Source of the DNA: Streptomyces hundungensis
GTDB taxonomy: Bacteria; Actinomycetota; Actinomycetes; Streptomycetales; Streptomycetaceae
Length of the DNA stretch: 64,000 nucleotides
Direction of reading: 5' to 3'
Assembly (NCBI RefSeq): GCF_003627815.1
Contig: NZ_CP032698.1
Location: 1,798,001-1,862,000 of the forward strand
This document shows, in pieces, positions 1 to 64,000 of this stretch. The notes under the pieces were generated by a model, which saw only the letters and a list, made by a program, of their open reading frames with translations, did not search any database and had not been told where the DNA came from. Made by a program: the position numbers and the translations under genes. Position 1 is the stretch's first letter. Every line of letters starts with the position of its first letter.

Positions 1-789
1 AAGTCCAACCAGCTCATGCCCAAGCCCAAGCACCTGAGCTGGGAGGAGGCGGCGGCCCCGGGCCTGGTCAACTCGACCGCCTACCGCCAGCTCGTCTCCC
101 GCAACGGCGCCGGCATGAAGCAGGGCGACAACGTCCTGATCTGGGGCGCCAGCGGCGGCCTCGGCTCGTACGCGACCCAGTTCGCGCTCGCGGGCGGCGC
201 CAACCCGATCTGTGTCGTCTCCAGCCCCGAGAAGGCCGACATCTGCCGTGCCATGGGCGCGGAGGCGGTCATCGACCGCAACGCCGAGGGCTACAAGTTC
301 TGGAAGGACGAGCGGACCCAGGACCCCAAGGAGTGGAAGCGCTTCGGCAAGCGCATCCGCGAGTTCACCGGCGGCGAGGACATCGACATCGTCTTCGAGC
401 ACCCGGGCCGCGAGACCTTCGGCGCGAGCGTGTACGTCACCCGCAAGGGCGGCACCATCACCACCTGCGCCTCGACCTCGGGCTACATGCACGAGTACGA
501 CAACCGCTACCTGTGGATGTCCCTGAAGCGCATCATCGGCTCGCACTTCGCCAACTACCGCGAGGCGTGGGAGGCCAACCGCCTCATCGCCAAGGGCAAG
601 ATCCACCCGACGCTCTCCAAGGTGTACTCCCTGGAGGACACCGGGCAGGCCGCCTACGACGTGCACCGCAACCTGCACCAGGGCAAGGTCGGCGTGCTCG
701 CCCTCTCCCCCCGCGAGGGTCTCGGCGTCAGCGACCCCGAGCTGCGCGAGAAGCACCTCGACGCCATCAACCGCTTCCGCAACGTCTGA
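1..789 (+). CDS. ccr: Crotonyl-CoA carboxylase/reductase, C-terminal part (5' end outside window)
   Basis: Partial: the frame is open from base 1, so 262 C-terminal residues of a protein usually near 445 are present. The visible part has the NADP-binding Rossmann fold (GASGGLGSYATQFAL) and the GSHFANYREAWEANRL segment, whose His corresponds to the CO2-site His of characterised Ccr enzymes. Ccr converts crotonyl-CoA, CO2 and NADPH to ethylmalonyl-CoA, the committed step of the ethylmalonyl-CoA pathway and a source of polyketide extender units. It lies 13 bp upstream of the mutase gene and reads the same way, consistent with an operon. Confidence 0.93.
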   Translation, partial: KSNQLMPKPKHLSWEEAAAPGLVNSTAYRQLVSRNGAGMKQGDNVLIWGASGGLGSYATQFALAGGANPICVVSSPEKADICRAMGAEAVIDRNAEGYKFWKDERTQDPKEWKRFGKRIREFTGGEDIDIVFEHPGRETFGASVYVTRKGGTITTCASTSGYMHEYDNRYLWMSLKRIIGSHFANYREAWEANRLIAKGKIHPTLSKVYSLEDTGQAAYDVHRNLHQGKVGVLALSPREGLGVSDPELREKHLDAINRFRNV

Positions 790-802
790 GCCGGGAAGTT
801 CC

Positions 803-2830
803 ATGACAGAGCGTCAGAAGGATCGACCGTGGCTCATGCGGACGTACGCGGGCCACTCGACGGCCGAGGCGTCCAACGAGCTGTACCGCAACAACCTGGC
901 CAAGGGGCAGACGGGTCTGTCGGTCGCGTTCGACCTTCCGACGCAGACCGGATACGACCCCGATCACATCCTCGCCCGCGGCGAGGTGGGCCGGGTCGGG
1001 GTCCCGGTCTCTCATCTCGGTGACATGCGCCGCCTGTTCCAGGACATCCCCCTGGAACAGATGAACACCTCGATGACGATCAACGCCACCGCGATGTGGC
1101 TGCTCGCCATGTACCAGGTGGTCGCCGAGGAGCAGGGCGCGGACATCACCAAGCTCCAGGGCACCACCCAGAACGACATCGTGAAGGAGTACCTCTCGCG
1201 CGGGACGCATGTCTTCCCGCCGGGTCCTTCGCTGCGGCTGACGACAGACATGATCTGTTACACCGTGAACAACATCCCCAAGTGGAACCCCATCAACATT
1301 TGCAGCTACCACCTGCAAGAGGCGGGAGCCACCCCGGTCCAGGAGATCGCGTACGCGATGTCCACCGCGATCGCCGTCCTGGACTCGGTGTTCGCCTCGG
1401 GCCAGATCCCCGACGACCGCAGGGGTGATGTGGTCGCCCGCATCTCCTTCTTCGTGAACGCGGGCGTCCGCTTCATCGAGGAGATGTGCAAGATGCGCGC
1501 CTTCGGCCGCATCTGGGACAAGATCACACGGGAGCGGTACGGGATCGAGGACGCCAAGCAGCGCCGCTTCCGCTACGGCGTCCAGGTCAACTCCCTGGGC
1601 CTGACCGAGGCGCAGCCGGAGAACAACGTCCAGCGGATCGTGCTGGAAATGCTGGCCGTCACGCTGTCCAAGGACGCTCGGGCCCGCGCGGTCCAACTCC
1701 CCGCCTGGAACGAGGCGTTGGGGCTGCCGCGTCCCTGGGACCAGCAGTGGTCGCTGCGCATCCAGCAGGTGCTGGCGCACGAGAGCGATCTGCTGGAGTA
1801 CGAGGACATCTTCGAGGGCTCGCACGTCATCGAGGCCAAGGTCGAGGCCCTGGTCGAGGAGTGCCTGGCCGAGATCGGGCGGATCGAGGAGATGGGCGGG
1901 GCGCTGGCCGCCGTCGAGTCGGGCTACCTCAAGTCGCAGCTCGTCTCCTCGCACGCCGAGCGCCGGGCGCGCATCGAGGCCGGCGAGGAGAAGATCGTCG
2001 GCGTCAACTGCTACGAGACGACCGAGCCGAGCCCGCTCACCGCGGACCTGGACGGCGCGATCATGACGGTGGACCCCGCCGTCGAGGCCCGCGTCGTCGC
2101 CGCGCTCAAGAACTGGCGCGACACCCGCTACCAGCCGCCGTTCAACCACCCGCGCCCGTGCAAGGCGCTGGAGAAGCTGAAGCAGGCCGCCGAGGGCACC
2201 GGCAACCTGATGGAGGCGACCTTGGAGTGTGTGCGCTCCGGGGTGACCACCGGCGAGTGGTCCCAGGCACTGCGCGAGGTGTTCGGCGAGTTCCGGGCGC
2301 CCACGGGTGTCTCCTCCGCGCCGGTCGCGGTCACCGCCGAGGAGGGCACGCCGCTGGCCGCCGTCCGCGAGAAGGTGGCGCGCACGGCCGAGGAGCTGGG
2401 CTCCGGACGGCTGCGCCTGCTGGTCGGCAAGCCGGGCCTGGACGGTCACTCCAACGGCGCCGAGCAGATCGCGGTGCGCGCGCGGGACGCCGGCTTCGAG
2501 GTGGTCTATCAGGGCATCCGGCTCACTCCGGAGCAGATCGTCAGCGCCGCCCTCGCCGAGGACGTGCACTGCGTGGGCCTGTCCATCCTGTCCGGCTCGC
2601 ACGCCGAACTCGTCCCGGACGTCCTGGTGCGGCTGCGCGAGGCGGGCGCGGCCGACATCCCGGTGATCGCCGGCGGGATCATCCCGCCCGCGGACGCCGC
2701 GGACCTGCGCGCGGCGGGCGTGGCCGCCGTTTTCACCCCTAAGGACTTCGGTATCACGGAGATCATCGGCCGTATCGTCGACGAGATCCGGAAAGCGAAC
2801 AAGCTCGACCCGTTGGAGGTCCCCGCATGA
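803..2830 (+). CDS. ecm: Ethylmalonyl-CoA mutase (coenzyme B12-dependent, MeaA-like)
   Basis: 675 residues. The N-terminal two thirds is a methylmalonyl-CoA-mutase-type TIM barrel (RTYAGHSTAEASNELYR, then FDLPTQTGYDPDH). The C-terminal cobalamin domain carries the B12 signature DGHSNG (Asp547, His549) followed by LSILSGSH and GGIIPP. It converts ethylmalonyl-CoA to methylsuccinyl-CoA. The fused single-chain form with substrate and B12 domains is typical of Ecm/MeaA rather than two-subunit methylmalonyl-CoA mutase, and the ccr and lyase neighbours support Ecm. GGGAAG lies about 6 bp before the ATG. The 3' end overlaps the next start by ATGA, so the two are probably translationally coupled. Confidence 0.93.
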   Translation: MTERQKDRPWLMRTYAGHSTAEASNELYRNNLAKGQTGLSVAFDLPTQTGYDPDHILARGEVGRVGVPVSHLGDMRRLFQDIPLEQMNTSMTINATAMWLLAMYQVVAEEQGADITKLQGTTQNDIVKEYLSRGTHVFPPGPSLRLTTDMICYTVNNIPKWNPINICSYHLQEAGATPVQEIAYAMSTAIAVLDSVFASGQIPDDRRGDVVARISFFVNAGVRFIEEMCKMRAFGRIWDKITRERYGIEDAKQRRFRYGVQVNSLGLTEAQPENNVQRIVLEMLAVTLSKDARARAVQLPAWNEALGLPRPWDQQWSLRIQQVLAHESDLLEYEDIFEGSHVIEAKVEALVEECLAEIGRIEEMGGALAAVESGYLKSQLVSSHAERRARIEAGEEKIVGVNCYETTEPSPLTADLDGAIMTVDPAVEARVVAALKNWRDTRYQPPFNHPRPCKALEKLKQAAEGTGNLMEATLECVRSGVTTGEWSQALREVFGEFRAPTGVSSAPVAVTAEEGTPLAAVREKVARTAEELGSGRLRLLVGKPGLDGHSNGAEQIAVRARDAGFEVVYQGIRLTPEQIVSAALAEDVHCVGLSILSGSHAELVPDVLVRLREAGAADIPVIAGGIIPPADAADLRAAGVAAVFTPKDFGITEIIGRIVDEIRKANKLDPLEVPA

Positions 2831-3801
2831 GCACCCCCGTCTCCCCCGTCAACCGGCTCCGCCCGCGTCGTTCCTGTCTCGCGGTCCCGGGTTCGAACCC
2901 CCGCTTCCTGGAGAAGGCCCAGGGCCTGCCGGCCGACCAGGTCTTCCTCGACCTGGAGGACGCCTGCGCGCCGCTGGCCAAGCCCGAGGCCCGGCACACC
3001 ATCGTCAAGTTCCTCAACGAGGGCGACTGGACGGGCAAGACGCGGGTCGTGCGGGTCAACGACTGGACGACCGAGTGGACGTACCGCGACGTCGTGACCG
3101 TGGTCGAGGGCGCCGGACAGAACCTCGACTGCATCATGCTGCCGAAGGTGCAGAGCGCCGACCAGGTCGTCGCCCTCGACCTGCTGCTCACCCAGATCGA
3201 GAAGACGATGGGCTTCGAGGTCGGCAAGATCGGCATCGAGGCGCAGATCGAGAACGCGCGCGGTCTGAACAACGTCAACGCGATCGCGGAGGCCTCGCCG
3301 CGCACCGAGACCATCATCTTCGGCCCGGCCGACTTCATGGCGTCGATCAACATGAAGTCCCTGGTCGTGGGCGAGCAGCCGCCCGGGTACGGCGCGGACG
3401 CGTACCACTACATCCTGATGAAGATCCTGATGGCGGCCCGCGCCAACGACCTCCAGGCGATCGACGGCCCCTACCTCCAGATCCGCAACGTGGACGGCTA
3501 CCGCGAGGTGGCGAAGCGGGCCGCAGCGCTCGGCTTCGACGGCAAGTGGGTGCTGCACCCGGGCCAGGTCGAGGCGTCGAACGAGATCTTCTCGCCGTCG
3601 CAGGAGGACTTCGACCACGCCGAGCTGATCCTGGACGCGTACGACTACTGCACCTCCGAGGCGGGCGGCAAGAAGGGCTCGGCGATGCTCGGCGACGAGA
3701 TGATCGACGAGGCCAGCCGCAAGATGGCGCTGGTCATCTCCGGCAAGGGGCGTGCGGCCGGTATGCAGCGCACGTCCAAGTTCGAGATCCCGGAGGCGTG
3801 A
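2827..3801 (+). CDS. HpcH/HpaI aldolase-family lyase, probable malyl-CoA/beta-methylmalyl-CoA lyase
   Basis: 324 residues of the CitE/malyl-CoA lyase fold. The conserved RSCLAVPGSNPRFLEKA start, the acidic LDLEDACAP strand, the metal/CoA-site Glu in GIEAQIENARGLNN and the IIFGPADF strand are all visible. In the ethylmalonyl-CoA pathway it splits beta-methylmalyl-CoA to glyoxylate and propionyl-CoA. Its start is inside the mutase stop (ATGA). A CitE-like lyase acting on other beta-hydroxyacyl-CoA thioesters cannot be excluded from sequence alone; operon position gives the assignment. Confidence 0.87.
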   Translation: MSTPVSPVNRLRPRRSCLAVPGSNPRFLEKAQGLPADQVFLDLEDACAPLAKPEARHTIVKFLNEGDWTGKTRVVRVNDWTTEWTYRDVVTVVEGAGQNLDCIMLPKVQSADQVVALDLLLTQIEKTMGFEVGKIGIEAQIENARGLNNVNAIAEASPRTETIIFGPADFMASINMKSLVVGEQPPGYGADAYHYILMKILMAARANDLQAIDGPYLQIRNVDGYREVAKRAAALGFDGKWVLHPGQVEASNEIFSPSQEDFDHAELILDAYDYCTSEAGGKKGSAMLGDEMIDEASRKMALVISGKGRAAGMQRTSKFEIPEA

Positions 3802-3806
3802 GCGAG

Positions 3807-4343
3807 ATGCAGTTCGGCCGCACCTATGAAGAGTTCGAAGTCGGCGCCGTCTACAAGCACTGGCCCGGAAAGACGGTCACCGAGTACGACGACCACCTCT
3901 TCTGTCTGCTCACGATGAACCACCACCCGCTCCACATGGACGTCAACTACGCCGAGAACACGACCGACTTCGGCAAGAACGTCGTCGTGGGCAACTACAT
4001 CTACTCGCTGCTTCTCGGCATGAGCGTGCCGGACGTGTCGGGCAAGGCGATCGCCAACCTGGAGATCGAGTCGCTGCGGCACGTGGCGCCGACCTTCCAC
4101 GGCGACACCATCTACGGCGAGACGACGGTCCTGGACAAGACCCCGTCCAAGTCGAAGAACGACCGCGGGATCGTCTACGTCGAGACCAAGGGCTACAAGC
4201 AGGACGGCACCCTGGTCTGCGTCTTCCGCCGCAAGGTGATGGTGCCGACCGAGACGTACATCAAGGAGCGCGGCGGCGAACAGCCCGGTCGGCCGGTGCT
4301 CGTCGAGCCCGCCAAGAAGCCCGCTCAGAAGTCGGAGAAGTAG
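3807..4343 (+). CDS. MaoC-family hydratase, probable mesaconyl-CoA hydratase
   Basis: 178 residues, a single hot-dog domain with the MaoC active-site-like stretch MNHHPLHMDVNY (normally D-x-N-P-x-H-x-D; here the leading Asp is replaced by Asn). Start ATG is 5 bp after the lyase stop with GAG just upstream. In this operon the expected reaction is hydration of mesaconyl-CoA to beta-methylmalyl-CoA. It is about half the length of the proteobacterial two-hot-dog mesaconyl-CoA hydratase, so it probably works as a dimer. C-terminal residues are Lys/Pro rich (AKKPAQKSEK). Confidence 0.82.
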   Translation: MQFGRTYEEFEVGAVYKHWPGKTVTEYDDHLFCLLTMNHHPLHMDVNYAENTTDFGKNVVVGNYIYSLLLGMSVPDVSGKAIANLEIESLRHVAPTFHGDTIYGETTVLDKTPSKSKNDRGIVYVETKGYKQDGTLVCVFRRKVMVPTETYIKERGGEQPGRPVLVEPAKKPAQKSEK

Positions 4344-4345
4344 CC

Positions 4346-5560
4346 ATGGCCCGTCTCGCGCAGACCGCCGGTCTGACCGACGTCCAGCAGGAAATCCTGT
4401 CCACCGTACGGGACTTCGTCGACAAGGAGATCATTCCGGTCGCGACCCAGCTGGAGCACAAGGACGAGTACCCGACCCAGATCGTCGAGGGGCTCAAGGA
4501 GTTGGGCCTGTTCGGCCTGATGATCCCGGAGGAGTACGGCGGCCTCGGTGAGTCGCTGCTCACCTACGCGCTGTGCGTCGAGGAGATAGCGCGTGGCTGG
4601 ATGTCGGTCTCCGGCATCATCAACACGCACTTCATCGTGGCGTACATGCTCAAGCAGCACGGCACCCAGGAGCAGAAGGACACCTTCCTGCCGCGGATGG
4701 CGCTCGGCGAGGTGCGCGGCGCGTTCTCGATGTCGGAGCCGGCGCTCGGCTCGGATGTGTCGGCGATCACGTCCAAGGGGGTCAGGGACGGCGAGGAGTA
4801 CGTCCTCAACGGCCAGAAGATGTGGCTGACCAATGGCGGAACGTCCTCACTGGTCGCCGTTCTGTGCCGGAGTGACGAAGGACACTCCCCCGAGGAGGTG
4901 GCCGCCAGGCCCCACAAGTCGATGACGACCTTCCTCGTGGAGAAGGAGCCGGGCTTCGGCGAGGTCCGCCCGGGACTGACCATTCCCGGCAAGATCGACA
5001 AAATGGGATACAAGGGCGTAGACACGACCGAATTGGTCATGGACGGCCTGCGAATTCCGACCAATCGCGTACTCGGCGGGGTCACCGGCCGAGGGTTTTA
5101 CCAAATGATGGACGGCGTCGAGGTCGGCCGCGTCAACGTCGCGGCCCGTGGCTGCGGGGTCGCCCAGCGTGCATTTGAGTTGGGTGTCTCCTACGCCCAG
5201 CAGCGGCACACCTTCGGCAAGCCGATCGCCCAGCACCAGGCCATCCAGTTCAAGCTCGCCGAGATGGCTACCAAGGTCGAAGCCGCACATGCGATGATGG
5301 TGAACGCAGCACGCAAAAAGGACTCCGGGGAACGAAACGACCTCGAAGCAGGGATGGCGAAGTACCTCGCCTCCGAGTACTGCAAGGAGGTGGTGGAAGA
5401 CGCGTTCCGCATTCACGGCGGTTACGGCTTCTCCAAGGAGTACGAGATCGAGCGCCTGTACCGCGAGGCGCCGATGCTGCTCATCGGTGAAGGTACCGCC
5501 GAGATCCAGAAAATGATCATTGGGCGCCGACTTCTTGAGGAGTACCGGTTCCAGGGTTGA
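4346..5560 (+). CDS. Acyl-CoA dehydrogenase, probable methylsuccinyl-CoA dehydrogenase
   Basis: 404 residues with the standard acyl-CoA dehydrogenase order: alpha-helical N-domain, FAD-contact FSMSEPALGSDVSAI and WLTNGG strands, and C-terminal helices ending in MLLIGEGTAEIQKMIIGR, where the Glu of GEGT aligns with the catalytic base of medium-chain enzymes. It would oxidise methylsuccinyl-CoA to mesaconyl-CoA, closing the gap between the mutase and the hydratase. It starts 2 bp after the hydratase stop and is the last gene of the operon. It lacks the long N-terminal extension of the Rhodobacter enzyme. Confidence 0.87.
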   Translation: MARLAQTAGLTDVQQEILSTVRDFVDKEIIPVATQLEHKDEYPTQIVEGLKELGLFGLMIPEEYGGLGESLLTYALCVEEIARGWMSVSGIINTHFIVAYMLKQHGTQEQKDTFLPRMALGEVRGAFSMSEPALGSDVSAITSKGVRDGEEYVLNGQKMWLTNGGTSSLVAVLCRSDEGHSPEEVAARPHKSMTTFLVEKEPGFGEVRPGLTIPGKIDKMGYKGVDTTELVMDGLRIPTNRVLGGVTGRGFYQMMDGVEVGRVNVAARGCGVAQRAFELGVSYAQQRHTFGKPIAQHQAIQFKLAEMATKVEAAHAMMVNAARKKDSGERNDLEAGMAKYLASEYCKEVVEDAFRIHGGYGFSKEYEIERLYREAPMLLIGEGTAEIQKMIIGRRLLEEYRFQG

Positions 5561-5650
5561 TTGTCGCTTTTGAGTCGGTTCGGCCGCGAAGAACATCACA
5601 CCCTGTAAGCGTTTTTCGAGGCTTTCCGGCCGACCGACTCGGCTTCTGGC

Positions 5651-5679
5651 TTGCCCAGTTGCGGCTCGCAACCGATACC
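5651..5679 (+). promoter_or_regulatory. Candidate promoter for psd-pssA
   Basis: TTGCCC (5651-5656) and GATACC (5674-5679) are separated by 17 bp in the 184-bp gap between the dehydrogenase stop and psd. The spacing fits a vegetative sigma factor, but the boxes are only partial matches to consensus. Confidence 0.35.
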
Positions 5680-5744
5680 ATCGCCGGTAAACCTGCCGCC
5701 GTCCCCCGTTGCCAGCGCGGCATCATCCGCTACGAAGGTCATCC

Positions 5745-6401
5745 ATGCCCCACAGCCAAACCTCTGCACCACGCGACGGCTTCCTCAAGGGACGCCTTGC
5801 TCGCGGAGCATCGCCGTGGCTTCTGCCGACCGTCGCCACCGCAGCCCTCAGCCTGGCCCGATCCCGCCGCTCCAAGAGCGCCGCGATCGTGGCCGTGCCC
5901 ACCACCGCTCTGGCGGCGGGCATGCTGTGGTTCTTCCGCGACCCCGAGCGTGAGATCACGCAGGGGCGGGTCATCTCCCCCGCCGACGGTGTGGTGCAGA
6001 GCATCATGCCGTGGAAGGACGGACGGACCCGCGTCGCGATCTTCATGAGCCCGCTGAACGTCCACGTCAACCGCGCGCCCCTGGCGGGCACGGTGACGTC
6101 CGTGGAGCACATCCCGGGTGGCTTCGTTCCGGCGTTCAACAAGGAGAGCGAGAACAACGAGCGCGTTGTCTGGCACTTCGACACCGAGCTCGGCGACATC
6201 GAGATGGTGCAGATCGCCGGTGCGGTCGCGCGCCGCATCGTGCCGTACATCCCCCAGGGCACCAAGGTGGAGCAGGGCGAGCGCATCGGCCTCATCCGCT
6301 TCGGCTCGCGGGTCGACATCTACCTCCCCGAGGGTGTCGAGGTCGCGGTCGAGGTCGGGCAGGCGACCACCGCGGGGGTGACTCGAATTGACCGTGATTG
6401 A
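5745..6401 (+). CDS. psd: Phosphatidylserine decarboxylase (short PSD-II type)
   Basis: 218 residues. It decarboxylates phosphatidylserine to phosphatidylethanolamine at the membrane, using a pyruvoyl group made by self-cleavage. The cleavage site is visible as RFGSRVDIYLPEG near the C-terminus, splitting between Gly and Ser; the VISPADGVVQ and SPLNVHVNRAP motifs are also family hallmarks. A hydrophobic stretch (AIVAVPTTALAAGMLWFF) anchors the N-terminus. The ATG at 5745 is chosen because GAAGG precedes it by 6 bp; an upstream in-frame ATG at 5709 has no such site. It overlaps pssA by 14 bp. Confidence 0.93.
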   Translation: MPHSQTSAPRDGFLKGRLARGASPWLLPTVATAALSLARSRRSKSAAIVAVPTTALAAGMLWFFRDPEREITQGRVISPADGVVQSIMPWKDGRTRVAIFMSPLNVHVNRAPLAGTVTSVEHIPGGFVPAFNKESENNERVVWHFDTELGDIEMVQIAGAVARRIVPYIPQGTKVEQGERIGLIRFGSRVDIYLPEGVEVAVEVGQATTAGVTRIDRD

Positions 6402-7242
6402 TCCCGAGACGCAGGCCGGCTGGGTCCCCGAGGCGGAGTCCGAGGACGACGTCGAGGAGATGCCGCTGTCACTGAGGCTGTCGATAGCGGACACCCTCAC
6501 GCTCGGCAACGCCACGTGCGGCTTCATGGCGGTGTACTTCACCACTACGGGCATCCTCATCCCGCACCTCTCCGGCAGCCAGGAGACGGGCATGGCGCGG
6601 CACTCCGCCGCGACCGCCGTGATCCTGATGCTGCTCGCGGCGATCTTCGACCTCTGTGACGGTCTGGTCGCCCGCAAGCTGCGCAGCTCCCCGATGGGCG
6701 CCGAGCTGGACAACCTCTCGGACCTCATCAGCTTCGGGCTCGCCCCGGCGTACTTCGTGCTCGTGTACGGGATGGTCGCGGACGACGCCCACCAGCGGGT
6801 GGCCGCGGTCGCGGCGATCACGGTGCTGCTGGCCGTGGTGCTCAGACTCGCGCGCTTCAGCTGCGTGACGATGAAGGACGGCATGTTCCAGGGCATGCCG
6901 AGCCCGTTCGGCGCGCTGACGGTCGTCTCGATCGTCCTGCTGGAGCTGCCGTTCGTGCCGACGCTGCTCGCCGTCATAGGAGTCGCCTGGCTGATGGTGA
7001 GCCGGGTCGAGTACCCGAAGCCGCGGGGTGTCCTCGCGGTGGCGATGCTCAGCTGGATCATCGGGGCGATGGGGCTGCTCGCGGCGTGGGCGTTCGACGC
7101 CCCCGGCGGTCAGATGCTGCTCCAGACGGGCTGCGCGTTGCAGATCGTCCTGGCGGCGACGATTCCGCTGTTCGCGACGGCCCGCCGGGTGAACACGTTC
7201 CGCGACAACCGGCGTGAGGCTCGGGCGGGGCAACTCCCGTAG
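6388..7242 (+). CDS. pssA: CDP-diacylglycerol-serine O-phosphatidyltransferase
   Basis: 284 residues and seven to eight hydrophobic segments. The CDP-alcohol phosphatidyltransferase signature D-G-x2-A-R-x8-G-x3-D-x3-D is seen in DGLVARKLRSSPMGAELDNL. It makes phosphatidylserine from CDP-diacylglycerol and serine, the substrate of Psd, which is encoded just upstream and overlaps it. Start TTG at 6388 follows the overlap; a GTG two codons on (6394) is an alternative. A strong terminator follows. Confidence 0.93.
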   Translation: MTVIDPETQAGWVPEAESEDDVEEMPLSLRLSIADTLTLGNATCGFMAVYFTTTGILIPHLSGSQETGMARHSAATAVILMLLAAIFDLCDGLVARKLRSSPMGAELDNLSDLISFGLAPAYFVLVYGMVADDAHQRVAAVAAITVLLAVVLRLARFSCVTMKDGMFQGMPSPFGALTVVSIVLLELPFVPTLLAVIGVAWLMVSRVEYPKPRGVLAVAMLSWIIGAMGLLAAWAFDAPGGQMLLQTGCALQIVLAATIPLFATARRVNTFRDNRREARAGQLP

Positions 7243-7258
7243 GTTGCTCACGCCGCCG

Positions 7259-7301
7259 AAAAGGGGCCCGGGGTTCTTGTGACCCCGGGCCCCTTTTTTA
7301 T
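7259..7301 (+). terminator. Rho-independent terminator after pssA
   Basis: AAGGGGCCCGGGG (7261-7273) pairs with CCCCGGGCCCCTT (7283-7295) across a 9-nt loop, followed by a T run. It lies 17 bp after the pssA stop. Confidence 0.9.
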
Positions 7302-7329
7302 CCCCGGTGGGGGGGGGTGGGTGCGTTGC

Positions 7330-7975
7330 TGTCGCGGCTGTGGGTCGTGGGGGCGGGTCGTGGGGGCGGGTCGTGGGGGCGGGTCGTGGGGGCTTTTTGC
7401 GCAGTTCCTCGCGCCCCTGGGGTCCCTGGTTACGTGCGGGGTCGTGGCCGCTTCTCGCGCAGTTCCTCGCGCCCCTGGCGGGATCGGTGCTGGCCCACTC
7501 GGACATACCCAGCCCGTCCGGCGATTGAGGACGAGCGCCGTCCAGGCGCGAACGGGGTCTGGGGCGGAGCCCCAGGGCCCTTTGGCTGCGGGTCGTGGCC
7601 GCTTCTCGCGCAGTTCCCCGCGCCCCTCAGCGGGACCGGTGCTGGCCCGCAACGGCCACCCCAGCCCGTCCGGCGATTGAGGACGAGCGCCGTCCAGGCG
7701 CGAACGGGGTCTGGGGCGGAGCCCCAGGATCCTTTGGCTGCGGGTCGTGGCCGCTTCTCGCGCAGTTCCCCGCGCCCCTGGCGGGATCGGTGCTGGCCCA
7801 CTCGGACATACCCAGCCCGTCCGGCGATTGAGGACGAGCGCCGTTCAGGCGCGACACGGGGTCTGGGGCGGAGCCCCAGGCAGCCCCGCCCTCTCCTCGC
7901 GCAGTTCCCCGCGCCCCTGGCGGGACCGGTGCTGGCCCGCAACGGCCACCCCAGCCCGTCCGGCGGTTGAGGACG
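7330..7975. repeat. Tandem array of composite Streptomyces intergenic repeat units, ~150 bp period
   Basis: No gene is supported here. The box GCGCAGTTCCYCGCGCCCCT starts at 7399, 7457, 7608, 7760 and 7899. From the second copy on, each is followed by a fixed order of modules: GGCGGGAYCGGTGCTGGCC, CAGCCCGTCCGGCGATTGAG with GACGAGCGCC, and the palindrome TCTGGGGCGGAGCCCCAG. Unit spacings are 151, 152 and 139 bp. Upstream, 7330-7390 is a run of GGGTCGTGGGGGC copies. Long open frames across this stretch on both strands come from the repeat's high GC and are not genes. Confidence 0.85.
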
Positions 7976-7990
7976 AGTGCCCTCACGGGG

Positions 7991-9514
7991 TCAGTGGGAG
8001 GTTTCCGTGGGGCGGAGGTCCCGGGGGATCTTCGACCACGCCAGCACCGCCGCAGCCAACGGCAGAACCGCCGCGAGCATAAACGTCGGCGTCATGCCGA
8101 AGGTGAAGGCCGACGACGCCTTCGCCAGGAGCTCCGCCCCGGCCGGCCCCCCGACCGCGGAGGCGACATGCGCCGCCTCCCCGACCGAGTCCCGTACGGA
8201 CGCGGCCGCCGCACCGTCCACGGCGAGCTCGGGCAGATGACCGCGGTACAGCGCCCCCGCGACACTGCCGAGGATCGCGACACCCATCGCCGCGCCCAGT
8301 TCGTAGCACGTCTCCTCGACCGCCGCCGCCCCGCTGACGTGCTCCTTGGGGGCGGAGGCCATCAGGGTCACGGAGGCCGCCGTGGTCGCCACGCCGACCC
8401 CGCAGCCCAGTACGCCGAGCGCCACCGCGACACCGGGGTAGCCGAGCGGCCCGGACTGCTGGAACAGCCACGGCAGCGCGAGCCCCGCCGTCATCAGGAG
8501 CAGGCCCCCGCCGATGACGTGCCGGATCGGCAGACGGTGCATCAGGACCGGCGTCACCAGCGAGGTGACGACCAGGCCGAGTGGCGCCGGAAGCAGCCGT
8601 ACTCCGGCCTCCAGGGGGCTGTAGCCCTGTGCGTACTGGAACCACTGCGTGACCAGGAACAGCGCCGATCCGAGCGCGATCATTCCGAGGAAGATCGACG
8701 CCGCGGCGATGCTGAACGACCGGTTGGTGAACAGCCGGACGTGGAACAGCGGTTGGGGCAGCCGCAGCTGACGGCGGACGAACACGGTCAGCGCGACAGC
8801 GGCGACCACGAGCAGCATCCAGGCCACCGGGTCGGCGGGGCCGCCCTTGCCGAGCTGCTTGATGCCGCCGGCCAGCGCCAGCATGCCGACGACGGACTGG
8901 CCCACGCCCCACCAGTCCCACCGGCCCTCGCGGGGCTGTCGGGACTCGGGCAGGATCCACGCGCCGAGGGCGATGATCACCAGGGCGACCGGAACGTTGA
9001 TCAGGAACGCGGACTGCCAGCCGTTCCGCTCGACGAGCAGTCCCCCGACGACCGGGCCGAGCGCCATGCCGCCGCCGAAGACCGCCGCCCACACCGCGTA
9101 GGCGAGGGCGCGCTCGCGGGCGTCCGTGAAGACGTCGCGCAGGATCGACAAGGTGGACGGCATGATCGCCGCGCCCCCGACGCCGAGCAGCGCGCGGGCG
9201 GCGATGACCTGCCAGGCCTCGGTCGCGAAGACCGCCATCAGCGAGGCGGACGCGAAGATCGTGAATCCGGCGAGCAGCAGACGCTTGCGTCCCCAGCGGT
9301 CGCCGAGCGCTCCGGCCGTCACGAGGAGGCCGGAGAGGGCGAGCGCGTAGACGTCGATGATCCACAGCTGCTGTACGGAGCTGGGCTGGAGGTCGCTCAC
9401 CAGCGAAGGGAAGGCGACGTTGAGGATCGTGGTGTCCATCGCGATCAGCAGCAGGCTGCCGGAAAGGATCGCGAGGACGACCCAGCGCCGGGGGTCGAGG
9501 GGCGGCGACGTCAT
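7991..9514 (-). CDS. MFS multidrug exporter, 14-TMS DHA2 (EmrB/QacA) type
   Basis: 507 residues with about 14 hydrophobic segments. MFS motif A appears as GALGDRWGRKRLL after TM2, and motif C-like sequence as GVGGAAIMPSTLSIL. It predicts proton-coupled export of hydrophobic or antibiotic compounds. ATG 9514 is preferred over the in-frame GTG at 9541 because TGGAG precedes it by 6 bp and the GTG lies inside a palindromic operator. No regulator gene is adjacent. Confidence 0.87.
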   Translation of the reverse strand: MTSPPLDPRRWVVLAILSGSLLLIAMDTTILNVAFPSLVSDLQPSSVQQLWIIDVYALALSGLLVTAGALGDRWGRKRLLLAGFTIFASASLMAVFATEAWQVIAARALLGVGGAAIMPSTLSILRDVFTDARERALAYAVWAAVFGGGMALGPVVGGLLVERNGWQSAFLINVPVALVIIALGAWILPESRQPREGRWDWWGVGQSVVGMLALAGGIKQLGKGGPADPVAWMLLVVAAVALTVFVRRQLRLPQPLFHVRLFTNRSFSIAAASIFLGMIALGSALFLVTQWFQYAQGYSPLEAGVRLLPAPLGLVVTSLVTPVLMHRLPIRHVIGGGLLLMTAGLALPWLFQQSGPLGYPGVAVALGVLGCGVGVATTAASVTLMASAPKEHVSGAAAVEETCYELGAAMGVAILGSVAGALYRGHLPELAVDGAAAASVRDSVGEAAHVASAVGGPAGAELLAKASSAFTFGMTPTFMLAAVLPLAAAVLAWSKIPRDLRPTETSH

Positions 9515-9533
9515 GGAACACTCCAGTATCGAA

Positions 9534-9551
9534 TGAGACACCAGTGTCTCA
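9534..9551. promoter_or_regulatory. Palindromic operator upstream of the MFS exporter
   Basis: TGAGACAC-CA-GTGTCTCA, two perfect 8-bp arms with a 2-bp centre, ends 20 bp before the exporter ATG. Size and symmetry are those of TetR/AcrR-family operators. A separate hairpin CGCCAGA-TGTT-TCTGGCG follows at 9572-9589. Confidence 0.6.
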
Positions 9552-9611
9552 CATGGGGCTGGGAGTGTGCACGCCAGATGTTTCTGGCGGGAGTCGTTGC
9601 GCTACCTCGGG

Positions 9612-9795
9612 CGCGGGGCACGCCTCACGCGCGGGCCACACCGAGGGGGCACGCCTCGCGCGCGCAGCGCTGGGGCCGGGCACGCATAGCGCGCGGGCAG
9701 CGCTGGGGCCGGGCACACATCACGCGCGAGCCGCACCAGGCCGGGCACACCTCACCCTCGGATCGCGCCGGGGGCCGGGCACACATCAAGCCGGG
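9612..9795. repeat. Imperfect ~32-bp tandem repeat
   Basis: About six degenerate copies built on GGGCACRCMTCACGCGCGRGC with GCGCTGGGGCC. No coding potential is apparent. Confidence 0.6.
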
Positions 9796-9804
9796 ACGGC
9801 GCGA

Positions 9805-10012
9805 GCTTCAGCGCCCTTTAGGCGCGATCGGGGTCTGGGGCGGAGCCCCAGGGGCCTTGTCTGCGGACCGTGGCGGGCTGGGCGCGCAGTTCCTCGCGCC
9901 CCTAGCAGGATCGGTGCCGGGCCGCATCGGCCACCTCAGCCTGTCCGGCGATTGCGGACGAGCGCCCTTAAGGCGCGAACGGGGTCTGGGGCGGAGCCCC
10001 AGGGGCCTTGTC
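9805..10012. repeat. Two diverged copies of the composite intergenic repeat
   Basis: The same modules as at 7.4-7.9 kb appear here: TCTGGGGCGGAGCCCCAG twice (about 9833 and 9983), GCGCAGTTCCTCGCGCCCCT once, and CAGCCTGTCCGGCGATTG once. No gene is supported between the exporter promoter and the glycerate kinase. Confidence 0.8.
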
Positions 10013-10131
10013 CTGCACCCCCGGCGGAGCCGGACACCAGGCTCGGGCCGGCCCCCGCCTGAGACCCGCACCGCGTTCCGCGCAGCCCCGCACGAACACG
10101 AAGCAGCGCCCCCCCCACCCCCGGGAACACC

Positions 10132-10166
10132 AAAACGGCCCCCCTCGCGCGCAGCGAAGGAGGCCG
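10132..10166 (-). terminator. Terminator of glycerate kinase
   Basis: Read on the minus strand, CGGCCTCCTT and its GC-rich partner AGGGGGGCCG form a stem-loop followed by TTTT, 20 bp after the kinase stop. Confidence 0.65.
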
Positions 10167-10186
10167 TCCGAGGGCGAGAGCGCGGG

Positions 10187-11341
10187 CTACAGCAGGAAGT
10201 CGCTCGCGATGTTCTGCGCGGCCTGCTCCAGCAGGGGGCCCGCGTTGGCCATGCAGCGGGCCGGGTCGGGCTCCAGCTCGGTCAAGGCGTAGGCGCGGCG
10301 GATGCCGGCCTCGCCGAGCTGTCCGGGCTGGAGCAGGAGGCGGCCGCACACGGCGACGACCTCGATGCCGGCCGCGCGGGCCGCCGCCGCGACGCCCGCG
10401 GGGGCCTTGCCGTGCAGGGTCTGCTCGTCGAGCGAGCCCTCGCCGGTGATGACCAGGGTGGCGCCGGCCAGGGCGGGCGCGAAGCCGAGTACGTCGAGCA
10501 TGACCTCGATGCCGGGACGGAAGACGGCGTCCAGCGCGACCAGCGCGCCATAGCCGATGCCGCCGGCCGCACCGGCGCCCGGGGCGAGCGCGGCCTCGGC
10601 GGCCTTCGCGCCGAGCACGCCTTCGAGGACCTTGGCGTAGTGGGCCAGGGCCGCGTCCAGGGTCGCCACGTCCTCGGGCGAGGCACCCTTCTGCGGGCCG
10701 TAGATCGCGGGGGCGCCCTTCGGACCGGTCAGCGGGTTGTCGACATCGCTGGCGAGGACGAGTTCCACGTCCTTGAAGCGGGCGTCGAGACCCGAGAAGT
10801 CGGCCGTCGCGAGGTCGGCGAGCGCGCCGCCACCGGGGCCGACGGGCTCACCCGCTCCGTCCAGGAAGCGGGCGCCGAGCGCGGCCAGCATGCCGGCGCC
10901 GCCGTCGGTCGTCGCGCTGCCGCCGACGCCGAACACGATGGTGCGCGCTCCCGCGTCGAGCGCGGCGAGCAGCAGCTCACCGGAGCCGTACGTGGTCGCG
11001 GTGAGCGCCGCGAAGACGCCCTCGGGAAGGTGCTGGAGCCCGGAGGCCTCCGCCATCTCGACCACGGCCACGCCGTCGCGTACCGCGTACGCCGCGGTCA
11101 CCGGGGTGCCGAGCGGACCCGTGACCCGTGCCTCGCGGCGCTCGAAACCGGCCGCCACCGCGGCCGCCACCGTGCCGTCGCCGCCATCGGCGACCGGCAG
11201 GGTCTCGACCCGCAGATCCGGGACGACCCGCCGCAGCCCGGCCGTCACCCGCTCCGCGACCTCTACGGCCGTGAGCGAGCCCTTGAACTTGTCCGCCGCT
11301 ACGAGTACGCGGGCGGTCTCCAAAACTGCGCCGTCCGTCAC
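10187..11341 (-). CDS. Glycerate kinase (GlxK/GarK family)
   Basis: 384 residues. The family start signature AADKFKGSLTAVEVAE, the VADGGDGTVAA loop and GEGSLDEQTL near the C-terminus are present. It phosphorylates D-glycerate to 2-phosphoglycerate (or 3-phosphoglycerate), linking glyoxylate and allantoin metabolism to glycolysis. GTG start with AAGGGA upstream. It is monocistronic, with its own terminator. The glyoxylate produced by the ethylmalonyl-CoA operon about 5 kb away is a plausible ultimate source of glycerate; that link is inference. Confidence 0.9.
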   Translation of the reverse strand: MTDGAVLETARVLVAADKFKGSLTAVEVAERVTAGLRRVVPDLRVETLPVADGGDGTVAAAVAAGFERREARVTGPLGTPVTAAYAVRDGVAVVEMAEASGLQHLPEGVFAALTATTYGSGELLLAALDAGARTIVFGVGGSATTDGGAGMLAALGARFLDGAGEPVGPGGGALADLATADFSGLDARFKDVELVLASDVDNPLTGPKGAPAIYGPQKGASPEDVATLDAALAHYAKVLEGVLGAKAAEAALAPGAGAAGGIGYGALVALDAVFRPGIEVMLDVLGFAPALAGATLVITGEGSLDEQTLHGKAPAGVAAAARAAGIEVVAVCGRLLLQPGQLGEAGIRRAYALTELEPDPARCMANAGPLLEQAAQNIASDFLL

Positions 11342-11483
11342 TTGCCATCCCTTGCTTTCGAACAGGCAGTCGCGCCGCCTCCGACCCTATCCGCCCGGCG
11401 CGCGCCTGCCCATAGCCGCCTGGGCGGCACCGACGGCGTGCCACCCGGGAAAATGCGTACATCCACCACCATAGTGGGGCGCC

Positions 11484-13199
11484 ATGACCAGCGATTCGAT
11501 CGATCATTCCGGCTCCGGTGCCCCGCCCGACGACGTGCGACCGGACCTCGACCCCGCCCCCGACCGCACCCTGATCACCGTCGGCGTGCTCGCGGTGGTG
11601 GCGGTTGTCGCCTGGGCCGCGTGGGGCAAGAGCTCCTTCGACAGCGCCTCGTCGACCGCGCTGGCCTGGGTGCTCGACAACTTCGCCTGGCTGTTCGTGG
11701 TCGCCGCCGACACCTTCCTGGTGCTCTGTCTGGTCCTGGCCGTCAGCCGGTACGGGCGGATCAGGCTGGGCGCGGACGACTCCGAGCCGGAGTTCACCAA
11801 TCTGGCCTGGATCGCCATGATGTTCAGCGCCGGCATGGGGATCGGCCTCATGTTCTACGGGGTCGGCGAACCGCTCACGCACTTCCTCAGCCCGCCCCCG
11901 GCGACCGGTGCGCAGCCGGGCTCGGGCGACGCCGCGCGCACCGCCCTGGAGTACTCCTTCTTCCACTGGACGCTCACCCCCTGGGCGATCTACGGCATCG
12001 CGGGGCTCGCCCTGGCGTACGCGGGCTTTCGCAAGCAGCGCGGCAACCGGCTGTCCTCCGCCTTCGTGCCCCTGATCGGCGCGCGCCGGGCGGACGGCAG
12101 GGTCGGCCGGTGCATCGATCTGCTCGCCGTCTTCGCGACCGTCTTCGGCACCGCGACCAGCCTGGGCCTGGGCGCCCTCCAGGTCGCCGAGGGCCTGGAC
12201 ATCACCTCGGGCGTCCACAACTCGCGGACGACCCAACTCGTCATCATCGCCGCGCTGTCGGCGGCCTTCGTGCTCTCCGCGTTCTCCGGGCTGCACAAGG
12301 GCGTGAAGTGGCTGTCCACCATCAACCTCGTGCTCGCCGCGGTGCTGATGGTCTTCGTGTTCCTGCTCGGCCCGACCGTCTACGTCCTGGACACCATCCC
12401 GGCCTCGATCGGCGGCTATCTGCACGATCTGCTGCCGATGGCCAGCCGCACGGGGGCGTTCACCGATCGCGCGTGGCTGGGTGCCTGGACCGTCTTCTAC
12501 TGGGCCTGGTGGCTTTCGTGGGCGCCGTTCGTGGGCACCTTCATCGCCCGCATCTCTCGCGGACGCACGATCCGCGAGTTCCTCATCGGGGTGCTCCTGG
12601 TGCCGAGCGGCGCGACGGTGATCTGGTTCTGCGTCATGGGCGGCACGGCGATCCGGCTCGCCTCCACCGGCGCCGCCGACCTCGCCGGGGCGGTGCGGGA
12701 CGGCGCCGAGGCCTCGCTCTTCGCGACGCTGGACGCGCTGCCGATCGGCACGGTCACCTCGTACATCGCGATGGCGCTGGTGATGACGTACTTCATCACC
12801 AGCGCCGACTCGGCCTCGCTGGTGATGGGCTCGCTCACCAGCCGCGGTTCGCTGCATCCGCCGACCTGGCTGGTGGTGATGTGGGGCGTCCTGATGGCGG
12901 CGGTCGCGGCGGTGCTGCTCGTGGCGGGCGGCCTCAAGTCCCTCCAGACGGCGACGATCCTGGTCGCGCTCCCCTTCGTCGTGGTGATGCTCGGCCTGTG
13001 CTGGTCGCTGGTCAAGGAACTGCGCGAGGACCCGGGCGCGGGGCCCTCCCGCCACGGCGCGCTGCACGGACTGCGCGACGCGGTACGGACGATGGTCGGG
13101 GACGCGATCACCGAGCAGGGCGCCGCCCGCCACCACCGGCTGCGGCGGGCCGCCAAGTCCCGTACGGGTGACGAGAGTTCGGGGACGCCGCAGCCCTGA
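11484..13199 (+). CDS. BCCT-family betaine/carnitine/choline transporter
   Basis: 571 residues with about 12 membrane segments. Family motifs MFSAGMGIGLMFYGVGEP and WAWWLSWAPFVGTFIAR, with the Trp-rich substrate-site segment, are clear. It is expected to import glycine betaine or related compatible solutes or choline. Upstream CATAGT (about 11471) lies close to the ATG, so the 5' leader may be very short. Confidence 0.92.
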   Translation: MTSDSIDHSGSGAPPDDVRPDLDPAPDRTLITVGVLAVVAVVAWAAWGKSSFDSASSTALAWVLDNFAWLFVVAADTFLVLCLVLAVSRYGRIRLGADDSEPEFTNLAWIAMMFSAGMGIGLMFYGVGEPLTHFLSPPPATGAQPGSGDAARTALEYSFFHWTLTPWAIYGIAGLALAYAGFRKQRGNRLSSAFVPLIGARRADGRVGRCIDLLAVFATVFGTATSLGLGALQVAEGLDITSGVHNSRTTQLVIIAALSAAFVLSAFSGLHKGVKWLSTINLVLAAVLMVFVFLLGPTVYVLDTIPASIGGYLHDLLPMASRTGAFTDRAWLGAWTVFYWAWWLSWAPFVGTFIARISRGRTIREFLIGVLLVPSGATVIWFCVMGGTAIRLASTGAADLAGAVRDGAEASLFATLDALPIGTVTSYIAMALVMTYFITSADSASLVMGSLTSRGSLHPPTWLVVMWGVLMAAVAAVLLVAGGLKSLQTATILVALPFVVVMLGLCWSLVKELREDPGAGPSRHGALHGLRDAVRTMVGDAITEQGAARHHRLRRAAKSRTGDESSGTPQP

Positions 13200-13259
13200 A
13201 GAGGCCGCACCCCTCGCCCGTCCCGACACCATCCGACCTGGCCCTCTACCCTTCATTCC

Positions 13260-13772
13260 ATGACGACCGACCACTCCCCAGCGCCCGACAACGCCTACAC
13301 CGCCTACATCGCCGGACTCCCCCGGGTACTCGCGGGAGCCGCCGCGCTGTTCCGGGACGCCGGGGGCAAGGTGCTGCTCGTCGAGCCCAACTACCGCGAG
13401 GGCTGGGCGCTGCCCGGCGGGACCGTGGAGTCCGACACCGCCGAGACCCCGCGCCGGGCGGCCCGCCGCGAAACGCTCGAAGAGATCGGCCTCGACGTGG
13501 AGTTGGGGCGGCTCCTCGCGGTGGACTGGGTGCACGGCGAAGCCCGTCCGCCCATCGTCGCCTACGTCTACGACGGCGGCGTCCTCGACGACAGCCTCCT
13601 GAAGTCGATCCGCCTCCAGGAGGAGGAACTCCTCTCCTGGCGCCTGGTCCCCCGCGAGGAACTCCCCACCCACCTGCCGGGCGCCCTGGGCCACCGCGTG
13701 ATGGCCGCCCTGGACGTCCTGGCCCAGGGACAGGGCACGGCGGAACTGGAGAACGGACACCGGGTGGGCTGA
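13260..13772 (+). CDS. NUDIX hydrolase
   Basis: 170 residues. The NUDIX box reads GGTVESDTAETPRRAARRE then TLEEIGLDV. The catalytic RExxEExG core is intact, but two residues are inserted in the loop before the first Glu compared with the usual GGxVExGET. Probable pyrophosphohydrolase of a nucleotide or ADP-ribose-type substrate; the substrate is not predictable. An IS110-family element lies immediately downstream. Confidence 0.85.
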   Translation: MTTDHSPAPDNAYTAYIAGLPRVLAGAAALFRDAGGKVLLVEPNYREGWALPGGTVESDTAETPRRAARRETLEEIGLDVELGRLLAVDWVHGEARPPIVAYVYDGGVLDDSLLKSIRLQEEELLSWRLVPREELPTHLPGALGHRVMAALDVLAQGQGTAELENGHRVG

Positions 13773-13819
13773 GCGCGCACCGGGGGGTGCCTCTATGTCC
13801 TTCGTCAAGCCTGAGCTGG

Positions 13820-15028
13820 TCATGCGACGGCTGCTTCAGGGACGCGTGGTTCGTAGAAGGTGCCGTCGCGGAGCATGGCGAACAGGACGCTGATGCGGTG
13901 GCGGGCGAGGCGGAGCAGGGCCTGGGTGTGGGTCTTTCCCCGGGCCCGGCATTTGTCGTAGTAGGTGCGGGAGGCGGGATCGTGCAGGGCTGCGAACGCG
14001 GACAGGAACATTGCGCGTTTGAGCTGCCGGTTTCCGCCTCGTGGTGCGTGTTCGCCGTGGATCGAGGTCCCCGAGGACTTCGTTGTCGGGGCGAGGCCGG
14101 CGTAGGAGGCCAGGTGGGCGGCGGTGGGGAAGCTGGTGCCGTCGCCGACGGTGACCAGCAGAACTGCGGCGGTCCTGACCGCGACCCCTGGCATCGAGGT
14201 CAGGACCTTGGAAAGAGGGTGGTCCTCCAGCAGGGCTTTGATCTGGGCTTCCAGGGCCCGGCGTTGTTCGTGGACCGCCGCGAGCGATCGGGCCAGGGAG
14301 GGCACGACCGTGTCGAGGGTGCCGGTGCCGGGAACGACCACGGTCTGTTCGTCCAGGGCGTCGAAGACGTCGTCGACCAGCCGGGTAGCCATGCGCGGGG
14401 CCTTGGGCCGGATGAGTTCGACGAGTCTGCGGCGGCCGGCTTTCCGCAGGGCGGCCGGGGAGCCGTAGCGTTCCAGCAGCCAGGTGACGGCGGGGTGGTC
14501 CAGGCGGGGGCCGAGGACGCGTTCCAGCGAGGGGTGGAACTGGGTGAGCAGGCCGCGTATCCGGTTGGAGGTGCGGGTTGCCTCGGCGGCGAGGTCCTGG
14601 TCGAAGCCGGTCAGGACGGTGAGTTCGGCGGTGATCTCGTCGGTCAGCTCCAGAGAGCGCAGCGTGTGCGGCATGGTGCGGGCGGCGTCCGCGATCACCG
14701 CGGCGTCCTTCGCGTCGGTCTTGGCCTCGCCCGGGTAGAGGTCGGCGATGCGGCGCATCGCGAGTCCGGGCAGGTAGGCGACCTTGCAGCCCGCGTCCCG
14801 GGCCACGGTCAGCGGGAGGGCTCCGATGGAGGCGGGCTGGTCCACGATCACCAGGACGGTGCCGAACTTCGCGGTCAGCTTGTCGAAGACGGCCCGCAGT
14901 TTCGGCTCGCTGTTGGGCATCGGCTTGTCGAAGACCTTCTTCCCGGCCGGGGTGAGCCCATGGCCGTGATGAGCGGTCTTGCCGACGTCCAGGCCGAGGA
15001 ACACGCCTACGTCTTCGGTGTCGAACAT
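13820..15028 (-). CDS. IS110-family transposase (DEDD/serine recombinase)
   Basis: 402 residues, full length for the family. The N-terminal RuvC-like domain has acidic residues at Asp14 (FLGLDVGK), Asp63 (VIVDQPAS, where Glu is usual), Asp105 and Asp108 (KTDAKDA). The C-terminal Transposase_20 domain has LTSMPGVAVRTAAVLL and the serine-containing APTTKSSGTS segment. ATG 15028 is chosen because GGAAGGG precedes it by about 6 bp; the upstream open frame is non-coding leader. It appears intact and could be active. Confidence 0.9.
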   Translation of the reverse strand: MFDTEDVGVFLGLDVGKTAHHGHGLTPAGKKVFDKPMPNSEPKLRAVFDKLTAKFGTVLVIVDQPASIGALPLTVARDAGCKVAYLPGLAMRRIADLYPGEAKTDAKDAAVIADAARTMPHTLRSLELTDEITAELTVLTGFDQDLAAEATRTSNRIRGLLTQFHPSLERVLGPRLDHPAVTWLLERYGSPAALRKAGRRRLVELIRPKAPRMATRLVDDVFDALDEQTVVVPGTGTLDTVVPSLARSLAAVHEQRRALEAQIKALLEDHPLSKVLTSMPGVAVRTAAVLLVTVGDGTSFPTAAHLASYAGLAPTTKSSGTSIHGEHAPRGGNRQLKRAMFLSAFAALHDPASRTYYDKCRARGKTHTQALLRLARHRISVLFAMLRDGTFYEPRVPEAAVA

Positions 15029-15240
15029 CGTGCCCTTCCAGCAGAGTTGAACGTGCCGGCCTTGGCAGTGGTGTCGTACGCGCGCATCCACGTTATGCAG
15101 ACCTGCCGCCCGCGAGCTGTCCGGCATTGCGCCGGACCGGGTGGTGGCCGGACCTCTCATCAGCGTCTCCGACGGCACCTCCCGGGCCCGGTGACACCAC
15201 CCCCCAGGTCATCCGTTCGACAGGGGGCAACAGTCATGCC
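15029..15240 (-). ncRNA. Possible bridge RNA region of the IS110 element
   Basis: The 210 bp between the transposase start and the presumed element end have no gene and contain several stem-loops, for example TCCGGCATTGCGCCGGA (about 15118-15134) and GGGCCCGG/CCGGGCCC-type pairs. IS110-group elements transcribe a target- and donor-specifying RNA here. No covariance model could be run. Confidence 0.3.
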
Positions 15241-15409
15241 GGGCCCGGAGGCCAGCGGCCCTCTTGCAGGACCGCGAAGAAGATAACGGGGCGGGGCGGG
15301 CACCCAGGGGGCGCGCACCCGGGGGCAGGGCGCGCACCCGGGGAGCCCGGGAAGGGGCGCGTCGTAATGCGTTCGCCGACCCGCCGGGCGGCCGCCTACG
15401 CTCGCCGAC

Positions 15410-16132
15410 ATGGGCAAGCCACTCGTCGCGATTCTCTCCGGTGCCGGGATCTCCACCGATTCCGGCATCCCCGACTACCGGGGCCCCAACGGCCTGTGGC
15501 GGCGCGACCCCGAGGCCGAGAAGCTGGTGACGTACTCCTCGTACATGGCCGATCCGGAGATCCGCCGCCGGTCCTGGCTGATGCGCCGCGACAGCCCGGC
15601 CCTGAAGGCCGAGCCGAACGCCGCGCACCGGGCGGTCGCCGAGCTCGAACGGTCCGGAGTGCCGGTGCGGGTGATCACCCAGAACGTCGACGGACTGCAC
15701 CAGCGGGCCGGCCTTTCCGAGCGCAAGGTGCTCGAACTCCACGGCACCGCACGGGCGGTGACCTGCACCCGCTGTCACGCCCGGTCCTCGATGGCCGAGG
15801 CGCTGGCGCGGGTGACGGCGGGCGAGGCGGACCCGCCGTGCACGGTCTGCGGAGGCATCCTCAAGTCGGCGACGGTCATGTTCGGTGAGCGCCTCGACCC
15901 CGAGGTACTGAGCCAGGCGATGGCGATCGCGAAGGCGTGCCACCTCTTCATCGCGGTCGGCACCACTCTTCAGGTCCAGCCCGCCGCGTCGCTCGCCGGG
16001 ATCGCGGCGGACGGTGGCGCACGCCTGATCATCGTGAACGCCGACCCGACCCCCTACGACCCGCTCGCCGACGAGGTGATCCGCGAGCCGATCGGCACCG
16101 CGCTGCCCCGACTCCTACGTGCCCTGCCCTAG
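15410..16132 (+). CDS. Sir2-family NAD-dependent protein deacylase
   Basis: 240 residues. Sirtuin motifs in order: GAGISTDSGIPDYRGPNGLW, the catalytic QNVDGLH with ELHGT, the zinc-binding Cys pairs CTRC and CTVC, and GTTLQVQPAASL. It removes acyl groups from lysine using NAD, producing nicotinamide and O-acyl-ADP-ribose. A macrodomain protein able to hydrolyse that product is encoded 2.7 kb away. ATG 15410 gives the usual short N-terminus. Confidence 0.93.
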   Translation: MGKPLVAILSGAGISTDSGIPDYRGPNGLWRRDPEAEKLVTYSSYMADPEIRRRSWLMRRDSPALKAEPNAAHRAVAELERSGVPVRVITQNVDGLHQRAGLSERKVLELHGTARAVTCTRCHARSSMAEALARVTAGEADPPCTVCGGILKSATVMFGERLDPEVLSQAMAIAKACHLFIAVGTTLQVQPAASLAGIAADGGARLIIVNADPTPYDPLADEVIREPIGTALPRLLRALP

Positions 16133-16142
16133 AACGCCGCGG

Positions 16143-16640
16143 CTAGAACAGCACGTCCGCCGTCCGCCCCCGCTCGAACGCCAACAGGCGCTGCTTGCGG
16201 TCGAGGCCGCCGCCGTAGCCGGTGAGGCTGCCGTTGGCACCGATGACGCGGTGGCAGGGCACGATGATGCCGACCGGGTTCTTGCCGTTGGCCAGGCCCA
16301 CCGCGCGGGAGGCGTTGGGGTTGCCCAGGGCCTCGGCGAGTTCGCCGTAGGAACGGGTCTCGCCGTACGGGATCTGCTGGAGCTGGTGCCAGACGCGCTG
16401 CTGGAAGGGGGTGCCCAGCATGTTCAAGTCCACGTCGAACGCGGTGAGTTGACCGGTGAAGTACGCCTCCAGCTGACGGGCGACCTCGGGGAAGGGGCCG
16501 TCGTCGTCACGTTCGCCGAAGGTCTCCTGCGGGGGGCGGTGGCGTTGGCCCTCCATATAGAGACGGCTCAGGACGCCGTCGGCGGCGACGAGGGTGAGCG
16601 GGCCGTAGGGGCTGTCGATGACGGTGTGCGTGATGCGCAC
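16143..16640 (-). CDS. ogt: Methylated-DNA-protein-cysteine methyltransferase
   Basis: 165 residues. The acceptor cysteine motif IIVPCHRVIGANG is intact, followed by GYGGGLDRKQRLLAFE. It repairs O6-methylguanine by stoichiometric self-alkylation. GTG start with GGGAG 7 bp upstream; it begins 12 bp after the ada-alkA stop, so the two alkylation-repair genes form an operon. Confidence 0.95.
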   Translation of the reverse strand: MRITHTVIDSPYGPLTLVAADGVLSRLYMEGQRHRPPQETFGERDDDGPFPEVARQLEAYFTGQLTAFDVDLNMLGTPFQQRVWHQLQQIPYGETRSYGELAEALGNPNASRAVGLANGKNPVGIIVPCHRVIGANGSLTGYGGGLDRKQRLLAFERGRTADVLF

Positions 16641-16652
16641 GGCTGAACTCCC

Positions 16653-18122
16653 TTATGCGGGAAGGTGGTTGATGGCGTGGGCTTCGGTGGCCCACAGGTA
16701 CTGGACGGCGTAGGCCCGCCAGGGCCGCCAGGCGGCGGCACGTGCGGTGAGCGCGGCGGGGGTGGACGGCAGCCCGAGGTTCTGGGCGGCCCGGCGCATG
16801 CCGAGGTCGGTGGGCAGGAAGGCGTCCGGGTCGCCAAGGGCTCGCATCGCGATCGCCTCGACGGTCCAGGGCCCGAAGCCGGGCAGCTCCATGAGCTGGG
16901 CGCGGGCCCGGTCCCAGTCGCTGTCGAGGCCGAGTCGGAGGGTGCCGTCGGCGAGAGCGGCGACGAGCGTGGTCAGTGTGGTGCGACGGCTGCGCGGCAG
17001 CGCCAGGTTCTGCGGGTCGAGCTCGGCGAGCCGGTCCGGCGTCGGGAAGAGATGGGTGAGGCCGCCCGTCGGATCGTCGATGGCCTGGCCGTGCGCGACG
17101 ACGAGCCGCGCCGCGTGGGTGCGGGCGGCGGCCGTCGACACCTGCTGTCCCAGCACCGCCCGCACCGCGAACTCCTCCGCGTCGACCGTGCGCGGCACCC
17201 GCCGGCCCGGCGCCTTGTCGACCAGGGGCGCGAGCAACGGATCGGCCCGCAGCCGGTCGTCCACGGCGACCGGGTCCGCGTCCAGGTCGAGCATCCAGCG
17301 GCACCGGCTGATGGCGATCGTCAGGTCCCGCAGATCGGTGAGGCGCAGGACGCAACCGATGTGCTCGGGCTGCGGGGTGAGCTCCGCGATGCCGTGCCCG
17401 TACGGGAGGGACAGGGTGCGGCGGAACGAGCCGTCCCGCCACTCCTCGACCCCGGGCACGCCGGTCGCGGCGAGGTGGCCGAAGAGGTTGTCCGGGGTCA
17501 GCGGGGCCCGGAACGGCAGGCGCAGGGTGATCGCGCCCGGTGTCTGGCGGGCGACGCCCCGCGCGGCGCGGGTCCGCAGTTCGCTCGGGGCGAGCGCGAA
17601 CACCTCACGGACGGTGTCGTTGAAGGTACGGATCGAGGAGAAGCCGGCCGCGAAGGCGACCTCGGCCATCGGCAGCGGAGTCGTCTCGATCAGCAGCCGC
17701 GCGGTCTGGGCGCGCTGTGCCCTGGCCAGGGCGAGGGGCCCCGCGCCCAGCTCGGCGAGCAGTTGGCGTTCGATCTGGCGGGCGCTGTAGCCGAGTCGAG
17801 CGGCGAGGCCGGGCACGCCCTCGCGGTCGACGACCCCGTCCCTGATCAGCCGCATGGCGCGGGCCACGCTGTCGGCGCGGGCGTTCCACTCCGGCGAGCC
17901 GGGCGTGGTGTCGGGGCGGCATCGCTTGCAGGCCCGGAATCCGGCCTGCTGGCAGGCGGCCGCGCTCGGGTAGAAGGTCATGTTCTCGACCTTCGGCGGC
18001 ACGACCGGGCAGCTGGGCCGGCAGTAGATACGGGTGGTCAGGACGGCGGTGAAGAACCAGCCGTCGAAACGGGCGTCCTTGGACTGGACGGCGCGTACGC
18101 AGCGCTCGGTGTCGGTGTGCAT
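16653..18122 (-). CDS. alkA: Ada regulatory domain / AlkA DNA-3-methyladenine glycosylase fusion
   Basis: 489 residues with three modules. An Ada N-domain carries a Cys4 zinc site (CRPSCP, CKRC), whose first Cys can take a methyl group from phosphotriesters. An AraC-type helix-turn-helix (about residues 90-180) follows. The AlkA N-domain plus HhH-GPD glycosylase has LPGFGPWTVEAIAMRAL and the catalytic Asp in PTDLGMRR. It should both sense alkylation and excise alkylated bases. ATG 18122 matches the normal start (DTERCVRAVQSKDARFDGW); no clear ribosome site exists there or at the in-frame ATG 18146, so a leaderless or alternative start is possible. Confidence 0.9.
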   Translation of the reverse strand: MHTDTERCVRAVQSKDARFDGWFFTAVLTTRIYCRPSCPVVPPKVENMTFYPSAAACQQAGFRACKRCRPDTTPGSPEWNARADSVARAMRLIRDGVVDREGVPGLAARLGYSARQIERQLLAELGAGPLALARAQRAQTARLLIETTPLPMAEVAFAAGFSSIRTFNDTVREVFALAPSELRTRAARGVARQTPGAITLRLPFRAPLTPDNLFGHLAATGVPGVEEWRDGSFRRTLSLPYGHGIAELTPQPEHIGCVLRLTDLRDLTIAISRCRWMLDLDADPVAVDDRLRADPLLAPLVDKAPGRRVPRTVDAEEFAVRAVLGQQVSTAAARTHAARLVVAHGQAIDDPTGGLTHLFPTPDRLAELDPQNLALPRSRRTTLTTLVAALADGTLRLGLDSDWDRARAQLMELPGFGPWTVEAIAMRALGDPDAFLPTDLGMRRAAQNLGLPSTPAALTARAAAWRPWRAYAVQYLWATEAHAINHLPA

Positions 18123-18299
18123 GGGGGCGGGGGCGACGGGGGCCATGTGTTCAGGATCGGGCACGGTGGGCGCATCCGCTGGCGAGAATCCGACATGGGC
18201 CTCCCGCGACCGGGCATCCCCTGACCCCCGGCCCCGGCCGCGCGGTCGACGGGCCGCGCCCCGGCCCTGCGCCCGGCGGGCCATGAACCCGGATCCACG

Positions 18300-18770
18300 G
18301 TCTCGCGCGTGGTCGCTTGCGCAGTTCCTCGCGCCCCTGGGAGGGTGGCGGCCGCCTTCCGTCGACAGACCGTGCGGGGTTGCTCGCGCAGTTCCCCGCG
18401 CCCCTGGGAGGGTGCCGGCCCGCCTTCGTCGACAGACCGTGCGGGGTTGCTCGCGCAGTTCCTCGCGCCCCTGGGAGGGCATGCTGGTCGGGGCGGTGCC
18501 CTGAAGGGGCGCGGGGAACTGCGCGACCAGCCACGCACGGTCCGCGGCAAGAGGCGAACCGGGGGGATCCTCAGCTACCGGCGCCGGGACGAACGACGCC
18601 CTCAAGGGGCGCGGGGAACTGCGCGACCAGCCATGCACGGTCCGCGGCAAGAGGCGAACCGGGGGGATCCTCAGCTATCGGCGCCGGGACGAACGACGCC
18701 CTCAAGGGGCGCGGGGAACTGCGCGGCCGGCCACGCACGGTCCGCGGTGCAAGGGCGAACAGGGGGCCGG
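18300..18770. repeat. Head-to-head arrays of the GCGCAGTTCC repeat (three copies each way)
   Basis: Three copies on the plus strand (about 18317, 18384, 18453; 67-69 bp period with GGGAGGGTGSCGGCC and GTCGACAGACCGTGCGGGGT spacers) face three minus-strand copies. The latter sit in a 100-bp tandem unit (about 18500-18598, 18599-18698 and a partial third) carrying GACGAACGACGCCCTCAAGG and ACCGGGGGGATCCTCAGCTA. No gene is supported between alkA and the macrodomain gene. Confidence 0.8.
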
Positions 18771-18840
18771 GGCCACCCCGAGGGGGCCGAGCAAAGCGGC
18801 CCGGGCGAGCGAATGTGCCCGGCACCGGCACCGGCGCCGC

Positions 18841-19368
18841 CTAGCCCCGCAGGGCCCGGTCGAAGGCCTCGTACGCCGCCGCCTCGAAGAGCACGAAGCG
18901 AACCTCCCTCAGCGGCGGGCCGGCATACGCGCGGGCCGCCGCGACCGCGAGGTCCGCGCCGCTGTCCAGCGGCCAGCCGTAGACGCCCGTCGAGATCGCC
19001 GGGAAGGCGACGGTCTCGGCGCCCAGTTCGCGGGCGAGCGCGAGGGACCGCTGGTAGCAGGAGGTCAGCAGCGCGGACCGGTCCTCGTCCCCGGACCACA
19101 CGGGGCCCACGGTGTGGATCACATGGCCCGCGTGCAGCCGCCCGGCGCTGGTGGCGACCGCCTGGCCCGTCGCCAGGCCCTTTCCGTAGTGCGAGGCCCG
19201 CAGCCTGCGGCACTCCTCCAGGATGGCGGGGCCGCCGCGCCGGTGGATCGCGCCGTCCACCCCGCCGCCTCCGAGCAGCGAGGAATTCGCCGCGTTGACG
19301 ATGACGTCCACCCGCTGTTCGGTGATGTCACCGCGGACCAGCACGATGTCGACGGGGCGCGCCGTCAT
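18841..19368 (-). CDS. Macrodomain O-acetyl-ADP-ribose deacetylase / ADP-ribosyl hydrolase
   Basis: 175 residues, one MacroD-type macrodomain: [20 protein letters not shown], the [14 protein letters not shown] loop, HTVGPVW and [11 protein letters not shown]. Such enzymes hydrolyse O-acetyl-ADP-ribose or mono-ADP-ribosyl groups. ATG 19368 overlaps the stop of the upstream FAD oxidoreductase (ATGA), so the two are translationally coupled. The sirtuin at 15.4 kb makes the predicted substrate. Confidence 0.92.
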
Positions 19369-20789
19369 CGCGCGTCGGCCTTGCGCAGGGCGCGCCACAC
19401 GGCCTTCGCCGCGTTGTGGCCGGACATGCCGTGCACGCCCGGGCCCGGCCAGGCGGCCGATGAGCACAGGAACACCGAGGGGTGCCGGGTCGCGTACGGG
19501 AACAGGGAGATCTTGGGGCGGAGCAGCAGTTGCAGACCCCGGGCGGCGCCGCAGGCGATGTCGCCGCCGACGTAATTGGCGTTGCGCGCGGCGAGTTGGG
19601 GCGGGCCGGCCGCCGCCCGCGCCAGCACCCGGTCACGGAAGCCGGGCGCGAACCGTTCGATCTGCCGCTCGATGGCGTCCGTGAAGTCCCCCTCCCATCC
19701 GTTGGGGACGTGCCCGTACGCCCAGAAGACCTGCTTGCCCTCGGGCGCGCGGGACGGGTCGACGAGGCTCGGCTGGGCGGTGATGAGGAAGGGCGTCCGC
19801 GGGGCCGTGCCGCCGGAGGCCTGGCTCAGGGCGGTGGCGATGTCACGGCTGGAGGGCCCGATCTGCACGGTGCCGGCCGCTTTCGCCTCCTCGGCGGTCC
19901 ATGGCACGGGCCCGTCCAGGGCGTAGTCGATCTTGAAGACGGCGGCGCCGTACTTGTAGCCGTCATAGGCGCGGCCCAGGCCCGCGATCCGGGCGAGGGC
20001 GGTCGGCGAGGTGTCGAAGAGATAGGTGCGGGCCGGCGGCAGATCGTCCAGGCGCTTGACCTCGAACCCGGTGTGCACGACACCGCCGAGGTCGCGCAGA
20101 TATCCGGTGAGGGCGTCGGAGATGGACTGGGAGCCCCCGCGCGGCAGCGGCCAGCCGTTCTCGTGGGCGGCCAGGGCGAAGAGCATCCCGACGCCGGCCG
20201 TGGCCACGCCGTTCAGCGGGGCGATGACATGGGCGACGAGCCCGGCCATCAGGGCCCGCGCCCGGTCGTCCCGGAAACGGCGCATCAGCCAGCTGTACGG
20301 CTGGAGGCCCACGGCCCCGAACCGGGCGAGGCCGACGGGATCGCGCGGCAGGGCGGTCAGCGGCAGCGACATGAAGTCCCGCGCCAACACGTCCCAGGTG
20401 CCGAGGAGGGGAGCCATCAGCCGGCGGTACGTCCCGGCATCGCGCGCGCCGAAGGACGCCGCGGTCTCGGCGACCGAGCGGGACAGCACGGCGGCCGTGC
20501 CGTCGTCGAAGGGGTGCGCCATCGGCAGCTCGGGGTGCAGCCACTCCAGGCCGTACCGCTCCAGCGGCATGTTCCGGAAGGCGGGGGAGCCGATGCCCAG
20601 CGGGTGGACCGCGGAGCACGGGTCGTGGCGGAAGCCGGGGAGGGTGAGCTCCTCGGTCCTGGCGCCGCCCCCCACGGTGTCCTTGGCCTCGAAGACCTCA
20701 ACCCGCAGTCCCCTCCTGGCCAGTTCGACCGCGGCGGTCAGCCCGTTGGGGCCCGCCCCCACGACGACGGCATCGAGCATCGACGGCAC
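19365..20789 (-). CDS. FAD-dependent oxidoreductase, phytoene-desaturase/PYROXD2-like
   Basis: 474 residues. The N-terminal dinucleotide fold is [19 protein letters not shown] with FEA, and the C-terminal FAD motif is [15 protein letters not shown]. This places it in the NAD(P)/FAD oxidoreductase group containing carotenoid desaturases and their many uncharacterised relatives; no carotenoid genes are nearby, so the substrate is unknown. GTG 20789 is chosen because GAGGAG lies 6 bp upstream; ATG 20780 is the alternative. Coupled to the macrodomain gene. Confidence 0.85.
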
Positions 20790-20869
20790 CTTGGACTCCT
20801 CACGCCACGGCCAGGGTCCCCAGGATATTCCGGTGCACCGACAATGCGGCCGGGGGTAGCCTCCGGCCG

Positions 20870-21700
20870 GTGAACTCGCCTGCGGACTCCGCCTTCAGCC
20901 ACCACCGCGTCTCGGCCGTCGCCGAGCGGCTCGTCGAGGTCCGGGGCGTGGTGGCCGTCGCCCTCGGCGGCAGCCGCGCCCGGGGGACGCATCGGCCGGA
21001 CTCCGACTGGGATCTGGGTGTCTACTACCGCGGCGAACTCGACGTCGCCGCCCTGGCCCGGCTGGCCGAGGAGCTCACCGGCGCCCCGGTGGAGGTGGCG
21101 GGGCCCGGCGGCTGGGGGCCCTGGGTGAACGGCGGCGCCTGGCTCACGCTCGACGGCGTCGCCGTGGACTGGATCCTGCGCGATCTGGACCGGGTCGAAA
21201 GCGTCTGGGCGGGCTGTCTGGAGGGCCGGTACGACGTCGGGGTGCAACCCGGTCACCCGCTCGGCTTCTGGTCGCCGACCTATCCCGGAGAGGTCGCTCT
21301 CGGACGCGTACTGGCCGATCCCGCAAGGGAGTTGACGGCACTTCAGGAGGCGACCCGGCGCTACCCCGAGCCGTTGCGGGCGGCGCTGATCGCCGCGTCG
21401 TGGGAGGCGGAGTTCTCCGTCGAGGTCGCCCGCAAGTCGGCCGGCGCCGGGGACACGCTGCACGGCGCGCTCTGCCTGTCCCGGGCGTTCGGCATCCTCA
21501 CCCAGTCACTGCACGCCCATGACCGCCGCTGGCTGCTCAACGAGAAGGGCGCCCTGGCCTCGGCGGCGACCCTGCCCGCCGCCCCGCCGGACTTCGCGCG
21601 GCGGGTGTCGACGGCCCTGACCGGCCTCGGCACCGACGCGGTCGGGGCGGCCGGGGCCGCCGCCGCGTTGGTGAGCGAGGTACGGGAGGCGCTGCGCTGA
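20870..21700 (+). CDS. Nucleotidyltransferase-fold protein
   Basis: 276 residues. The polymerase-beta-like nucleotidyltransferase motif is complete: [23 protein letters not shown] (GS, then DxD-type Asp residues). The rest resembles the helical domain of DUF4037/aminoglycoside-type enzymes, but no substrate is evident. GTG start; TAGCCT lies 7-12 bp upstream, so the mRNA may be leaderless. Divergent from the FAD oxidoreductase. Confidence 0.75.
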
Positions 21701-21785
21701 CGGGTGCGGGGCGGGGCTGCGGCCGGGGGTCTCCGGCCCCCCGGGCCCCCCGGGGGTGCCGACCCGCACCCGGCCGCGGGCGGTC

Positions 21786-22613
21786 TCAGCCGCCCGCGAG
21801 GAGGCTTCGTATGCGCTCCGCCGTCGCCGCGTCGCGCGCCGCGGTGAACGGCAGGGCGTTGCCCCCGGCGATGCGGAACGGCTCCCCCGCGACGGTGGTG
21901 TGCGCGCCGCCCGCCTCGGTGACCAGGAGCAGCCCTGCCGCGTGGTCCCAGGCGTACTCCCAGGAGAAGGCGACGCCGTCCAGCTCGCCGCGGGCCACCG
22001 CCAGGTATTCCAGGCCGGCCGAGCCGCACGGCCGCGGCCGGACTCCCTCGGTGCGCAGGCCCAGCAGGGCCCGCTTCTGCTCGGGCGTCGTGTAGTCCGG
22101 GTGGGACGTGGCCACGTCGAGGACGGCGCCGGGTTCCGGTGAACCGGCGTGCAGCGCCCGGCCGTTGAGGGTGGCGCCCCGGCCCCGTATCGCCACGGCC
22201 ATCTCGTCGAGCACGGGGGCGTACGTCCACGAGGCCAGCAGCTCGCCCCGGTGGGCGAGGGCCACCAGCGTGCAGAAGCCGGCCTCGCCGCGGACGAACT
22301 GGCGGGTGCCGTCCACGGGGTCGACGATCCATACCGGCGCGTCACCACGCAACGCGTCGTACACCGCCGGGTCGGCGTGCACGGACTCCTCGCCGACGAC
22401 GACCGAGCCCGGAAGTATCGCGGTGAGGGAAGCGGCCAGATGCTCCTCGGCGAGCCGGTCGGCGACCGTCACCAGGTCGTGCGGGCCGTTCTTCTCGACG
22501 ATCTCGTGCGCCGCGAGCTGCCGGAATCGCGGCATGATCTCGGCGGCGGCCGCCTTGCGGACCGCCTCCTGCACTGCCGTCAGGTCACCTGCGAGAAAAG
22601 CTTCGTCGATCAT
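21786..22613 (-). CDS. Inositol-monophosphatase-family phosphatase (possible histidinol-phosphatase)
   Basis: 275 residues. Metal-site motifs VVGEESVH, WIVDPVDGTRQFVRG and YAWDHAAGLLLVTEAGG are in the right order. It dephosphorylates a sugar or amino-alcohol phosphate with Mg; in actinobacteria some members act as histidinol-phosphatase or inositol-monophosphatase. ATG 22613 is the only plausible start for the domain. Divergent from the lipoate-ligase gene. Confidence 0.88.
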   Translation of the reverse strand: MIDEAFLAGDLTAVQEAVRKAAAAEIMPRFRQLAAHEIVEKNGPHDLVTVADRLAEEHLAASLTAILPGSVVVGEESVHADPAVYDALRGDAPVWIVDPVDGTRQFVRGEAGFCTLVALAHRGELLASWTYAPVLDEMAVAIRGRGATLNGRALHAGSPEPGAVLDVATSHPDYTTPEQKRALLGLRTEGVRPRPCGSAGLEYLAVARGELDGVAFSWEYAWDHAAGLLLVTEAGGAHTTVAGEPFRIAGGNALPFTAARDAATAERIRSLLAGG

Positions 22614-22781
22614 GCGTCCAGGAAAACACGCGGCACTGACAACGGGCGAGCGGCCCGTCACGACGGTCCCGGCGGGCGGCGCGCCATCCGGGCCATCCGG
22701 GGCGGCCGGGCCGGGCCAGGCCGGGAATGGCGCCCAGCGCTTTACCGTTGGACCGCAAGGCAGACATGTGGAGGCACAACG

Positions 22782-23837
22782 GTGCACGGCGAATACAAGG
22801 TTCCCGGCGGCAAGCTCGTGGTCGTCGATCTCGACCCGCGCGACGGAGTCCTGCGGGACGTGACGGTCGCGGGCGACTTCTTCCTCGAACCCGACGAGGC
22901 GATCCTCGCGATCAACGGCGCGCTCGAAGGCGCCCCCGCCGACACCGGCGCGGCCCAGCTCGCGGCGCGCATCGACGCCGCGCTCCCGCCGGGCACCACC
23001 TTCTACGGGCTGAGCTCGGAGGGCGTGGCGATCGCGGTGCGCCGGGCGCTGGCGCACGCCACCGACTGGAACGACTACGACTGGCAGCTGATCCACGAGC
23101 CGCCGCAGTCGCCCGCGCTGCACATGGCGCTGGACGAGGTCATCACCGCCGAGGTCGCGGCCGGGCGGCGGCCGCCGACGCTGCGGGTGTGGGAGTGGGG
23201 AGCGCCCGCCGTCGTCATCGGCAGCTTCCAGTCGCTGCGCAACGAGGTCGACCCGGAGGGCGCCGAACGGCACGGCATCACGGTCGTACGGCGGATCTCC
23301 GGCGGCGGCGCGATGTTCATCGAGCCGGGCAACACCATCACGTACTCGCTGTCCGTGCCCGACGCCCTGGTGCAGGGCCTGTCCTTCGCGGACAGCTACG
23401 CCTACCTCGACGACTGGGTGCTGGGCGCGCTCGGCGACCTGGGCGTCAAGGCCTGGTACCAGCCCCTCAACGACATCGCCACCGAGGCCGGGAAGATCGC
23501 GGGCGCCGCCCAGAAGCGGATCGTCGCGGACGACGGCGCGGTGCTGCACCACGTGACGATGGCGTACGACATCGACGCGGACAAGATGCTGGACGTCCTG
23601 CGCATCGGCAAGGAGAAGCTGTCCGACAAGGGCACCCGGAGTGCGAAGAAGCGCGTGGATCCGCTGCGGCGGCAGACCGGGTTGTCCCGGGAAGCCGTGA
23701 TCGAGCGGATGATCGCGTCCTTCCGGTCCCGGTACGGGCTGTCCGTCGGCCGGGTCACGGACGAGGAGATGGCCCGGGCGCGGGAGCTGGTGGCGACGAA
23801 GTTCAGCACGGAGGGCTGGACGGCCCGAGTCCCCTAG
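22782..23837 (+). CDS. lplA: Lipoate-protein ligase A family, domain-permuted
   Basis: 351 residues. The catalytic domain has RRISGGGAMFIEPGNTITYS and the Lys-containing AGKIAGAAQKR segment of lipoate/biotin ligases. The small domain that normally follows catalysis (PGGKLVVVDLDPRDG, DFFLEPDEAI) here precedes it, at residues 1-75. It would attach lipoate to E2 or GcvH proteins. GTG 22782 is chosen for GGAGG 7 bp upstream. Confidence 0.87.
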   Translation: MHGEYKVPGGKLVVVDLDPRDGVLRDVTVAGDFFLEPDEAILAINGALEGAPADTGAAQLAARIDAALPPGTTFYGLSSEGVAIAVRRALAHATDWNDYDWQLIHEPPQSPALHMALDEVITAEVAAGRRPPTLRVWEWGAPAVVIGSFQSLRNEVDPEGAERHGITVVRRISGGGAMFIEPGNTITYSLSVPDALVQGLSFADSYAYLDDWVLGALGDLGVKAWYQPLNDIATEAGKIAGAAQKRIVADDGAVLHHVTMAYDIDADKMLDVLRIGKEKLSDKGTRSAKKRVDPLRRQTGLSREAVIERMIASFRSRYGLSVGRVTDEEMARARELVATKFSTEGWTARVP

Positions 23838-23844
23838 CGCCGCA

Positions 23845-24300
23845 CCCGGCGCCCTCGCGCAGTTCCCCGCGCCCCCAAAACCCCCGGTCATGTGCGGACC
23901 GTGGTCGCTTCTCGCGCAGTTCCCCGCGCCCCTAACCCCCGGTCATGTGCGGGCCGTAGTCGCTTTTGCGCAGTTCCCCGCGCCCCCAAAGCCCGTGTTC
24001 GTCCGCGGGCCGTGGTCGCTTCTCGCGCAGTTCCTCGCGCCCCTGAAAACCCGCTTTCGTCTGCGGGCCGCTGGTGGCTGGTCGCGCAGTTCCCCGCGCC
24101 CCTAACTGCTCGGTGCTGGCCCGCATCGGCCACCTCAGCCCGTCCGGCGATTGAGGACGAGCGCCCTTCAGGCGCGAACGGGGTCTGGGGCGGAGCCCCA
24201 GGGGGCCCGGGCCATCCAACCCTGCGCCTACGGGCGGGTGGGTGGGTAAGGTGCCCGGGGTCTGGGGCGGAGCCCCAGGGGGGGCCGGAACCGACCAACC
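23845..24300. repeat. Cluster of composite intergenic repeats
   Basis: Five copies of GCGCAGTTCCYCGCGCCCC in about 240 bp (starting near 23855, 23914, 23969, 24027 and 24084), then CAGCCCGTCCGGCGATTGAG and two TCTGGGGCGGAGCCCCAG palindromes. No gene is seen between lplA and the pyrimidine operon. Confidence 0.82.
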
Positions 24301-24342
24301 CGCTGCACGGGTGGGTGGGTGGGCAAAAAGGGCCCCAGGGGG

Positions 24343-25341
24343 TCAGCGCAGGGCCGGGATGATCTGCTCGCCGTACGCGTCGATGACGGCCTCCCGGGCG
24401 TCATGCATCGCGTACACCGCGAACTGGTCAACCCCCAACTCACGCAGCGCCTTCAACTTGTCGATGTGCGCCCGCGGCGGCCCCAGCAGACAGAAGCGGT
24501 CGACGATGTCGTCGGGCACGAAGGTGGTGTCGGGGTTGTCGGCCCGCCCGTGGTGGCTGTAGTCGTACCCCTGCCGCTGCTTGATGTACGCGGTGAGCGA
24601 CTCGGGCACGAGCCCGGAGTGCTCGCCGTAACGGGACACCAGATCGGCGACGTGGTTGCCGACCATGCCGCCGAACCAGCGGCACTGCTCGCGCGCGTGG
24701 GCGAGGTCGTCGCCGACATAGGCGGGCGCGGCCACGCAGATCGTGATCGCCTCGGGATCGCGGCCCGCGTCGGCCGCCGCCTTGCGGACCGCCTTGACCA
24801 TCCATTCCGTCAGGAACGGATCGGCGAGCTGGAGGATGAAACCGTCCGCCTTCTCGCCCGCCAGCGCGAGCGCCTTGGGCCCGTATGCCGCCATCCAGAC
24901 GGGCAGTTGGCCGTCCTTGACCCAGGGCAGCCTGAGTCGCTGCCCGTCGACGTCGGCCTCCCTGCCCTCGGCCAGGTCGCGGATGACGCCGATCGCCTCG
25001 CCGAGGCGGGCCAGGGTGTTGGGTTTGCGGCCCGCCACCCGCATCGCGGAGTCGCCGCGTCCGATGCCGCACACCGTGCGGTTGCCGTACATGTCGTTGA
25101 GGGTGGCGAAGGTGGAGGCGGTGACCTCCCAGGTGCGGGTGCCGGGGTTGGTCACCATCGGGCCGACGGTCAGACGGCGGGTGTTGGCCAGGATCTGGCT
25201 GTAGATCACGAAGGGTTCCTGCCAGAGCACCGCCGAGTCGAAGGTCCAGCCGTAGCGGAAGCCGTTGCGTTCGGCACGCTTCATGAGGCTGATGACCTGC
25301 GCGGCCGGCGGGTCGGTCTGGAGGACGAGTCCGAAGTCCAT
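24343..25341 (-). CDS. F420-type LLM-class oxidoreductase of a pyrimidine/hydantoin operon
   Basis: 332 residues of the luciferase-like monooxygenase fold (MDFGLVLQTDPPAAQV, TVGPMVTNPGTR, GIGRGDSAMR). It belongs by memory to the TIGR03842-like F420-dependent group. Last gene of a four-gene minus-strand operon with dihydropyrimidinase, class-III aminotransferase and beta-ureidopropionase-like genes, 12 bp after hydA. Its reaction is unknown: it could be an F420-linked dihydropyrimidine oxidoreductase or a RutA-like ring-opening enzyme. Clean ATG start. Confidence 0.85.
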   Translation of the reverse strand: MDFGLVLQTDPPAAQVISLMKRAERNGFRYGWTFDSAVLWQEPFVIYSQILANTRRLTVGPMVTNPGTRTWEVTASTFATLNDMYGNRTVCGIGRGDSAMRVAGRKPNTLARLGEAIGVIRDLAEGREADVDGQRLRLPWVKDGQLPVWMAAYGPKALALAGEKADGFILQLADPFLTEWMVKAVRKAAADAGRDPEAITICVAAPAYVGDDLAHAREQCRWFGGMVGNHVADLVSRYGEHSGLVPESLTAYIKQRQGYDYSHHGRADNPDTTFVPDDIVDRFCLLGPPRAHIDKLKALRELGVDQFAVYAMHDAREAVIDAYGEQIIPALR

Positions 25342-25353
25342 GGTGCGGGGCTC

Positions 25354-26757
25354 CTAGCCGAGGTACTGACAGGTGGCGCGCGGGACGTAGCAGCCGTGCC
25401 CGGCCCGGCCGGTGTACGTCCGCCGGTCGATGACCGTCTCACCGCGTGAGAGCACGCTCTCGACCTGCCCGGTCAGCCGCTTGCCCTCGTACGCCGAGTA
25501 GTCGACGTTCATGTGGTGCGTCTCGGCGGAGACGGTCTGCTCGGCGTGCGGGTCGTAGATGACGACGTCCGCGTCGGCGCCGGGCGCGATGGTGCCCTTC
25601 TGCGGGTAGAGGCCGAACATCCGGGCCGGTGTGGCGCAGGCGATCTCGATCCAGCGGCGGCGCGAGATGTGGCCGTCGACGACCGCCTGGTGCAACAGGT
25701 CCATCCGGTTCTCGACGCCGGGCAGCCCGTTGGGAATCTTGGAGAAGTCGCCCCGGCCCAGCTCCTTCTGGCCCGTGAAGCAGAACGGGCAGTGGTCGGT
25801 GGAGACCACCTGGAGGTCATTGGTGCGCAGGCCCCGCCACAGCGCGGCCTGATGTTCCTTGGGGCGCAAGGGAGTTGAGCAGACGTACTTGGCGCCCTCG
25901 AAGCCGGGCTCGGCGAGGTTGTCGGTGGACAGGAACAGATACTGCGGGCAGGTCTCGCCGAAGACGGGGAGCCCCTTGTCGCGGGCGGTGGCGATTTCGG
26001 CGAGGGCCTCCTCGGCGGAGACGTGCACGACGTAGAGCGGGGCGCCCGCGACGCGGGCCAGCTGGATCGCGCGGTGGGTGGCCTCCGCCTCCAGGAGCGC
26101 CTTGCGGACCTCGCCGTGGTAGCGGGGGTCGCTCTGGCCGCGCGCGAGCGCCTGCTCGACCAGGACGTCGATGGCGATGCCGTTCTCGGCGTGCATCATG
26201 ATCAGCCCGCCGTTGTCGGCGGAGCGCTGCATGGCGCGCAGGATCTGGCCGTCGTCGCTGTAGAAGACCCCGGGGTACGCCATGAAGAGCTTGAAGGAGG
26301 TGATGCCCTCCTCGACGAGCCGGTCCATCTCCTTGAGGGAGCCCTCGTTGACGTCGGAGAGGATCATGTGGAAGCCGTAGTCGATGGCGCACCGGCCGTC
26401 GGCCTTGGCGAACCAGGCGTCGAGCCCGGCGCGCAGCGCCTGGCCCCGCGGCTGCACGGCGAAGTCCACGATGGTGGTGGTGCCGCCCCAGGCCGCGGCG
26501 CGGGTGCCGGTCTCGAAGGTGTCGGAGGCGAAGGTGCCGCCGAAGGGCAGTTCCATATGGGTGTGGGCGTCGACGCCGCCCGGGATGACGTAGCGGTCGG
26601 TGGCGTCGAGGACCCGGTCCGCGGTCCAGCCCTGGGCCACGCTCGAACCGTGGGCCGCGATGGCCGCGATCCGGCCGTCCTCGATCAGTACGTCGGCGTG
26701 GGTCTCGTCGGCGGCGGTGATGACCAGGCCGCCGCGGATGAGAGTGCGGGTACTCAT
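25354..26757 (-). CDS. hydA: Dihydropyrimidinase (D-hydantoinase)
   Basis: 467 residues, amidohydrolase superfamily. Visible metal motifs: GGVDAHTHMELPFGG, the carbamylated-Lys segment SFKLFMAYPG, MMHAENG, YVVHVSAEEAL and the STDHCPF Asp. It hydrolyses dihydrouracil/dihydrothymine or hydantoins to N-carbamoyl beta-amino acids. The next step, ureidopropionase, is encoded in the same operon. Confidence 0.94.
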   Translation of the reverse strand: MSTRTLIRGGLVITAADETHADVLIEDGRIAAIAAHGSSVAQGWTADRVLDATDRYVIPGGVDAHTHMELPFGGTFASDTFETGTRAAAWGGTTTIVDFAVQPRGQALRAGLDAWFAKADGRCAIDYGFHMILSDVNEGSLKEMDRLVEEGITSFKLFMAYPGVFYSDDGQILRAMQRSADNGGLIMMHAENGIAIDVLVEQALARGQSDPRYHGEVRKALLEAEATHRAIQLARVAGAPLYVVHVSAEEALAEIATARDKGLPVFGETCPQYLFLSTDNLAEPGFEGAKYVCSTPLRPKEHQAALWRGLRTNDLQVVSTDHCPFCFTGQKELGRGDFSKIPNGLPGVENRMDLLHQAVVDGHISRRRWIEIACATPARMFGLYPQKGTIAPGADADVVIYDPHAEQTVSAETHHMNVDYSAYEGKRLTGQVESVLSRGETVIDRRTYTGRAGHGCYVPRATCQYLG

Positions 26758-26804
26758 CGGTGGAGCTCCCTTTCGTACACGGACACGTACACATACACCT
26801 GTCT

Positions 26805-26849
26805 GGGCTGCTCAGGGCTGGGCTGCTCAGGGCTGGGCTGCTCGTGCCT
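26805..26849. repeat. 15-bp tandem repeat, three copies
   Basis: GGGCTGCTCAGGGCT twice and GGGCTGCTCGTGCCT once, in the 103-bp gap between the aminotransferase stop and hydA start. Nearby GTACAC is also repeated. It breaks an otherwise tight operon and may be a spacer or an mRNA structure. Confidence 0.6.
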
Positions 26850-26860
26850 GGCTGCACCAA

Positions 26861-28144
26861 CTACACGCTGTGCAGGGCGCGTTCGAGGATCGCCGCGCCC
26901 TCTTCGGCTTCGGCGACGGTGAGGGTGAGGGGTGGCGCGATGCGCAGCACGCTGGTGTCGTGGCCGCCGCCCTTGCCGAGGAGCAGGCCGCCCTCACGCG
27001 CCGCTTCGAGGACCGCGGCGGCGGCCTCGGGGTTGGCCCGGTCGGTGCCCGGCTCGACCAGTTCGATGCCGGCCATCAGACCCCGGCCGCGCACCTCGCG
27101 GACGAGGGGGAGCTGGGCGCCGATCGCCCGCAGTCGCTCGATGAGCAGTCCACCGACGCGCCGGGCGTTGCCCTGGAGGTCGTGTTCGAGGAGGTAGCCG
27201 AGGTTGGCGAGGCCCGCCGCCATGGTGACCGGGGAGCCGCCGAAGGTCGAAATGGAGTTGCCGTCCAGGCAGTTCATGACCTCGGCGCGGGCGACGACGC
27301 CCCCGATGGACATGCCGTTGCCGATGCCCTTGGCGAAGGTGAGCAGGTCGGGCGGGCCGCTGCGGGCGTGTGCCTGCCAGCCCCAGAAGTGGTCGCCGGT
27401 GCGGCCCCAGCCGGTCTGCACCTCGTCGGAGATCCACAGGATGCCGTGCCGGTTCAGGACCTCGCGGAACGCGGCGTACAGGCCGTCCGGCGGCGAGGTG
27501 AAGCCGCCGACGCCCTGGATGGGCTCGGCGATCAGCGCGGCCACGTTACGGGTGTGGCCGAGCAGGTCTTCGAGGTCGGCGACGCAGGCCTCGATGAACT
27601 GGCTGTCACCGAGGTGTGCGTAGGGGCCGCGGGAGCGGACGCCGCCGTGGACGTACAGGGTCTGGAGCGGTGAGAGGCTGGTCGGGGACCAGGCGTGGTT
27701 GCCGGTGATGCCGACCGCGCTGAAGGAGCGGCCGTGGTAGCTGTTGCGCATCGCGAGGATCTGGTTGGAGTTGCGGTACGCGGTGGCGAGCAGCAGGGCG
27801 GTGTCGTTGGCCTCGGTGCCGGAGGTGGTGAAGAAGACCCGGGCGTCGGGGATGCCCGACAACTGGGCGATGCGCTCGGCGAGTTCGACCATCTGCCGGT
27901 TGAGGTAGAGCGTCGAGGAGTGGATGATCCGGCCGGCCTGTTCGGCGACGGCCTTGGTGACCTCGGGCAGGGCGTGGGCGGTCATCGTGGTGAGGATGCC
28001 GCCGAAGAAGTCGAGGTACTTGTTTCCTTCGGCGTCCCAGACGTGGCGGCCCTCGCCGTGGGTGATCTCCAGGGGCCGGCGGTAGTAGAGCGCGAGCCAG
28101 TCGGGCAGGACGGCCCGGTGGCGGTCGTACAGGGGGCGGGTCAC
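26861..28144 (-). CDS. Class-III omega-aminotransferase (probable beta-alanine/beta-aminoisobutyrate transaminase)
   Basis: 427 residues, PLP fold type I. Motifs: FTTSGTEANDTALLLA, the AEPIQGVGGF strand, ISDEVQTGWGRTG, and the PLP lysine in LLTFAKGIGNGMS. In this operon it would deaminate the beta-alanine or beta-aminoisobutyrate released by the ureidopropionase. GTG 28144 overlaps the previous stop (GTGA); longer upstream frames are shadows. Confidence 0.9.
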   Translation of the reverse strand: MTRPLYDRHRAVLPDWLALYYRRPLEITHGEGRHVWDAEGNKYLDFFGGILTTMTAHALPEVTKAVAEQAGRIIHSSTLYLNRQMVELAERIAQLSGIPDARVFFTTSGTEANDTALLLATAYRNSNQILAMRNSYHGRSFSAVGITGNHAWSPTSLSPLQTLYVHGGVRSRGPYAHLGDSQFIEACVADLEDLLGHTRNVAALIAEPIQGVGGFTSPPDGLYAAFREVLNRHGILWISDEVQTGWGRTGDHFWGWQAHARSGPPDLLTFAKGIGNGMSIGGVVARAEVMNCLDGNSISTFGGSPVTMAAGLANLGYLLEHDLQGNARRVGGLLIERLRAIGAQLPLVREVRGRGLMAGIELVEPGTDRANPEAAAAVLEAAREGGLLLGKGGGHDTSVLRIAPPLTLTVAEAEEGAAILERALHSV

Positions 28145-28983
28145 GGCTTCACCAGGCCTTCGTAGGCGTCGGGGCGGCGGTCGCGGTAGAACGCCCACTG
28201 TTTGCGGACTTCCTCGATGAGCCCGAAGTCCAGGTCGCGTACGAGGAGTTCCTCCTCCTTGTCGCTGGCCGTCTCGCCGACGAACTGGCCGCGCGGGTCG
28301 ACGAAGTAGCTGGTGCCGTAGAAGTCGTTGTCGCCGTACTCCTCGCGGCCGACGCGGTTGATGGCGGCGATGAAGTACTCGTTGGCGACCGCCGATGCAG
28401 GCTGTTCGAGCTGCCACAGGTAGCCCGAGAGGCCGCGCGAGGTGGCCGAGGGGTTGTAGACCAACTGGGCTCCGTTGAGGCCGAGTTGGCGCCAGCCCTC
28501 GGGGAAGTGGCGGTCGTAGCAGATGTAGACGCCGACCTTGCCGACGGCCGTGTCGAAGACCGGCCAGCCGAGGTTGCCCGGTTTGAAGTAGTACTTCTCC
28601 CAGAAGCCCTTGACCTGGGGGATGTGGTGCTTGCGGTACTTGCCGAGGTAGCTGCCGTCGGCGTCGATGACGGCCGCGGTGTTGTAGTAGAAGCCCTCGT
28701 CCTCGATCTCGAAGACGGGGACGACGATGACCATCCCGGTCTCGCGGGCGAGTTCCCTCATCCGGGTGACGGTGGGGCCGTCGGGGACGGGTTCGGCCCA
28801 GCGGTAGTGCTCGGGTTCCTGCACCTGGCAGAAGTAGGGGGCGTTGAAGACTTCCTGGAAGCCGATGATCTTCGCGCCCCGGCGGGCCGCCTCGCGGGCG
28901 TGTTCCTCATGCTTGGCGATCATGGATTCGGTGTCGCCGGTCCAGGTCGCCTGAACCAGTGCGGCGCGCACGACATTGGCCAT
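28141..28983 (-). CDS. Nitrilase-superfamily amidohydrolase, probable beta-ureidopropionase
   Basis: 280 residues. The catalytic triad is visible: Glu in GFQEVFN, Lys in KYRKHHIPQ, Cys in VYICYDRHFPEG. It hydrolyses N-carbamoyl-beta-alanine to beta-alanine, CO2 and ammonia. ATG 28983 has AAGGAG 6 bp upstream. First gene of the operon. Confidence 0.93.
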   Translation of the reverse strand: MANVVRAALVQATWTGDTESMIAKHEEHAREAARRGAKIIGFQEVFNAPYFCQVQEPEHYRWAEPVPDGPTVTRMRELARETGMVIVVPVFEIEDEGFYYNTAAVIDADGSYLGKYRKHHIPQVKGFWEKYYFKPGNLGWPVFDTAVGKVGVYICYDRHFPEGWRQLGLNGAQLVYNPSATSRGLSGYLWQLEQPASAVANEYFIAAINRVGREEYGDNDFYGTSYFVDPRGQFVGETASDKEEELLVRDLDFGLIEEVRKQWAFYRDRRPDAYEGLVKP

Positions 28984-29017
28984 GAGCTGCTCCTTCGACG
29001 GGTCGTCAGCCAGCCAA

Positions 29018-29045
29018 ATCCACACGCGTAGATCCGTGTGTGGAT
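29018..29045. promoter_or_regulatory. Inverted-repeat operator upstream of the pyrimidine operon
   Basis: ATCCACACGCG and CGTGTGTGGAT flank a short centre (28 bp overall), starting 35 bp upstream of the first operon start. Arms match at 10 of 11 positions. Likely the binding site of the operon's regulator, which is not encoded in the adjacent sequence. Confidence 0.5.
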
Positions 29046-29157
29046 GAGACCGTAAGGCGCGTTACGCACCGTGGCAAGACCATCGCACCTTCGGCGGGGC
29101 CAATCGCGGCGCCACAGGTCAACCGGGGGTGGACGGAGCCCGGGACCTGACGGCGCG

Positions 29158-29658
29158 TCACTTGCGTTCGGCGCTCGGCGCCGGGAGCCGACGCCAGTTG
29201 CCGCGCCGGGCGTGGCGCAGCAGCACCGGGTCGTCGCCGACCACCACGGGGTGGCCGACCTCGGCGAGCAGCGGCAGGTCCGCCGCCTCGTCCGCGTAGG
29301 CGTAGCAGCGGGCGGCGAGTATGCCGCACTCGCGCAGCAGGGCGCGGGCCGCGTACCCCTTGCCCTGGCCGATCATGGGGGCCTCCGGCCGGGAGCAGAG
29401 CACGGCGTCGGGCGCGAGGTCGCGGGTTATCGGCGCGAGCTCGGTGGCGCCCGCCCTGGCCACCAGGACGACCAGGTGCCCGAGCGCCGCGTGGCCGTGC
29501 AGCGCCGCGAGGACCGGTGGGTGCCAGAGCCGGCCCAGCGGCCCGGTGGCCGCCGCCAGGTCCGGCGCGGCGAGCAGGGTGCCCTCCACGTCGAAGAAGG
29601 CGGCGGCGGTGGGCCGCCCTCGGCGGTCGTCGGGCCGGGTGCGGCTGGTCGTGTCCAT
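29158..29658 (-). CDS. HAD-superfamily protein with altered catalytic motif
   Basis: 166 residues. Motif I reads FFDVEGTLL: the nucleophile Asp is kept but the second (acid/base) Asp is Glu. Motif II VVLVARAG lacks the usual Ser/Thr, while Lys (GQGKGYAARALL) and motif IV (YADEAADLPLL) are present. It is short for an HAD-IB phosphatase and lacks most of the cap. Activity may be weak or lost. ATG 29658 chosen as closest to the domain. Confidence 0.7.
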   Translation of the reverse strand: MDTTSRTRPDDRRGRPTAAAFFDVEGTLLAAPDLAAATGPLGRLWHPPVLAALHGHAALGHLVVLVARAGATELAPITRDLAPDAVLCSRPEAPMIGQGKGYAARALLRECGILAARCYAYADEAADLPLLAEVGHPVVVGDDPVLLRHARRGNWRRLPAPSAERK

Positions 29659-29730
29659 TGCTCTCGACCATGCCCAGCCCGACCCTCGCCTCAATCACCC
29701 TTCTTCAACATTCTGTTGAGTACGTCCGAA

Positions 29731-30051
29731 TCACACGGGTGCGCCGGGATTCTGCGCGTGGGTCAGCGTCTCCCAGGCGACGAAGAGGTCGTCGGTGCCG
29801 CCCGGCCGCTGTTGTTCGGCCAGGTTGCGCGTCGCGGGCAGCGCCAGGTGCAGCCGGTTCTGGAGGTGGTTGAGCAGCACCTCGACGTCCGGGCCCAGGG
29901 ACCGCTCGATCCTGCCGCCGCACAGCCAGCTCGGCGCCGGCTCGCCCAGCTGGTAGCGGGCGTGGAACTCCGCCGCCGCCCCACGCTCGCCCCCGGTCCG
30001 GGTGCGCGCATGATCTGTTGCGCCGAACAGGCAGCCGCGGGGTCGGGACGG
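29731..30051 (-). pseudogene. Start-less 106-codon reading frame continuing the NUDIX gene past its stop
   Basis: Immediately after the NUDIX TGA, the same frame stays open to a TGA at 29731-29733. Composition is protein-like and low in Arg shadows (for example WLCGGRIERSLGPDVEVLLN, NLAEQQRPGGTDDLFVAWET), but no ATG or GTG precedes the conserved-looking part. It is either the tail of a decayed gene or, less likely, a readthrough extension. I do not recognise the family. Confidence 0.45.
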
Positions 30052-30567
30052 TCAGCCGACGGTGTCGGGCAGGCCCTTGAGGGGCACGTGGCCGAGCTCG
30101 GCGGGTGGATCGCCGGGCGACCAGGCGTCGAGCAGGGCGTGCAGTTGGGGCGGCCAGATCTGCTCGTCCGTGTGCCGCAGCTCCTCGGGGGTCCACCAGC
30201 GCCAGCCGAGGATGCGGTCCGCGCGATGCTGGTCCGCGACGTCGGGGCCGAGCTCGCGTACGGGGCCCGGGGCGTCGGCGAGGTAGATGTGCTCGAACTG
30301 GCGGACCGGCACCCCTGCGCGCGTGAAGTCGTGGGTCCAGGTGCACAGCAGCGGGCCGGGTTCCAGGTCGGTCCAGCCGGTCTCCTCGCGCAGCTCGCGC
30401 AGAGCGCCCTCGCGCGGGGACTCCCCCGGGTCGAGGCCGCCGCCGGGCATCGCCCAGTGCGGGCCGACCTCTTCGTTGTCGTATCGCAGCAGGAAGACGG
30501 CTCCTTGCGCGTCCCGCACCACGACCCGCGCGGCCCGGCGGGGCGTACGCGTCGGCGCGGGGCTCAC
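30052..30567 (-). CDS. NUDIX hydrolase
   Basis: 171 residues. Canonical NUDIX box [20 protein letters not shown] followed by ETGW. GTG start overlaps the stop of the upstream XRE gene (GTGA), implying coupling. Substrate unknown. Confidence 0.88.
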
Positions 30568-30824
30568 GCGGCGACCGCGGGAGGCGGCGCGCAGTCGGTC
30601 ACGATCTCGTCCATCGACAGGCCGAGGACGGAGGCGAGGGCGGCCACGGTGAAGAACGCGGGGGTCGGCGCGCGACCCGTCTCGATCTTGCGGAGGGTCT
30701 CGGCGGAGAGGCCCGCCGCGGCCGCGATCTCCGTCATGCTGCGCTGTCCTCGCGCCGAGCGGAGCAACCGGCCGAGCCGCTCGCCACGTTCACGCTCGGC
30801 GGGGGTGAGGGGGGTGCGGACCAT
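30564..30824 (-). CDS. XRE-family helix-turn-helix regulator
   Basis: 86 residues. HTH_3 domain: [20 protein letters not shown] with a following recognition helix, through [14 protein letters not shown]. Probable repressor of itself and the coupled NUDIX gene. It is small, with no ligand domain. A MITE lies 10 bp upstream of its start, so its promoter may lie inside or beyond that element. Confidence 0.85.
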
Positions 30825-30833
30825 GCGGCGATT

Positions 30834-31026
30834 CTAGGGTCTGTCCGGCGGATCTGGTCGCCTCCCGCAGGGCTCGGCTTCTCCGTCCTGGTGAGCGGGG
30901 GCCTGGTGCGTCCAGCTGCAAGGCGGAGGAGGGCGACGATGCGGAGCATCGGCAACCGACGACAACGCGGCAGATGGGCGTGCCAGGCCCCCGCGTCCCA
31001 GACAAGATCCGCCGGACAGGCCCTAG
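30834..31026. mobile_element. MITE-like element with 18-bp inverted repeats and CTAG target duplication
   Basis: CTAG followed by GGTCTGTCCGGCGGATCT at the left (30834-30855) is mirrored at the right by AGATCCGCCGGACAGGCC then CTAG (31005-31026), one mismatch in the arms. The 185-bp body has no gene. CTAG-type duplications are typical of IS5-group transposition, so this is probably a non-autonomous relative mobilised in trans. Confidence 0.7.
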
Positions 31027-31129
31027 CCCCGGCGTCCGGCGCGGCACCCCCGTCGGTGCCGCCCGGCCCGGTTCGCGGTCCCCATGGGCCCCTTTCCCGC
31101 CCCCCGGCTCGACCCCATTCAAATACCGG

Positions 31130-31135
31130 TATAGT
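31130..31135 (+). promoter_or_regulatory. Promoter -10 box TATAGT of map
   Basis: TATAGT lies 7 bp before the ATG at 31143 and no ribosome-binding site is present, so transcription probably starts at or within 1-2 bp of the start codon (leaderless mRNA). Confidence 0.55.
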
Positions 31136-31142
31136 AATGGGA

Positions 31143-31910
31143 ATGGTCAAGATCAAGAGCGATACCCAGATGGACGCCATGCGGGAGGCCGGGCGCGTGG
31201 TCGCCCATGCCCTGGCGGCCGCGCGGAACGCGGCCGGGGTGGGCGTGGAGCTCCGCGCGCTCGACGCCGCGGCCCGCGACGTCCTGTTCAAGGCGGGCGC
31301 CACCTCGCCGTTCCTCGACTACCACCCCGACTTCGCACCCGTTCCCTTTCCCGCCACCGCCTGCGTATCCGTCAACGACGCGATCGTGCACGGCATCCCG
31401 GACGACTACCGGCTGCGCGACGGCGACCTGGTCAGCGTGGACTACGGGGCGATCCTCGACGGCTGGGCCGGGGACTCGGCGATCAGCTTCACCGTCGGCC
31501 GCGCCCGGCCCGAGGACGTACGGCTCGTGGAGACGGCGTTCCGCGCACTGGACGCCGGGATCGCGGCGGCGGTCGTCGGCGGCCGCATCGGCGACATCGC
31601 GCACGCGATCGGCACGGTGTGCCGGTCGGCGGGGTACGGCATTCCGGACGGGTTCGCCGGTCACGGCATCGGCCGGGACATGCACGAGGATCCCGGCGTG
31701 CCCAACGAGGGGCGGGCCGGGCGCGGCATGGTGCTGCGGCACGGCATGGTGCTCGCGATCGAACCGATGGTGATCGGCGACGGGAGCGACGGCTACTACC
31801 CGGCGGCCGACGGGTGGACCCTGCGCACGCTGAGCGGGGCACGCGCCGCCCACGCCGAGCACACGGTCGCCGTCACCGACGCGGGGCCCCGCGTGCTCAC
31901 CCTCCCCTGA
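31143..31910 (+). CDS. map: Methionine aminopeptidase type I
   Basis: 255 residues. Five metal ligands are visible: Asp in VSVDYGAI and GDSAISF, His in FAGHGIGRDMHEDP, Glu in AIEPMVI and AEHTVAV. It removes N-terminal Met from nascent proteins. It is not next to secY/adk, where the housekeeping copy normally sits, so this is probably an additional paralogue. ATG 31143 fits the leaderless promoter; ATG 31137 is two codons earlier. Confidence 0.93.
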   Translation: MVKIKSDTQMDAMREAGRVVAHALAAARNAAGVGVELRALDAAARDVLFKAGATSPFLDYHPDFAPVPFPATACVSVNDAIVHGIPDDYRLRDGDLVSVDYGAILDGWAGDSAISFTVGRARPEDVRLVETAFRALDAGIAAAVVGGRIGDIAHAIGTVCRSAGYGIPDGFAGHGIGRDMHEDPGVPNEGRAGRGMVLRHGMVLAIEPMVIGDGSDGYYPAADGWTLRTLSGARAAHAEHTVAVTDAGPRVLTLP

Positions 31911-31938
31911 CCGGGCGCGCGCCGGAACGCGGGCCCGC

Positions 31939-32643
31939 TCAGTTGTCGGCCAGGAACTCCTGGGCCAGCGCCTGGCCCAGGGTCGCGGCGGCGCCGTGGC
32001 TCTCGATGGGCGTGGCCTGCGAGTGCTGGAACAGGATGTAGGTGACGCCGGATTCGGCGCCGCCCGTCCGGGGGTCGGGGTTCATGCCGAGCGCCTTGGC
32101 GGTGGCGTAGGAGGCCTCGCCGATCGTGGTGCTGGGGCCGGTGTCACCGACGACGGCGTACTCGACCTTGTTGTCGTAGACCACCGCGACGACCGTGCCG
32201 CCGGTGACGCCCGCCGAGCCGTAGTCCCAGAGCGAACCGGCACCCGGGACCACCACATAGGGCACCTTCTCCGCGTTGAGGGGCTTGTCGTTCGCCTGGT
32301 GGAAGCGGGTGTCGGGCTGGAACCAGGGGTCCGTCTTGTTGTTGCAGGCCGCCGTGGGCTGGCCGTCGCAGTCGACGTCCAGGTCGGCCTTCCAGAACAC
32401 GGCGCCGTTCAGGCCGCACACGGGGACGGTGGCCGCCGCGCCGGGGTCGGTCCTGAACTTGCCGCGGGAGACCTGGGAACACGACGTCACCTTGGCGAGG
32501 AGTTCGGCCGCGCGGACCGGTCCCTCGTCCGCCCGGGCGGGTGGCGCGGCGACGAGTCCGTCGCGGGCGGTGGCGGGCAGTGCGGCCGCGGTGAGCAGCG
32601 CGGCGCCGAAGGCGGTCGACAGGGCGAGCGTTCTGGTGCGCAA
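31939..32643 (-). CDS. Secreted GH75-family chitosanase
   Basis: About 234 residues. An N-terminal signal peptide (TLALSTAFGAALLTAAALPA) is followed by a GH75-type domain: CGLNGAVFWKADLDVDCDGQ, then ACNNKTDPWFQPDT and EYAVVGDTGPS, with acidic residues in DLDVDCDG and Glu/Asp in the last motif. It would hydrolyse chitosan outside the cell. TTG 32643 with GGAAGGG upstream is my best start; no ATG or GTG fits the signal peptide. Confidence 0.82.
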   Translation of the reverse strand: MRTRTLALSTAFGAALLTAAALPATARDGLVAAPPARADEGPVRAAELLAKVTSCSQVSRGKFRTDPGAAATVPVCGLNGAVFWKADLDVDCDGQPTAACNNKTDPWFQPDTRFHQANDKPLNAEKVPYVVVPGAGSLWDYGSAGVTGGTVVAVVYDNKVEYAVVGDTGPSTTIGEASYATAKALGMNPDPRTGGAESGVTYILFQHSQATPIESHGAAATLGQALAQEFLADN

Positions 32644-32736
32644 CGTGAAGGACCCTTCCGTCAGGAATCGTGTCCTTACCCGTTGTGCGTGCCGTCGCGC
32701 CCTTCGACGGGGCCGCTCGGGGCCCGTGAACGGCAA

Positions 32737-32780
32737 GAGGCCCGTGGCTCCCGCCCGTTCAGGACGGGGCCACGGGCCTC
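32737..32780 (-). terminator. Terminator hairpin between ggt and the chitosanase gene
   Basis: GAGGCCCGTGGC (32737-32748) and GCCACGGGCCTC (32769-32780) form a perfect 12-bp stem, 20 bp after the ggt stop. No long T run, as is common in Streptomyces. Confidence 0.7.
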
Positions 32781-32800
32781 ACCGGCGACTTCGGCCGGGG

Positions 32801-34615
32801 TCAGCGCTTTCCACTCGGATGGACCACGAGTGCGGAGCCGCCGCCGCGCCGCACCGTCTCGGCCGCCGCGAGCCAGCGCCCGTCGGGCAGGCGCTGCACC
32901 CCGGTCGCCGCCCCGATCTCCGGGTTCAGCGAGAAGGAGTGCCCGAGCGCTTCCAGACGGCCCCTCAACACGCTGTCGTAGAGGGCGGGTTCGAGCTCGG
33001 TGCGGGCCGCGTTGCGCTGGCTGGCACGCGGCGCCGCGATGGCGTCGACCAGCGGCAGGCCCCGGTCCAGGTGGTTGGTGAGGGTTTGCAGGACGGTGGT
33101 GATGATGGTCGCGCCGCCCGGCGAGCCGAGCGCGAGCACCGGCTTGCCGTGCCGGTCGAGCACGATCGTCGGCGAGATGGAGGAGCGGGGCCGCTTGCCG
33201 GGGCCCGGCAGGTTCGGGTCGTGGACGGCCGGGTTGGCCGGGGCGAAGGAGAAGTCGGTGAGTTCGTTGTTGAGCAGGAAGCCCCGGCCGGGCACGGTGA
33301 TGGCGCTGCCGCCGGTCTGCTCGATGGTGAGGGTGTACGCGACGACGTTGCCCCACTTGTCGGCGACCGTCAGATGGGTGGTGTTGTCACCCTCGTACGT
33401 GGTCGGGGACGCCACACCGGAGGTGCCGCACGGCGCGGGACGGCTCGGGTCGCCGGGCGCGAGGGGGCTGGTGAGGACGGCGTCGTCCTTGATGAGGCAG
33501 GCCCGGGAGTCGGCGAAGCGCTGCGAGAGCAGCCCCTTGGTGGGCACCTTCTCGAAGGCCGGGTCGCCGACCCAGCGGCCCCGGTCGGCGAACGCGATCC
33601 GGCTCGCCTCGATGTAGTGGTGGAGGTACTGGACGTCCGAGGCCTTCGACAGATCGGTGCGCTCCAGGATGTTGAGCGCCTCGCCGACGGTGGTGCCGCC
33701 GGAGCTGGAGGGGGCCATGCCGTAGACGTCGAGACCCCGGTAGCCGACCTTGGTGGGCGCCCGGAACGTCGCCTCGTAGGCGCGCAGGTCCTTCTCGGTC
33801 AGGTCGCCGGGGCGCACCTTCCGGGTCGAGGCCGGATCGACGGGCGGCTTGCGGACGGTGCGGACGATGTCCGCGCCGATGTCGCCCCGGTAGAGTGCGC
33901 CGACGCCCTTGCGGCCCAACTCCTGGTAGGTGCGGGCCAGTTCGGGGTTCTTGAAGGTGGAGCCGACCACGGGCAGCCGGCCGCCCGGCAGGAACAGTTT
34001 GGCGGTGTCGGGGAAGTCCGCGAACCGGGCCTGGTTGTCCTTGGTCTGCGAGCGGAAGGTGTCGTCCACGGTGAACCCGTCGCGCGCGATGCGTTCCGCG
34101 GGCTTCAGGAGCGTCCCGAGCGACTTGCTGCCCCAGGCGTGCAGGGCGCGGTCCCAGGTGGCCGGGGTCCCGGGGGTGCCGACGCCGAGGCCGCTGGTCA
34201 CCGCGTCCGCGAAGGGCAGCGGCTTGCCGTTCTCCAGGAAGAGCGAGGACGTGGCGGAGGCGGGCGCGGTCTCGCGTCCGTCGAGGGTGTGCACGGAGCG
34301 GGACGCCGCGTCGTAGTAGACGAAGTAGCCGCCTCCTCCGATGCCCGAGGAGTACGGCTCGGTGACGCCGAGGGCCGCGGCGGTGGCGACGGCCGCGTCC
34401 ACCGCGTTGCCGCCCTCGCGCAGGACTTCGATCCCGGCGGCGGACGCGTCGGCGTCCACGCTGGAGACCGCTCCCCCGTAGCCGACGGCCTCGGGCACCT
34501 TGGCGGGGGTGCGGCCGGGTGGCGCCGCCGTCGTGGGCGGGGCCGCCGCGACCGAGGCCGCCACCGCGGCCGCCGCGGCGAGGAGGGACAGGGTGCGGAC
34601 AGCAGGACGACGCAT
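32801..34615 (-). CDS. ggt: Secreted gamma-glutamyltransferase
   Basis: 604 residues. Signal peptide (RTLSLLAAAAAVAASVAAA), large-subunit motifs GNAVDAAVATAAALGV and SGIGGGGYFVYYD, and the autocleavage/nucleophile Thr in EGDNTTHLTVAD, followed by small-subunit GGATIITTVLQTL. Cleaves glutathione and other gamma-glutamyl compounds outside the membrane. ATG 34615 has GGGAGG 6 bp upstream. Confidence 0.94.
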   Translation of the reverse strand: MRRPAVRTLSLLAAAAAVAASVAAAPPTTAAPPGRTPAKVPEAVGYGGAVSSVDADASAAGIEVLREGGNAVDAAVATAAALGVTEPYSSGIGGGGYFVYYDAASRSVHTLDGRETAPASATSSLFLENGKPLPFADAVTSGLGVGTPGTPATWDRALHAWGSKSLGTLLKPAERIARDGFTVDDTFRSQTKDNQARFADFPDTAKLFLPGGRLPVVGSTFKNPELARTYQELGRKGVGALYRGDIGADIVRTVRKPPVDPASTRKVRPGDLTEKDLRAYEATFRAPTKVGYRGLDVYGMAPSSSGGTTVGEALNILERTDLSKASDVQYLHHYIEASRIAFADRGRWVGDPAFEKVPTKGLLSQRFADSRACLIKDDAVLTSPLAPGDPSRPAPCGTSGVASPTTYEGDNTTHLTVADKWGNVVAYTLTIEQTGGSAITVPGRGFLLNNELTDFSFAPANPAVHDPNLPGPGKRPRSSISPTIVLDRHGKPVLALGSPGGATIITTVLQTLTNHLDRGLPLVDAIAAPRASQRNAARTELEPALYDSVLRGRLEALGHSFSLNPEIGAATGVQRLPDGRWLAAAETVRRGGGSALVVHPSGKR

Positions 34616-34717
34616 GCATACCTCCCGTAGGCGAACGTCCGCAGCGTAACGCCGCCCCCTTGGCGGCGTCATGAGCACGCCGAACACGGACGCGAACTCC
34701 CGCTAGCATGCGCGCAC

Positions 34718-35461
34718 ATGAACGACGACGTACGCAACATCGTCCTCGGCGTGGTGGCCGCCGGCATCAGCGCGGCCTGCGGCTGGCTCGGCCGCACCTA
34801 TCTGTGGCGGCGCGGGCTCCGCCGTCGCCAGGCCTTCTTCGGGCTGCCCACCCACTCGCAGTGCCTGCTCGTCGTCAACCGCGACGCGGCGCGCGAGGGC
34901 GCGGTGCACCGCTTCGACGTCTTCGCCCTGCTCGAACTCGCCTCGCTGATCAAGGATTGCGGGGCGCACGCCCAGATCATCCAGCACGATCTCGCGCAGC
35001 AGGGCTTCGGCGAGCGCACCGAGTTCTGTCTGGGCGGGCCCTACTCCAACCGCCGGATGGCGGCCCACCTCGCCTCCCTGCTGCCCGGGGTGCGGATGAA
35101 CGTGGACGCCGAGCCGGGCCCCGACCGCGGCGCCTTCCAGATCGGCTCCGAGCGCTACCGCCTGGAGAACGGCGTCGTCGAGTACGTGCTCCTGGCCCGG
35201 GTCACCCCGGCCGAGGACTCGCGTCCGGTGTTCCTGTTCTGCGGCCAGTCCGCGATCACCAACCAGGCCGCCACCCGCTATCTGGCCCGCAACGCCGAGA
35301 AACTCGCCCGCAAGCACGGCAACGGCTCGTTCTGTCTGCTCCTCAAGGTCGTCAACTCCCATGCGTACGGGCCCGATGTGGTGGAGCTGGTCGCCGATGT
35401 GACCCGGGCCGCGCAGCAGCCGGTCCCGCCGGTCCGGACCTCGCACCGCGCTTCGGGTTAA
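34718..35461 (+). CDS. Uncharacterised membrane-anchored protein
   Basis: 247 residues. One N-terminal membrane helix (NIVLGVVAAGISAACGWLG) followed by WRRGLRRR, then a soluble domain with CLLVVNRDA, FCLGGPYSNRRMAAHL and FLFCGQSAITNQAATRYLAR. It resembles a conserved actinobacterial family of unknown function. The stop TAA shares bases with the convergent P450 stop (TTAA at 35458-35461). Confidence 0.75.
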   Translation: MNDDVRNIVLGVVAAGISAACGWLGRTYLWRRGLRRRQAFFGLPTHSQCLLVVNRDAAREGAVHRFDVFALLELASLIKDCGAHAQIIQHDLAQQGFGERTEFCLGGPYSNRRMAAHLASLLPGVRMNVDAEPGPDRGAFQIGSERYRLENGVVEYVLLARVTPAEDSRPVFLFCGQSAITNQAATRYLARNAEKLARKHGNGSFCLLLKVVNSHAYGPDVVELVADVTRAAQQPVPPVRTSHRASG

Positions 35462-36690
35462 CTCACGCGTACATCAAGGGATTTGACGCCGTTGATGAAG
35501 TTGGAGACGAGCCGGCGCGGCGGCGCGGCGAGTTCCGTGCGGGGCAGCACGCGCAGCGCCTCCTCGTGCAGCACCCTCAGTTGTAGTCGCGCGAAGGGCG
35601 CGCCGAGGCAGAGGTGCGGGCCGTCGCCGAACGAGACGTGGGGGTTGGGGCTGCGGGCCAGGTCGAGGCGGTGCGGGTCGGTGAAGACGCGTTCGTCGTG
35701 GTTGGCGGAGGCGTGGAAGACGACGACCTTGTCGCCGGCCGCGACGGGCTGCCCGGCGAGCACGGTGGCGTGGCCGGCGGTCCGGCGAAAGCTCAGCACC
35801 GGCGGATGCCACCGCAGGAGTTCCTCGATCGCGACGTCCACCGCGACCTGGCCGTTGGTCAACTTGGCGCGCTCATGCGGGTGTTCGGCCAGGGCCAGCA
35901 GTCCGCCGGGGGCGGCCGCGCGCACGGTGTCGTTGCCGGCCACGGTCAGCAGGAAGAAGAACATCTCCAGCTCGGCGTCGGCGAGTTCGGCATGGGCGAG
36001 CGAGGTCATGAGGTCGTCGGCCGGCCGCTCGCGTTTGTGAGCGGCGAGCTCCTGGGCGTACCCGAACATGTCCGCCAGCATCGCGGGAGAGCGCGGATTG
36101 ACCGGCCGCCCGTCGGCGCCCAGGACCGGCGGCTCGTCCGGGTCCTGGTAGGCGATGACCCGCTCGGTCCACTCCAGCAGGAGCCCCCGGTCGCCCGGCG
36201 GCACCCCGAGCAGATCGGCGAGGTTGAGCAGGGCGTAGTCGTCGGTGACGGCGGCCACCAGGTCGACCACCCCGTCCTCGGCCTGGTCGCGGGCCCGGGT
36301 GAGCAGCGCGCGGGCCCGCTCGCGCACCAGCGCCTCGAACCGCTCGATGCGGCCCGGGGTGAAGGCGCGGCTCACCAGGCGGCGCAGGGAGCCGTGGTGC
36401 GGGGGGTCCTGGTTGAGCATCATCCGGCGGATGAACGGCAGGTCCCCGGGGTCGGGGTCGCGGATCTGGGTGGCGCCGAGCGTCGAGGAGAAGGTGCCCG
36501 CGTCCTTGAGGACCGCGACCACGTCCGCGTGCCGGGTGACCGCCCAGAAGCCGGGCCCGGCCGGCCAGCCGAGGACCTCGGGTTCGGCCTGCCACGCGAC
36601 CGGGTGGTGGTCGCGCAGCTCGCGGTAGGCGGCGTGGGGCGGCCCGGCGGCGTACCGCCGGGGGTCGAAGACGTCGGGGAGCTCAGCCAT
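35458..36690 (-). CDS. Cytochrome P450
   Basis: 410 residues. The heme-thiolate signature FGDGPHLCLGAPFARLQL contains the Cys ligand; ExxR is EELLRW; the oxygen-activating I-helix reads TVAGNDTVRAA (Asn-Asp-Thr rather than Glu/Asp-Thr after AG). Bacterial class I-type, requiring ferredoxin and reductase that are not encoded nearby. Starts 11 bp after the alpha/beta-hydrolase stop, same operon. Substrate unknown. Confidence 0.93.
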   Translation of the reverse strand: MAELPDVFDPRRYAAGPPHAAYRELRDHHPVAWQAEPEVLGWPAGPGFWAVTRHADVVAVLKDAGTFSSTLGATQIRDPDPGDLPFIRRMMLNQDPPHHGSLRRLVSRAFTPGRIERFEALVRERARALLTRARDQAEDGVVDLVAAVTDDYALLNLADLLGVPPGDRGLLLEWTERVIAYQDPDEPPVLGADGRPVNPRSPAMLADMFGYAQELAAHKRERPADDLMTSLAHAELADAELEMFFFLLTVAGNDTVRAAAPGGLLALAEHPHERAKLTNGQVAVDVAIEELLRWHPPVLSFRRTAGHATVLAGQPVAAGDKVVVFHASANHDERVFTDPHRLDLARSPNPHVSFGDGPHLCLGAPFARLQLRVLHEEALRVLPRTELAAPPRRLVSNFINGVKSLDVRVS

Positions 36691-36701
36691 GGCGCACGGG
36701 G

Positions 36702-37475
36702 TCAGACATGGTCGGCCCGCAGGAAGTCCTCGACGGTACGGATCAGCTCCAGCGGTGTCTCGTCCATGGCGTGGTGGCCCGCGAAGGGCAGCTCGACGAG
36801 CTGGCCCGCCGGGTACCAGCGCAGCCAGGTACCGCGCAGGAACTCGGCGTTGATGGCGGGGTCGAGGGCGCCGCACACCGCGAGCGCGGGCACCGGGGAG
36901 CCCTCGGTCTCCTCGTGGAAGTCCTCGCCCGACCAGGAGTCGAGCCAAGCGCGGAACGCCTTGGGGTCGCTGCGCTCCACCGAACGCCAGGTCATCCGGT
37001 CGAGCCAGGCGTCGGGGCGGTTGCCACCCGTAGTGAGGTCGATGATGGCCCGGCGCTTGGCCGGGTACTCGGCGGCCTCGGTGAACAGGGCCCGGGTCTC
37101 CTTGTCCATCGGCATGCCGCTGGCCGGGACCGGCGATATCCCGACCATCCGCCGCACCCGGTCGGGGGCCGCGGCCAGGACGCGCTGGACCACGGCGCCG
37201 CCCATGGAGTGGCCGATCAGCGAGAAGCGGTGCCAGCCCAGCCGGTCGGCGAGCGCCAGGACGTCCAGGGCGCCCTCGCTCGTGGTGAACGCGCCGGAGG
37301 CGTACCGGGCCTCTCCGTAGCCGCGCAGATCGACGAAGGCGTAGGTGAAGACGGCGGCGTCGAGGTCGGGCAGCACGGCGGCGTAGTCGCCGCGGTCGGC
37401 GAGCCAGCCGTGCACGGCGACGACCCGGTGGGGGCCGTCGCCGTGGAGGGTGTGGGGCAGCGTGAATCCGGCCAT
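36702..37475 (-). CDS. Alpha/beta-fold hydrolase
   Basis: 257 residues. Nucleophile elbow GHSMGGAV, oxyanion HGWL, acid CGALDPAI and His in GHHAMDE. Probably an esterase or lactonase; substrate unknown. ATG 37475 is chosen for CGGAG 5 bp upstream; GTG 37481 is the alternative. Upstream of the P450 in the same transcript. Confidence 0.85.
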   Translation of the reverse strand: MAGFTLPHTLHGDGPHRVVAVHGWLADRGDYAAVLPDLDAAVFTYAFVDLRGYGEARYASGAFTTSEGALDVLALADRLGWHRFSLIGHSMGGAVVQRVLAAAPDRVRRMVGISPVPASGMPMDKETRALFTEAAEYPAKRRAIIDLTTGGNRPDAWLDRMTWRSVERSDPKAFRAWLDSWSGEDFHEETEGSPVPALAVCGALDPAINAEFLRGTWLRWYPAGQLVELPFAGHHAMDETPLELIRTVEDFLRADHV

Positions 37476-37590
37476 GGGCACTCCGATTCCGGGCAGCGGT
37501 CGTCGGCGTACGTGCTCGCGGTGGTGCTGTCGGCGTGCGAGACGTACGCGTACACGGTGGCGGTCGCCCTGCCACGAGGCAAGAAGCCGG

Positions 37591-38217
37591 TCAGAACTGC
37601 CAGGGGCTGTCGGCCGGTTCCGCCGTACGGTCCTCGACGATCACCTCGGCGGGAGCCAGTCGCCGCACCGCGTCGAGCATGTCGGTGGCGTCGAAGTCGA
37701 AGATCTGCTCCTCGAAGCAGAGCCCGTGCGCGCCCTTGGTCCGGCCGAGCACGGGCGCGAGGCGCCGGTACATCGAGCGCGGGTGGCTGAGGTAGGGCAG
37801 CGCGGGCGAGCGCAGGTCCACGACGAGGAAGCGGCGCACCTTCGCCCCCGTGCGCACGGCGACCGCGCTCACGACACGCACCTCGTCCCAGTCGGTGCGG
37901 CCCGCGAGCCAGGTCGGCAGCCGCACGGTGAACGCGTCGGCGTCCACGTCGAGCCGGAGCGGGCGCAGCAGATAGCCCGTGAAGGTGACCGCGGCGAACA
38001 GGAGGAACAGGCCCATGACGGCCATCACGCGGCCGGCGACCACTCCGTTGGGGCCCTCGAAGACGGCGGCCGTGGTGTCCGCCCAGAGGACGGCGGCCCC
38101 GATCGCGGTCAGCGGCACCCAGATCAGGGCGCGCCGCAACCGCAGGACGGTCGAGGCCGCGGCGGGCCGCGTCGCGTCGGCTGAATTCTCCACAGGGATC
38201 TCCACGGGGTTCTCCAC
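37591..38217 (-). CDS. Membrane protein with PH-like domain
   Basis: 208 residues. Two membrane segments (ALIWVPLTAIGAAVLW, VMAVMGLFLLFAAVTFTGY) then a bacterial-PH-like beta domain (LRLDVDADAFTVRLP). The start is ambiguous: GTGGAG recurs at 38217, 38205 and 38193, and each GGAG could serve the next GTG. I use the first. Confidence 0.72.
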   Translation of the reverse strand: MENPVEIPVENSADATRPAAASTVLRLRRALIWVPLTAIGAAVLWADTTAAVFEGPNGVVAGRVMAVMGLFLLFAAVTFTGYLLRPLRLDVDADAFTVRLPTWLAGRTDWDEVRVVSAVAVRTGAKVRRFLVVDLRSPALPYLSHPRSMYRRLAPVLGRTKGAHGLCFEEQIFDFDATDMLDAVRRLAPAEVIVEDRTAEPADSPWQF

Positions 38218-38311
38218 AGCCAGAGCTTGGTCTCTCGTGGAGCCGGACGCCAGGGGGTTACCCAGGGGTTTACTGAATCGAAGTCAACGCCTGGGGCAGG
38301 CCGCGCCCTCC

Positions 38312-38806
38312 TCAGGTCGGGCACGTCAGCGGGCTCAGCGGGCTCGGCCCTGCGGTGCCGTTGATGGTCACCCTGCGTTCCCGGTCCCTCACCACCGTCC
38401 GCAGGGCGGTGCAGGCGATCTGCCGCTGGGCGAGGGGGGTCAGACGGGATACGTCCTGGCCGAGCACGACCGTCACGGTGCTCCCGCTCACGCTCATCTT
38501 CAACGCGCCCTGGGCGGGCGGCAGTTCGGTCCCGAGGCCGGCCGCCCGCTCGTCCTGGTTCGGGCCCGCGAAGAGCAGCGGCAGGGGCGGCCGGGGGGCA
38601 CCCTCGCGCACCACGGGCATCAGCCCGTCGGGCCCCGTGAAGTAGAGCACGGTCGAGTCGTCGCTGGGCGGCATGGCCTGTGCGCTCGCCGGGTCGCCCA
38701 CCGCGATCACGTCGGTGGACTGGATGCCGCAGCCCGCCGCGAGGAGACCGGCGGGCAGCAGCGCGAGCGCCGCCACCGCGCGGGCCCCCGCGCTCACGGG
38801 CCTCAT
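38312..38806 (-). CDS. Small lipoprotein linked to a two-component system
   Basis: 164 residues. Lipobox LLAAGCGIQ gives a lipid-modified Cys; the rest has a GerMN-like flavour (STVLYFTGPDGLM) but is unassigned. ATG overlaps the sensor-kinase stop (ATGA), so it is the third gene of the regulator-kinase-lipoprotein operon and may act in signal sensing. Confidence 0.8.
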   Translation of the reverse strand: MRPVSAGARAVAALALLPAGLLAAGCGIQSTDVIAVGDPASAQAMPPSDDSTVLYFTGPDGLMPVVREGAPRPPLPLLFAGPNQDERAAGLGTELPPAQGALKMSVSGSTVTVVLGQDVSRLTPLAQRQIACTALRTVVRDRERRVTINGTAGPSPLSPLTCPT

Positions 38807-40341
38807 CGAGCCGCCTCGCCGGCCTCGGTGGCCCCGGCGGCTCCCGCGGCCTGGGCGGCCTCGGCCGCTTCCGCCGCTTCCGCCGCTTCCGCCGCTTCCG
38901 CCGCGAGCAGTCCGGTGGGGAGCTCGACCGTGAAGAGGGCCCCGCCGCCCGGCCCGTTCGTCGCCCGCACCGTGCCGCCGTGCAACCGGACGTTCTCCTG
39001 GGTGATGGCGAGGCCGAGGCCGCTGCCCGCCGAGCGGGTACGGGCCGCGTCGGCCTTGAAGAAGCGGTCGAAGATGTGCGGCAGTACGGCCGCGTCGATG
39101 CCGGGCCCGCCGTCCTCGACCTCCACCACCAGCGGCCCCTCGCCGACGGCCGGACGCAGCCGTACGGTCACCGGCTCGACCCCGTGCCGCAGGGCGTTGC
39201 CCACGAGGTTGGCCATTACGATGTCGAAGCGCCGTGGGTCGATCATCGCCCTTACTCCGTCCGGGAGTTGGGTACGGACGCGGTCCTGCCAGTGCCGTCG
39301 CTGGAGGGTCTTGCGGATGGTCTCGGCGACGTCGACCTCGTCGGGGTTGAGCTCGGCGGCCTTGGCGTCGAAGCGGGAGATCTCCATCAGGTCCTCGACG
39401 AGGGTGGCCAGCTTGCCGGTCTCGGCCGAGATCAGGCGCACCGCGCGCGCCGTGTCGGGGTCGAGCCCGTCGGCGTCCTCGTCCAGCACCTCGGTCACGG
39501 CGAGCATCCCCGCCAGCGGGGTGCGCAGTTCGTGGCTGACGTCCGAGGCGAAGCGCCTGGCCCGCGCCTCTGCCTTCTGCAACTCCTCGACGGATCGCTC
39601 CAGTTGCTCCGCCGACTCGTTGAACGTCCAGGCCAGGTCGGCGAGTTCGTCCGACCCCTTGACCTCGATCCGGGTGTCGAGTCTGCCCTTGCCCATGCTG
39701 CTGGCGGCCCGCCGCAGATCGCGCACCGGCCGCAGCACACTGCGCGCGGCGAGCAGCGCCGGCACCACGGCGACGGCGAGGGCGGGCAGCGCGCCGTTCT
39801 TGGCGGCCGAGACCATCGCCTGGATGGTGACGCTCTCCGTCCTGAGGTCCATCACGGCGTACAGGTACACCCCGCTGTGCTGCTCGCTGGAGCCGCGGTC
39901 GAACATCACCGGCATGCCGATGGTCAGATAGGGGGTGCCGTCCTGGATCACCCGCTGGAACGAGCCGTGCGCGTTGGCGTGCGTCTGGTTGCGCAGCTCG
40001 TCGGTGATCACGGTGGAGGTGGGCCGGCTGGTGGAGGAGGCGCGCAGGGTCCCGTACTCGGCGAACACGAACCACGGGTGCGGCTTGCCCGCCCTGGCCA
40101 GGCTTCGGCACGCGTTCTGGAGGGCCGCGGCGGAGGCGGGCAGCGCGAAGTACTCGTTGGCTATCTGTTCGCGGAACTGCTCGACGGCCTGGTCCTGGGC
40201 CTGTTTGAGGATGGCGGAGCGGGCCGACTGGTAGGTGAGGGCGGCGGTGGTGAGCGCGCTGACCGCGGCCACCAGCAGGAACGCGGCGATCAGCCGGGTG
40301 CGCAGTCCGGGGCGCAGGGAGCGGCGGACCGGGAACCTCAC
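38803..40341 (-). CDS. Sensor histidine kinase
   Basis: 512 residues. Two membrane helices flank an extracytoplasmic sensor domain of about 170 residues, followed by HAMP, HisKA (FASDVSHELRTPLAGM, phospho-His) and HATPase (MANLVGNALRHG, EDGGPGID, GSGLGLAI). The C-terminus is a low-complexity Glu-Ala-Ala tail coded by 9-bp repeats. GTG 40341 overlaps the regulator stop (GTGA). Confidence 0.92.
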   Translation of the reverse strand: MRFPVRRSLRPGLRTRLIAAFLLVAAVSALTTAALTYQSARSAILKQAQDQAVEQFREQIANEYFALPASAAALQNACRSLARAGKPHPWFVFAEYGTLRASSTSRPTSTVITDELRNQTHANAHGSFQRVIQDGTPYLTIGMPVMFDRGSSEQHSGVYLYAVMDLRTESVTIQAMVSAAKNGALPALAVAVVPALLAARSVLRPVRDLRRAASSMGKGRLDTRIEVKGSDELADLAWTFNESAEQLERSVEELQKAEARARRFASDVSHELRTPLAGMLAVTEVLDEDADGLDPDTARAVRLISAETGKLATLVEDLMEISRFDAKAAELNPDEVDVAETIRKTLQRRHWQDRVRTQLPDGVRAMIDPRRFDIVMANLVGNALRHGVEPVTVRLRPAVGEGPLVVEVEDGGPGIDAAVLPHIFDRFFKADAARTRSAGSGLGLAITQENVRLHGGTVRATNGPGGGALFTVELPTGLLAAEAAEAAEAAEAAEAAQAAGAAGATEAGEAAR

Positions 40342-41027
40342 AGCGGCCCGAAGCGGTAGCCGAAGCCGCGCACGGTCTGGATGTAGCGGGGTGCGCCGTC
40401 GGGGCCCGCGGTGTCGCCGAGCTTCTGGCGCAGCCGCCGCACACACGCGTCGACCAGCCGGGCGTCACCGTGGTAGCTGTGCTCCCACACCGATTCCAGG
40501 AGCTGCTGACGGCTGAAGACCTGCTCGGGCGAGGCCGCCAGGTGCAGCAGGAGCTTCAGTTCGGAAGGGGCGAGAGCGAGGCGTTCGCCGTTCTTCGCGG
40601 CGGTCAGACCGGCCCGGTCCAGGGCGAGTTCACCGTGGACCTCGGGGCCACCGCGGGTGACGGGGTCGGCGAGGCGGCGCAGTACGGCGCGGATGCGGGC
40701 CTCGATGACCTCGGTGCGGGCGGGCTTGACGATGTAGTCGTCGGCGCCTGCCTCCAGGCCGATCACCACGTCGAAGTCGTCGCCGCGCGCGGTGAGCATG
40801 ATGATCGGCAGCTGGCTGGTCTCGCGTATCCGGCGGCAGACCTGGACGCCGTTCATGCCGGGCAGCATCAGGTCGAGCAGCACCAGTTCGGGGTGGAAGG
40901 ACGTGAGCGCTGCGAGTCCTGCCTCGCCGGTCCCGGCCGTCAGCACCTCGTGGCCGCGGCGGCGCAGCCCGAGTTCGACCCCTTCGCGGACGGAGGGGTC
41001 GTCTTCTATGAGGAGCACGCGGGGCAT
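40338..41027 (-). CDS. OmpR-family response regulator
   Basis: 229 residues. The receiver domain has the acidic pocket IEDD and phosphoacceptor Asp52 (LLDLMLPG), Thr in IMLTARG and Lys in IVKPA; the C-terminal winged helix contains RQQLLESVWEHS and VRRLRQKLG. It partners the adjacent kinase. GATACT 8-13 bp before the ATG suggests a very short leader. A 30-bp duplication sits upstream. Confidence 0.93.
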   Translation of the reverse strand: MPRVLLIEDDPSVREGVELGLRRRGHEVLTAGTGEAGLAALTSFHPELVLLDLMLPGMNGVQVCRRIRETSQLPIIMLTARGDDFDVVIGLEAGADDYIVKPARTEVIEARIRAVLRRLADPVTRGGPEVHGELALDRAGLTAAKNGERLALAPSELKLLLHLAASPEQVFSRQQLLESVWEHSYHGDARLVDACVRRLRQKLGDTAGPDGAPRYIQTVRGFGYRFGPL

Positions 41028-41056
41028 GGTCGTCAGTATCCCAACCGTCTCGATCG

Positions 41057-41114
41057 TCCTGTCACCGGGCTCGATGCCTTCCGCTCTCCTGTCACCGGGC
41101 TCGATGCCTTCCGC
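41057..41114. repeat. 28-bp direct repeat, two copies with 30-bp period
   Basis: TCCTGTCACCGGGCTCGATG followed by CCTTCCGC occurs at 41057-41084 and 41087-41114. It spans the murJ stop and the region upstream of the response-regulator gene; the second copy includes the murJ stop. Confidence 0.8.
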
Positions 41115-42735
41115 CGCCGCGCACCTTGTCGAGCACGGCGTCGAGGCCGGTGAGCCCGAGCGGGCGGGCCAGCAGGGCGAGCACCACGACGAGCGCCACG
41201 ACTCCGGCGGCGGCCGCCGCGACGCTGCCCAGCGGGTCGAGGGCGCGGGCCGCGACGTAGGCGAGTGCGCCCGCCGGCAGGCATCCCAGGAGCAGCCGGA
41301 CATGGGCGGCCACGGCCTGCGAGCGCAGGAGCGGGCCGCCGCCGAGCCTGCGGTTGAGGGTGTACGCGGTGGCCGCGAGGCCCGCGAAGAGCGCCACCGT
41401 ATAGGCCCCGGCGATCCCGGTGACCGCCCAGCGCGGGGAGAGCGTCACGAAGGCGACGACGGTGAGGCCGGCGTTCACCGCGGCGATGACGAGGTTGAGC
41501 AGGAACGGGGTGCGGGTGTCGCCGAGCGCGTAGAAGCCGCGGGACAGCACGTATTGGCCGGAGAGCGCGATCAGGCCGGGCGCGAACGCCATGAGCATGC
41601 CCGCCATCACCGTGATGTCGGCGGCGCCCGTCCTGCCGTACGCGAAGACGGAGCCGAGGATCCAGGGCGCGAGGGCGAACAGGGCGCAGGCCGCGGGGAC
41701 GATCACCGCGGCACAGGTCCGCACCCCGTAGGAGACATCGGCGCGCACCCCCGCGAGGTCGCCGTCCGCGAAGGCGCGGCTCATCCGGGGCATGAGCGCC
41801 GTGACCAGCGACACGGTGACGATGCCGTGCGGCACCATCCAGAGCACATACGCGTTGGTGTACGCGGTGTATCCCGCTCCGCCGGCCACGCCGAGCGCAT
41901 CGGCCCGGGCGCCCGCGGTGGTGGCGAGCCGGGTCACCACCCAGTACGCGAGCTGGTTGGAGACCACCAGGAGCACCGCCCAGCCGGCCGACCTCAGCGG
42001 TCGGCCGAGCCCGCTGCCGCGCCAGTCGAACCGGGGCCGCCAGCGAAATCCCGCGGAGCGCAGCGAGGGGACCAGGGCGAGGGCCTGGACGGCGATGCCG
42101 GCGGTGGTGCCCCAGCCGAGCAGCTGGGCGTCGCCCGCGCTCAGCGTGCCCCCGCCATCGGCGGCGATCGCCAGATAGAGCCCGAACACCGCGATGACGA
42201 CGAGGTTGTTGAGGACCGGGGTCCACATCATGGCGCCGAACCGGCCACGCGCGTTGAGGACCTGCCCGAACAGCGTGAACAGGCCGTAGAAGAGGATCTG
42301 CGGCAGGCAGTAGCGGGCCAGCGCGGTCGTGAGGTCGGCCTGGGCGCCGGTGTAGTCGGTGTACGCGCCGACGACCAGCGGGGCGGCGAACACCGCGAGC
42401 GCGGTGACGGCGACCAGGGCGGTCGCGCAGGCCGTCATGAGCCGGTCGGTGTAGGCGGCGCCGCCGTCGGCGTGCTCCTTGGCGGCGCGCACCAGCTCGG
42501 GCACGAAGACCGCGTTGAGGGTGCCGCCGATGAGGAGCATGTAGAGGATGTTGGGGACGTTGTTGGCGACCGCGTATCCGTCGCCGAGCAGCCCGACCCC
42601 GAGCGCCGCCGCGACCACCGCGGAACGGACGAAACCGGTCGCGCGCGAGACGACGGAGCCCGCCGCCATCAGCGCGCTGCTGCGCATCAGGCCCGCGCTC
42701 CTGGCCACGACGGCCTGCGGTGCGGTCGCCGTCAT
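41092..42735 (-). CDS. murJ: MurJ/MviN lipid II flippase-family protein
   Basis: 547 residues, about 14 membrane segments, MOP superfamily: GSVVSRATGFVRSAVVAAAL start and PNILYMLLIGGTLNAVFVPEL are MurJ hallmarks. It flips lipid II for peptidoglycan synthesis. ATG overlaps the FemX-like stop (ATGA). This is probably an extra copy, since it is with femX rather than the usual actinobacterial MurJ neighbourhood. Confidence 0.88.
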   Translation of the reverse strand: MTATAPQAVVARSAGLMRSSALMAAGSVVSRATGFVRSAVVAAALGVGLLGDGYAVANNVPNILYMLLIGGTLNAVFVPELVRAAKEHADGGAAYTDRLMTACATALVAVTALAVFAAPLVVGAYTDYTGAQADLTTALARYCLPQILFYGLFTLFGQVLNARGRFGAMMWTPVLNNLVVIAVFGLYLAIAADGGGTLSAGDAQLLGWGTTAGIAVQALALVPSLRSAGFRWRPRFDWRGSGLGRPLRSAGWAVLLVVSNQLAYWVVTRLATTAGARADALGVAGGAGYTAYTNAYVLWMVPHGIVTVSLVTALMPRMSRAFADGDLAGVRADVSYGVRTCAAVIVPAACALFALAPWILGSVFAYGRTGAADITVMAGMLMAFAPGLIALSGQYVLSRGFYALGDTRTPFLLNLVIAAVNAGLTVVAFVTLSPRWAVTGIAGAYTVALFAGLAATAYTLNRRLGGGPLLRSQAVAAHVRLLLGCLPAGALAYVAARALDPLGSVAAAAAGVVALVVVLALLARPLGLTGLDAVLDKVRGGGRHRAR

Positions 42736-43892
42736 CGGCGGGCCAGATAGGCCTGGAAGGCCCGGTACAGCGCGTTGTTGGCGGTCCCGCCCATGGACGT
42801 CTCCCACTCCCCCAGCGTCTCGACGACCTGTCCCCCGGTGCCGAGCTTCCAGCGCAGGAGGCCGTAGGGCCGGTCCCGCGGATCAAGAGTGGAGGGTACC
42901 CCGCGCATGTCGTACACCTCGGCGCCCCGTGCGTGGGCGTCCTGGATCATCTGCCACTGGAGCGCGTTGCTGGGGCGGACCTCGCGGCGGTGGTCGGCGG
43001 AGGCGCCGGTCTGGTACCAGACCTGCCGCCCGACCGTGATCATGGTGTGCGCGGCGAGCACCTCGCCCTGGTGAACGGCGAGGCAGAGCCGCATCCGGCC
43101 CGTACGTTCGGCGTTGAGGGCCGCGTACTGGCGCTGGTAGTACGCCAGGGAGCGGCCGAGCCGGAAGCCGTCGCGCTCCTCGGTGATCTTGAGGAGCCGG
43201 TAGAACTCGGGGAGGTCGTCGGCTCCGCCGGTGACGATGCGTACCCCCGCCTTCTGCGCGGTGCGCACGTTGCGCCGCCACTCCTGGTTGAACCCGGCCC
43301 ACACCTGCTCGGTGCCGCGGCCGGCCAGCGGCAGCCGGAAGACATGGCGCGGCTGTGCGTCGGCGTCCCCGTCGTCGTCACCGCCGCATCTCTTCCAGCC
43401 CCGGGTCCGCAGGCGTTCGGCGACGGCGGAGCCGAGCGGGTCCACCTCGGTAGCCAGCACGTCGCCGATCCTGCGGCCCGCCCCTGTGCCGGCCTTGAGG
43501 CGGGAGGCGTCCCAGCGGCGGTAGGCGGGGGTGGGCCCGATCCGTACCGCGAAGGCTCCGGCTCTGCGCAGATGCCGCAGCAACGGGTCGAGCCAGCGGT
43601 CCATTTCGGGGTGGGACCAGTCGGTGACCGGGCCGTCCGGCAGATAGGCGAAGTATTTCCGGGTGCCGGGGAAATTCCGGTAGAGGATCTGCGCGGCGCC
43701 GGTCAATTCGCCGCCATCGAAGGACCAGCCGACCCTTTCGGTGGTCCATTGGTCCTTCACATCGGCCCACGAGGGACATTGCAGAAAGCTGACGTCGGCG
43801 CGGCCCGCGAGAAAGGAGCGGTACTCCTCGGTGCTGAGGGCGCGAACCCCGGCGTCCTGGTCTCGGTCGTCGGTCACCAGCAGTGCGGACAC
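42732..43892 (-). CDS. FemAB/FemX-family peptidoglycan bridge aminoacyltransferase
   Basis: 386 residues. Twin GNAT-like FemAB fold: FLQCPSWADVKDQW, the NFPGTRKYFAYLPDGPV strand, VWAGFNQEWRRNVRTAQKAG and the C-terminal YDMRGVPSTLDPRDRPYGLL. Uses aminoacyl-tRNA (Gly in Streptomyces) to build the peptidoglycan interpeptide bridge on lipid II. GTG start with GGGAGG about 8 bp upstream. Operon with murJ. Confidence 0.88.
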   Translation of the reverse strand: MSALLVTDDRDQDAGVRALSTEEYRSFLAGRADVSFLQCPSWADVKDQWTTERVGWSFDGGELTGAAQILYRNFPGTRKYFAYLPDGPVTDWSHPEMDRWLDPLLRHLRRAGAFAVRIGPTPAYRRWDASRLKAGTGAGRRIGDVLATEVDPLGSAVAERLRTRGWKRCGGDDDGDADAQPRHVFRLPLAGRGTEQVWAGFNQEWRRNVRTAQKAGVRIVTGGADDLPEFYRLLKITEERDGFRLGRSLAYYQRQYAALNAERTGRMRLCLAVHQGEVLAAHTMITVGRQVWYQTGASADHRREVRPSNALQWQMIQDAHARGAEVYDMRGVPSTLDPRDRPYGLLRWKLGTGGQVVETLGEWETSMGGTANNALYRAFQAYLARR

Positions 43893-43924
43893 GTCCGTGG
43901 CCTCCCAAGTGCGCCCCGTCGTCG

Positions 43925-43957
43925 GTTTTCAGGGGGTTCACAGGATGTTCACAGCGG
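43925..43957 (-). promoter_or_regulatory. Candidate PhoP box upstream of the femX-like gene
   Basis: Three adjacent 11-bp direct repeats: GTTTTCAGGGG, GTTCACAGGAT, GTTCACAGCGG (the last two share GTTCACAG). Adjacent 11-mers beginning GTTCAC are the form of Streptomyces PhoP operators. It lies 33-65 bp upstream of the femX start, and 159 bp from the divergent L,D-transpeptidase. Confidence 0.5.
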
Positions 43958-43977
43958 TCCATGACGGGTTGGCGCGA

Positions 43978-44026
43978 GGTGTGTGACGGGACGATGACCG
44001 TTTCTCTGCGGTCCTCGTCACACACC
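43978..44026. repeat. Long-spaced inverted repeat in the femX/L,D-transpeptidase intergenic region
   Basis: GGTGTGTGAC (43978-43987) and GTCACACACC (44017-44026) are perfect 10-bp arms 29 bp apart. It could be a regulator site or the stem of a structured leader for the L,D-transpeptidase mRNA. Confidence 0.5.
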
Positions 44027-44115
44027 GGATTCCCCCTTTTCGGGCGCGCCCCGCAACCTAAGGTCCCGATGGTGACTCTCACCTGTGGAGAAGAATTCGC
44101 AACGGAGGTTTCCAG

Positions 44116-45330
44116 TTGAGCCGCATACGCCGCCACGCCCGGTTTAATCGTCCGGCCCCTTTCGCCGCCCTGGCCGGAACGGCGGTTCTCGCCGCGGCAC
44201 TGACCGCCTGCGGGGGTGGTGACTCCTCGTCCGGCGACGCCAAGTCGGACCTCAAGCCCCAGAAGAAGATGGAGATCTCGGTCAATCTGACGGGCAGTCA
44301 GGCAAAGGCGGGCCAGCCCGTGAAGGTGACTTTGGCGGACGGCACGCTGAACGGCGTCACGGTCACGGACGCCAAGGGCGGCACGCTCGGCGGAAAGGTG
44401 TCGCCCGACGGCAGGACGTGGACCTCGGACCGGGTGGCCGCGCCGGGCACCTCGTACACCGTCGAGGCCAAGGAGGCCAAGGGCGCGACGGCGAAGGCCG
44501 AGTTCGCCACGGCGGCAGCCGGCAAGGTCAACAAGGTGAGCATGGTGCCCGGCAAGGGCTCGACGGTGGGGATCGGCCAGCCCGTGTCGATCGTGTTCGA
44601 CAACCCGGTCAAGAACCGGGCCGAGGTGGAGAAGCACCTGAAGGTGACGGCCTCCGACGCCACCGAGGGCTCCTGGGGCTGGATGCAGGACTACTCGGGC
44701 AAGGACCGGGTCGACTGGCGTCCCAAGGATTACTGGAAGTCCGGCACCAAGGTGACCCTGGAGGCCGATCTCAACGGGATCGACTCGGGCACGGCGGGCG
44801 GCTGGTTCGTGAAGGACTACAAGAGCGACTTCACGATCGGGAAGAACCAGGTCGCCAAGGCCGACCTCGACAACCACCGCCTCAAGCTGTACCGCGACGG
44901 CCAGTTGGTCAAGGACATCCCGATGTCGGGCGGCACCCCGGGCGGCGACAAGGCGTCCTGGCGCGGCAAGACCGTCCTGATGGCGAAGGAGGGGACGATC
45001 AACATGAACTCGGAGACCGTCGGCCTCGGCAAGACGTACGACAAGATGGTCGACTACTCGATGCGGCTGACCTGGTCCGGGATGTACGCCCACGCCGCGC
45101 CGTGGAACGACCGGTGGTTCGGCTCGGCGAACATGAGCTCGGGCTGCATCGGCATGAGCACGTCGGACGCCAGGTTCGTGTACGACACGGTCCAGGTCGG
45201 CGACCCGTTCGAGATCGTCGGCGACGACGCCAAGGGGACCCAGGCCCTCAACAACGGCTACGGCGAGTGGAATCTGAGCTACGACGCCTGGAAGGCCAAG
45301 AGCGCCCTCACGGACACCACGAACCACTGA
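44116..45330 (+). CDS. L,D-transpeptidase lipoprotein with Ig-like domains
   Basis: 404 residues. Lipobox LTACGGG, two Ig-like domains (about residues 50-245), then a YkuD catalytic domain with His326 and Cys344 in SSGCIGM (usual motif SHGCxRM). It makes 3-3 crosslinks in peptidoglycan at the outer membrane face. TTG 44116 follows GGAGG by 7 bp. Cell-wall context with femX and murJ. Confidence 0.92.
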   Translation: MSRIRRHARFNRPAPFAALAGTAVLAAALTACGGGDSSSGDAKSDLKPQKKMEISVNLTGSQAKAGQPVKVTLADGTLNGVTVTDAKGGTLGGKVSPDGRTWTSDRVAAPGTSYTVEAKEAKGATAKAEFATAAAGKVNKVSMVPGKGSTVGIGQPVSIVFDNPVKNRAEVEKHLKVTASDATEGSWGWMQDYSGKDRVDWRPKDYWKSGTKVTLEADLNGIDSGTAGGWFVKDYKSDFTIGKNQVAKADLDNHRLKLYRDGQLVKDIPMSGGTPGGDKASWRGKTVLMAKEGTINMNSETVGLGKTYDKMVDYSMRLTWSGMYAHAAPWNDRWFGSANMSSGCIGMSTSDARFVYDTVQVGDPFEIVGDDAKGTQALNNGYGEWNLSYDAWKAKSALTDTTNH

Positions 45331-45339
45331 CGGTTCGTA

Positions 45340-45576
45340 GAACCGCCCATCGTGCTCCCCCATCCACCAAGGAGAGCGGCACCCTCGTCGCCTACCTCCA
45401 CGACGTGGGGCCGCTCGGCCTCGGCGAGCCGGTCGGCAACGCCTCCCGCGCCTTGCGGCACCGGTGGACACCGTCGACCCGCTCTCCATCGAGCACAACC
45501 CGCTCGGCGCGCAGCTGACCTTCTCCTCGCCCGCGTCGGACCCTCGTCTCCGACGGTCCCGCTCCGCGAGAAGTGA
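45340..45576 (+). pseudogene. Remnant of an S15/CocE-type peptidase C-terminus
   Basis: Pieces of the S15 (X-Pro dipeptidyl-peptidase) tail are readable in three frames in order: KESGTLVAYLHDVGPLG, then VDTVDPLSIEHNPLGAQLTF, then VPLREK with a stop. Two frameshifts and an internal deletion separate them, and no N-terminal part remains. Remainder of this gap up to the permease shows nothing. Confidence 0.6.
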
Positions 45577-45631
45577 TCACCGGCTGCTGCCGGGTGGGTT
45601 CCTGCCCCTCGGCTACCGCTCTCCCAAGGAC

Positions 45632-46516
45632 CTAGCGTCCAGGGGGAACCCCCCTTGGCAGCAGCGTCCCTGGTTCGGCCGGTGCGACGTCCACGGCCTC
45701 CGTCTTGGGATTGCGCTTCTGTCTCCTGGCCATCCAGGTGGCGAACCAGGAGAGCAGCATGCACATCCCGATGTAGATCGGCGAGATCACCATCACCACG
45801 GGGATGAACGGCAAATCGTAGTCGAGATTCGACGCGATGAGCTTCCCCGCGTGCAGAAACTCCTCATAGGTGATCAAGAAGCCGAGCGAGGTGTCCTTCA
45901 GGGCGACCACCAGCTGGCTGATGATGGTCGGCAGCATGGCCCGGATCCCCTGCGGGACCAGCACGTACGTCATGACCTGCGTCTTGCGCATGCCGAGTGA
46001 GAATGCCGCCTCCTTCTGGCCGCGTTCCACGGAGTTGACGCCGGTTCTGAAGACCTCGGCGAGCACCGAGCCGTTGTAGAGCGTCAGCCCGGCCACCAGG
46101 GCGGGCAGCGGCTGGACCTTCAGCGCCACGAAGATGAAGAAGATCATCACGAGCACGGGCATCGCGCGGAAGAACTCGACGAGCAGGGTCGCGATCCAGC
46201 GCAGCGGCCGGTGGTCGGAGAGCCGCCCGGTGGCGAGGACCGCGCCGAGCGCGAGGGAGAACACCGAGGCGAACGCGAAGGCCCGCAACGTGTTGCCGAG
46301 CCCGCGCAGCAGGAGGTCCTGGATGCCCCGGTACTCGAACGGCGTCCACTTCGCGGAGGTGAACTGGTCGGTGTCGAAGAGGAGATACACGAGCCAGCCC
46401 ACGAGCAGCAGGATCAGGGCCGTCGAGATCACCCCGTACACCAGGTGCCGCTGCTGGGTCCTGGGCCCGGGAACGTCGTAGAGGGCGGTGGCTTCCTTGG
46501 CCAGTGGCGCGGTCAT
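45632..46516 (-). CDS. gluD: Amino-acid ABC transporter permease (GluD-like)
   Basis: 294 residues. Five or six membrane segments with the EAA loop (GQKEAAFSLGMRKTQVM). Overlaps gluC by ATGA. Forms the channel with GluC for glutamate/polar amino acid import. Confidence 0.88.
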   Translation of the reverse strand: MTAPLAKEATALYDVPGPRTQQRHLVYGVISTALILLLVGWLVYLLFDTDQFTSAKWTPFEYRGIQDLLLRGLGNTLRAFAFASVFSLALGAVLATGRLSDHRPLRWIATLLVEFFRAMPVLVMIFFIFVALKVQPLPALVAGLTLYNGSVLAEVFRTGVNSVERGQKEAAFSLGMRKTQVMTYVLVPQGIRAMLPTIISQLVVALKDTSLGFLITYEEFLHAGKLIASNLDYDLPFIPVVMVISPIYIGMCMLLSWFATWMARRQKRNPKTEAVDVAPAEPGTLLPRGVPPGR

Positions 46517-47157
46517 CGGGCGACTCCCCAGCGCTTCTCGAGGATGTTGAAGACGGCGCTGATGAAGAGGGTGATGATCAGATAGCCGATCGCGATCCAG
46601 ACGAAGGTCCAGATGATGTTGTAGCCCAGCTCGCTCAACGTCTTGTACGTACCGAGGAGTTCGGTGACGCTGAACGCCCCGGCGATCGCGGAGTTCTTCG
46701 CGAGTGCGATCAGGGTGGAGCCGACCGGCGGGATCACGGACCGGAAGGCCTGCGGCAGCACCACCGTGGACAGCGTCTGACCGAAGGTCATCCCGAGGCT
46801 CCTGGCCGCCTCGCCCTGGCCGCGGGGCACGGTGTTGATGCCGGAGCGCAGCGCCTCGCAGATGAACGCGGAGGTGTAGCAGCCGAGCGCGATCACCGCG
46901 AACAGCTGGAAGGGCAGCACCAGTCCGAAGCGCGGCAGGCCGAGCAGCACGGCGAAGAAGAGCAGCGTCAGCGGGGTGTTGCGCAGTACGGCCACCCACA
47001 CCGTGCCGAGCGCCCGGAAGGAGCCGACCGGGGAGACCCGGCAGGACGCCATGACGAAGCCGAGCACCAGCGCCAGCACCGAGGCGTAGACGGTCAGTTC
47101 GACGGTGCCGAGGAAGCCCTTGCCGTACAGCGAGAAGTTCTTGGTGAGTACGTCCAT
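46513..47157 (-). CDS. gluC: Amino-acid ABC transporter permease (GluC-like)
   Basis: 214 residues, five membrane segments, EAA loop PRGQGEAARSLGMTFGQT. It starts 7 bp after gluB and ends in an ATGA overlap with gluD. Confidence 0.88.
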   Translation of the reverse strand: MDVLTKNFSLYGKGFLGTVELTVYASVLALVLGFVMASCRVSPVGSFRALGTVWVAVLRNTPLTLLFFAVLLGLPRFGLVLPFQLFAVIALGCYTSAFICEALRSGINTVPRGQGEAARSLGMTFGQTLSTVVLPQAFRSVIPPVGSTLIALAKNSAIAGAFSVTELLGTYKTLSELGYNIIWTFVWIAIGYLIITLFISAVFNILEKRWGVAR

Positions 47158-47164
47158 TGCGGCC

Positions 47165-48070
47165 TCAGCTCGCCGGGTAGCGGTCGATGGGCGGGGCGGG
47201 GGCGGCCGGGCGGCCGGACAGGCCGAGCGTGGCGGCGTACGCCTTCTTCCAGTCGCCGTTCTTCTCGTGGGCCTCGATGGCGTCGTCCAGCGCGAAGCGC
47301 AGCGTGTTGTCGCTCCGGGGCACGCCGACGCCGTACGGCTCCTTGGAGAACGGCTTGCCGACGACCTTGAGCTCGTCGGGCACCTTGGCCGCGTAGCCGC
47401 TCAGGATGGTGTCGTCGGTGGTGACGGCGGCGACCTGGAAGGTGAGCAGGTTGTCCACGCACACGGAGTAGGTGTCGTAGGCGACCATGTCGACCTTCGG
47501 GTAGTCCTTCTCCATCCGCTGAAAGGGGGTGGACCCGGCGGCCGAGCACACGCGCTTGCCCGCGAAGTCCTGGGGCGCGGTGAGGCCGTTCTCGTCCGTG
47601 CGCACCAGCAGCCCCTGGCCGGCCAGGTAGTAGGGGCCCGCGAAGCCGACCAGCTTCTTGCGGTTGGCGTTGATGGTGTACGTGCCGACGTAGTAGTCGA
47701 TCTGGCCGTTCTGGAGGGCGGTCTCGCGGTTGGCCGAGGCGATCGTCTTGAACTCGATGGTCGCCGGGTCGAAGCCGAGCGAGGCCGACATCATTTTGGC
47801 GATCTCGATGTCGAAGCCGGTGTAGACGCCGGTGGCCGGGTCCTTCTCGCCCAGGTAGGGCTGGTCCTCCTTGGCGCCGACGACGAGATGGCCGCGGTTC
47901 TTGGCCCGCCGCCACACGGAGGAGTCGGGGAGGCTGATGTCCTTGGCGACCGCGTAGTGCGGCAGCAGTTCGGCCTTGGGGCCCTTCACCGGCGGGCTGC
48001 CCGACTTGCCGCAGCCGGCCACGGCCAGGGCGAGCAACAGGGCGGCGAGCGCGCGTCGTGTGGCCATCAT
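47165..48070 (-). CDS. gluB: Glutamate-type substrate-binding lipoprotein (GluB-like)
   Basis: 301 residues. Lipobox LAVAGCGKS, then a family-3 periplasmic-binding fold (LVVGAKEDQPYLG, TGFDIEIAKMM, QIDYYVGTYTIN). ATG 48070 is used; GTG 48082 sits directly on the ribosome site. Confidence 0.88.
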   Translation of the reverse strand: MMATRRALAALLLALAVAGCGKSGSPPVKGPKAELLPHYAVAKDISLPDSSVWRRAKNRGHLVVGAKEDQPYLGEKDPATGVYTGFDIEIAKMMSASLGFDPATIEFKTIASANRETALQNGQIDYYVGTYTINANRKKLVGFAGPYYLAGQGLLVRTDENGLTAPQDFAGKRVCSAAGSTPFQRMEKDYPKVDMVAYDTYSVCVDNLLTFQVAAVTTDDTILSGYAAKVPDELKVVGKPFSKEPYGVGVPRSDNTLRFALDDAIEAHEKNGDWKKAYAATLGLSGRPAAPAPPIDRYPAS

Positions 48071-48089
48071 CGTTGCGTACACCCCCCGT

Positions 48090-48833
<744 letters not shown>

Positions 48834-48976
48834 ACGCTGTCCTGCCCACTCATCGCTGTGTCGAGGTCAGCGCAAACTATCCAGCCCGGTAAGGGACTTC
48901 ACCTCGACACGCACGAATAGGGCATAAACCGTATTTTGGCCCCGTGGGCCCCGGGGGCGTCCGCATGCCGCGGGGA

Positions 48977-49411
48977 TCAGGCCTCGGAGGCCTCGGCGTA
49001 GACCTGGAACAGTTCGGGGGCGCCGGTCGTCGCCCAGGTCAGGCCCGCGTCCACGACGTCGATCTCGCGGCCGGAGGCGAGCCGCACCACGGGCCGGCCA
49101 CTGGGCCACACGTCCCAGCCGGCGCCCGCAACGGTGCGGACGATCACGGTGCCCAGATACAGGCCGGCGTCGTTGCCCAGCCAGGGCAGCTCCTCCGGGT
49201 CCTCGCGCCAGCGCGGCGGCAGCTGGTCCAGCGCCTCCAACGAGGCCGGGGAGTCGTCGAGTTCGAGCTTGCTCTGCCAGGCCCGGGTCCGCAGCAGCTC
49301 GCACTCGGAGAGCAGCGCCGCGACGCCCTCCGGGTCTTCCCTCATGGCGTCGTAGACCGACACCCCGTGCGCCGCCGAGTGCCGCTTGCGCCAGTTCTGG
49401 AGGAAGTTCAT
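48977..49411 (-). CDS. Small uncharacterised actinobacterial protein
   Basis: 144 residues, acidic, no membrane segment. MNFLQNWRKRHSAAHGVSVY start; repeats of hydrophobic/charged helices then a beta-rich half (DAGLYLGTVIVRTVAGAGW, VVRLASGREIDVVDAG). I do not recognise a functional domain. Confidence 0.7.
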   Translation of the reverse strand: MNFLQNWRKRHSAAHGVSVYDAMREDPEGVAALLSECELLRTRAWQSKLELDDSPASLEALDQLPPRWREDPEELPWLGNDAGLYLGTVIVRTVAGAGWDVWPSGRPVVRLASGREIDVVDAGLTWATTGAPELFQVYAEASEA

Positions 49412-49488
49412 ACGATCCAGACTCCCATTCGACGGCTTCGTCGCACTACAGGGCACGCGGGGCGGTCGTCAACCCCGGGCGGCAGGCC

Positions 49489-50268
49489 TCAGACCGACAG
49501 GTCCACGACGACCGGGGCGTGGTCGGAGGCGCCCTTGCCCTTGCGCTCCTCGCGGTCCACGTAGCTGTCCTTGACGGCGGTGGCGAACGGCTCGTTGCCG
49601 TAGACCAGGTCGATGCGCATGCCCCGGTTCTTGGGGAAGGCCAGCTGGCGGTAGTCCCAGTACGTGTACGGACGGTCGTACTTCAGCGGGCGGGGCACCA
49701 CGTCCGACAGGCCCGCCTCGCGCAGGGCGGCGAGCGCGGCACGCTCGGCGGGGGTGACATGAGTGAGGCCCTCGAAGACCGCCGGGTCGTAGACGTCCTC
49801 GTCGGTGGGGGCCACGTTGTAGTCACCGAGGACCGCGAACGGCCGCGGGCCCGCGGCGTCCTCGGCGACGGCCGCCTTCAGCGCCTCGAACCAGGCCAGC
49901 TTGTACGTGTAGTGGTCGTGCGCGACCTCGCGGCCGTTGGGCACGTAGACCGACCAGAGGCGGACCCCGCCACATGTCCCCGAGATCGCGCGGGGCTCTT
50001 GCACGCCCTCGTACTCCGGGCCGCCGGGCAGGCCGAGCACGATGTCGTCGAGGCCGACCCGGGAGATCAGGGCCACGCCGTTCCACCGGCCGGTGGCGTT
50101 GACCGCGGACTCGTATCCGAGCTCGCGCAGCTCGGCGGCGGGGAAGCCCTCGGCGGTGGTCTTGGTCTCCTGGACGCACAGCACGTCCGTGCCGGAGCTC
50201 TCCAGCCAAGCCAGAAGACGGGGCAGCCGAGCGGTGATCGAGTTGACGTTCCAGGTGGCGATGCGCAT
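49489..50268 (-). CDS. xthA: Exodeoxyribonuclease III
   Basis: 259 residues, EEP fold. MRIATWNVNSI start, CVQETKT (metal Glu), GDYNVAPTDEDVYDP and C-terminal GASDHAPVVV. AP endonuclease/3' exonuclease for base-excision repair. ATG 50268 opens the fold exactly. Confidence 0.94.
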   Translation of the reverse strand: MRIATWNVNSITARLPRLLAWLESSGTDVLCVQETKTTAEGFPAAELRELGYESAVNATGRWNGVALISRVGLDDIVLGLPGGPEYEGVQEPRAISGTCGGVRLWSVYVPNGREVAHDHYTYKLAWFEALKAAVAEDAAGPRPFAVLGDYNVAPTDEDVYDPAVFEGLTHVTPAERAALAALREAGLSDVVPRPLKYDRPYTYWDYRQLAFPKNRGMRIDLVYGNEPFATAVKDSYVDREERKGKGASDHAPVVVDLSV

Positions 50269-50298
50269 GGATCCCAACCTACCGCCCGGCTCTGACAC

Positions 50299-50937
50299 TC
50301 ACAGCTGCGTCGAGTCCCCCGGGCTCAGGCGGCCGTGCTCGGCGCCGCCGAGGCCGCCGATCTGCGAGTCGTAGATCGGCCGGGCGAGGTCGGTGAGGAG
50401 GGCGTCGTGGATGTCGATCGCGCGGCGCGGCCCGACCTCGCGTACGTAGTCGATGACCTCGGAGATCTTGCTCCAGGGCGCCATCACCGGAAGCATCAGG
50501 GTGTCCACGGCCCGGTCGGGGACGGTGAGCGCGTCGCCGGGGTGGAAGACCGAACCGTCCACCAGGAAGCCGATGTTGGTGATGCGGGGGATGTCGGGGT
50601 GGATCACCGCGTGCAGCTCGCCGTACACCTGGATGTCGAAGCCGGCCGCGCTGAAGGCGTCCCCGTGCCCGACCGTGTGGACGCGCCCGGGGAAGGCCGC
50701 CGAGACCTTCTCCGCGACGCTGCGCAGGGTCCAGATCTCGGCGGCGGGGTTGGCTTCGAGGCCTGCCCGCAGCCGCTCCTCGTTGAAGTGGTCGAGGTGC
50801 TCGTGGGTGACCAGGATCGCGTCGGCGCCCACTGCCGCGTCGCTCTCGCTGAACGTACCCGGGTCGATGACCAGGGTCCGGCCGTCCTTGCTCAGCTGGA
50901 CGCAGGCATGGGTCTTCTTGGTCAGTTTCAGGCTCAT
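50299..50937 (-). CDS. MBL-fold metal-dependent hydrolase (YtkL/UlaG-like)
   Basis: 212 residues. Metal motif VTHEHLDHF and later HPGD and HDAL His residues. UlaG-like family of unknown substrate. ATG 50937 starts at MSLKLTKKTHACVQL. 30 bp upstream of xthA in the same orientation. Confidence 0.85.
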   Translation of the reverse strand: MSLKLTKKTHACVQLSKDGRTLVIDPGTFSESDAAVGADAILVTHEHLDHFNEERLRAGLEANPAAEIWTLRSVAEKVSAAFPGRVHTVGHGDAFSAAGFDIQVYGELHAVIHPDIPRITNIGFLVDGSVFHPGDALTVPDRAVDTLMLPVMAPWSKISEVIDYVREVGPRRAIDIHDALLTDLARPIYDSQIGGLGGAEHGRLSPGDSTQL

Positions 50938-50981
50938 GATCCCATCTTGCTCCCGACGGCCCGGACCGGAACGGAATTCGC

Positions 50982-52577
50982 TCAGCCGCGCGGGGCGGTC
51001 TCCTCCCGGATGACCGCGCCCGCGACCCGCACCGCGGCGCTCGCGGCGGGAAGCCCGCAGTACACGCCGGTCTGGATCAGCACTTCCTCGATCTCGGCGG
51101 GGGTGAGCCCGGCGCGCAGCGCGGCCCGGGTGTGCGCCGCGAGGTCGTCGAGGTGGCCGCCGGAGGCGAGCGCGGCCAGGGCCACCGCGGCCCGGGTACG
51201 CCGGTCGAGGCCGTCCCTCGACCACACCTGGCCCCAGGCGTGACGGGTGGCGAGCTCGTCGAAGCCGGCGCCGAAGGCATCGGCCCGGGCGGTCTCGGCG
51301 TCCACCGGGGCGCCACCGAGCACGTCCCGCCGGATCCGGAGGCCGAGCTCGTACGGGTCGGGGTGCGGGGAGGGGGCGGTGGGTTCGGCGGGGGCGGGGG
51401 GTTCAGCGGGGTTGCCGGGTTCGGCGGGGGCGGTGGGTTCAGCGCGGCTGCCGGGCTCGGCGGGTTCGCTGGGTTCGCCGGGGGCCGCCGACTCGGCCGG
51501 GGGCTCTGGGGTGGGCGGGGCGAGGAGGCCGAGGGGTTCGGTGGGTGCGGGGGGCGGGGCGATGGGGCCCGGGGAGGCGAGGGGGGTCGGGGTCCCGAAG
51601 GGCCCTGGGGCGGGGAAGGCGGCCGGGTTTGGGAAGGGGGTCGGGGTTGCCACGGGCCCCGGGGCCGGGAAGGGGGACGGGTTGGCGAAGGGGGCCGGGG
51701 TCGCCACGGGTCCCGGGGCCGGGAAGGGCGCTGGGGGCTCGGAGGACCCGGAGGGTGTGGTGGTGGCGGACGGCGCTGGGGGCGGGGGCGGGGTCTCCTG
51801 CCAGGCCGTCGAGAAGTGGTGTACGAGGAGGTCGGTGACGGCGGCCGGCTGCTCGACGGGGGCCAGATGGGAGGCGCCCGGCACCACGGCGAGGCCGGCG
51901 CCCGGTATGCCCGCGACCAGGGTGCGGGCCTCGCCCGGCCCGGTGACCCGGTCCTCGGCGCCGACCAGGGCGAGCGTGGGGACGGCGATGCGCCCGAGAT
52001 CGGCGCGGATGTCGAAGGCGGCGAGCGCCTCGCAGGCGGCTATGTAGCAGGCGGGGTCGGTGGTGCGGACCATCTGCACGGCCCACTCCACGATGGCGGG
52101 CTGGGCCGCGGCGTAGGCGGCGGTGAACCAGCGCTCGGGCGCGGACCGCGCCATGGGGTCCATGCCGTTGGTGCGGACGACGACACCGCGCTGGCGGTAC
52201 TCGTCGGCGGTGCCGAACCGGGCCGAGGAAGCGACCAGGGCGAGCGAGGCGAGCCGGTGGGGGTGGCGCAGGGCCAGATCGGCGCCGATCGCCCCGCCGA
52301 TGGAGCAGCCCGCGTAACCGAACCGCTGGATGCCGAGCCCGTCGAGGGTGGCGATGAGCCGGTCACCGAGCTCGGCGACGGAGTGGGCCGGCTGGGCGGG
52401 GGCGCCGCCGTGCCCCGGCAGGTCGAACCGCAGCACCCGCCAGGTGCCGGCCAGCTCGGGTATCTGGCGGTCCCACATGTGCCAGGTGGTACCCAGTGAG
52501 GGACCCACGACCAGGACCGGAGCGTCTTCCGGCCCGTCAACGCGGTATTGCAAGGTGTTCTTCGGTGTCTCGCTCAC
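50982..52577 (-). CDS. PcaL-like fusion: 3-oxoadipate enol-lactonase / 4-carboxymuconolactone decarboxylase
   Basis: 531 residues. N-terminal alpha/beta-hydrolase (residues 1-255; GCSIGGAIG nucleophile, GAEDRVT acid, GASHLAP His). Then about 155 residues of Pro/Ala/Gly-rich linker with repeated PGPVATPxPFxNP. The C-terminal CMD domain (from YELGLRIRRDVLGG to RVAGAVIREE, with VYCGLPAA) follows. Both activities belong to protocatechuate degradation, but no other pca gene is here. GTG 52577; GTG 52601 with TAGGAG 5 bp upstream is an alternative. Confidence 0.87.
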   Translation of the reverse strand: MSETPKNTLQYRVDGPEDAPVLVVGPSLGTTWHMWDRQIPELAGTWRVLRFDLPGHGGAPAQPAHSVAELGDRLIATLDGLGIQRFGYAGCSIGGAIGADLALRHPHRLASLALVASSARFGTADEYRQRGVVVRTNGMDPMARSAPERWFTAAYAAAQPAIVEWAVQMVRTTDPACYIAACEALAAFDIRADLGRIAVPTLALVGAEDRVTGPGEARTLVAGIPGAGLAVVPGASHLAPVEQPAAVTDLLVHHFSTAWQETPPPPPAPSATTTPSGSSEPPAPFPAPGPVATPAPFANPSPFPAPGPVATPTPFPNPAAFPAPGPFGTPTPLASPGPIAPPPAPTEPLGLLAPPTPEPPAESAAPGEPSEPAEPGSRAEPTAPAEPGNPAEPPAPAEPTAPSPHPDPYELGLRIRRDVLGGAPVDAETARADAFGAGFDELATRHAWGQVWSRDGLDRRTRAAVALAALASGGHLDDLAAHTRAALRAGLTPAEIEEVLIQTGVYCGLPAASAAVRVAGAVIREETAPRG

Positions 52578-52639
52578 CTGCCCGACCCTCTCATCTCTCA
52601 CCTTCACTCCTACCGCCAGGGTCAGAAGGTCTGAGGGGA

Positions 52640-52806
52640 CGCAGGTATGGGCGCCACAAGACATCACCCCCGTCACCCCCGTCGGCCTGCTGGCCCTGCT
52701 CTCCACTCCGGTCGGCTCCCCCGAACACTGGGGCGAGCAAGTCCTTGAGCGCGCCCTGCTCGCCCGCGCGCACACCGTCGCCGACCGTGGGCGCCGGCCG
52801 AACTGA
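52640..52806 (+). pseudogene. Fragmentary reading frame between PcaL-like gene and lectin remnants
   Basis: A readable stretch (PVTPVGLLALLSTPVGSPEH, then VLERALLARAHTVADR) ends in TGA at 52804-52806 without a credible start. Probably a scrap of a decayed gene. Confidence 0.25.
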
Positions 52807-52836
52807 TCGCGGTTACGGAAGGATCCGTCCACGAAC

Positions 52837-53190
52837 TTGCTGACGGGCGTGTGGCTGCGTGCGGCGGCGCGCGCCGAACAGGGCCTGGAGCTGACGGAGT
52901 TCGAGGACGGTCTTCTTGCCCCGTTCCTCGATGTGTTGGGCGAGCAGGACATCTTCGCACTGGGCCGGGTGTACCGGGAGCAAGTGGCCACGGCGGGATC
53001 GGCGGCCACGGTGCCGCGGTCAGTGAGCGAATGGAGCCTGAAGGACGGCTACACCGTCGAGGAATACGCCCGTTCGGCGGCCGAGGTCGGAGAGCGAGCG
53101 ATGGCTCAGCCCAACGTCGCGGTCATCGACCGGGCAGGACTACGGCACGAGCAGGAGCGCCGGGACAGTGACGAGTTCCTGGCCGCAGTT
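52837..53190 (+). pseudogene. Degraded open frame of unknown origin
   Basis: From TTG 52837 about 118 codons read like a real protein (GLELTEFEDGLLAPFLDVLG, SLKDGYTVEEYARSAAEVG). The frame then runs into a shadow of the next fragment. A single polypeptide with a recognisable end does not exist. Confidence 0.35.
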
Positions 53191-53911
53191 GGGCCACGGA
53201 CTGCGCCGCCTCCGCCGCGTCCTTCGCCGGCAAGCTCTACGTCGCCCACCGCAGCTACGCGGACGCCCGTCTCCATCTCGGCAACCACACCGACAACACC
53301 GCCCTCCAGCCCAGCAGCACCTGGCGCGCCACCACCGGCTCCGCGCTGACCCGCCACGACGAGGGTCTGGCGCTCGTCCATCGCGGCGGCTCCAGGCTGC
53401 GCTACGCCTTCGCGCAGCAGCCCACCAGCTGGGGTCGCGCGGCCGACATCCCCGGCACCGAAGACAGCCTCGACGAGCCCGCCCTCGCCCTCGCGACAAC
53501 GCCCCGCACCTGATGTACCTCACCGCGCCCGCCAGCGTTCTGCACATGCGCGCAGACGGCACGCTCCGCACCAGCGTCTACCAGGGCACCCAGAGTCAAA
53601 GCTTCAACCTCATCCACCAAGGCGGCGACGGCTCCACTGGAATCCGCAACAAGTACCACGACCGCGTCCTGAACCTGAGCCGCAGCGGCCAGGCCACCGC
53701 CGTCTTCTACAACGGCACCGCCGGCCAGAGCTTCACGATCCTCGACCAGCCCGACGGCTCCAAGCGCATCCGCAACCCGTATCACGACCTGTTCGTCGCC
53801 CTGTACCCCGACGGCCGGGTCATCGGCGAAGCCGAGAACCACTCGCCCTACCAGCGCCTGACCCTCGTCTGCCAGGGCGACGGGTCCCAGGGCATCCGCG
53901 TCCTCCCGTAA
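53172..53911 (+). pseudogene. Frameshifted lectin-like (propeller/beta-trefoil) gene
   Basis: Frame one (53172-53513) encodes FAGKLYVAHRSY, LALVHRGG and SLDEPALALA, with no start. Near 53490-53513 coding moves by one base to the frame ending at 53911: APHLMYLTAPASVLHMRADG, then three ~45-residue internal repeats with GIRNKYHDRVLNLSRSG and RIRNPYHDLFVALYPDG. The latter part has the look of a beta-trefoil or similar carbohydrate-binding module. One restored base would join both; without it only a 132-codon 3' piece from ATG 53513 could be made. Confidence 0.5.
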
Positions 53912-54267
53912 GACCCCACTCTCCAGAGGGCGACCCAGCCAGGCCCCCTCCGCAGAACGCGCCGACGAGGCGGCCGATCAGACCGCACCCGTCGTAGACC
54001 AACCAGACGCAGGGGCCACACGTGTGCCCGGAGGGCTCTCGCGACCGCGTCAGAACATTGCGGTCGGGTTGGGCCACCGTTCCCTCCGGGCCCGACTTCA
54101 AGCTGCCCCTCACGGCGCGCATCTCGCCCTCGTGTTCTGCCACTTCGGTCTTTCGAGGAAGGCACCGGCGCGGATCGGTGCGGGCGCCGAATGGGTGTGG
54201 GCGGGTACGGACGTCTCGGGTGGAGAAGTCCGAGCCCGCCGACACGTCGGCCGGGACGCGGACTGGA
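53912..54267. other. Non-coding gap 3' of the CAP gene
   Basis: No gene, clear terminator or repeat recognised between the lectin-like remnant and the convergent CAP gene. Base composition is already lower in GC than the flanks. Confidence 0.5.
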
Positions 54268-56049
54268 CTATTGCGATGTCGGGAAGGTCGGCGGGCCGAA
54301 TGCGACCGGGTCATGCCAGGGCTGACCACTAATCACCCAGGCCACGTTCAAACGGCCATTCCTGTCGACGGCCAGCGCCGTCAACTGACTGTCCGACTGC
54401 TTCGCCATCGTCACAGCAGCACCCGGCTGGAAACTCGCCGGTCCGAATGCGACCGGATCATGCCAGGGCTGACCACTGATGACCCAGGCCACGTTCAAAC
54501 GGCCATTCCTGTCCACCGCCAACGCCGTCAACTGACTGTCCGACTGCTTCGCCATCGTCACAGCAGCACCCGGCTGGAAACTCGCCGGTCCGAAAGCGAC
54601 CGGATCATGCCAGGGCTGACCACTAATCACCCAGGCCACGTTCAAACGGCCATTCCTGTCGACGGCCAGCGCCGTCAACTGACTGTCCGACTGCTTCGCC
54701 ATCGTCACAGCAACACCCGGCTGGAAACTCGCCGGTCCGAAAGCGACCGGATCATGCCAGGGCTGACCACTGATGACCCAGGCCACGTTCAAACGGCCAT
54801 TCCTGTCCACCGCCAACGCCGTCAACTGACTGTCCGACTGCTTCGCCATCGCCACAGCAGCACCCGGCTGGAAACTCGCCGGACCAAACGCAACCGGATC
54901 ATGCCAAGGCTGACCACTAATCACCCAGGCCACGTTCAAACGGCCATTCCTGTCCACCGCCAACGCCGTCAACTGACTGTCCGACTGCTTCGCCATCGCC
55001 ACAGCAGCACCCGGCTGGAAACTCGCCGGACCAAACGCAACCGGATCATGCCAAGGCTGACCACTAATCACCCAGGCCACGTTCAAACGGCCATTCCTGT
55101 CCACCGCCAACGCCGTCAACTGACTGTCCGACTGCTTCGCCATCGCCACAGCAGCACCCGGCTGGAAACTCGCCGGACCAAACGCAACCGGATCATGCCA
55201 AGGCTGACCACTAATCACCCAGGCCACGTTCAAACGGCCATTCCTGTCCACCGCCAACGCCGTCAACTGACTGTCCGACTGCTTCGCCATCGCCACACCG
55301 GCACCGGACATGGAGGACGGCTTGGGCGGTGGAACCGGGCCACCACCGCCGCCTGGGATCGCCTGCTGCCCGTCGTTGTTGCCTGCGGCGAGGTAGCGGC
55401 ACACCAGGATCCACCCTGTACTGCCCGCTACGGGCACGCCTTCCTTCACACCACACCCGATCGACGTGGTGAGCGATGCAGGGGACATCCACACCATCTG
55501 CGAGTAGTGACCCCAGGCATGGAAATTGGTTCCGGGCGCTGCATTGATGTTGACGGAGGCGTTGTTGTCAGCGTCGAACTTGGACTTTTCGGCCGGCCAA
55601 CTGAAGCTCACCGAGGGGTCCAACGCCATCATCGGACGTGCCGGGCCGGGGAAGGCATTGAAGAGGTTCTCCCCCTCGTCGCCGTTCGTGGCACGGCTGC
55701 TGTGGTGGAGTGCACCGCCCTGACTGGAGCCAGGATCATCGGCCCAAGCCTGCGCGTCACAGGCGAGCTTGGGGTTCCATGCCACAGAAGTCACCGAAAG
55801 GCTGGGGTTGTACTTCTTGACGGCCTCCTGGCGAGCGTCATTATGGGCTCGGACGATGGCTGCGGCATCAGCGGCGGTTATTGCCGACCCCGTGCCGGAT
55901 GGCGCGGTGGACGAGGCGCAAGTGGGAGCCTTCTCATCGGCGCCGGGAAGCTGCGCGCCGGGAAGCTGCGCGAAGGCGACCGGTGCCGGAATCACCATGA
56001 TCAGGCCACACATGATCGCTGCTGCTCTTGCAAGGAATTTCGGTCCCAT
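54268..56049 (-). CDS. Secreted CAP-domain protein with a predicted seven-bladed repeat propeller
   Basis: 593 residues. Signal peptide 1-27 (FLARAAAIMCGLIMVIPAPV then AFA). The CAP/SCP (PR-1-like) domain is at about 58-235, with AHNDARQ, HHSSRATNGDEGENLF, GHYSQMVWMSPA and a terminal CRYLAAGN; the two His and two Glu positions of the CAP cavity are plausible. A Gly/Pro linker follows. From residue 249 there are seven tandem 49-residue repeats (QLTALAVDRNGRLNVAWV, ISGQPWHDPVAFGP). Seven WH/DG-type beta-repeats fit a closed seven-bladed lectin-like propeller. ATG 56049 has GGAGG 6 bp upstream. Base composition and position beside decayed lectin genes suggest acquisition. Ligand and target are unknown. 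Confidence 0.9.
   Translation of the reverse strand: MGPKFLARAAAIMCGLIMVIPAPVAFAQLPGAQLPGADEKAPTCASSTAPSGTGSAITAADAAAIVRAHNDARQEAVKKYNPSLSVTSVAWNPKLACDAQAWADDPGSSQGGALHHSSRATNGDEGENLFNAFPGPARPMMALDPSVSFSWPAEKSKFDADNNASVNINAAPGTNFHAWGHYSQMVWMSPASLTTSIGCGVKEGVPVAGSTGWILVCRYLAAGNNDGQQAIPGGGGGPVPPPKPSSMSGAGVAMAKQSDSQLTALAVDRNGRLNVAWVISGQPWHDPVAFGPASFQPGAAVAMAKQSDSQLTALAVDRNGRLNVAWVISGQPWHDPVAFGPASFQPGAAVAMAKQSDSQLTALAVDRNGRLNVAWVISGQPWHDPVAFGPASFQPGAAVAMAKQSDSQLTALAVDRNGRLNVAWVISGQPWHDPVAFGPASFQPGVAVTMAKQSDSQLTALAVDRNGRLNVAWVISGQPWHDPVAFGPASFQPGAAVTMAKQSDSQLTALAVDRNGRLNVAWVISGQPWHDPVAFGPASFQPGAAVTMAKQSDSQLTALAVDRNGRLNVAWVISGQPWHDPVAFGPPTFPTSQ
54277..55305. repeat. Seven near-identical 147-bp tandem repeats inside the CAP gene
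   Basis: Exact 147-bp period, seven units. Copies 1-3 from the gene's 5' end are nearly identical (CCAAACGCAACCGG and CCAAGG variants). Copies 4-7 alternate CTGATGACC / CTAATCACC and CCACCGCCAAC / CGACGGCCAGC, as if a two-unit, 294-bp block had duplicated. Recent amplification is likely. Confidence 0.9.
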
Positions 56050-56551
56050 CGGAACCTCCGCCGATGTGGATGTCATTGATGGACCGATGAGGGGAACCCG
56101 TGCTTTGGCTCGCCCCGCACCGCCCCGACGTGTCTGACCTCGGCGGAGAGATCTCCGTTCGCCGAACATGAGTCATGGCGCGCCGGATGGTGAGACAACT
56201 GTCCCCCGTTCGGCGTATCCCGGCTCGCCCACCCCTCGCCGATTGCTGCATATGGGTGATATTTGCAGTCTGGGCTTGTAGTCATCACTGGAATTGGCTA
56301 TAGGGCGACCTGGTGGGAACGGCCGTAGCTTCTCTGCCGGTCGGCAACAGGCGTTGCGGCTGCTTTCGAGGCCATCGGCAGGTGGTCGACGGTTCATGCA
56401 CCGAGTACGGCCCGGCCTGCCGGGGCGTGACCCTGTCCGAACGGCTCGGGCGTCGCCCCCGCTCCAGCGGTCCTGGGCGCCCCGCCGGACCGGCCCCACC
56501 GGACCGGCCCCGACGCCCGAGCGGCCCGGAACGGCGGCCGCGTCGCCGCGG
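56050..56551. other. Non-coding, locally AT-rich region upstream of the CAP gene
   Basis: No gene supported. 56245-56315 is the most AT-rich stretch of the window, with TATGGGTGATATTTGCAG and GGCTATAGGG, and may hold the CAP promoter. Confidence 0.5.
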
Positions 56552-57139
56552 TCAGGGGGTGGCCGTGGACACCACGAAGACCACCGGCTTGTCGGGGTCC
56601 GTCTCGTCGACCGTGATGTTCTGGGTCGGCAGCGGGTCCTTCTGGGCGTGGGTGGTGGCCGCCCAGTCGTGGCCCGCGGGGAACGTCCAGCCGACCCGTC
56701 GCGCGTCCTCGGGGCCGATCGTCACGTCGCCGGGCTTGAGGGCGGCGGTGCTGGTGCCGCTCTCCTTCATGAACTCAGCGAGGCCCGCCGCGTTCGTCGT
56801 GAACTGGACGTACAGCTTGCTGACCTTCCAGCTGTTCGTCTCGTAGTAGGCGACGTCCGTCGCGTCCGTGGGCACCGGCACCTCGTAGATGCGGCGCTGG
56901 GTCTTGGACGGCCAGTCCTTCTGGAGGCCGCGCGCCGAGGCCTCGGACTCCTTGTCGCGGCCGCTGGTGCGGCTCTGTTCGGCGGAGATCGCCAGATAGC
57001 CGGCCGGCACGCCGATGAGCAGCACGATGATGACGGCGGTGATCCAGCGCCGCCGGATCATGTGCTGCCGCGTCTCGGGGGGTTTCTCGTCCGGGGGCGG
57101 GGACTGGCGGGGCACCGCGGGGCGGTCGGACGGTGTCAT
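56552..57139 (-). CDS. Small single-pass membrane protein
   Basis: 195 residues. One membrane helix (WITAVIIVLLIGVPAGYLAI) after a Pro-rich cytosolic N-terminus, then an extracellular domain (YEVPVPTDATDVAYYETNSW, TTNAAGLAEFMKES). Family unassigned. ATG overlaps the ROK-kinase stop by one base (TGATG). Confidence 0.75.
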   Translation of the reverse strand: MTPSDRPAVPRQSPPPDEKPPETRQHMIRRRWITAVIIVLLIGVPAGYLAISAEQSRTSGRDKESEASARGLQKDWPSKTQRRIYEVPVPTDATDVAYYETNSWKVSKLYVQFTTNAAGLAEFMKESGTSTAALKPGDVTIGPEDARRVGWTFPAGHDWAATTHAQKDPLPTQNITVDETDPDKPVVFVVSTATP

Positions 57140-58308
57140 CAGTCGGATTCCTGGGTGGTGCGGGTGGTGCCCGTCCTGAGGACGGCTTCGGCTGCCTTGG
57201 CGTACCGCTCGTAGCGCTCCACGCGGCGGCGGTTGGCGCGGCGGAAGCGACGGGCCACCAGGCGGGCGAGGTCGGCGGCGCCGACCATACCCGCCTCGGG
57301 GCCGAGCTGCGCCTTGGCGATCCGGGCCTCGGGGCGGTAGCCCCGGCCGGTGAGGTGACGCTTGAAGGCGTCCCTGGCGGGGCCGATCAGGAGGTCGTCG
57401 GCGGCGCTGACGCCCCCGCCGATGACGAAGCAGGAGGGGTCGAGGGCGGCCGCCAGATTGGCGATGCCGACGCCGAGCCACTGCCCGATGTCCTGGAGCA
57501 GCTCGACGCACATGGCGTCGCCCTCGCGGGCCAGCTCGGTGATGAGCGGCCCGGTGATCTCGGGGATGTTGCCGCCGACGCGCTCGATGATGTTGTACGC
57601 CACCGGGGACTCGGCCGCGGCCAGTTCGCGGGCCTCGCGCACCAGCGCGTTCCCGGAGCTGTACTGCTCCCAGCAGCCGCGGTTGCCGCAGGCGCAGCGG
57701 TGTCCGCCCGGGACGACCTGCATATGGCCGAACTCGCCGGCGACCCCGTACTTGCCGCGCTTGACCTGGCCGTCCTCCAGGATCGCGCCGCCGATGCCGG
57801 TGCCGAGCGTGATCATGACGAGGTGGTCCTCGCCGCGTCCGGCGCCGAAGCGCCACTCGGCCCAGGCGGCCGTGTTGGCGTCGTTGTCGACCATCACGGG
57901 GACCGCGAGCCGGGCCTGGAGGGCGTCGCGCAGCGGCTCGTTGCGCCAGGCGAGGTGCGGGGCGAAGAGGATGGTCGAGCGGTCGGCGTCGACCCAGCCC
58001 GCCGCGCCGATGCCCACGGCGTGCACGTCGTGCCGGTCGGAGAGGTCGAGCACCAGCTCGGTGATGGTGTCCTCGACGACCTTGGGGCTCTTGGACTTGT
58101 CCGGGGTCTCCGTGCGGAGCTTCTCCAGGATGTTGCCGTCCGCGTCGACGACGCCGGCCATCACCTTCGTACCGCCGATGTCGATGCCGACGGTGGGGAC
58201 CCGGGGGGCCGTCAGGTGCGAGCGGCGTTCCCGGGTGCCTACGGTGCGCAGCACGGTGGCCCGGGCGGAACCCCGGTGGGCTAGGGCGAAGTCGCGGTAC
58301 GTGGTCAT
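57139..58308 (-). CDS. ROK-family sugar kinase
   Basis: 389 residues. ATP motif GIDIGGTKVMAG, sugar-binding VDNDANTAAWAEW, and zinc/ROK signature CACGNRGCWEQYSSG. Phosphorylates a hexose. The 50-residue N-terminal extension before the kinase fold is longer than in typical glucokinases. It is downstream of the sugar ABC genes but separated by a hairpin. Confidence 0.9.
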   Translation of the reverse strand: MTTYRDFALAHRGSARATVLRTVGTRERRSHLTAPRVPTVGIDIGGTKVMAGVVDADGNILEKLRTETPDKSKSPKVVEDTITELVLDLSDRHDVHAVGIGAAGWVDADRSTILFAPHLAWRNEPLRDALQARLAVPVMVDNDANTAAWAEWRFGAGRGEDHLVMITLGTGIGGAILEDGQVKRGKYGVAGEFGHMQVVPGGHRCACGNRGCWEQYSSGNALVREARELAAAESPVAYNIIERVGGNIPEITGPLITELAREGDAMCVELLQDIGQWLGVGIANLAAALDPSCFVIGGGVSAADDLLIGPARDAFKRHLTGRGYRPEARIAKAQLGPEAGMVGAADLARLVARRFRRANRRRVERYERYAKAAEAVLRTGTTRTTQESD

Positions 58309-58354
58309 CGGGCCCGATTCTGCCACTCCCGGCGCGCGCTCACCGTGTGCGAGG

Positions 58355-58380
58355 GGCCGCCCCGGTGGCCCGGGGCGGCC
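58355..58380 (-). terminator. Hairpin between the ABC ATPase and the ROK kinase
   Basis: GGCCGCCCCG and CGGGGCGGCC form a perfect 10-bp stem with a 6-nt loop just after the ATPase stop; no T run. Confidence 0.45.
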
Positions 58381-58383
58381 GGT

Positions 58384-59235
58384 TCACGCCCGGTCGGACG
58401 GGCCGCCGGGGCGGCCGGGCGAGGGGGCTCGCCGCAGTTCGTGGCTGAGCTCCTCCAGCTCGCTGCCGCCCGCCATTTGGCGGGTCAGCTCGTCCAGGGT
58501 GATGTCGGAGCGCAGATGGCTGCCGGTCATCGCGCCGCGCTTGAGGAGCACGAAACGGTCCCCCACGAGATAGGCGTGATGCGGGTTGTGCGTGATGAGA
58601 ACCACGCCGAGCCCGGCGTCGCGGGCGGCGGCCACGTACTTCAGGACGACACCGGACTGCTTCACGCCGAGCGCGGCGGTCGGCTCGTCGAGGACGAGGA
58701 CCTTGGCGCCGAAGTACACCGCCCGCGCGATGGCCACGCACTGGCGCTCACCGCCGGACAGGGTGCCGATCGGCTGGTCGACGTCGCGCAGGTCGATGCC
58801 CATGCGCAGGAGTTCGGCGCGGGTGGTGGCGCGCATCGTGTCGACGTCGAGCCGCTTGAAGGGCCCCTTGCCCCGGGTGGGCTCGGAGCCGAGGAAGAAG
58901 TTGCGCCACACCGGCATCAGGGGCACCACGGCCAGGTCCTGGTAGACGGTGGCGATGCCCCGGTCCAGGGCCTCGCGGGGGTTGCTCAGCGAGACGTCCT
59001 CGCCGTCGATGCGGAAGGCGCCCGCGTCGTGCCGGTGAAGCCCCGCGATGATCTTGATGAGGGTGGACTTGCCGGCGCCGTTGTCGCCCAGGACACAGGT
59101 GATGTCCCCGGCGTGCACCTCCAGGGACACGCCTTCCAGGGCGCGGATGTTGCCGTAGTACTTGCTCACGTCGTCGAGTTCGACGAGGGCGGTGCCGCCC
59201 GCCGTCACGTCCGGCCGCTCAGGGGTCGTCGTCAT
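58384..59235 (-). CDS. Sugar ABC transporter ATPase
   Basis: 283 residues. One ATPase domain: Walker [10 protein letters not shown], signature [15 protein letters not shown], Walker [13 protein letters not shown], switch His. Ribose/inositol-type (CUT2) families usually have a two-domain ATPase; a single-domain form is typical of some actinobacterial inositol-type systems. ATGA overlap with the permease. Confidence 0.9.
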
Positions 59236-60272
59236 GCTGTCGCCTCCGCCCGCTTGCGCACCCACGCGTTGAGCAGCGTGGCGAGCAGGAGCATCGCTCC
59301 GAGGAAGAACTTGAACCAGTCCGGGTTCCACTCCGCGTACACGATGCCCTTGCTGGTCATGCCGAAGATGAACGCACCGACCGCGGAGCCGATCGCCGAA
59401 CCGTAGCCGCCGGTGATGAGGCAGCCGCCGATGACGGCCGCGATGATGTAGATCAGTTCGTTGCCGACGCCCTCGCCGGACTGCACCACGTCGAACGAGA
59501 ACAGCAGGTGCTGCCCGGAGACCCAGGCCGCGAAGGCGACGCCCATGTAGAGGCCGATCTTCGTCTTGAAGACCGGGACGCCGACCGCGCGGGCCGCGTC
59601 CGCCTCGCCGCCCACCGCGAAGATCCAGTTGCCGAAGCGGGTCCGCAGCAGGATCCAGGTGGCGACCGCGATCAGGGCGAACCACCACAGGATGGTGACC
59701 TTCAGGTTGACCGAGCCGAGGGTGAGCTGGGAGGCGAAGAGCTTCTTCGCGGAGTCGAAGCCCTCCATGTCGGCGATGGACTTCGTCGAGACCGTGCCGC
59801 TGATCAGCTTGGTGAAGCCGAGGTTGAGGCCGGTCAGCATCAGGAAGGTGCCGAGCGTGATGATGAAGCTGGGGAGTTTGGTGCGGGTCAGCATGAAGCC
59901 GTTGAACGCGCCGATGGCGACGGTGACCAGGAGGGATACGGCCACGCCCACCCAGACGTTGGCCGTCATCTGGTAGCTGAACATCGAGGACACCAGCGCC
60001 GAGGTCGTCACCAGGACACCGGCCGACAGGTCGAACTCGCCGCCGATCATGAGGAGCGCGACCGGCACCGCCATGATGCCGATCGTCGAGGCCGCGTACA
60101 GGACGGTCGAGAGGCTGGAGGGCTGGAGGAAGCTGTCGGCGACGATGGAGAAGAAGAGGAAGACGGCGCCGGCGCCGACCACCGAGCCGAGTTCCGGACG
60201 GCCCAGGATCTTGCGCCAGACCGAGCGGCGAAGGAGCCGCTCGTCCGCGGCGGTGTCGGTCGCGGTACTCAT
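59232..60272 (-). CDS. Sugar ABC transporter permease (CUT2/RbsC type)
   Basis: 346 residues, about ten membrane segments; motifs [34 protein letters not shown] and [15 protein letters not shown]. Overlaps both neighbours by ATGA. Confidence 0.91.
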
Positions 60273-61282
60273 CGCGTCCCCCGGTTCGTGTACGCCTCCA
60301 GCTCGGCGGCCTGGTCCTTGGTGATGATCTGCGGTCCGGTCAGCACCGGGAGCCCGCCGCCGAGCACGTCGGCGTTGTACTTGTAGAGCCAGAGCAGGTC
60401 GACGGCCTCGTACCCCTGGAGGTAGGGCTGCTGGTCGACGGCGAAGCCGAGGGTGCCGGACTTCAGGGCCGCGGCCACCTTGGCGTTGAGGTCGAAGGTG
60501 TCGATCTCGGCGGAGCTGCCGGCCGACTGCTTGGCCTTGACTGCGGTGTCGGCGAACGGCGCGCCGAGGGTGACGACGGCGTCGATGGAGGGGTCCGCCT
60601 GGAGCTTGGCCTCGATGGAGGACTGCACGTCGGGCATGCTGGTGCCGGTGACGTAGAGGTTCTGCACCTCGCCCTTGAAGGACTTCTTGGTGCCCGCACA
60701 GCGCTGTTCGTGACCGACGTTGCCCTGCTCGTGCAGGACGCAGAGCGCCTTCTTGCGGCCCCGCTTGGTGAGCTCCTCGCCGACGGCCTCGCCCGCGATG
60801 GTCTCGTCCTGGCCGATGTGGGTGAGCGCCCCGAACTCCTTGGACTTCTCCGAGCCCGAGTTCACGGTGATCACCGGGATGCCGGCCTTCTCCGCCTTGG
60901 CGACGACGTCCTTGAGCGCGTCCGGCTTGGCGAGCGTGACGATCAGCCCGTCGACCTTCTGGTCGATGGCGGCCTGGACGAACTGGGCCTGCTGCTGGCC
61001 CTGGTCGCTGTGCGAGTAGAGGAAGTCGATGTTGTCCTTGGTCGCGGCCTGCTTGGCGCCGCTCTGGACGATGTCCCAGAACGTGTCGCCATCGCCCGAG
61101 TGGGTGACCATCGCGATCTTCCAGCGGGGCGTGTCCACCGCGGCCCTGCCCTGGGCCTGCGCGGACTTGCGCGCGTCCTCGGCGCGCTTGCCGCCGGTGC
61201 TGCTGCACCCCGCCAAGGAGGCCCCGAGCACCGCTGCCAGCACCGCGCCCATGACGCGTACCCCTGTCCCAACCCTTGCCAC
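60269..61282 (-). CDS. Sugar-binding lipoprotein 1 (CUT2 type)
   Basis: 337 residues. Lipobox [10 protein letters not shown]; Peripla_BP_4 fold with [32 protein letters not shown] and [15 protein letters not shown] 61282 is chosen because it supplies the Arg-rich signal n-region; ATG 61252 is an alternative. About 60-65% identical by eye to the next gene. Confidence 0.9.
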
Positions 61283-61380
61283 GACGCCGTGCCCTTCTTG
61301 CTGTACCACCGGGTGCCGCCGGGGCTGGTTCAGGCCTGCCCCGGCCGCCCAAGTATGGGTCACGCCGAGCCCGCGGGGGA

Positions 61381-62385
61381 TCATCGGGTACCGCGGGCGG
61401 TGTACTTCTCCAGCGTGGGCACGTCCTTCGCGGTGACGATCGCGGGGCCGGTCAGGACCGGCCTGCCACCGCCGATGACATCGCCGTTGGTCTTGTTCAG
61501 CCACAGCTCGTCCACCGCGAGATAGCCCTGGAGATAGGGCTGTTGGTCGACGGCGAAGCCGATCTGTGACGCCTTGAACTGCTTGATGACGGCCGCGTTC
61601 AGGTCGAAGGTGTCGATCTCCGCCGAGCTGCCCGCGTCCGCCTTCGCCTGGACCGCGGCCGCCGCCATCGGCGCGCCGAGCGTGACCACCGCGTCGATGT
61701 CCTTGACCGACTGGAGCTTCGCCTCGACGGAGGAGGTGGAGGCGGGCGTGTTGGTGCCGTCCACGTTCAGGTTCTCGACGCTGCCCGCGAAGGTCTTCCG
61801 CACCCCGGCGCAGCGCTGTTCGAGCGAGACGTTGCCCTGCTCGTGGATGACGCAGAGGACCTTCTTGCGGCCCCGCTTGGTGAGTTCGTCCCCGACCGCC
61901 TCGCCGGCGACGCCCTCGTCCTGGCCGATGTGGCCGAGCGCGCCGAGTGCCTTCGAGGAGTCGGCGCCGGAGTTGATGGTGACGACGGGTACCCCGGCGG
62001 CGACGGCCTTCTTGACGACGTCCTTGAGGGCCTCGGGTTTGGCGAGCGTGACGATGAGCCCGTCCACCTTCTGGTCGATGGCCGCCTGCACCAGCTGCGC
62101 CTGCTGCTGCCCCTCCTTGTTCGCCGAGTACAGGAAGTCGACGTTGTCCTTGGCCGCGGCCTGTTTCGCGCCGCTCTGGACGATGTCCCAGAACGTGTCG
62201 CCCTCGCCGGAGTGGGTCACCATCGCGATCTTGAGGCGGGGGGTGGATACCGCCTGGCCGCCGCTGGCCGGCGCGGAGCCCCTGTCCTCGGAGGACTTGC
62301 CGCCCGAACTGCTACATCCGCCGACCGTGAGCGCCAGTGCGGCGACGGCCACGGCCGCCGTGGTCGCCGTGCGGGGTGTGCGCAT
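61381..62385 (-). CDS. Sugar-binding lipoprotein 2 (tandem paralogue)
   Basis: 334 residues. Lipobox LTVGGCSSS; same fold and motifs ([31 protein letters not shown]). First gene of the transporter operon; an operator lies upstream. Pocket residues are largely shared with lipoprotein 1. Confidence 0.9.
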   Translation of the reverse strand: MRTPRTATTAAVAVAALALTVGGCSSSGGKSSEDRGSAPASGGQAVSTPRLKIAMVTHSGEGDTFWDIVQSGAKQAAAKDNVDFLYSANKEGQQQAQLVQAAIDQKVDGLIVTLAKPEALKDVVKKAVAAGVPVVTINSGADSSKALGALGHIGQDEGVAGEAVGDELTKRGRKKVLCVIHEQGNVSLEQRCAGVRKTFAGSVENLNVDGTNTPASTSSVEAKLQSVKDIDAVVTLGAPMAAAAVQAKADAGSSAEIDTFDLNAAVIKQFKASQIGFAVDQQPYLQGYLAVDELWLNKTNGDVIGGGRPVLTGPAIVTAKDVPTLEKYTARGTR

Positions 62386-62452
62386 GGGTTCCGCCTTCTG
62401 TCCCGGCCGCCCGGTTGCGGCCGTTGAGTTCTAGCGGCGGTTCCACGACACC

Positions 62453-62472
62453 GTCAATACTTTGTCCGAACA
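62453..62472 (-). promoter_or_regulatory. Operator copy 2 (GntR-type) before the binding-protein genes
   Basis: On the minus strand TGTTCGGACAAAGTATTGAC, closely matching the site at 63350-63370 (TGTCAGGACAAAGTCTTGAC). It is 68 bp upstream of lipoprotein 2. Confidence 0.6.
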
Positions 62473-62524
62473 TTCTTACGCGATGACGTCAGGGTGCCCC
62501 GCCACGTCGGCGCCGCTGCCGATC

Positions 62525-63298
62525 TCACGGCCGTACAAGCAGCTGGAACTCGAAGGAGTAGCGCGAGGCGCGGTAGATGTGCGAGCCGAACTCGACGGCG
62601 CGGCCCGTGTCGTCGAAGGTGGTGCGCTCCATGGTGAGCAGCGGCGCCCCCTCGGTCTCGGTCAGCAGATCGGCCTCCCGGGCGGTGGCCGCCCGCGCGC
62701 CCACCGTCTGGCGTGCGCTGTGCAGGGTGATGCCCGCGCCCCGCATCAGCCGGTAGAGCCCGGTGCCCTCCAGATACTCGGTGTCCAGCGGGAGCAGCCC
62801 GGCCGGCAGGTGGTTGCGCAGCCGGGCCATGGGCTCGCCGTGCGCGTACCGCAGCCGCTCCACCCGGTGTACGTCGCTGCCCTCGGGCACCCCGAGCGCG
62901 GCCGCGACTTCGGCGGTGGCCGGTTCCAGGTTGTTGCGCAGCACGGTGGTGGCGGGCTTCTGGCCGGCCGCCTCCAGGTCGTCGTAGAGGCTGCTCAGTT
63001 CGAGCGGGCGCTTGACCTGGCTGTGCACGACCTGGGTGCCCACCCCTCGGCGGCGCACCAGGAGCCCCTTGTCGACCAGGGCCTGGATGGCCTGACGGAC
63101 GGTGGGCCGGGACAGCCCGAGCCGTCCCGCCAGGTCGATCTCGTTGCCGAGGAGGCTGCCAGGCGTGAGGGTGCCCTTCTCGATGGCCGCCTCCAACTGC
63201 TGCGAGAGCTGGAAGTAGAGCGGGACCGGGCTGGTGCGGTCCACGCTGAGCTGGAGCGGCTTGGGGAAGTCCGGCACGGATCTGGGCTGCTTGGGCAC
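62525..63298 (-). CDS. GntR/HutC-family transcriptional regulator
   Basis: 257 residues. Winged-helix GntR domain (PLYFQLSQQLEAAIEKG, LAGRLGLSRPTVRQAIQ) and UTRA effector domain (residues 95-250). It probably represses this sugar operon and responds to its sugar. GTG start. Confidence 0.92.
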   Translation of the reverse strand: MPKQPRSVPDFPKPLQLSVDRTSPVPLYFQLSQQLEAAIEKGTLTPGSLLGNEIDLAGRLGLSRPTVRQAIQALVDKGLLVRRRGVGTQVVHSQVKRPLELSSLYDDLEAAGQKPATTVLRNNLEPATAEVAAALGVPEGSDVHRVERLRYAHGEPMARLRNHLPAGLLPLDTEYLEGTGLYRLMRGAGITLHSARQTVGARAATAREADLLTETEGAPLLTMERTTFDDTGRAVEFGSHIYRASRYSFEFQLLVRP

Positions 63299-63349
63299 GG
63301 GGCGAGCGTAGTGCGCGGGGGATGTTGACGGGAAGTCGTGAGGTTCGAT

Positions 63350-63370
63350 TGTCAGGACAAAGTCTTGACA
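63350..63370. promoter_or_regulatory. Operator copy 1 in the gntR/dehydrogenase intergenic region
   Basis: TGTCAGGAC-AAA-GTCTTGACA: 9-bp arms with one mismatch, 3-bp centre, lying between two divergent starts. Shared with operator copy 2. Confidence 0.65.
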
Positions 63371-63400
63371 GGATCGATCACCCCGGTCACGGTGTGCCCA

Positions 63401-64000
63401 TGCGTATCGCAGTGATCGGGACGGGACGGATCGGCGCCTTTCACGCGGGGGTTCTGGCCCGCCATCCGGAGGTCCACGAGCTGGTGGTCGCGGACGCCGA
63501 CGTGGCGCGGGCCGTCGAGGTCGCGGCGTTGACCGGCGCGACGGCGAAGGCCACCGTGCCGGAGGCGTTCGCCGGGGCGGACGCGGTGGTGATCGCTTCG
63601 GCGACCTCCGCCCACGCCGGGCTCATCGCGGCCGCGGCCCGGGCCGGGCTGCCCGTCTTCTGTGAGAAACCGGTCGCCCTGGACGTGCCGGGGACGCTGG
63701 CGGCGCTCCGCGCGGTCGAGGCGGCGGGCACCGAACTCCAGCTCGGCTTCATGCGCCGCTTCGACGCGGGCTACCGGCACGCCCGGGAGCTGCTGCGCTC
63801 GGGCCGGCTCGGCCGGCTGCACACCGTGCGGGCCGTGACCTCCGACCCGGCGCCGCCGCCCGCCGCCTATCTGCCGCTGTCCGGCGGGCTCTACCGGGAC
63901 TGTCTGGTCCACGACTTCGACATCGTGCGCTGGGTGACCGGCCGCGAGGTCATGGAGGTGTACGCGACGGGCTCGGACGCCGGGCCCGCGATGTTCCGCG
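63401..64000 (+). CDS. Gfo/Idh/MocA-family dehydrogenase, probable inositol 2-dehydrogenase (3' end outside window)
   Basis: Partial: first 200 codons. Rossmann motif MRIAVIGTGRIGAFHAGVL, catalytic EKPVALD and the FMRRFDAGYRHARELL segment typical of IolG-like proteins. ATG 63401 is 31 bp past the operator, divergent from gntR. Inositol as substrate is inferred from the family and from the neighbouring transporter. Confidence 0.85.

Follow-up and report, generated by a model that had tools for sequence, protein, structure and literature searches.

Only a small number of CAP proteins from bacteria have, to our knowledge, been assigned a function. A gene on the reverse strand of the window (the whole stretch of 64,000 nucleotides from the soil bacterium Streptomyces hundungensis analysed here) encodes a CAP domain followed by seven near-identical repeats, raising the question of what such an array might do for the domain in front of it. 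The first-pass annotation had read the product as a secreted CAP effector carrying a multivalent ligand-binding propeller. The features of the locus are as follows.

54268..56049 (-), whole gene for a secreted-type protein with CAP domain and predicted seven-bladed propeller; open frame and translation, 593 residues plus stop
56055..56059 (-), Shine-Dalgarno-like GGAGG, 5-base spacer to the ATG; read from the sequence
55969..56049 (-), probable signal peptide, residues 1-27, ending in AFA; by eye on the translation
55393..55854 (-), CAP domain PF00188, residues 66-219; Pfam match
55306..55392 (-), end of the CAP region and Gly/Pro-rich linker; translation
54277..55305 (-), array of 49-residue (147-base) units, seven in all, covering residues 249-591 and predicted to form a seven-bladed propeller; tandem-repeat finding, in-register cut, blade profile and model
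55159..55305 (-), unit 1; this and the following units from the in-register cut of the array
55012..55158 (-), unit 2
54865..55011 (-), unit 3, identical in DNA to unit 2
54718..54864 (-), unit 4
54571..54717 (-), unit 5
54424..54570 (-), unit 6
54277..54423 (-), unit 7, most divergent, with a variant end

A secreted-type protein with seven near-identical repeats

The start ATG at 56047-56049 is sound in view of the GGAGG 5 bases before it; upstream, the frame remains open as far as an ATG at 56169. The signal peptide that had been proposed is visible by eye as a pattern on the translation. Scans for promoters and terminators yielded nothing useful, and a partial comparison of 7 flanking ORFs with 11 related loci gave no match at E 1e-8 and thus no conserved neighbourhood, four of these loci (L002, L004-L006) having short flanks and four (L008, L009, L012, L013) ending at or soon after the repeat start. 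Downstream of the gene, at 52838-53911 (+), lies a lectin-like gene that is apparently broken across three frames, between which third-position G+C shifts; its last part resembles the ricin-type RicinB_lectin_2 family, just below cut-off.

Cut in register, the array gives exactly seven tandem 49-residue units with little variation, just as first described, and TRF reports a period of 147 with 6.9 copies and 96% matches on a source assembly that consists of one contig. Units 2, 3 and 4 are identical in protein, with units 2 and 3 identical in DNA too, and the end of unit 7 differs; pairs of units have 129-147 of 147 bases in common (0-18 differences). An array of 7 x 49 residues far exceeds what chance would give; a chance or low-complexity repeat was rejected on the strength of TRF, the structure matches and the in-register comparison. 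Among the 49 codon columns, 11 vary synonymously only and 7 with an amino-acid change, whereas only 23% of single changes to the unit consensus would be synonymous, so that the protein sequence of the array looks constrained. Over a compared core of 46 residues, the blades are 87-100% identical in protein and lie above the 60% pairwise identity by which the available text of PMC9218822 defines highly repetitive beta-propellers. Several further matches of the array to Pfam families (haem dehydratase, NHL, Reg_prop, SH3 types and others) were rejected, being sums over seven weak copies of which no single stretch passes alone; the CAP domain has one that does.

The array is predicted to close as a lectin-like propeller

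The computed model shows a closed ring with 28 blade strands, corresponding to seven four-stranded blades. BP39L is the closest match, followed by the PLL/PHL lectins, which, together with the prevalence of seven repeats in relatives, lends good support to the lectin-like seven-bladed propeller anticipated from the repeat pattern. On BP39L (PDB 6gxr, Burkholderia pseudomallei), the model overlays over 340 residues at 1.2 A, and the sequences match at E 3e-57; the pTM of the model is 0.61, its CAP part being of low confidence. In the solved BP39L chain of 370 residues the match spans 27-368, leaving little room for another domain, whereas the propeller in the window comes after a CAP domain and consists of near-identical blades.

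The relation to the Photorhabdus PLL/PHL lectins (DUF346, PF03984) is looser, a shared fold type being predicted only: the window protein did not hit PF03984 at E values up to 1. A paralogue in the same genome matches this family at E 1.7e-56. Blades of the window type keep two Trp residues, seven residues apart. This spacing differs from that of W251/W265, given as the H-site pair of PLL3 in the available part of PMC12203525, so a sugar site in these blades, if there is one, may differ from that of the PLLs. Ser occupies the position of the first Trp in about 31% of the weighted blades of 31 proteins, and the most conserved residues are Q (97%), G (94%), W (99%) and P (95%).

One CAP domain with different tails

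A protein search, drawing on the best 7999 candidates by common words, returned at least 49 hits. Queried with the CAP region, 23 proteins matched, 22 of them closely (58-82% identity) and one remotely (P0051). A contig scan found seven loci, two of which are identical copies from S. sp. SID486, the others belonging to S. sp. FH025, S. lavendulae, S. toxytricini, Embleya hyalina and S. sp. ASQP_92. The tails behind the CAP domain fall into five kinds, given here with the repeat counts of complete CAP-propeller proteins.

Kind A, BP39L-like; window protein, P0002 (within L010, counted once), P0003 (count from the blade profile) and L011, all seven
Kind B, DUF346; L002, L014, P0014, P0016, P0022 and P0025 seven, P0028 five
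Kind C, FG-GAP_3, in P0021 also Fungal_lectin PF07938; P0017 and P0021 seven, P0018 six, P0012 five
Kind D, second CAP domain; PF00188 matched as two stretches in P0005
Kind E, two proteins with another tail

The genome of the window itself carries a second CAP protein (L002, 1-3726), with seven DUF346-type units. In P0005, P0007, P0008, P0010, P0019, L004 and L005, an apparent second, different CAP domain replaces the propeller, Pfam having been run on P0005. With the CAP region as query (E 1e-40, scoring up to 7 candidates in each genome), at least 4 of 392 genomes of the genus matched, including that of the window; two have a propeller tail and two are of kind D. By these counts, the CAP-propeller architecture appears rare.

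Beta-propellers bind proteins as well as sugars. The ring behind the CAP domain could accordingly be a scaffold or a protein-binding and anchoring platform that holds the CAP domain at the producer's wall or on a partner protein, a possibility that draws on protein binding by propellers in general and on the most conserved blade residues, all of which could be structural. We consider it rather unlikely, given that the solved structures closest in fold, well separated from the rest in Z score, are without exception named lectins, many of them in complex with sugar, and that the same CAP domain precedes three sequence-distinct repeat kinds with lectin-type matches, two of them modelled.

Probable use of the CAP cavity

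The CAP domain itself is borne out by a PF00188 match (E 4.5e-6, 27.9 bits against a curated cut-off of 21.1) and by matches to Pry1p and other CAP structures. In both predicted structures, the CAP part, where the alpha-beta-alpha fold was assessed, lies largely below confident pLDDT. Alignment to Pry1p assigns the tetrad of two His and two Glu to H116, E127, E154 and H181; in CAP proteins this tetrad binds metal, according to the available text of PMC10189770. It is kept in 30 of 32 CAP rows, the window protein included. Since one or two of its residues are lost only in P0035 and P0037, the kind E proteins with neither propeller nor second CAP domain, the cavity probably serves a function.

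Like other members of its superfamily (PF00188; PR-1, Pry1p, Ag5), the protein thus combines a Pfam match above cut-off with the tetrad, and it differs from them in being joined to a propeller and in the absence of the caveolin-binding motif OxOxxxxO. This motif, linked to sterol binding and taken here as defined in the available part of PMC10189770, occurs in none of the 32 CAP rows. Its absence weighs against a classical sterol or lipid binder, that is, a PR-1/Pry-like antifungal delivered by the lectin, which we regard as distinctly unlikely even though Pry1p is matched by the window protein and PR-1 by relatives, the tetrad is conserved, and plant PR1 has been reported, in the accessible portions of PMC10189770 and PMC5436867, to act against microbes and sterol-auxotroph oomycetes. 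A fatty-acid pocket has also been described for CAP proteins (PMC10189770, available text).

Copy number and homogenisation of the blades

Seven repeats are found in 12 of the 15 complete CAP-propeller proteins, and in all three arrays from closed assemblies (the window, its paralogue and S. lavendulae). The search for CAP proteins with the same repeat yielded four complete kind A proteins, that of the window included, all with seven, in agreement with the first-pass annotation. The stricter expectation that copy numbers would be related to seven held in part: neither 3 nor 12 occurs among the complete proteins, but three of the 15 have 5, 5 and 6 repeats. These three (P0012, P0028 and P0018, on contigs of 1.2 Mb, 297 kb and 110 kb) keep the usual ending of the last unit, indicating that interior copies are missing, through either assembly collapse or true contraction. 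The draft assemblies L006, L008, L009, L012, L013 and L029 end within the near-identical array, which makes copy numbers from draft genomes unreliable; the counts therefore omit P0004, P0011, P0024, P0026, L006, L008, L009, L012 and L013, whose arrays lie at a contig end or in a partial record.

In the compared core, the window blades have a mean DNA identity of 93.5% within the gene, compared with 70.3% when set against those of FH025 and 67.2% against those of S. lavendulae; between species, blades at the same position are barely more alike (71.6% and 67.5%, respectively). In an unrooted tree of 21 kind A blades, a single branch sets those of each protein apart from the rest, with support of 0.999 for the window, 0.925 for S. 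lavendulae and 0.702 for FH025. This separate homogenisation resembles the amplification described for WRAP propellers in the available text of PMC9218822. The highly repetitive beta-propellers of that paper share with the present family near-identical blades and separate homogenisation in close relatives; the VCBS example given there ranges from 3 to 9 blades, in contrast to the constant seven of the four kind A proteins, and the main text of the paper mentions neither PLL nor BP39. In FH025 (94.1 vs 89.9%; L010) and S. lavendulae (89.3 vs 85.3%; L011), similarity is higher between blades two apart than between neighbours, which hints at amplification in two-blade steps, while the window gene has no such excess (95.7 vs 95.8%). 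In kind B, L002 and L014 have last units that cluster with each other (support 1.000), and same-position identity between the two genes (83.9%) exceeds the between-gene average (78.2%), so that blade position is partly kept.

That the array is mainly a DNA-level phenomenon, an unstable tandem repeat of drifting copy number in which seven is partly chance and near-identity of little functional meaning, is very unlikely: units 2 and 3 are identical in DNA, kind A units group by protein, relatives have 5, 5 and 6 copies and several contigs end inside the array, but three separately homogenised kind A arrays (window, FH025 and S. lavendulae) all have seven, the variation in the window array is mostly synonymous, and seven recurs in three repeat kinds and several diverged relatives, where slippage should no longer act.

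On the CAP tree, the tail labels need 11 changes where 4 would do, although no more than one change per kind is required when only the strongly supported branches are considered. Placing each tail kind in a single clade gave AU-test p values of 0.0014 for C, 0.028 for B, 0.057 for A and 0.22 for D; a single origin is rejected for C and B, borderline for A and not rejected for D. As far as this tree goes, tail exchange is supported for kinds C and B, borderline for A and not shown for D.

Related blades outside the CAP family

A blade profile derived from the units was applied to 31 sequences, namely the window protein and 30 of the 49 hits, leaving out 19 CAP proteins with other tails. Their blade counts were as follows.

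Seven blades: P0001, P0002, P0003, P0015, P0027 (plus one stray weak match), P0031, P0040, P0041, P0045, P0046, P0048, P0049
Six full blades and a piece at each end: P0006, P0009, P0013, P0020, P0029, P0032, P0033, P0036
Other counts: P0034 seven, the first cut; P0047 seven but ragged; P0023 fourteen
Not fitting seven (8 of 31): P0004, P0030, P0038, P0039, P0042, P0043, P0044, P0050

The split-end pattern looks like ring closure by strands from both chain ends; its C-terminal pieces score -1 to 10 bits only, and the N-terminal piece begins the record in P0020, P0032 and P0033, where it may be a cut. P0043 and P0038 have the same pattern but about five and six blades, respectively. In P0015, seven BP39L-like blades are inserted within an astacin protease domain, ahead of the zinc-binding HExxH motif, and in P0006 a GDSL esterase is present beside the blades.

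The repeat region (E 1e-15) matched at least 12 of 392 genomes of the genus, including that of the window. Seven blades were counted in L026, L027, L028 and, weakly, L030, L035; fourteen in L025 and L036 (one gene); six in L031; five in L032 and L034; L029 and L033, broken or at contig ends, have fewer. The gene at L025/L036 encodes a long protein in which two diverged seven-blade rings follow one another. Among the candidates scored per genome in a sample of the phylum, 1 of 396 genomes matched, that of the window itself.

Discussion

We favour, with a probability of roughly 0.6, the reading of this protein as a secreted CAP domain with an intact tetrad, joined to a closed seven-bladed propeller of the BP39L/PLL group that acts as a multivalent glycan-binding module and aims a working CAP domain. 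The domains, the seven blades, the fold match and the differing propeller kinds behind the same CAP domain are shown by computation; multivalent ligand binding and the effector role of the CAP domain we infer from relatives only. The propeller would concentrate the CAP domain, as the working part, on a glycan-coated surface, for which other microbes, fungi, soil invertebrates or the producer's own envelope are candidates. PLLs bind sugars through sites between blades (PMC12203525, available text); if repeated sugars were bound in the same way, avidity would result and the CAP domain would be placed on the surface. Near-identical blades, which would stem from recent amplification or homogenisation within each lineage independently, could provide up to seven equivalent sites between adjacent blades, and we propose that copy number is held near seven because seven closes the ring.

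Both halves, CAP domain and propeller, are already known. The pairing had been put forward as undescribed, and we found no description of it in the open-access papers searched; database records, however, already list proteins of this kind as 'CAP domain-containing protein'. The joining of CAP to different rings in relatives suggests an exchangeable targeting device. Tentatively, the Streptomyces family may represent one conserved effector that is re-aimed by swapping at least three kinds of seven-bladed lectin cassettes and by re-amplifying blades into seven near-equal sites, such that target glycans could change quickly while the effector stays constant, and one genome could carry two aims.

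For a CAP domain combined with exchangeable lectin-like propellers, the targets of the propellers would reveal the site at which the CAP domain acts. Natural propellers with seven near-identical blades, such as this family provides, also lend themselves to studies of the origin of a ring from one blade, and could perhaps be used as high-avidity binders.
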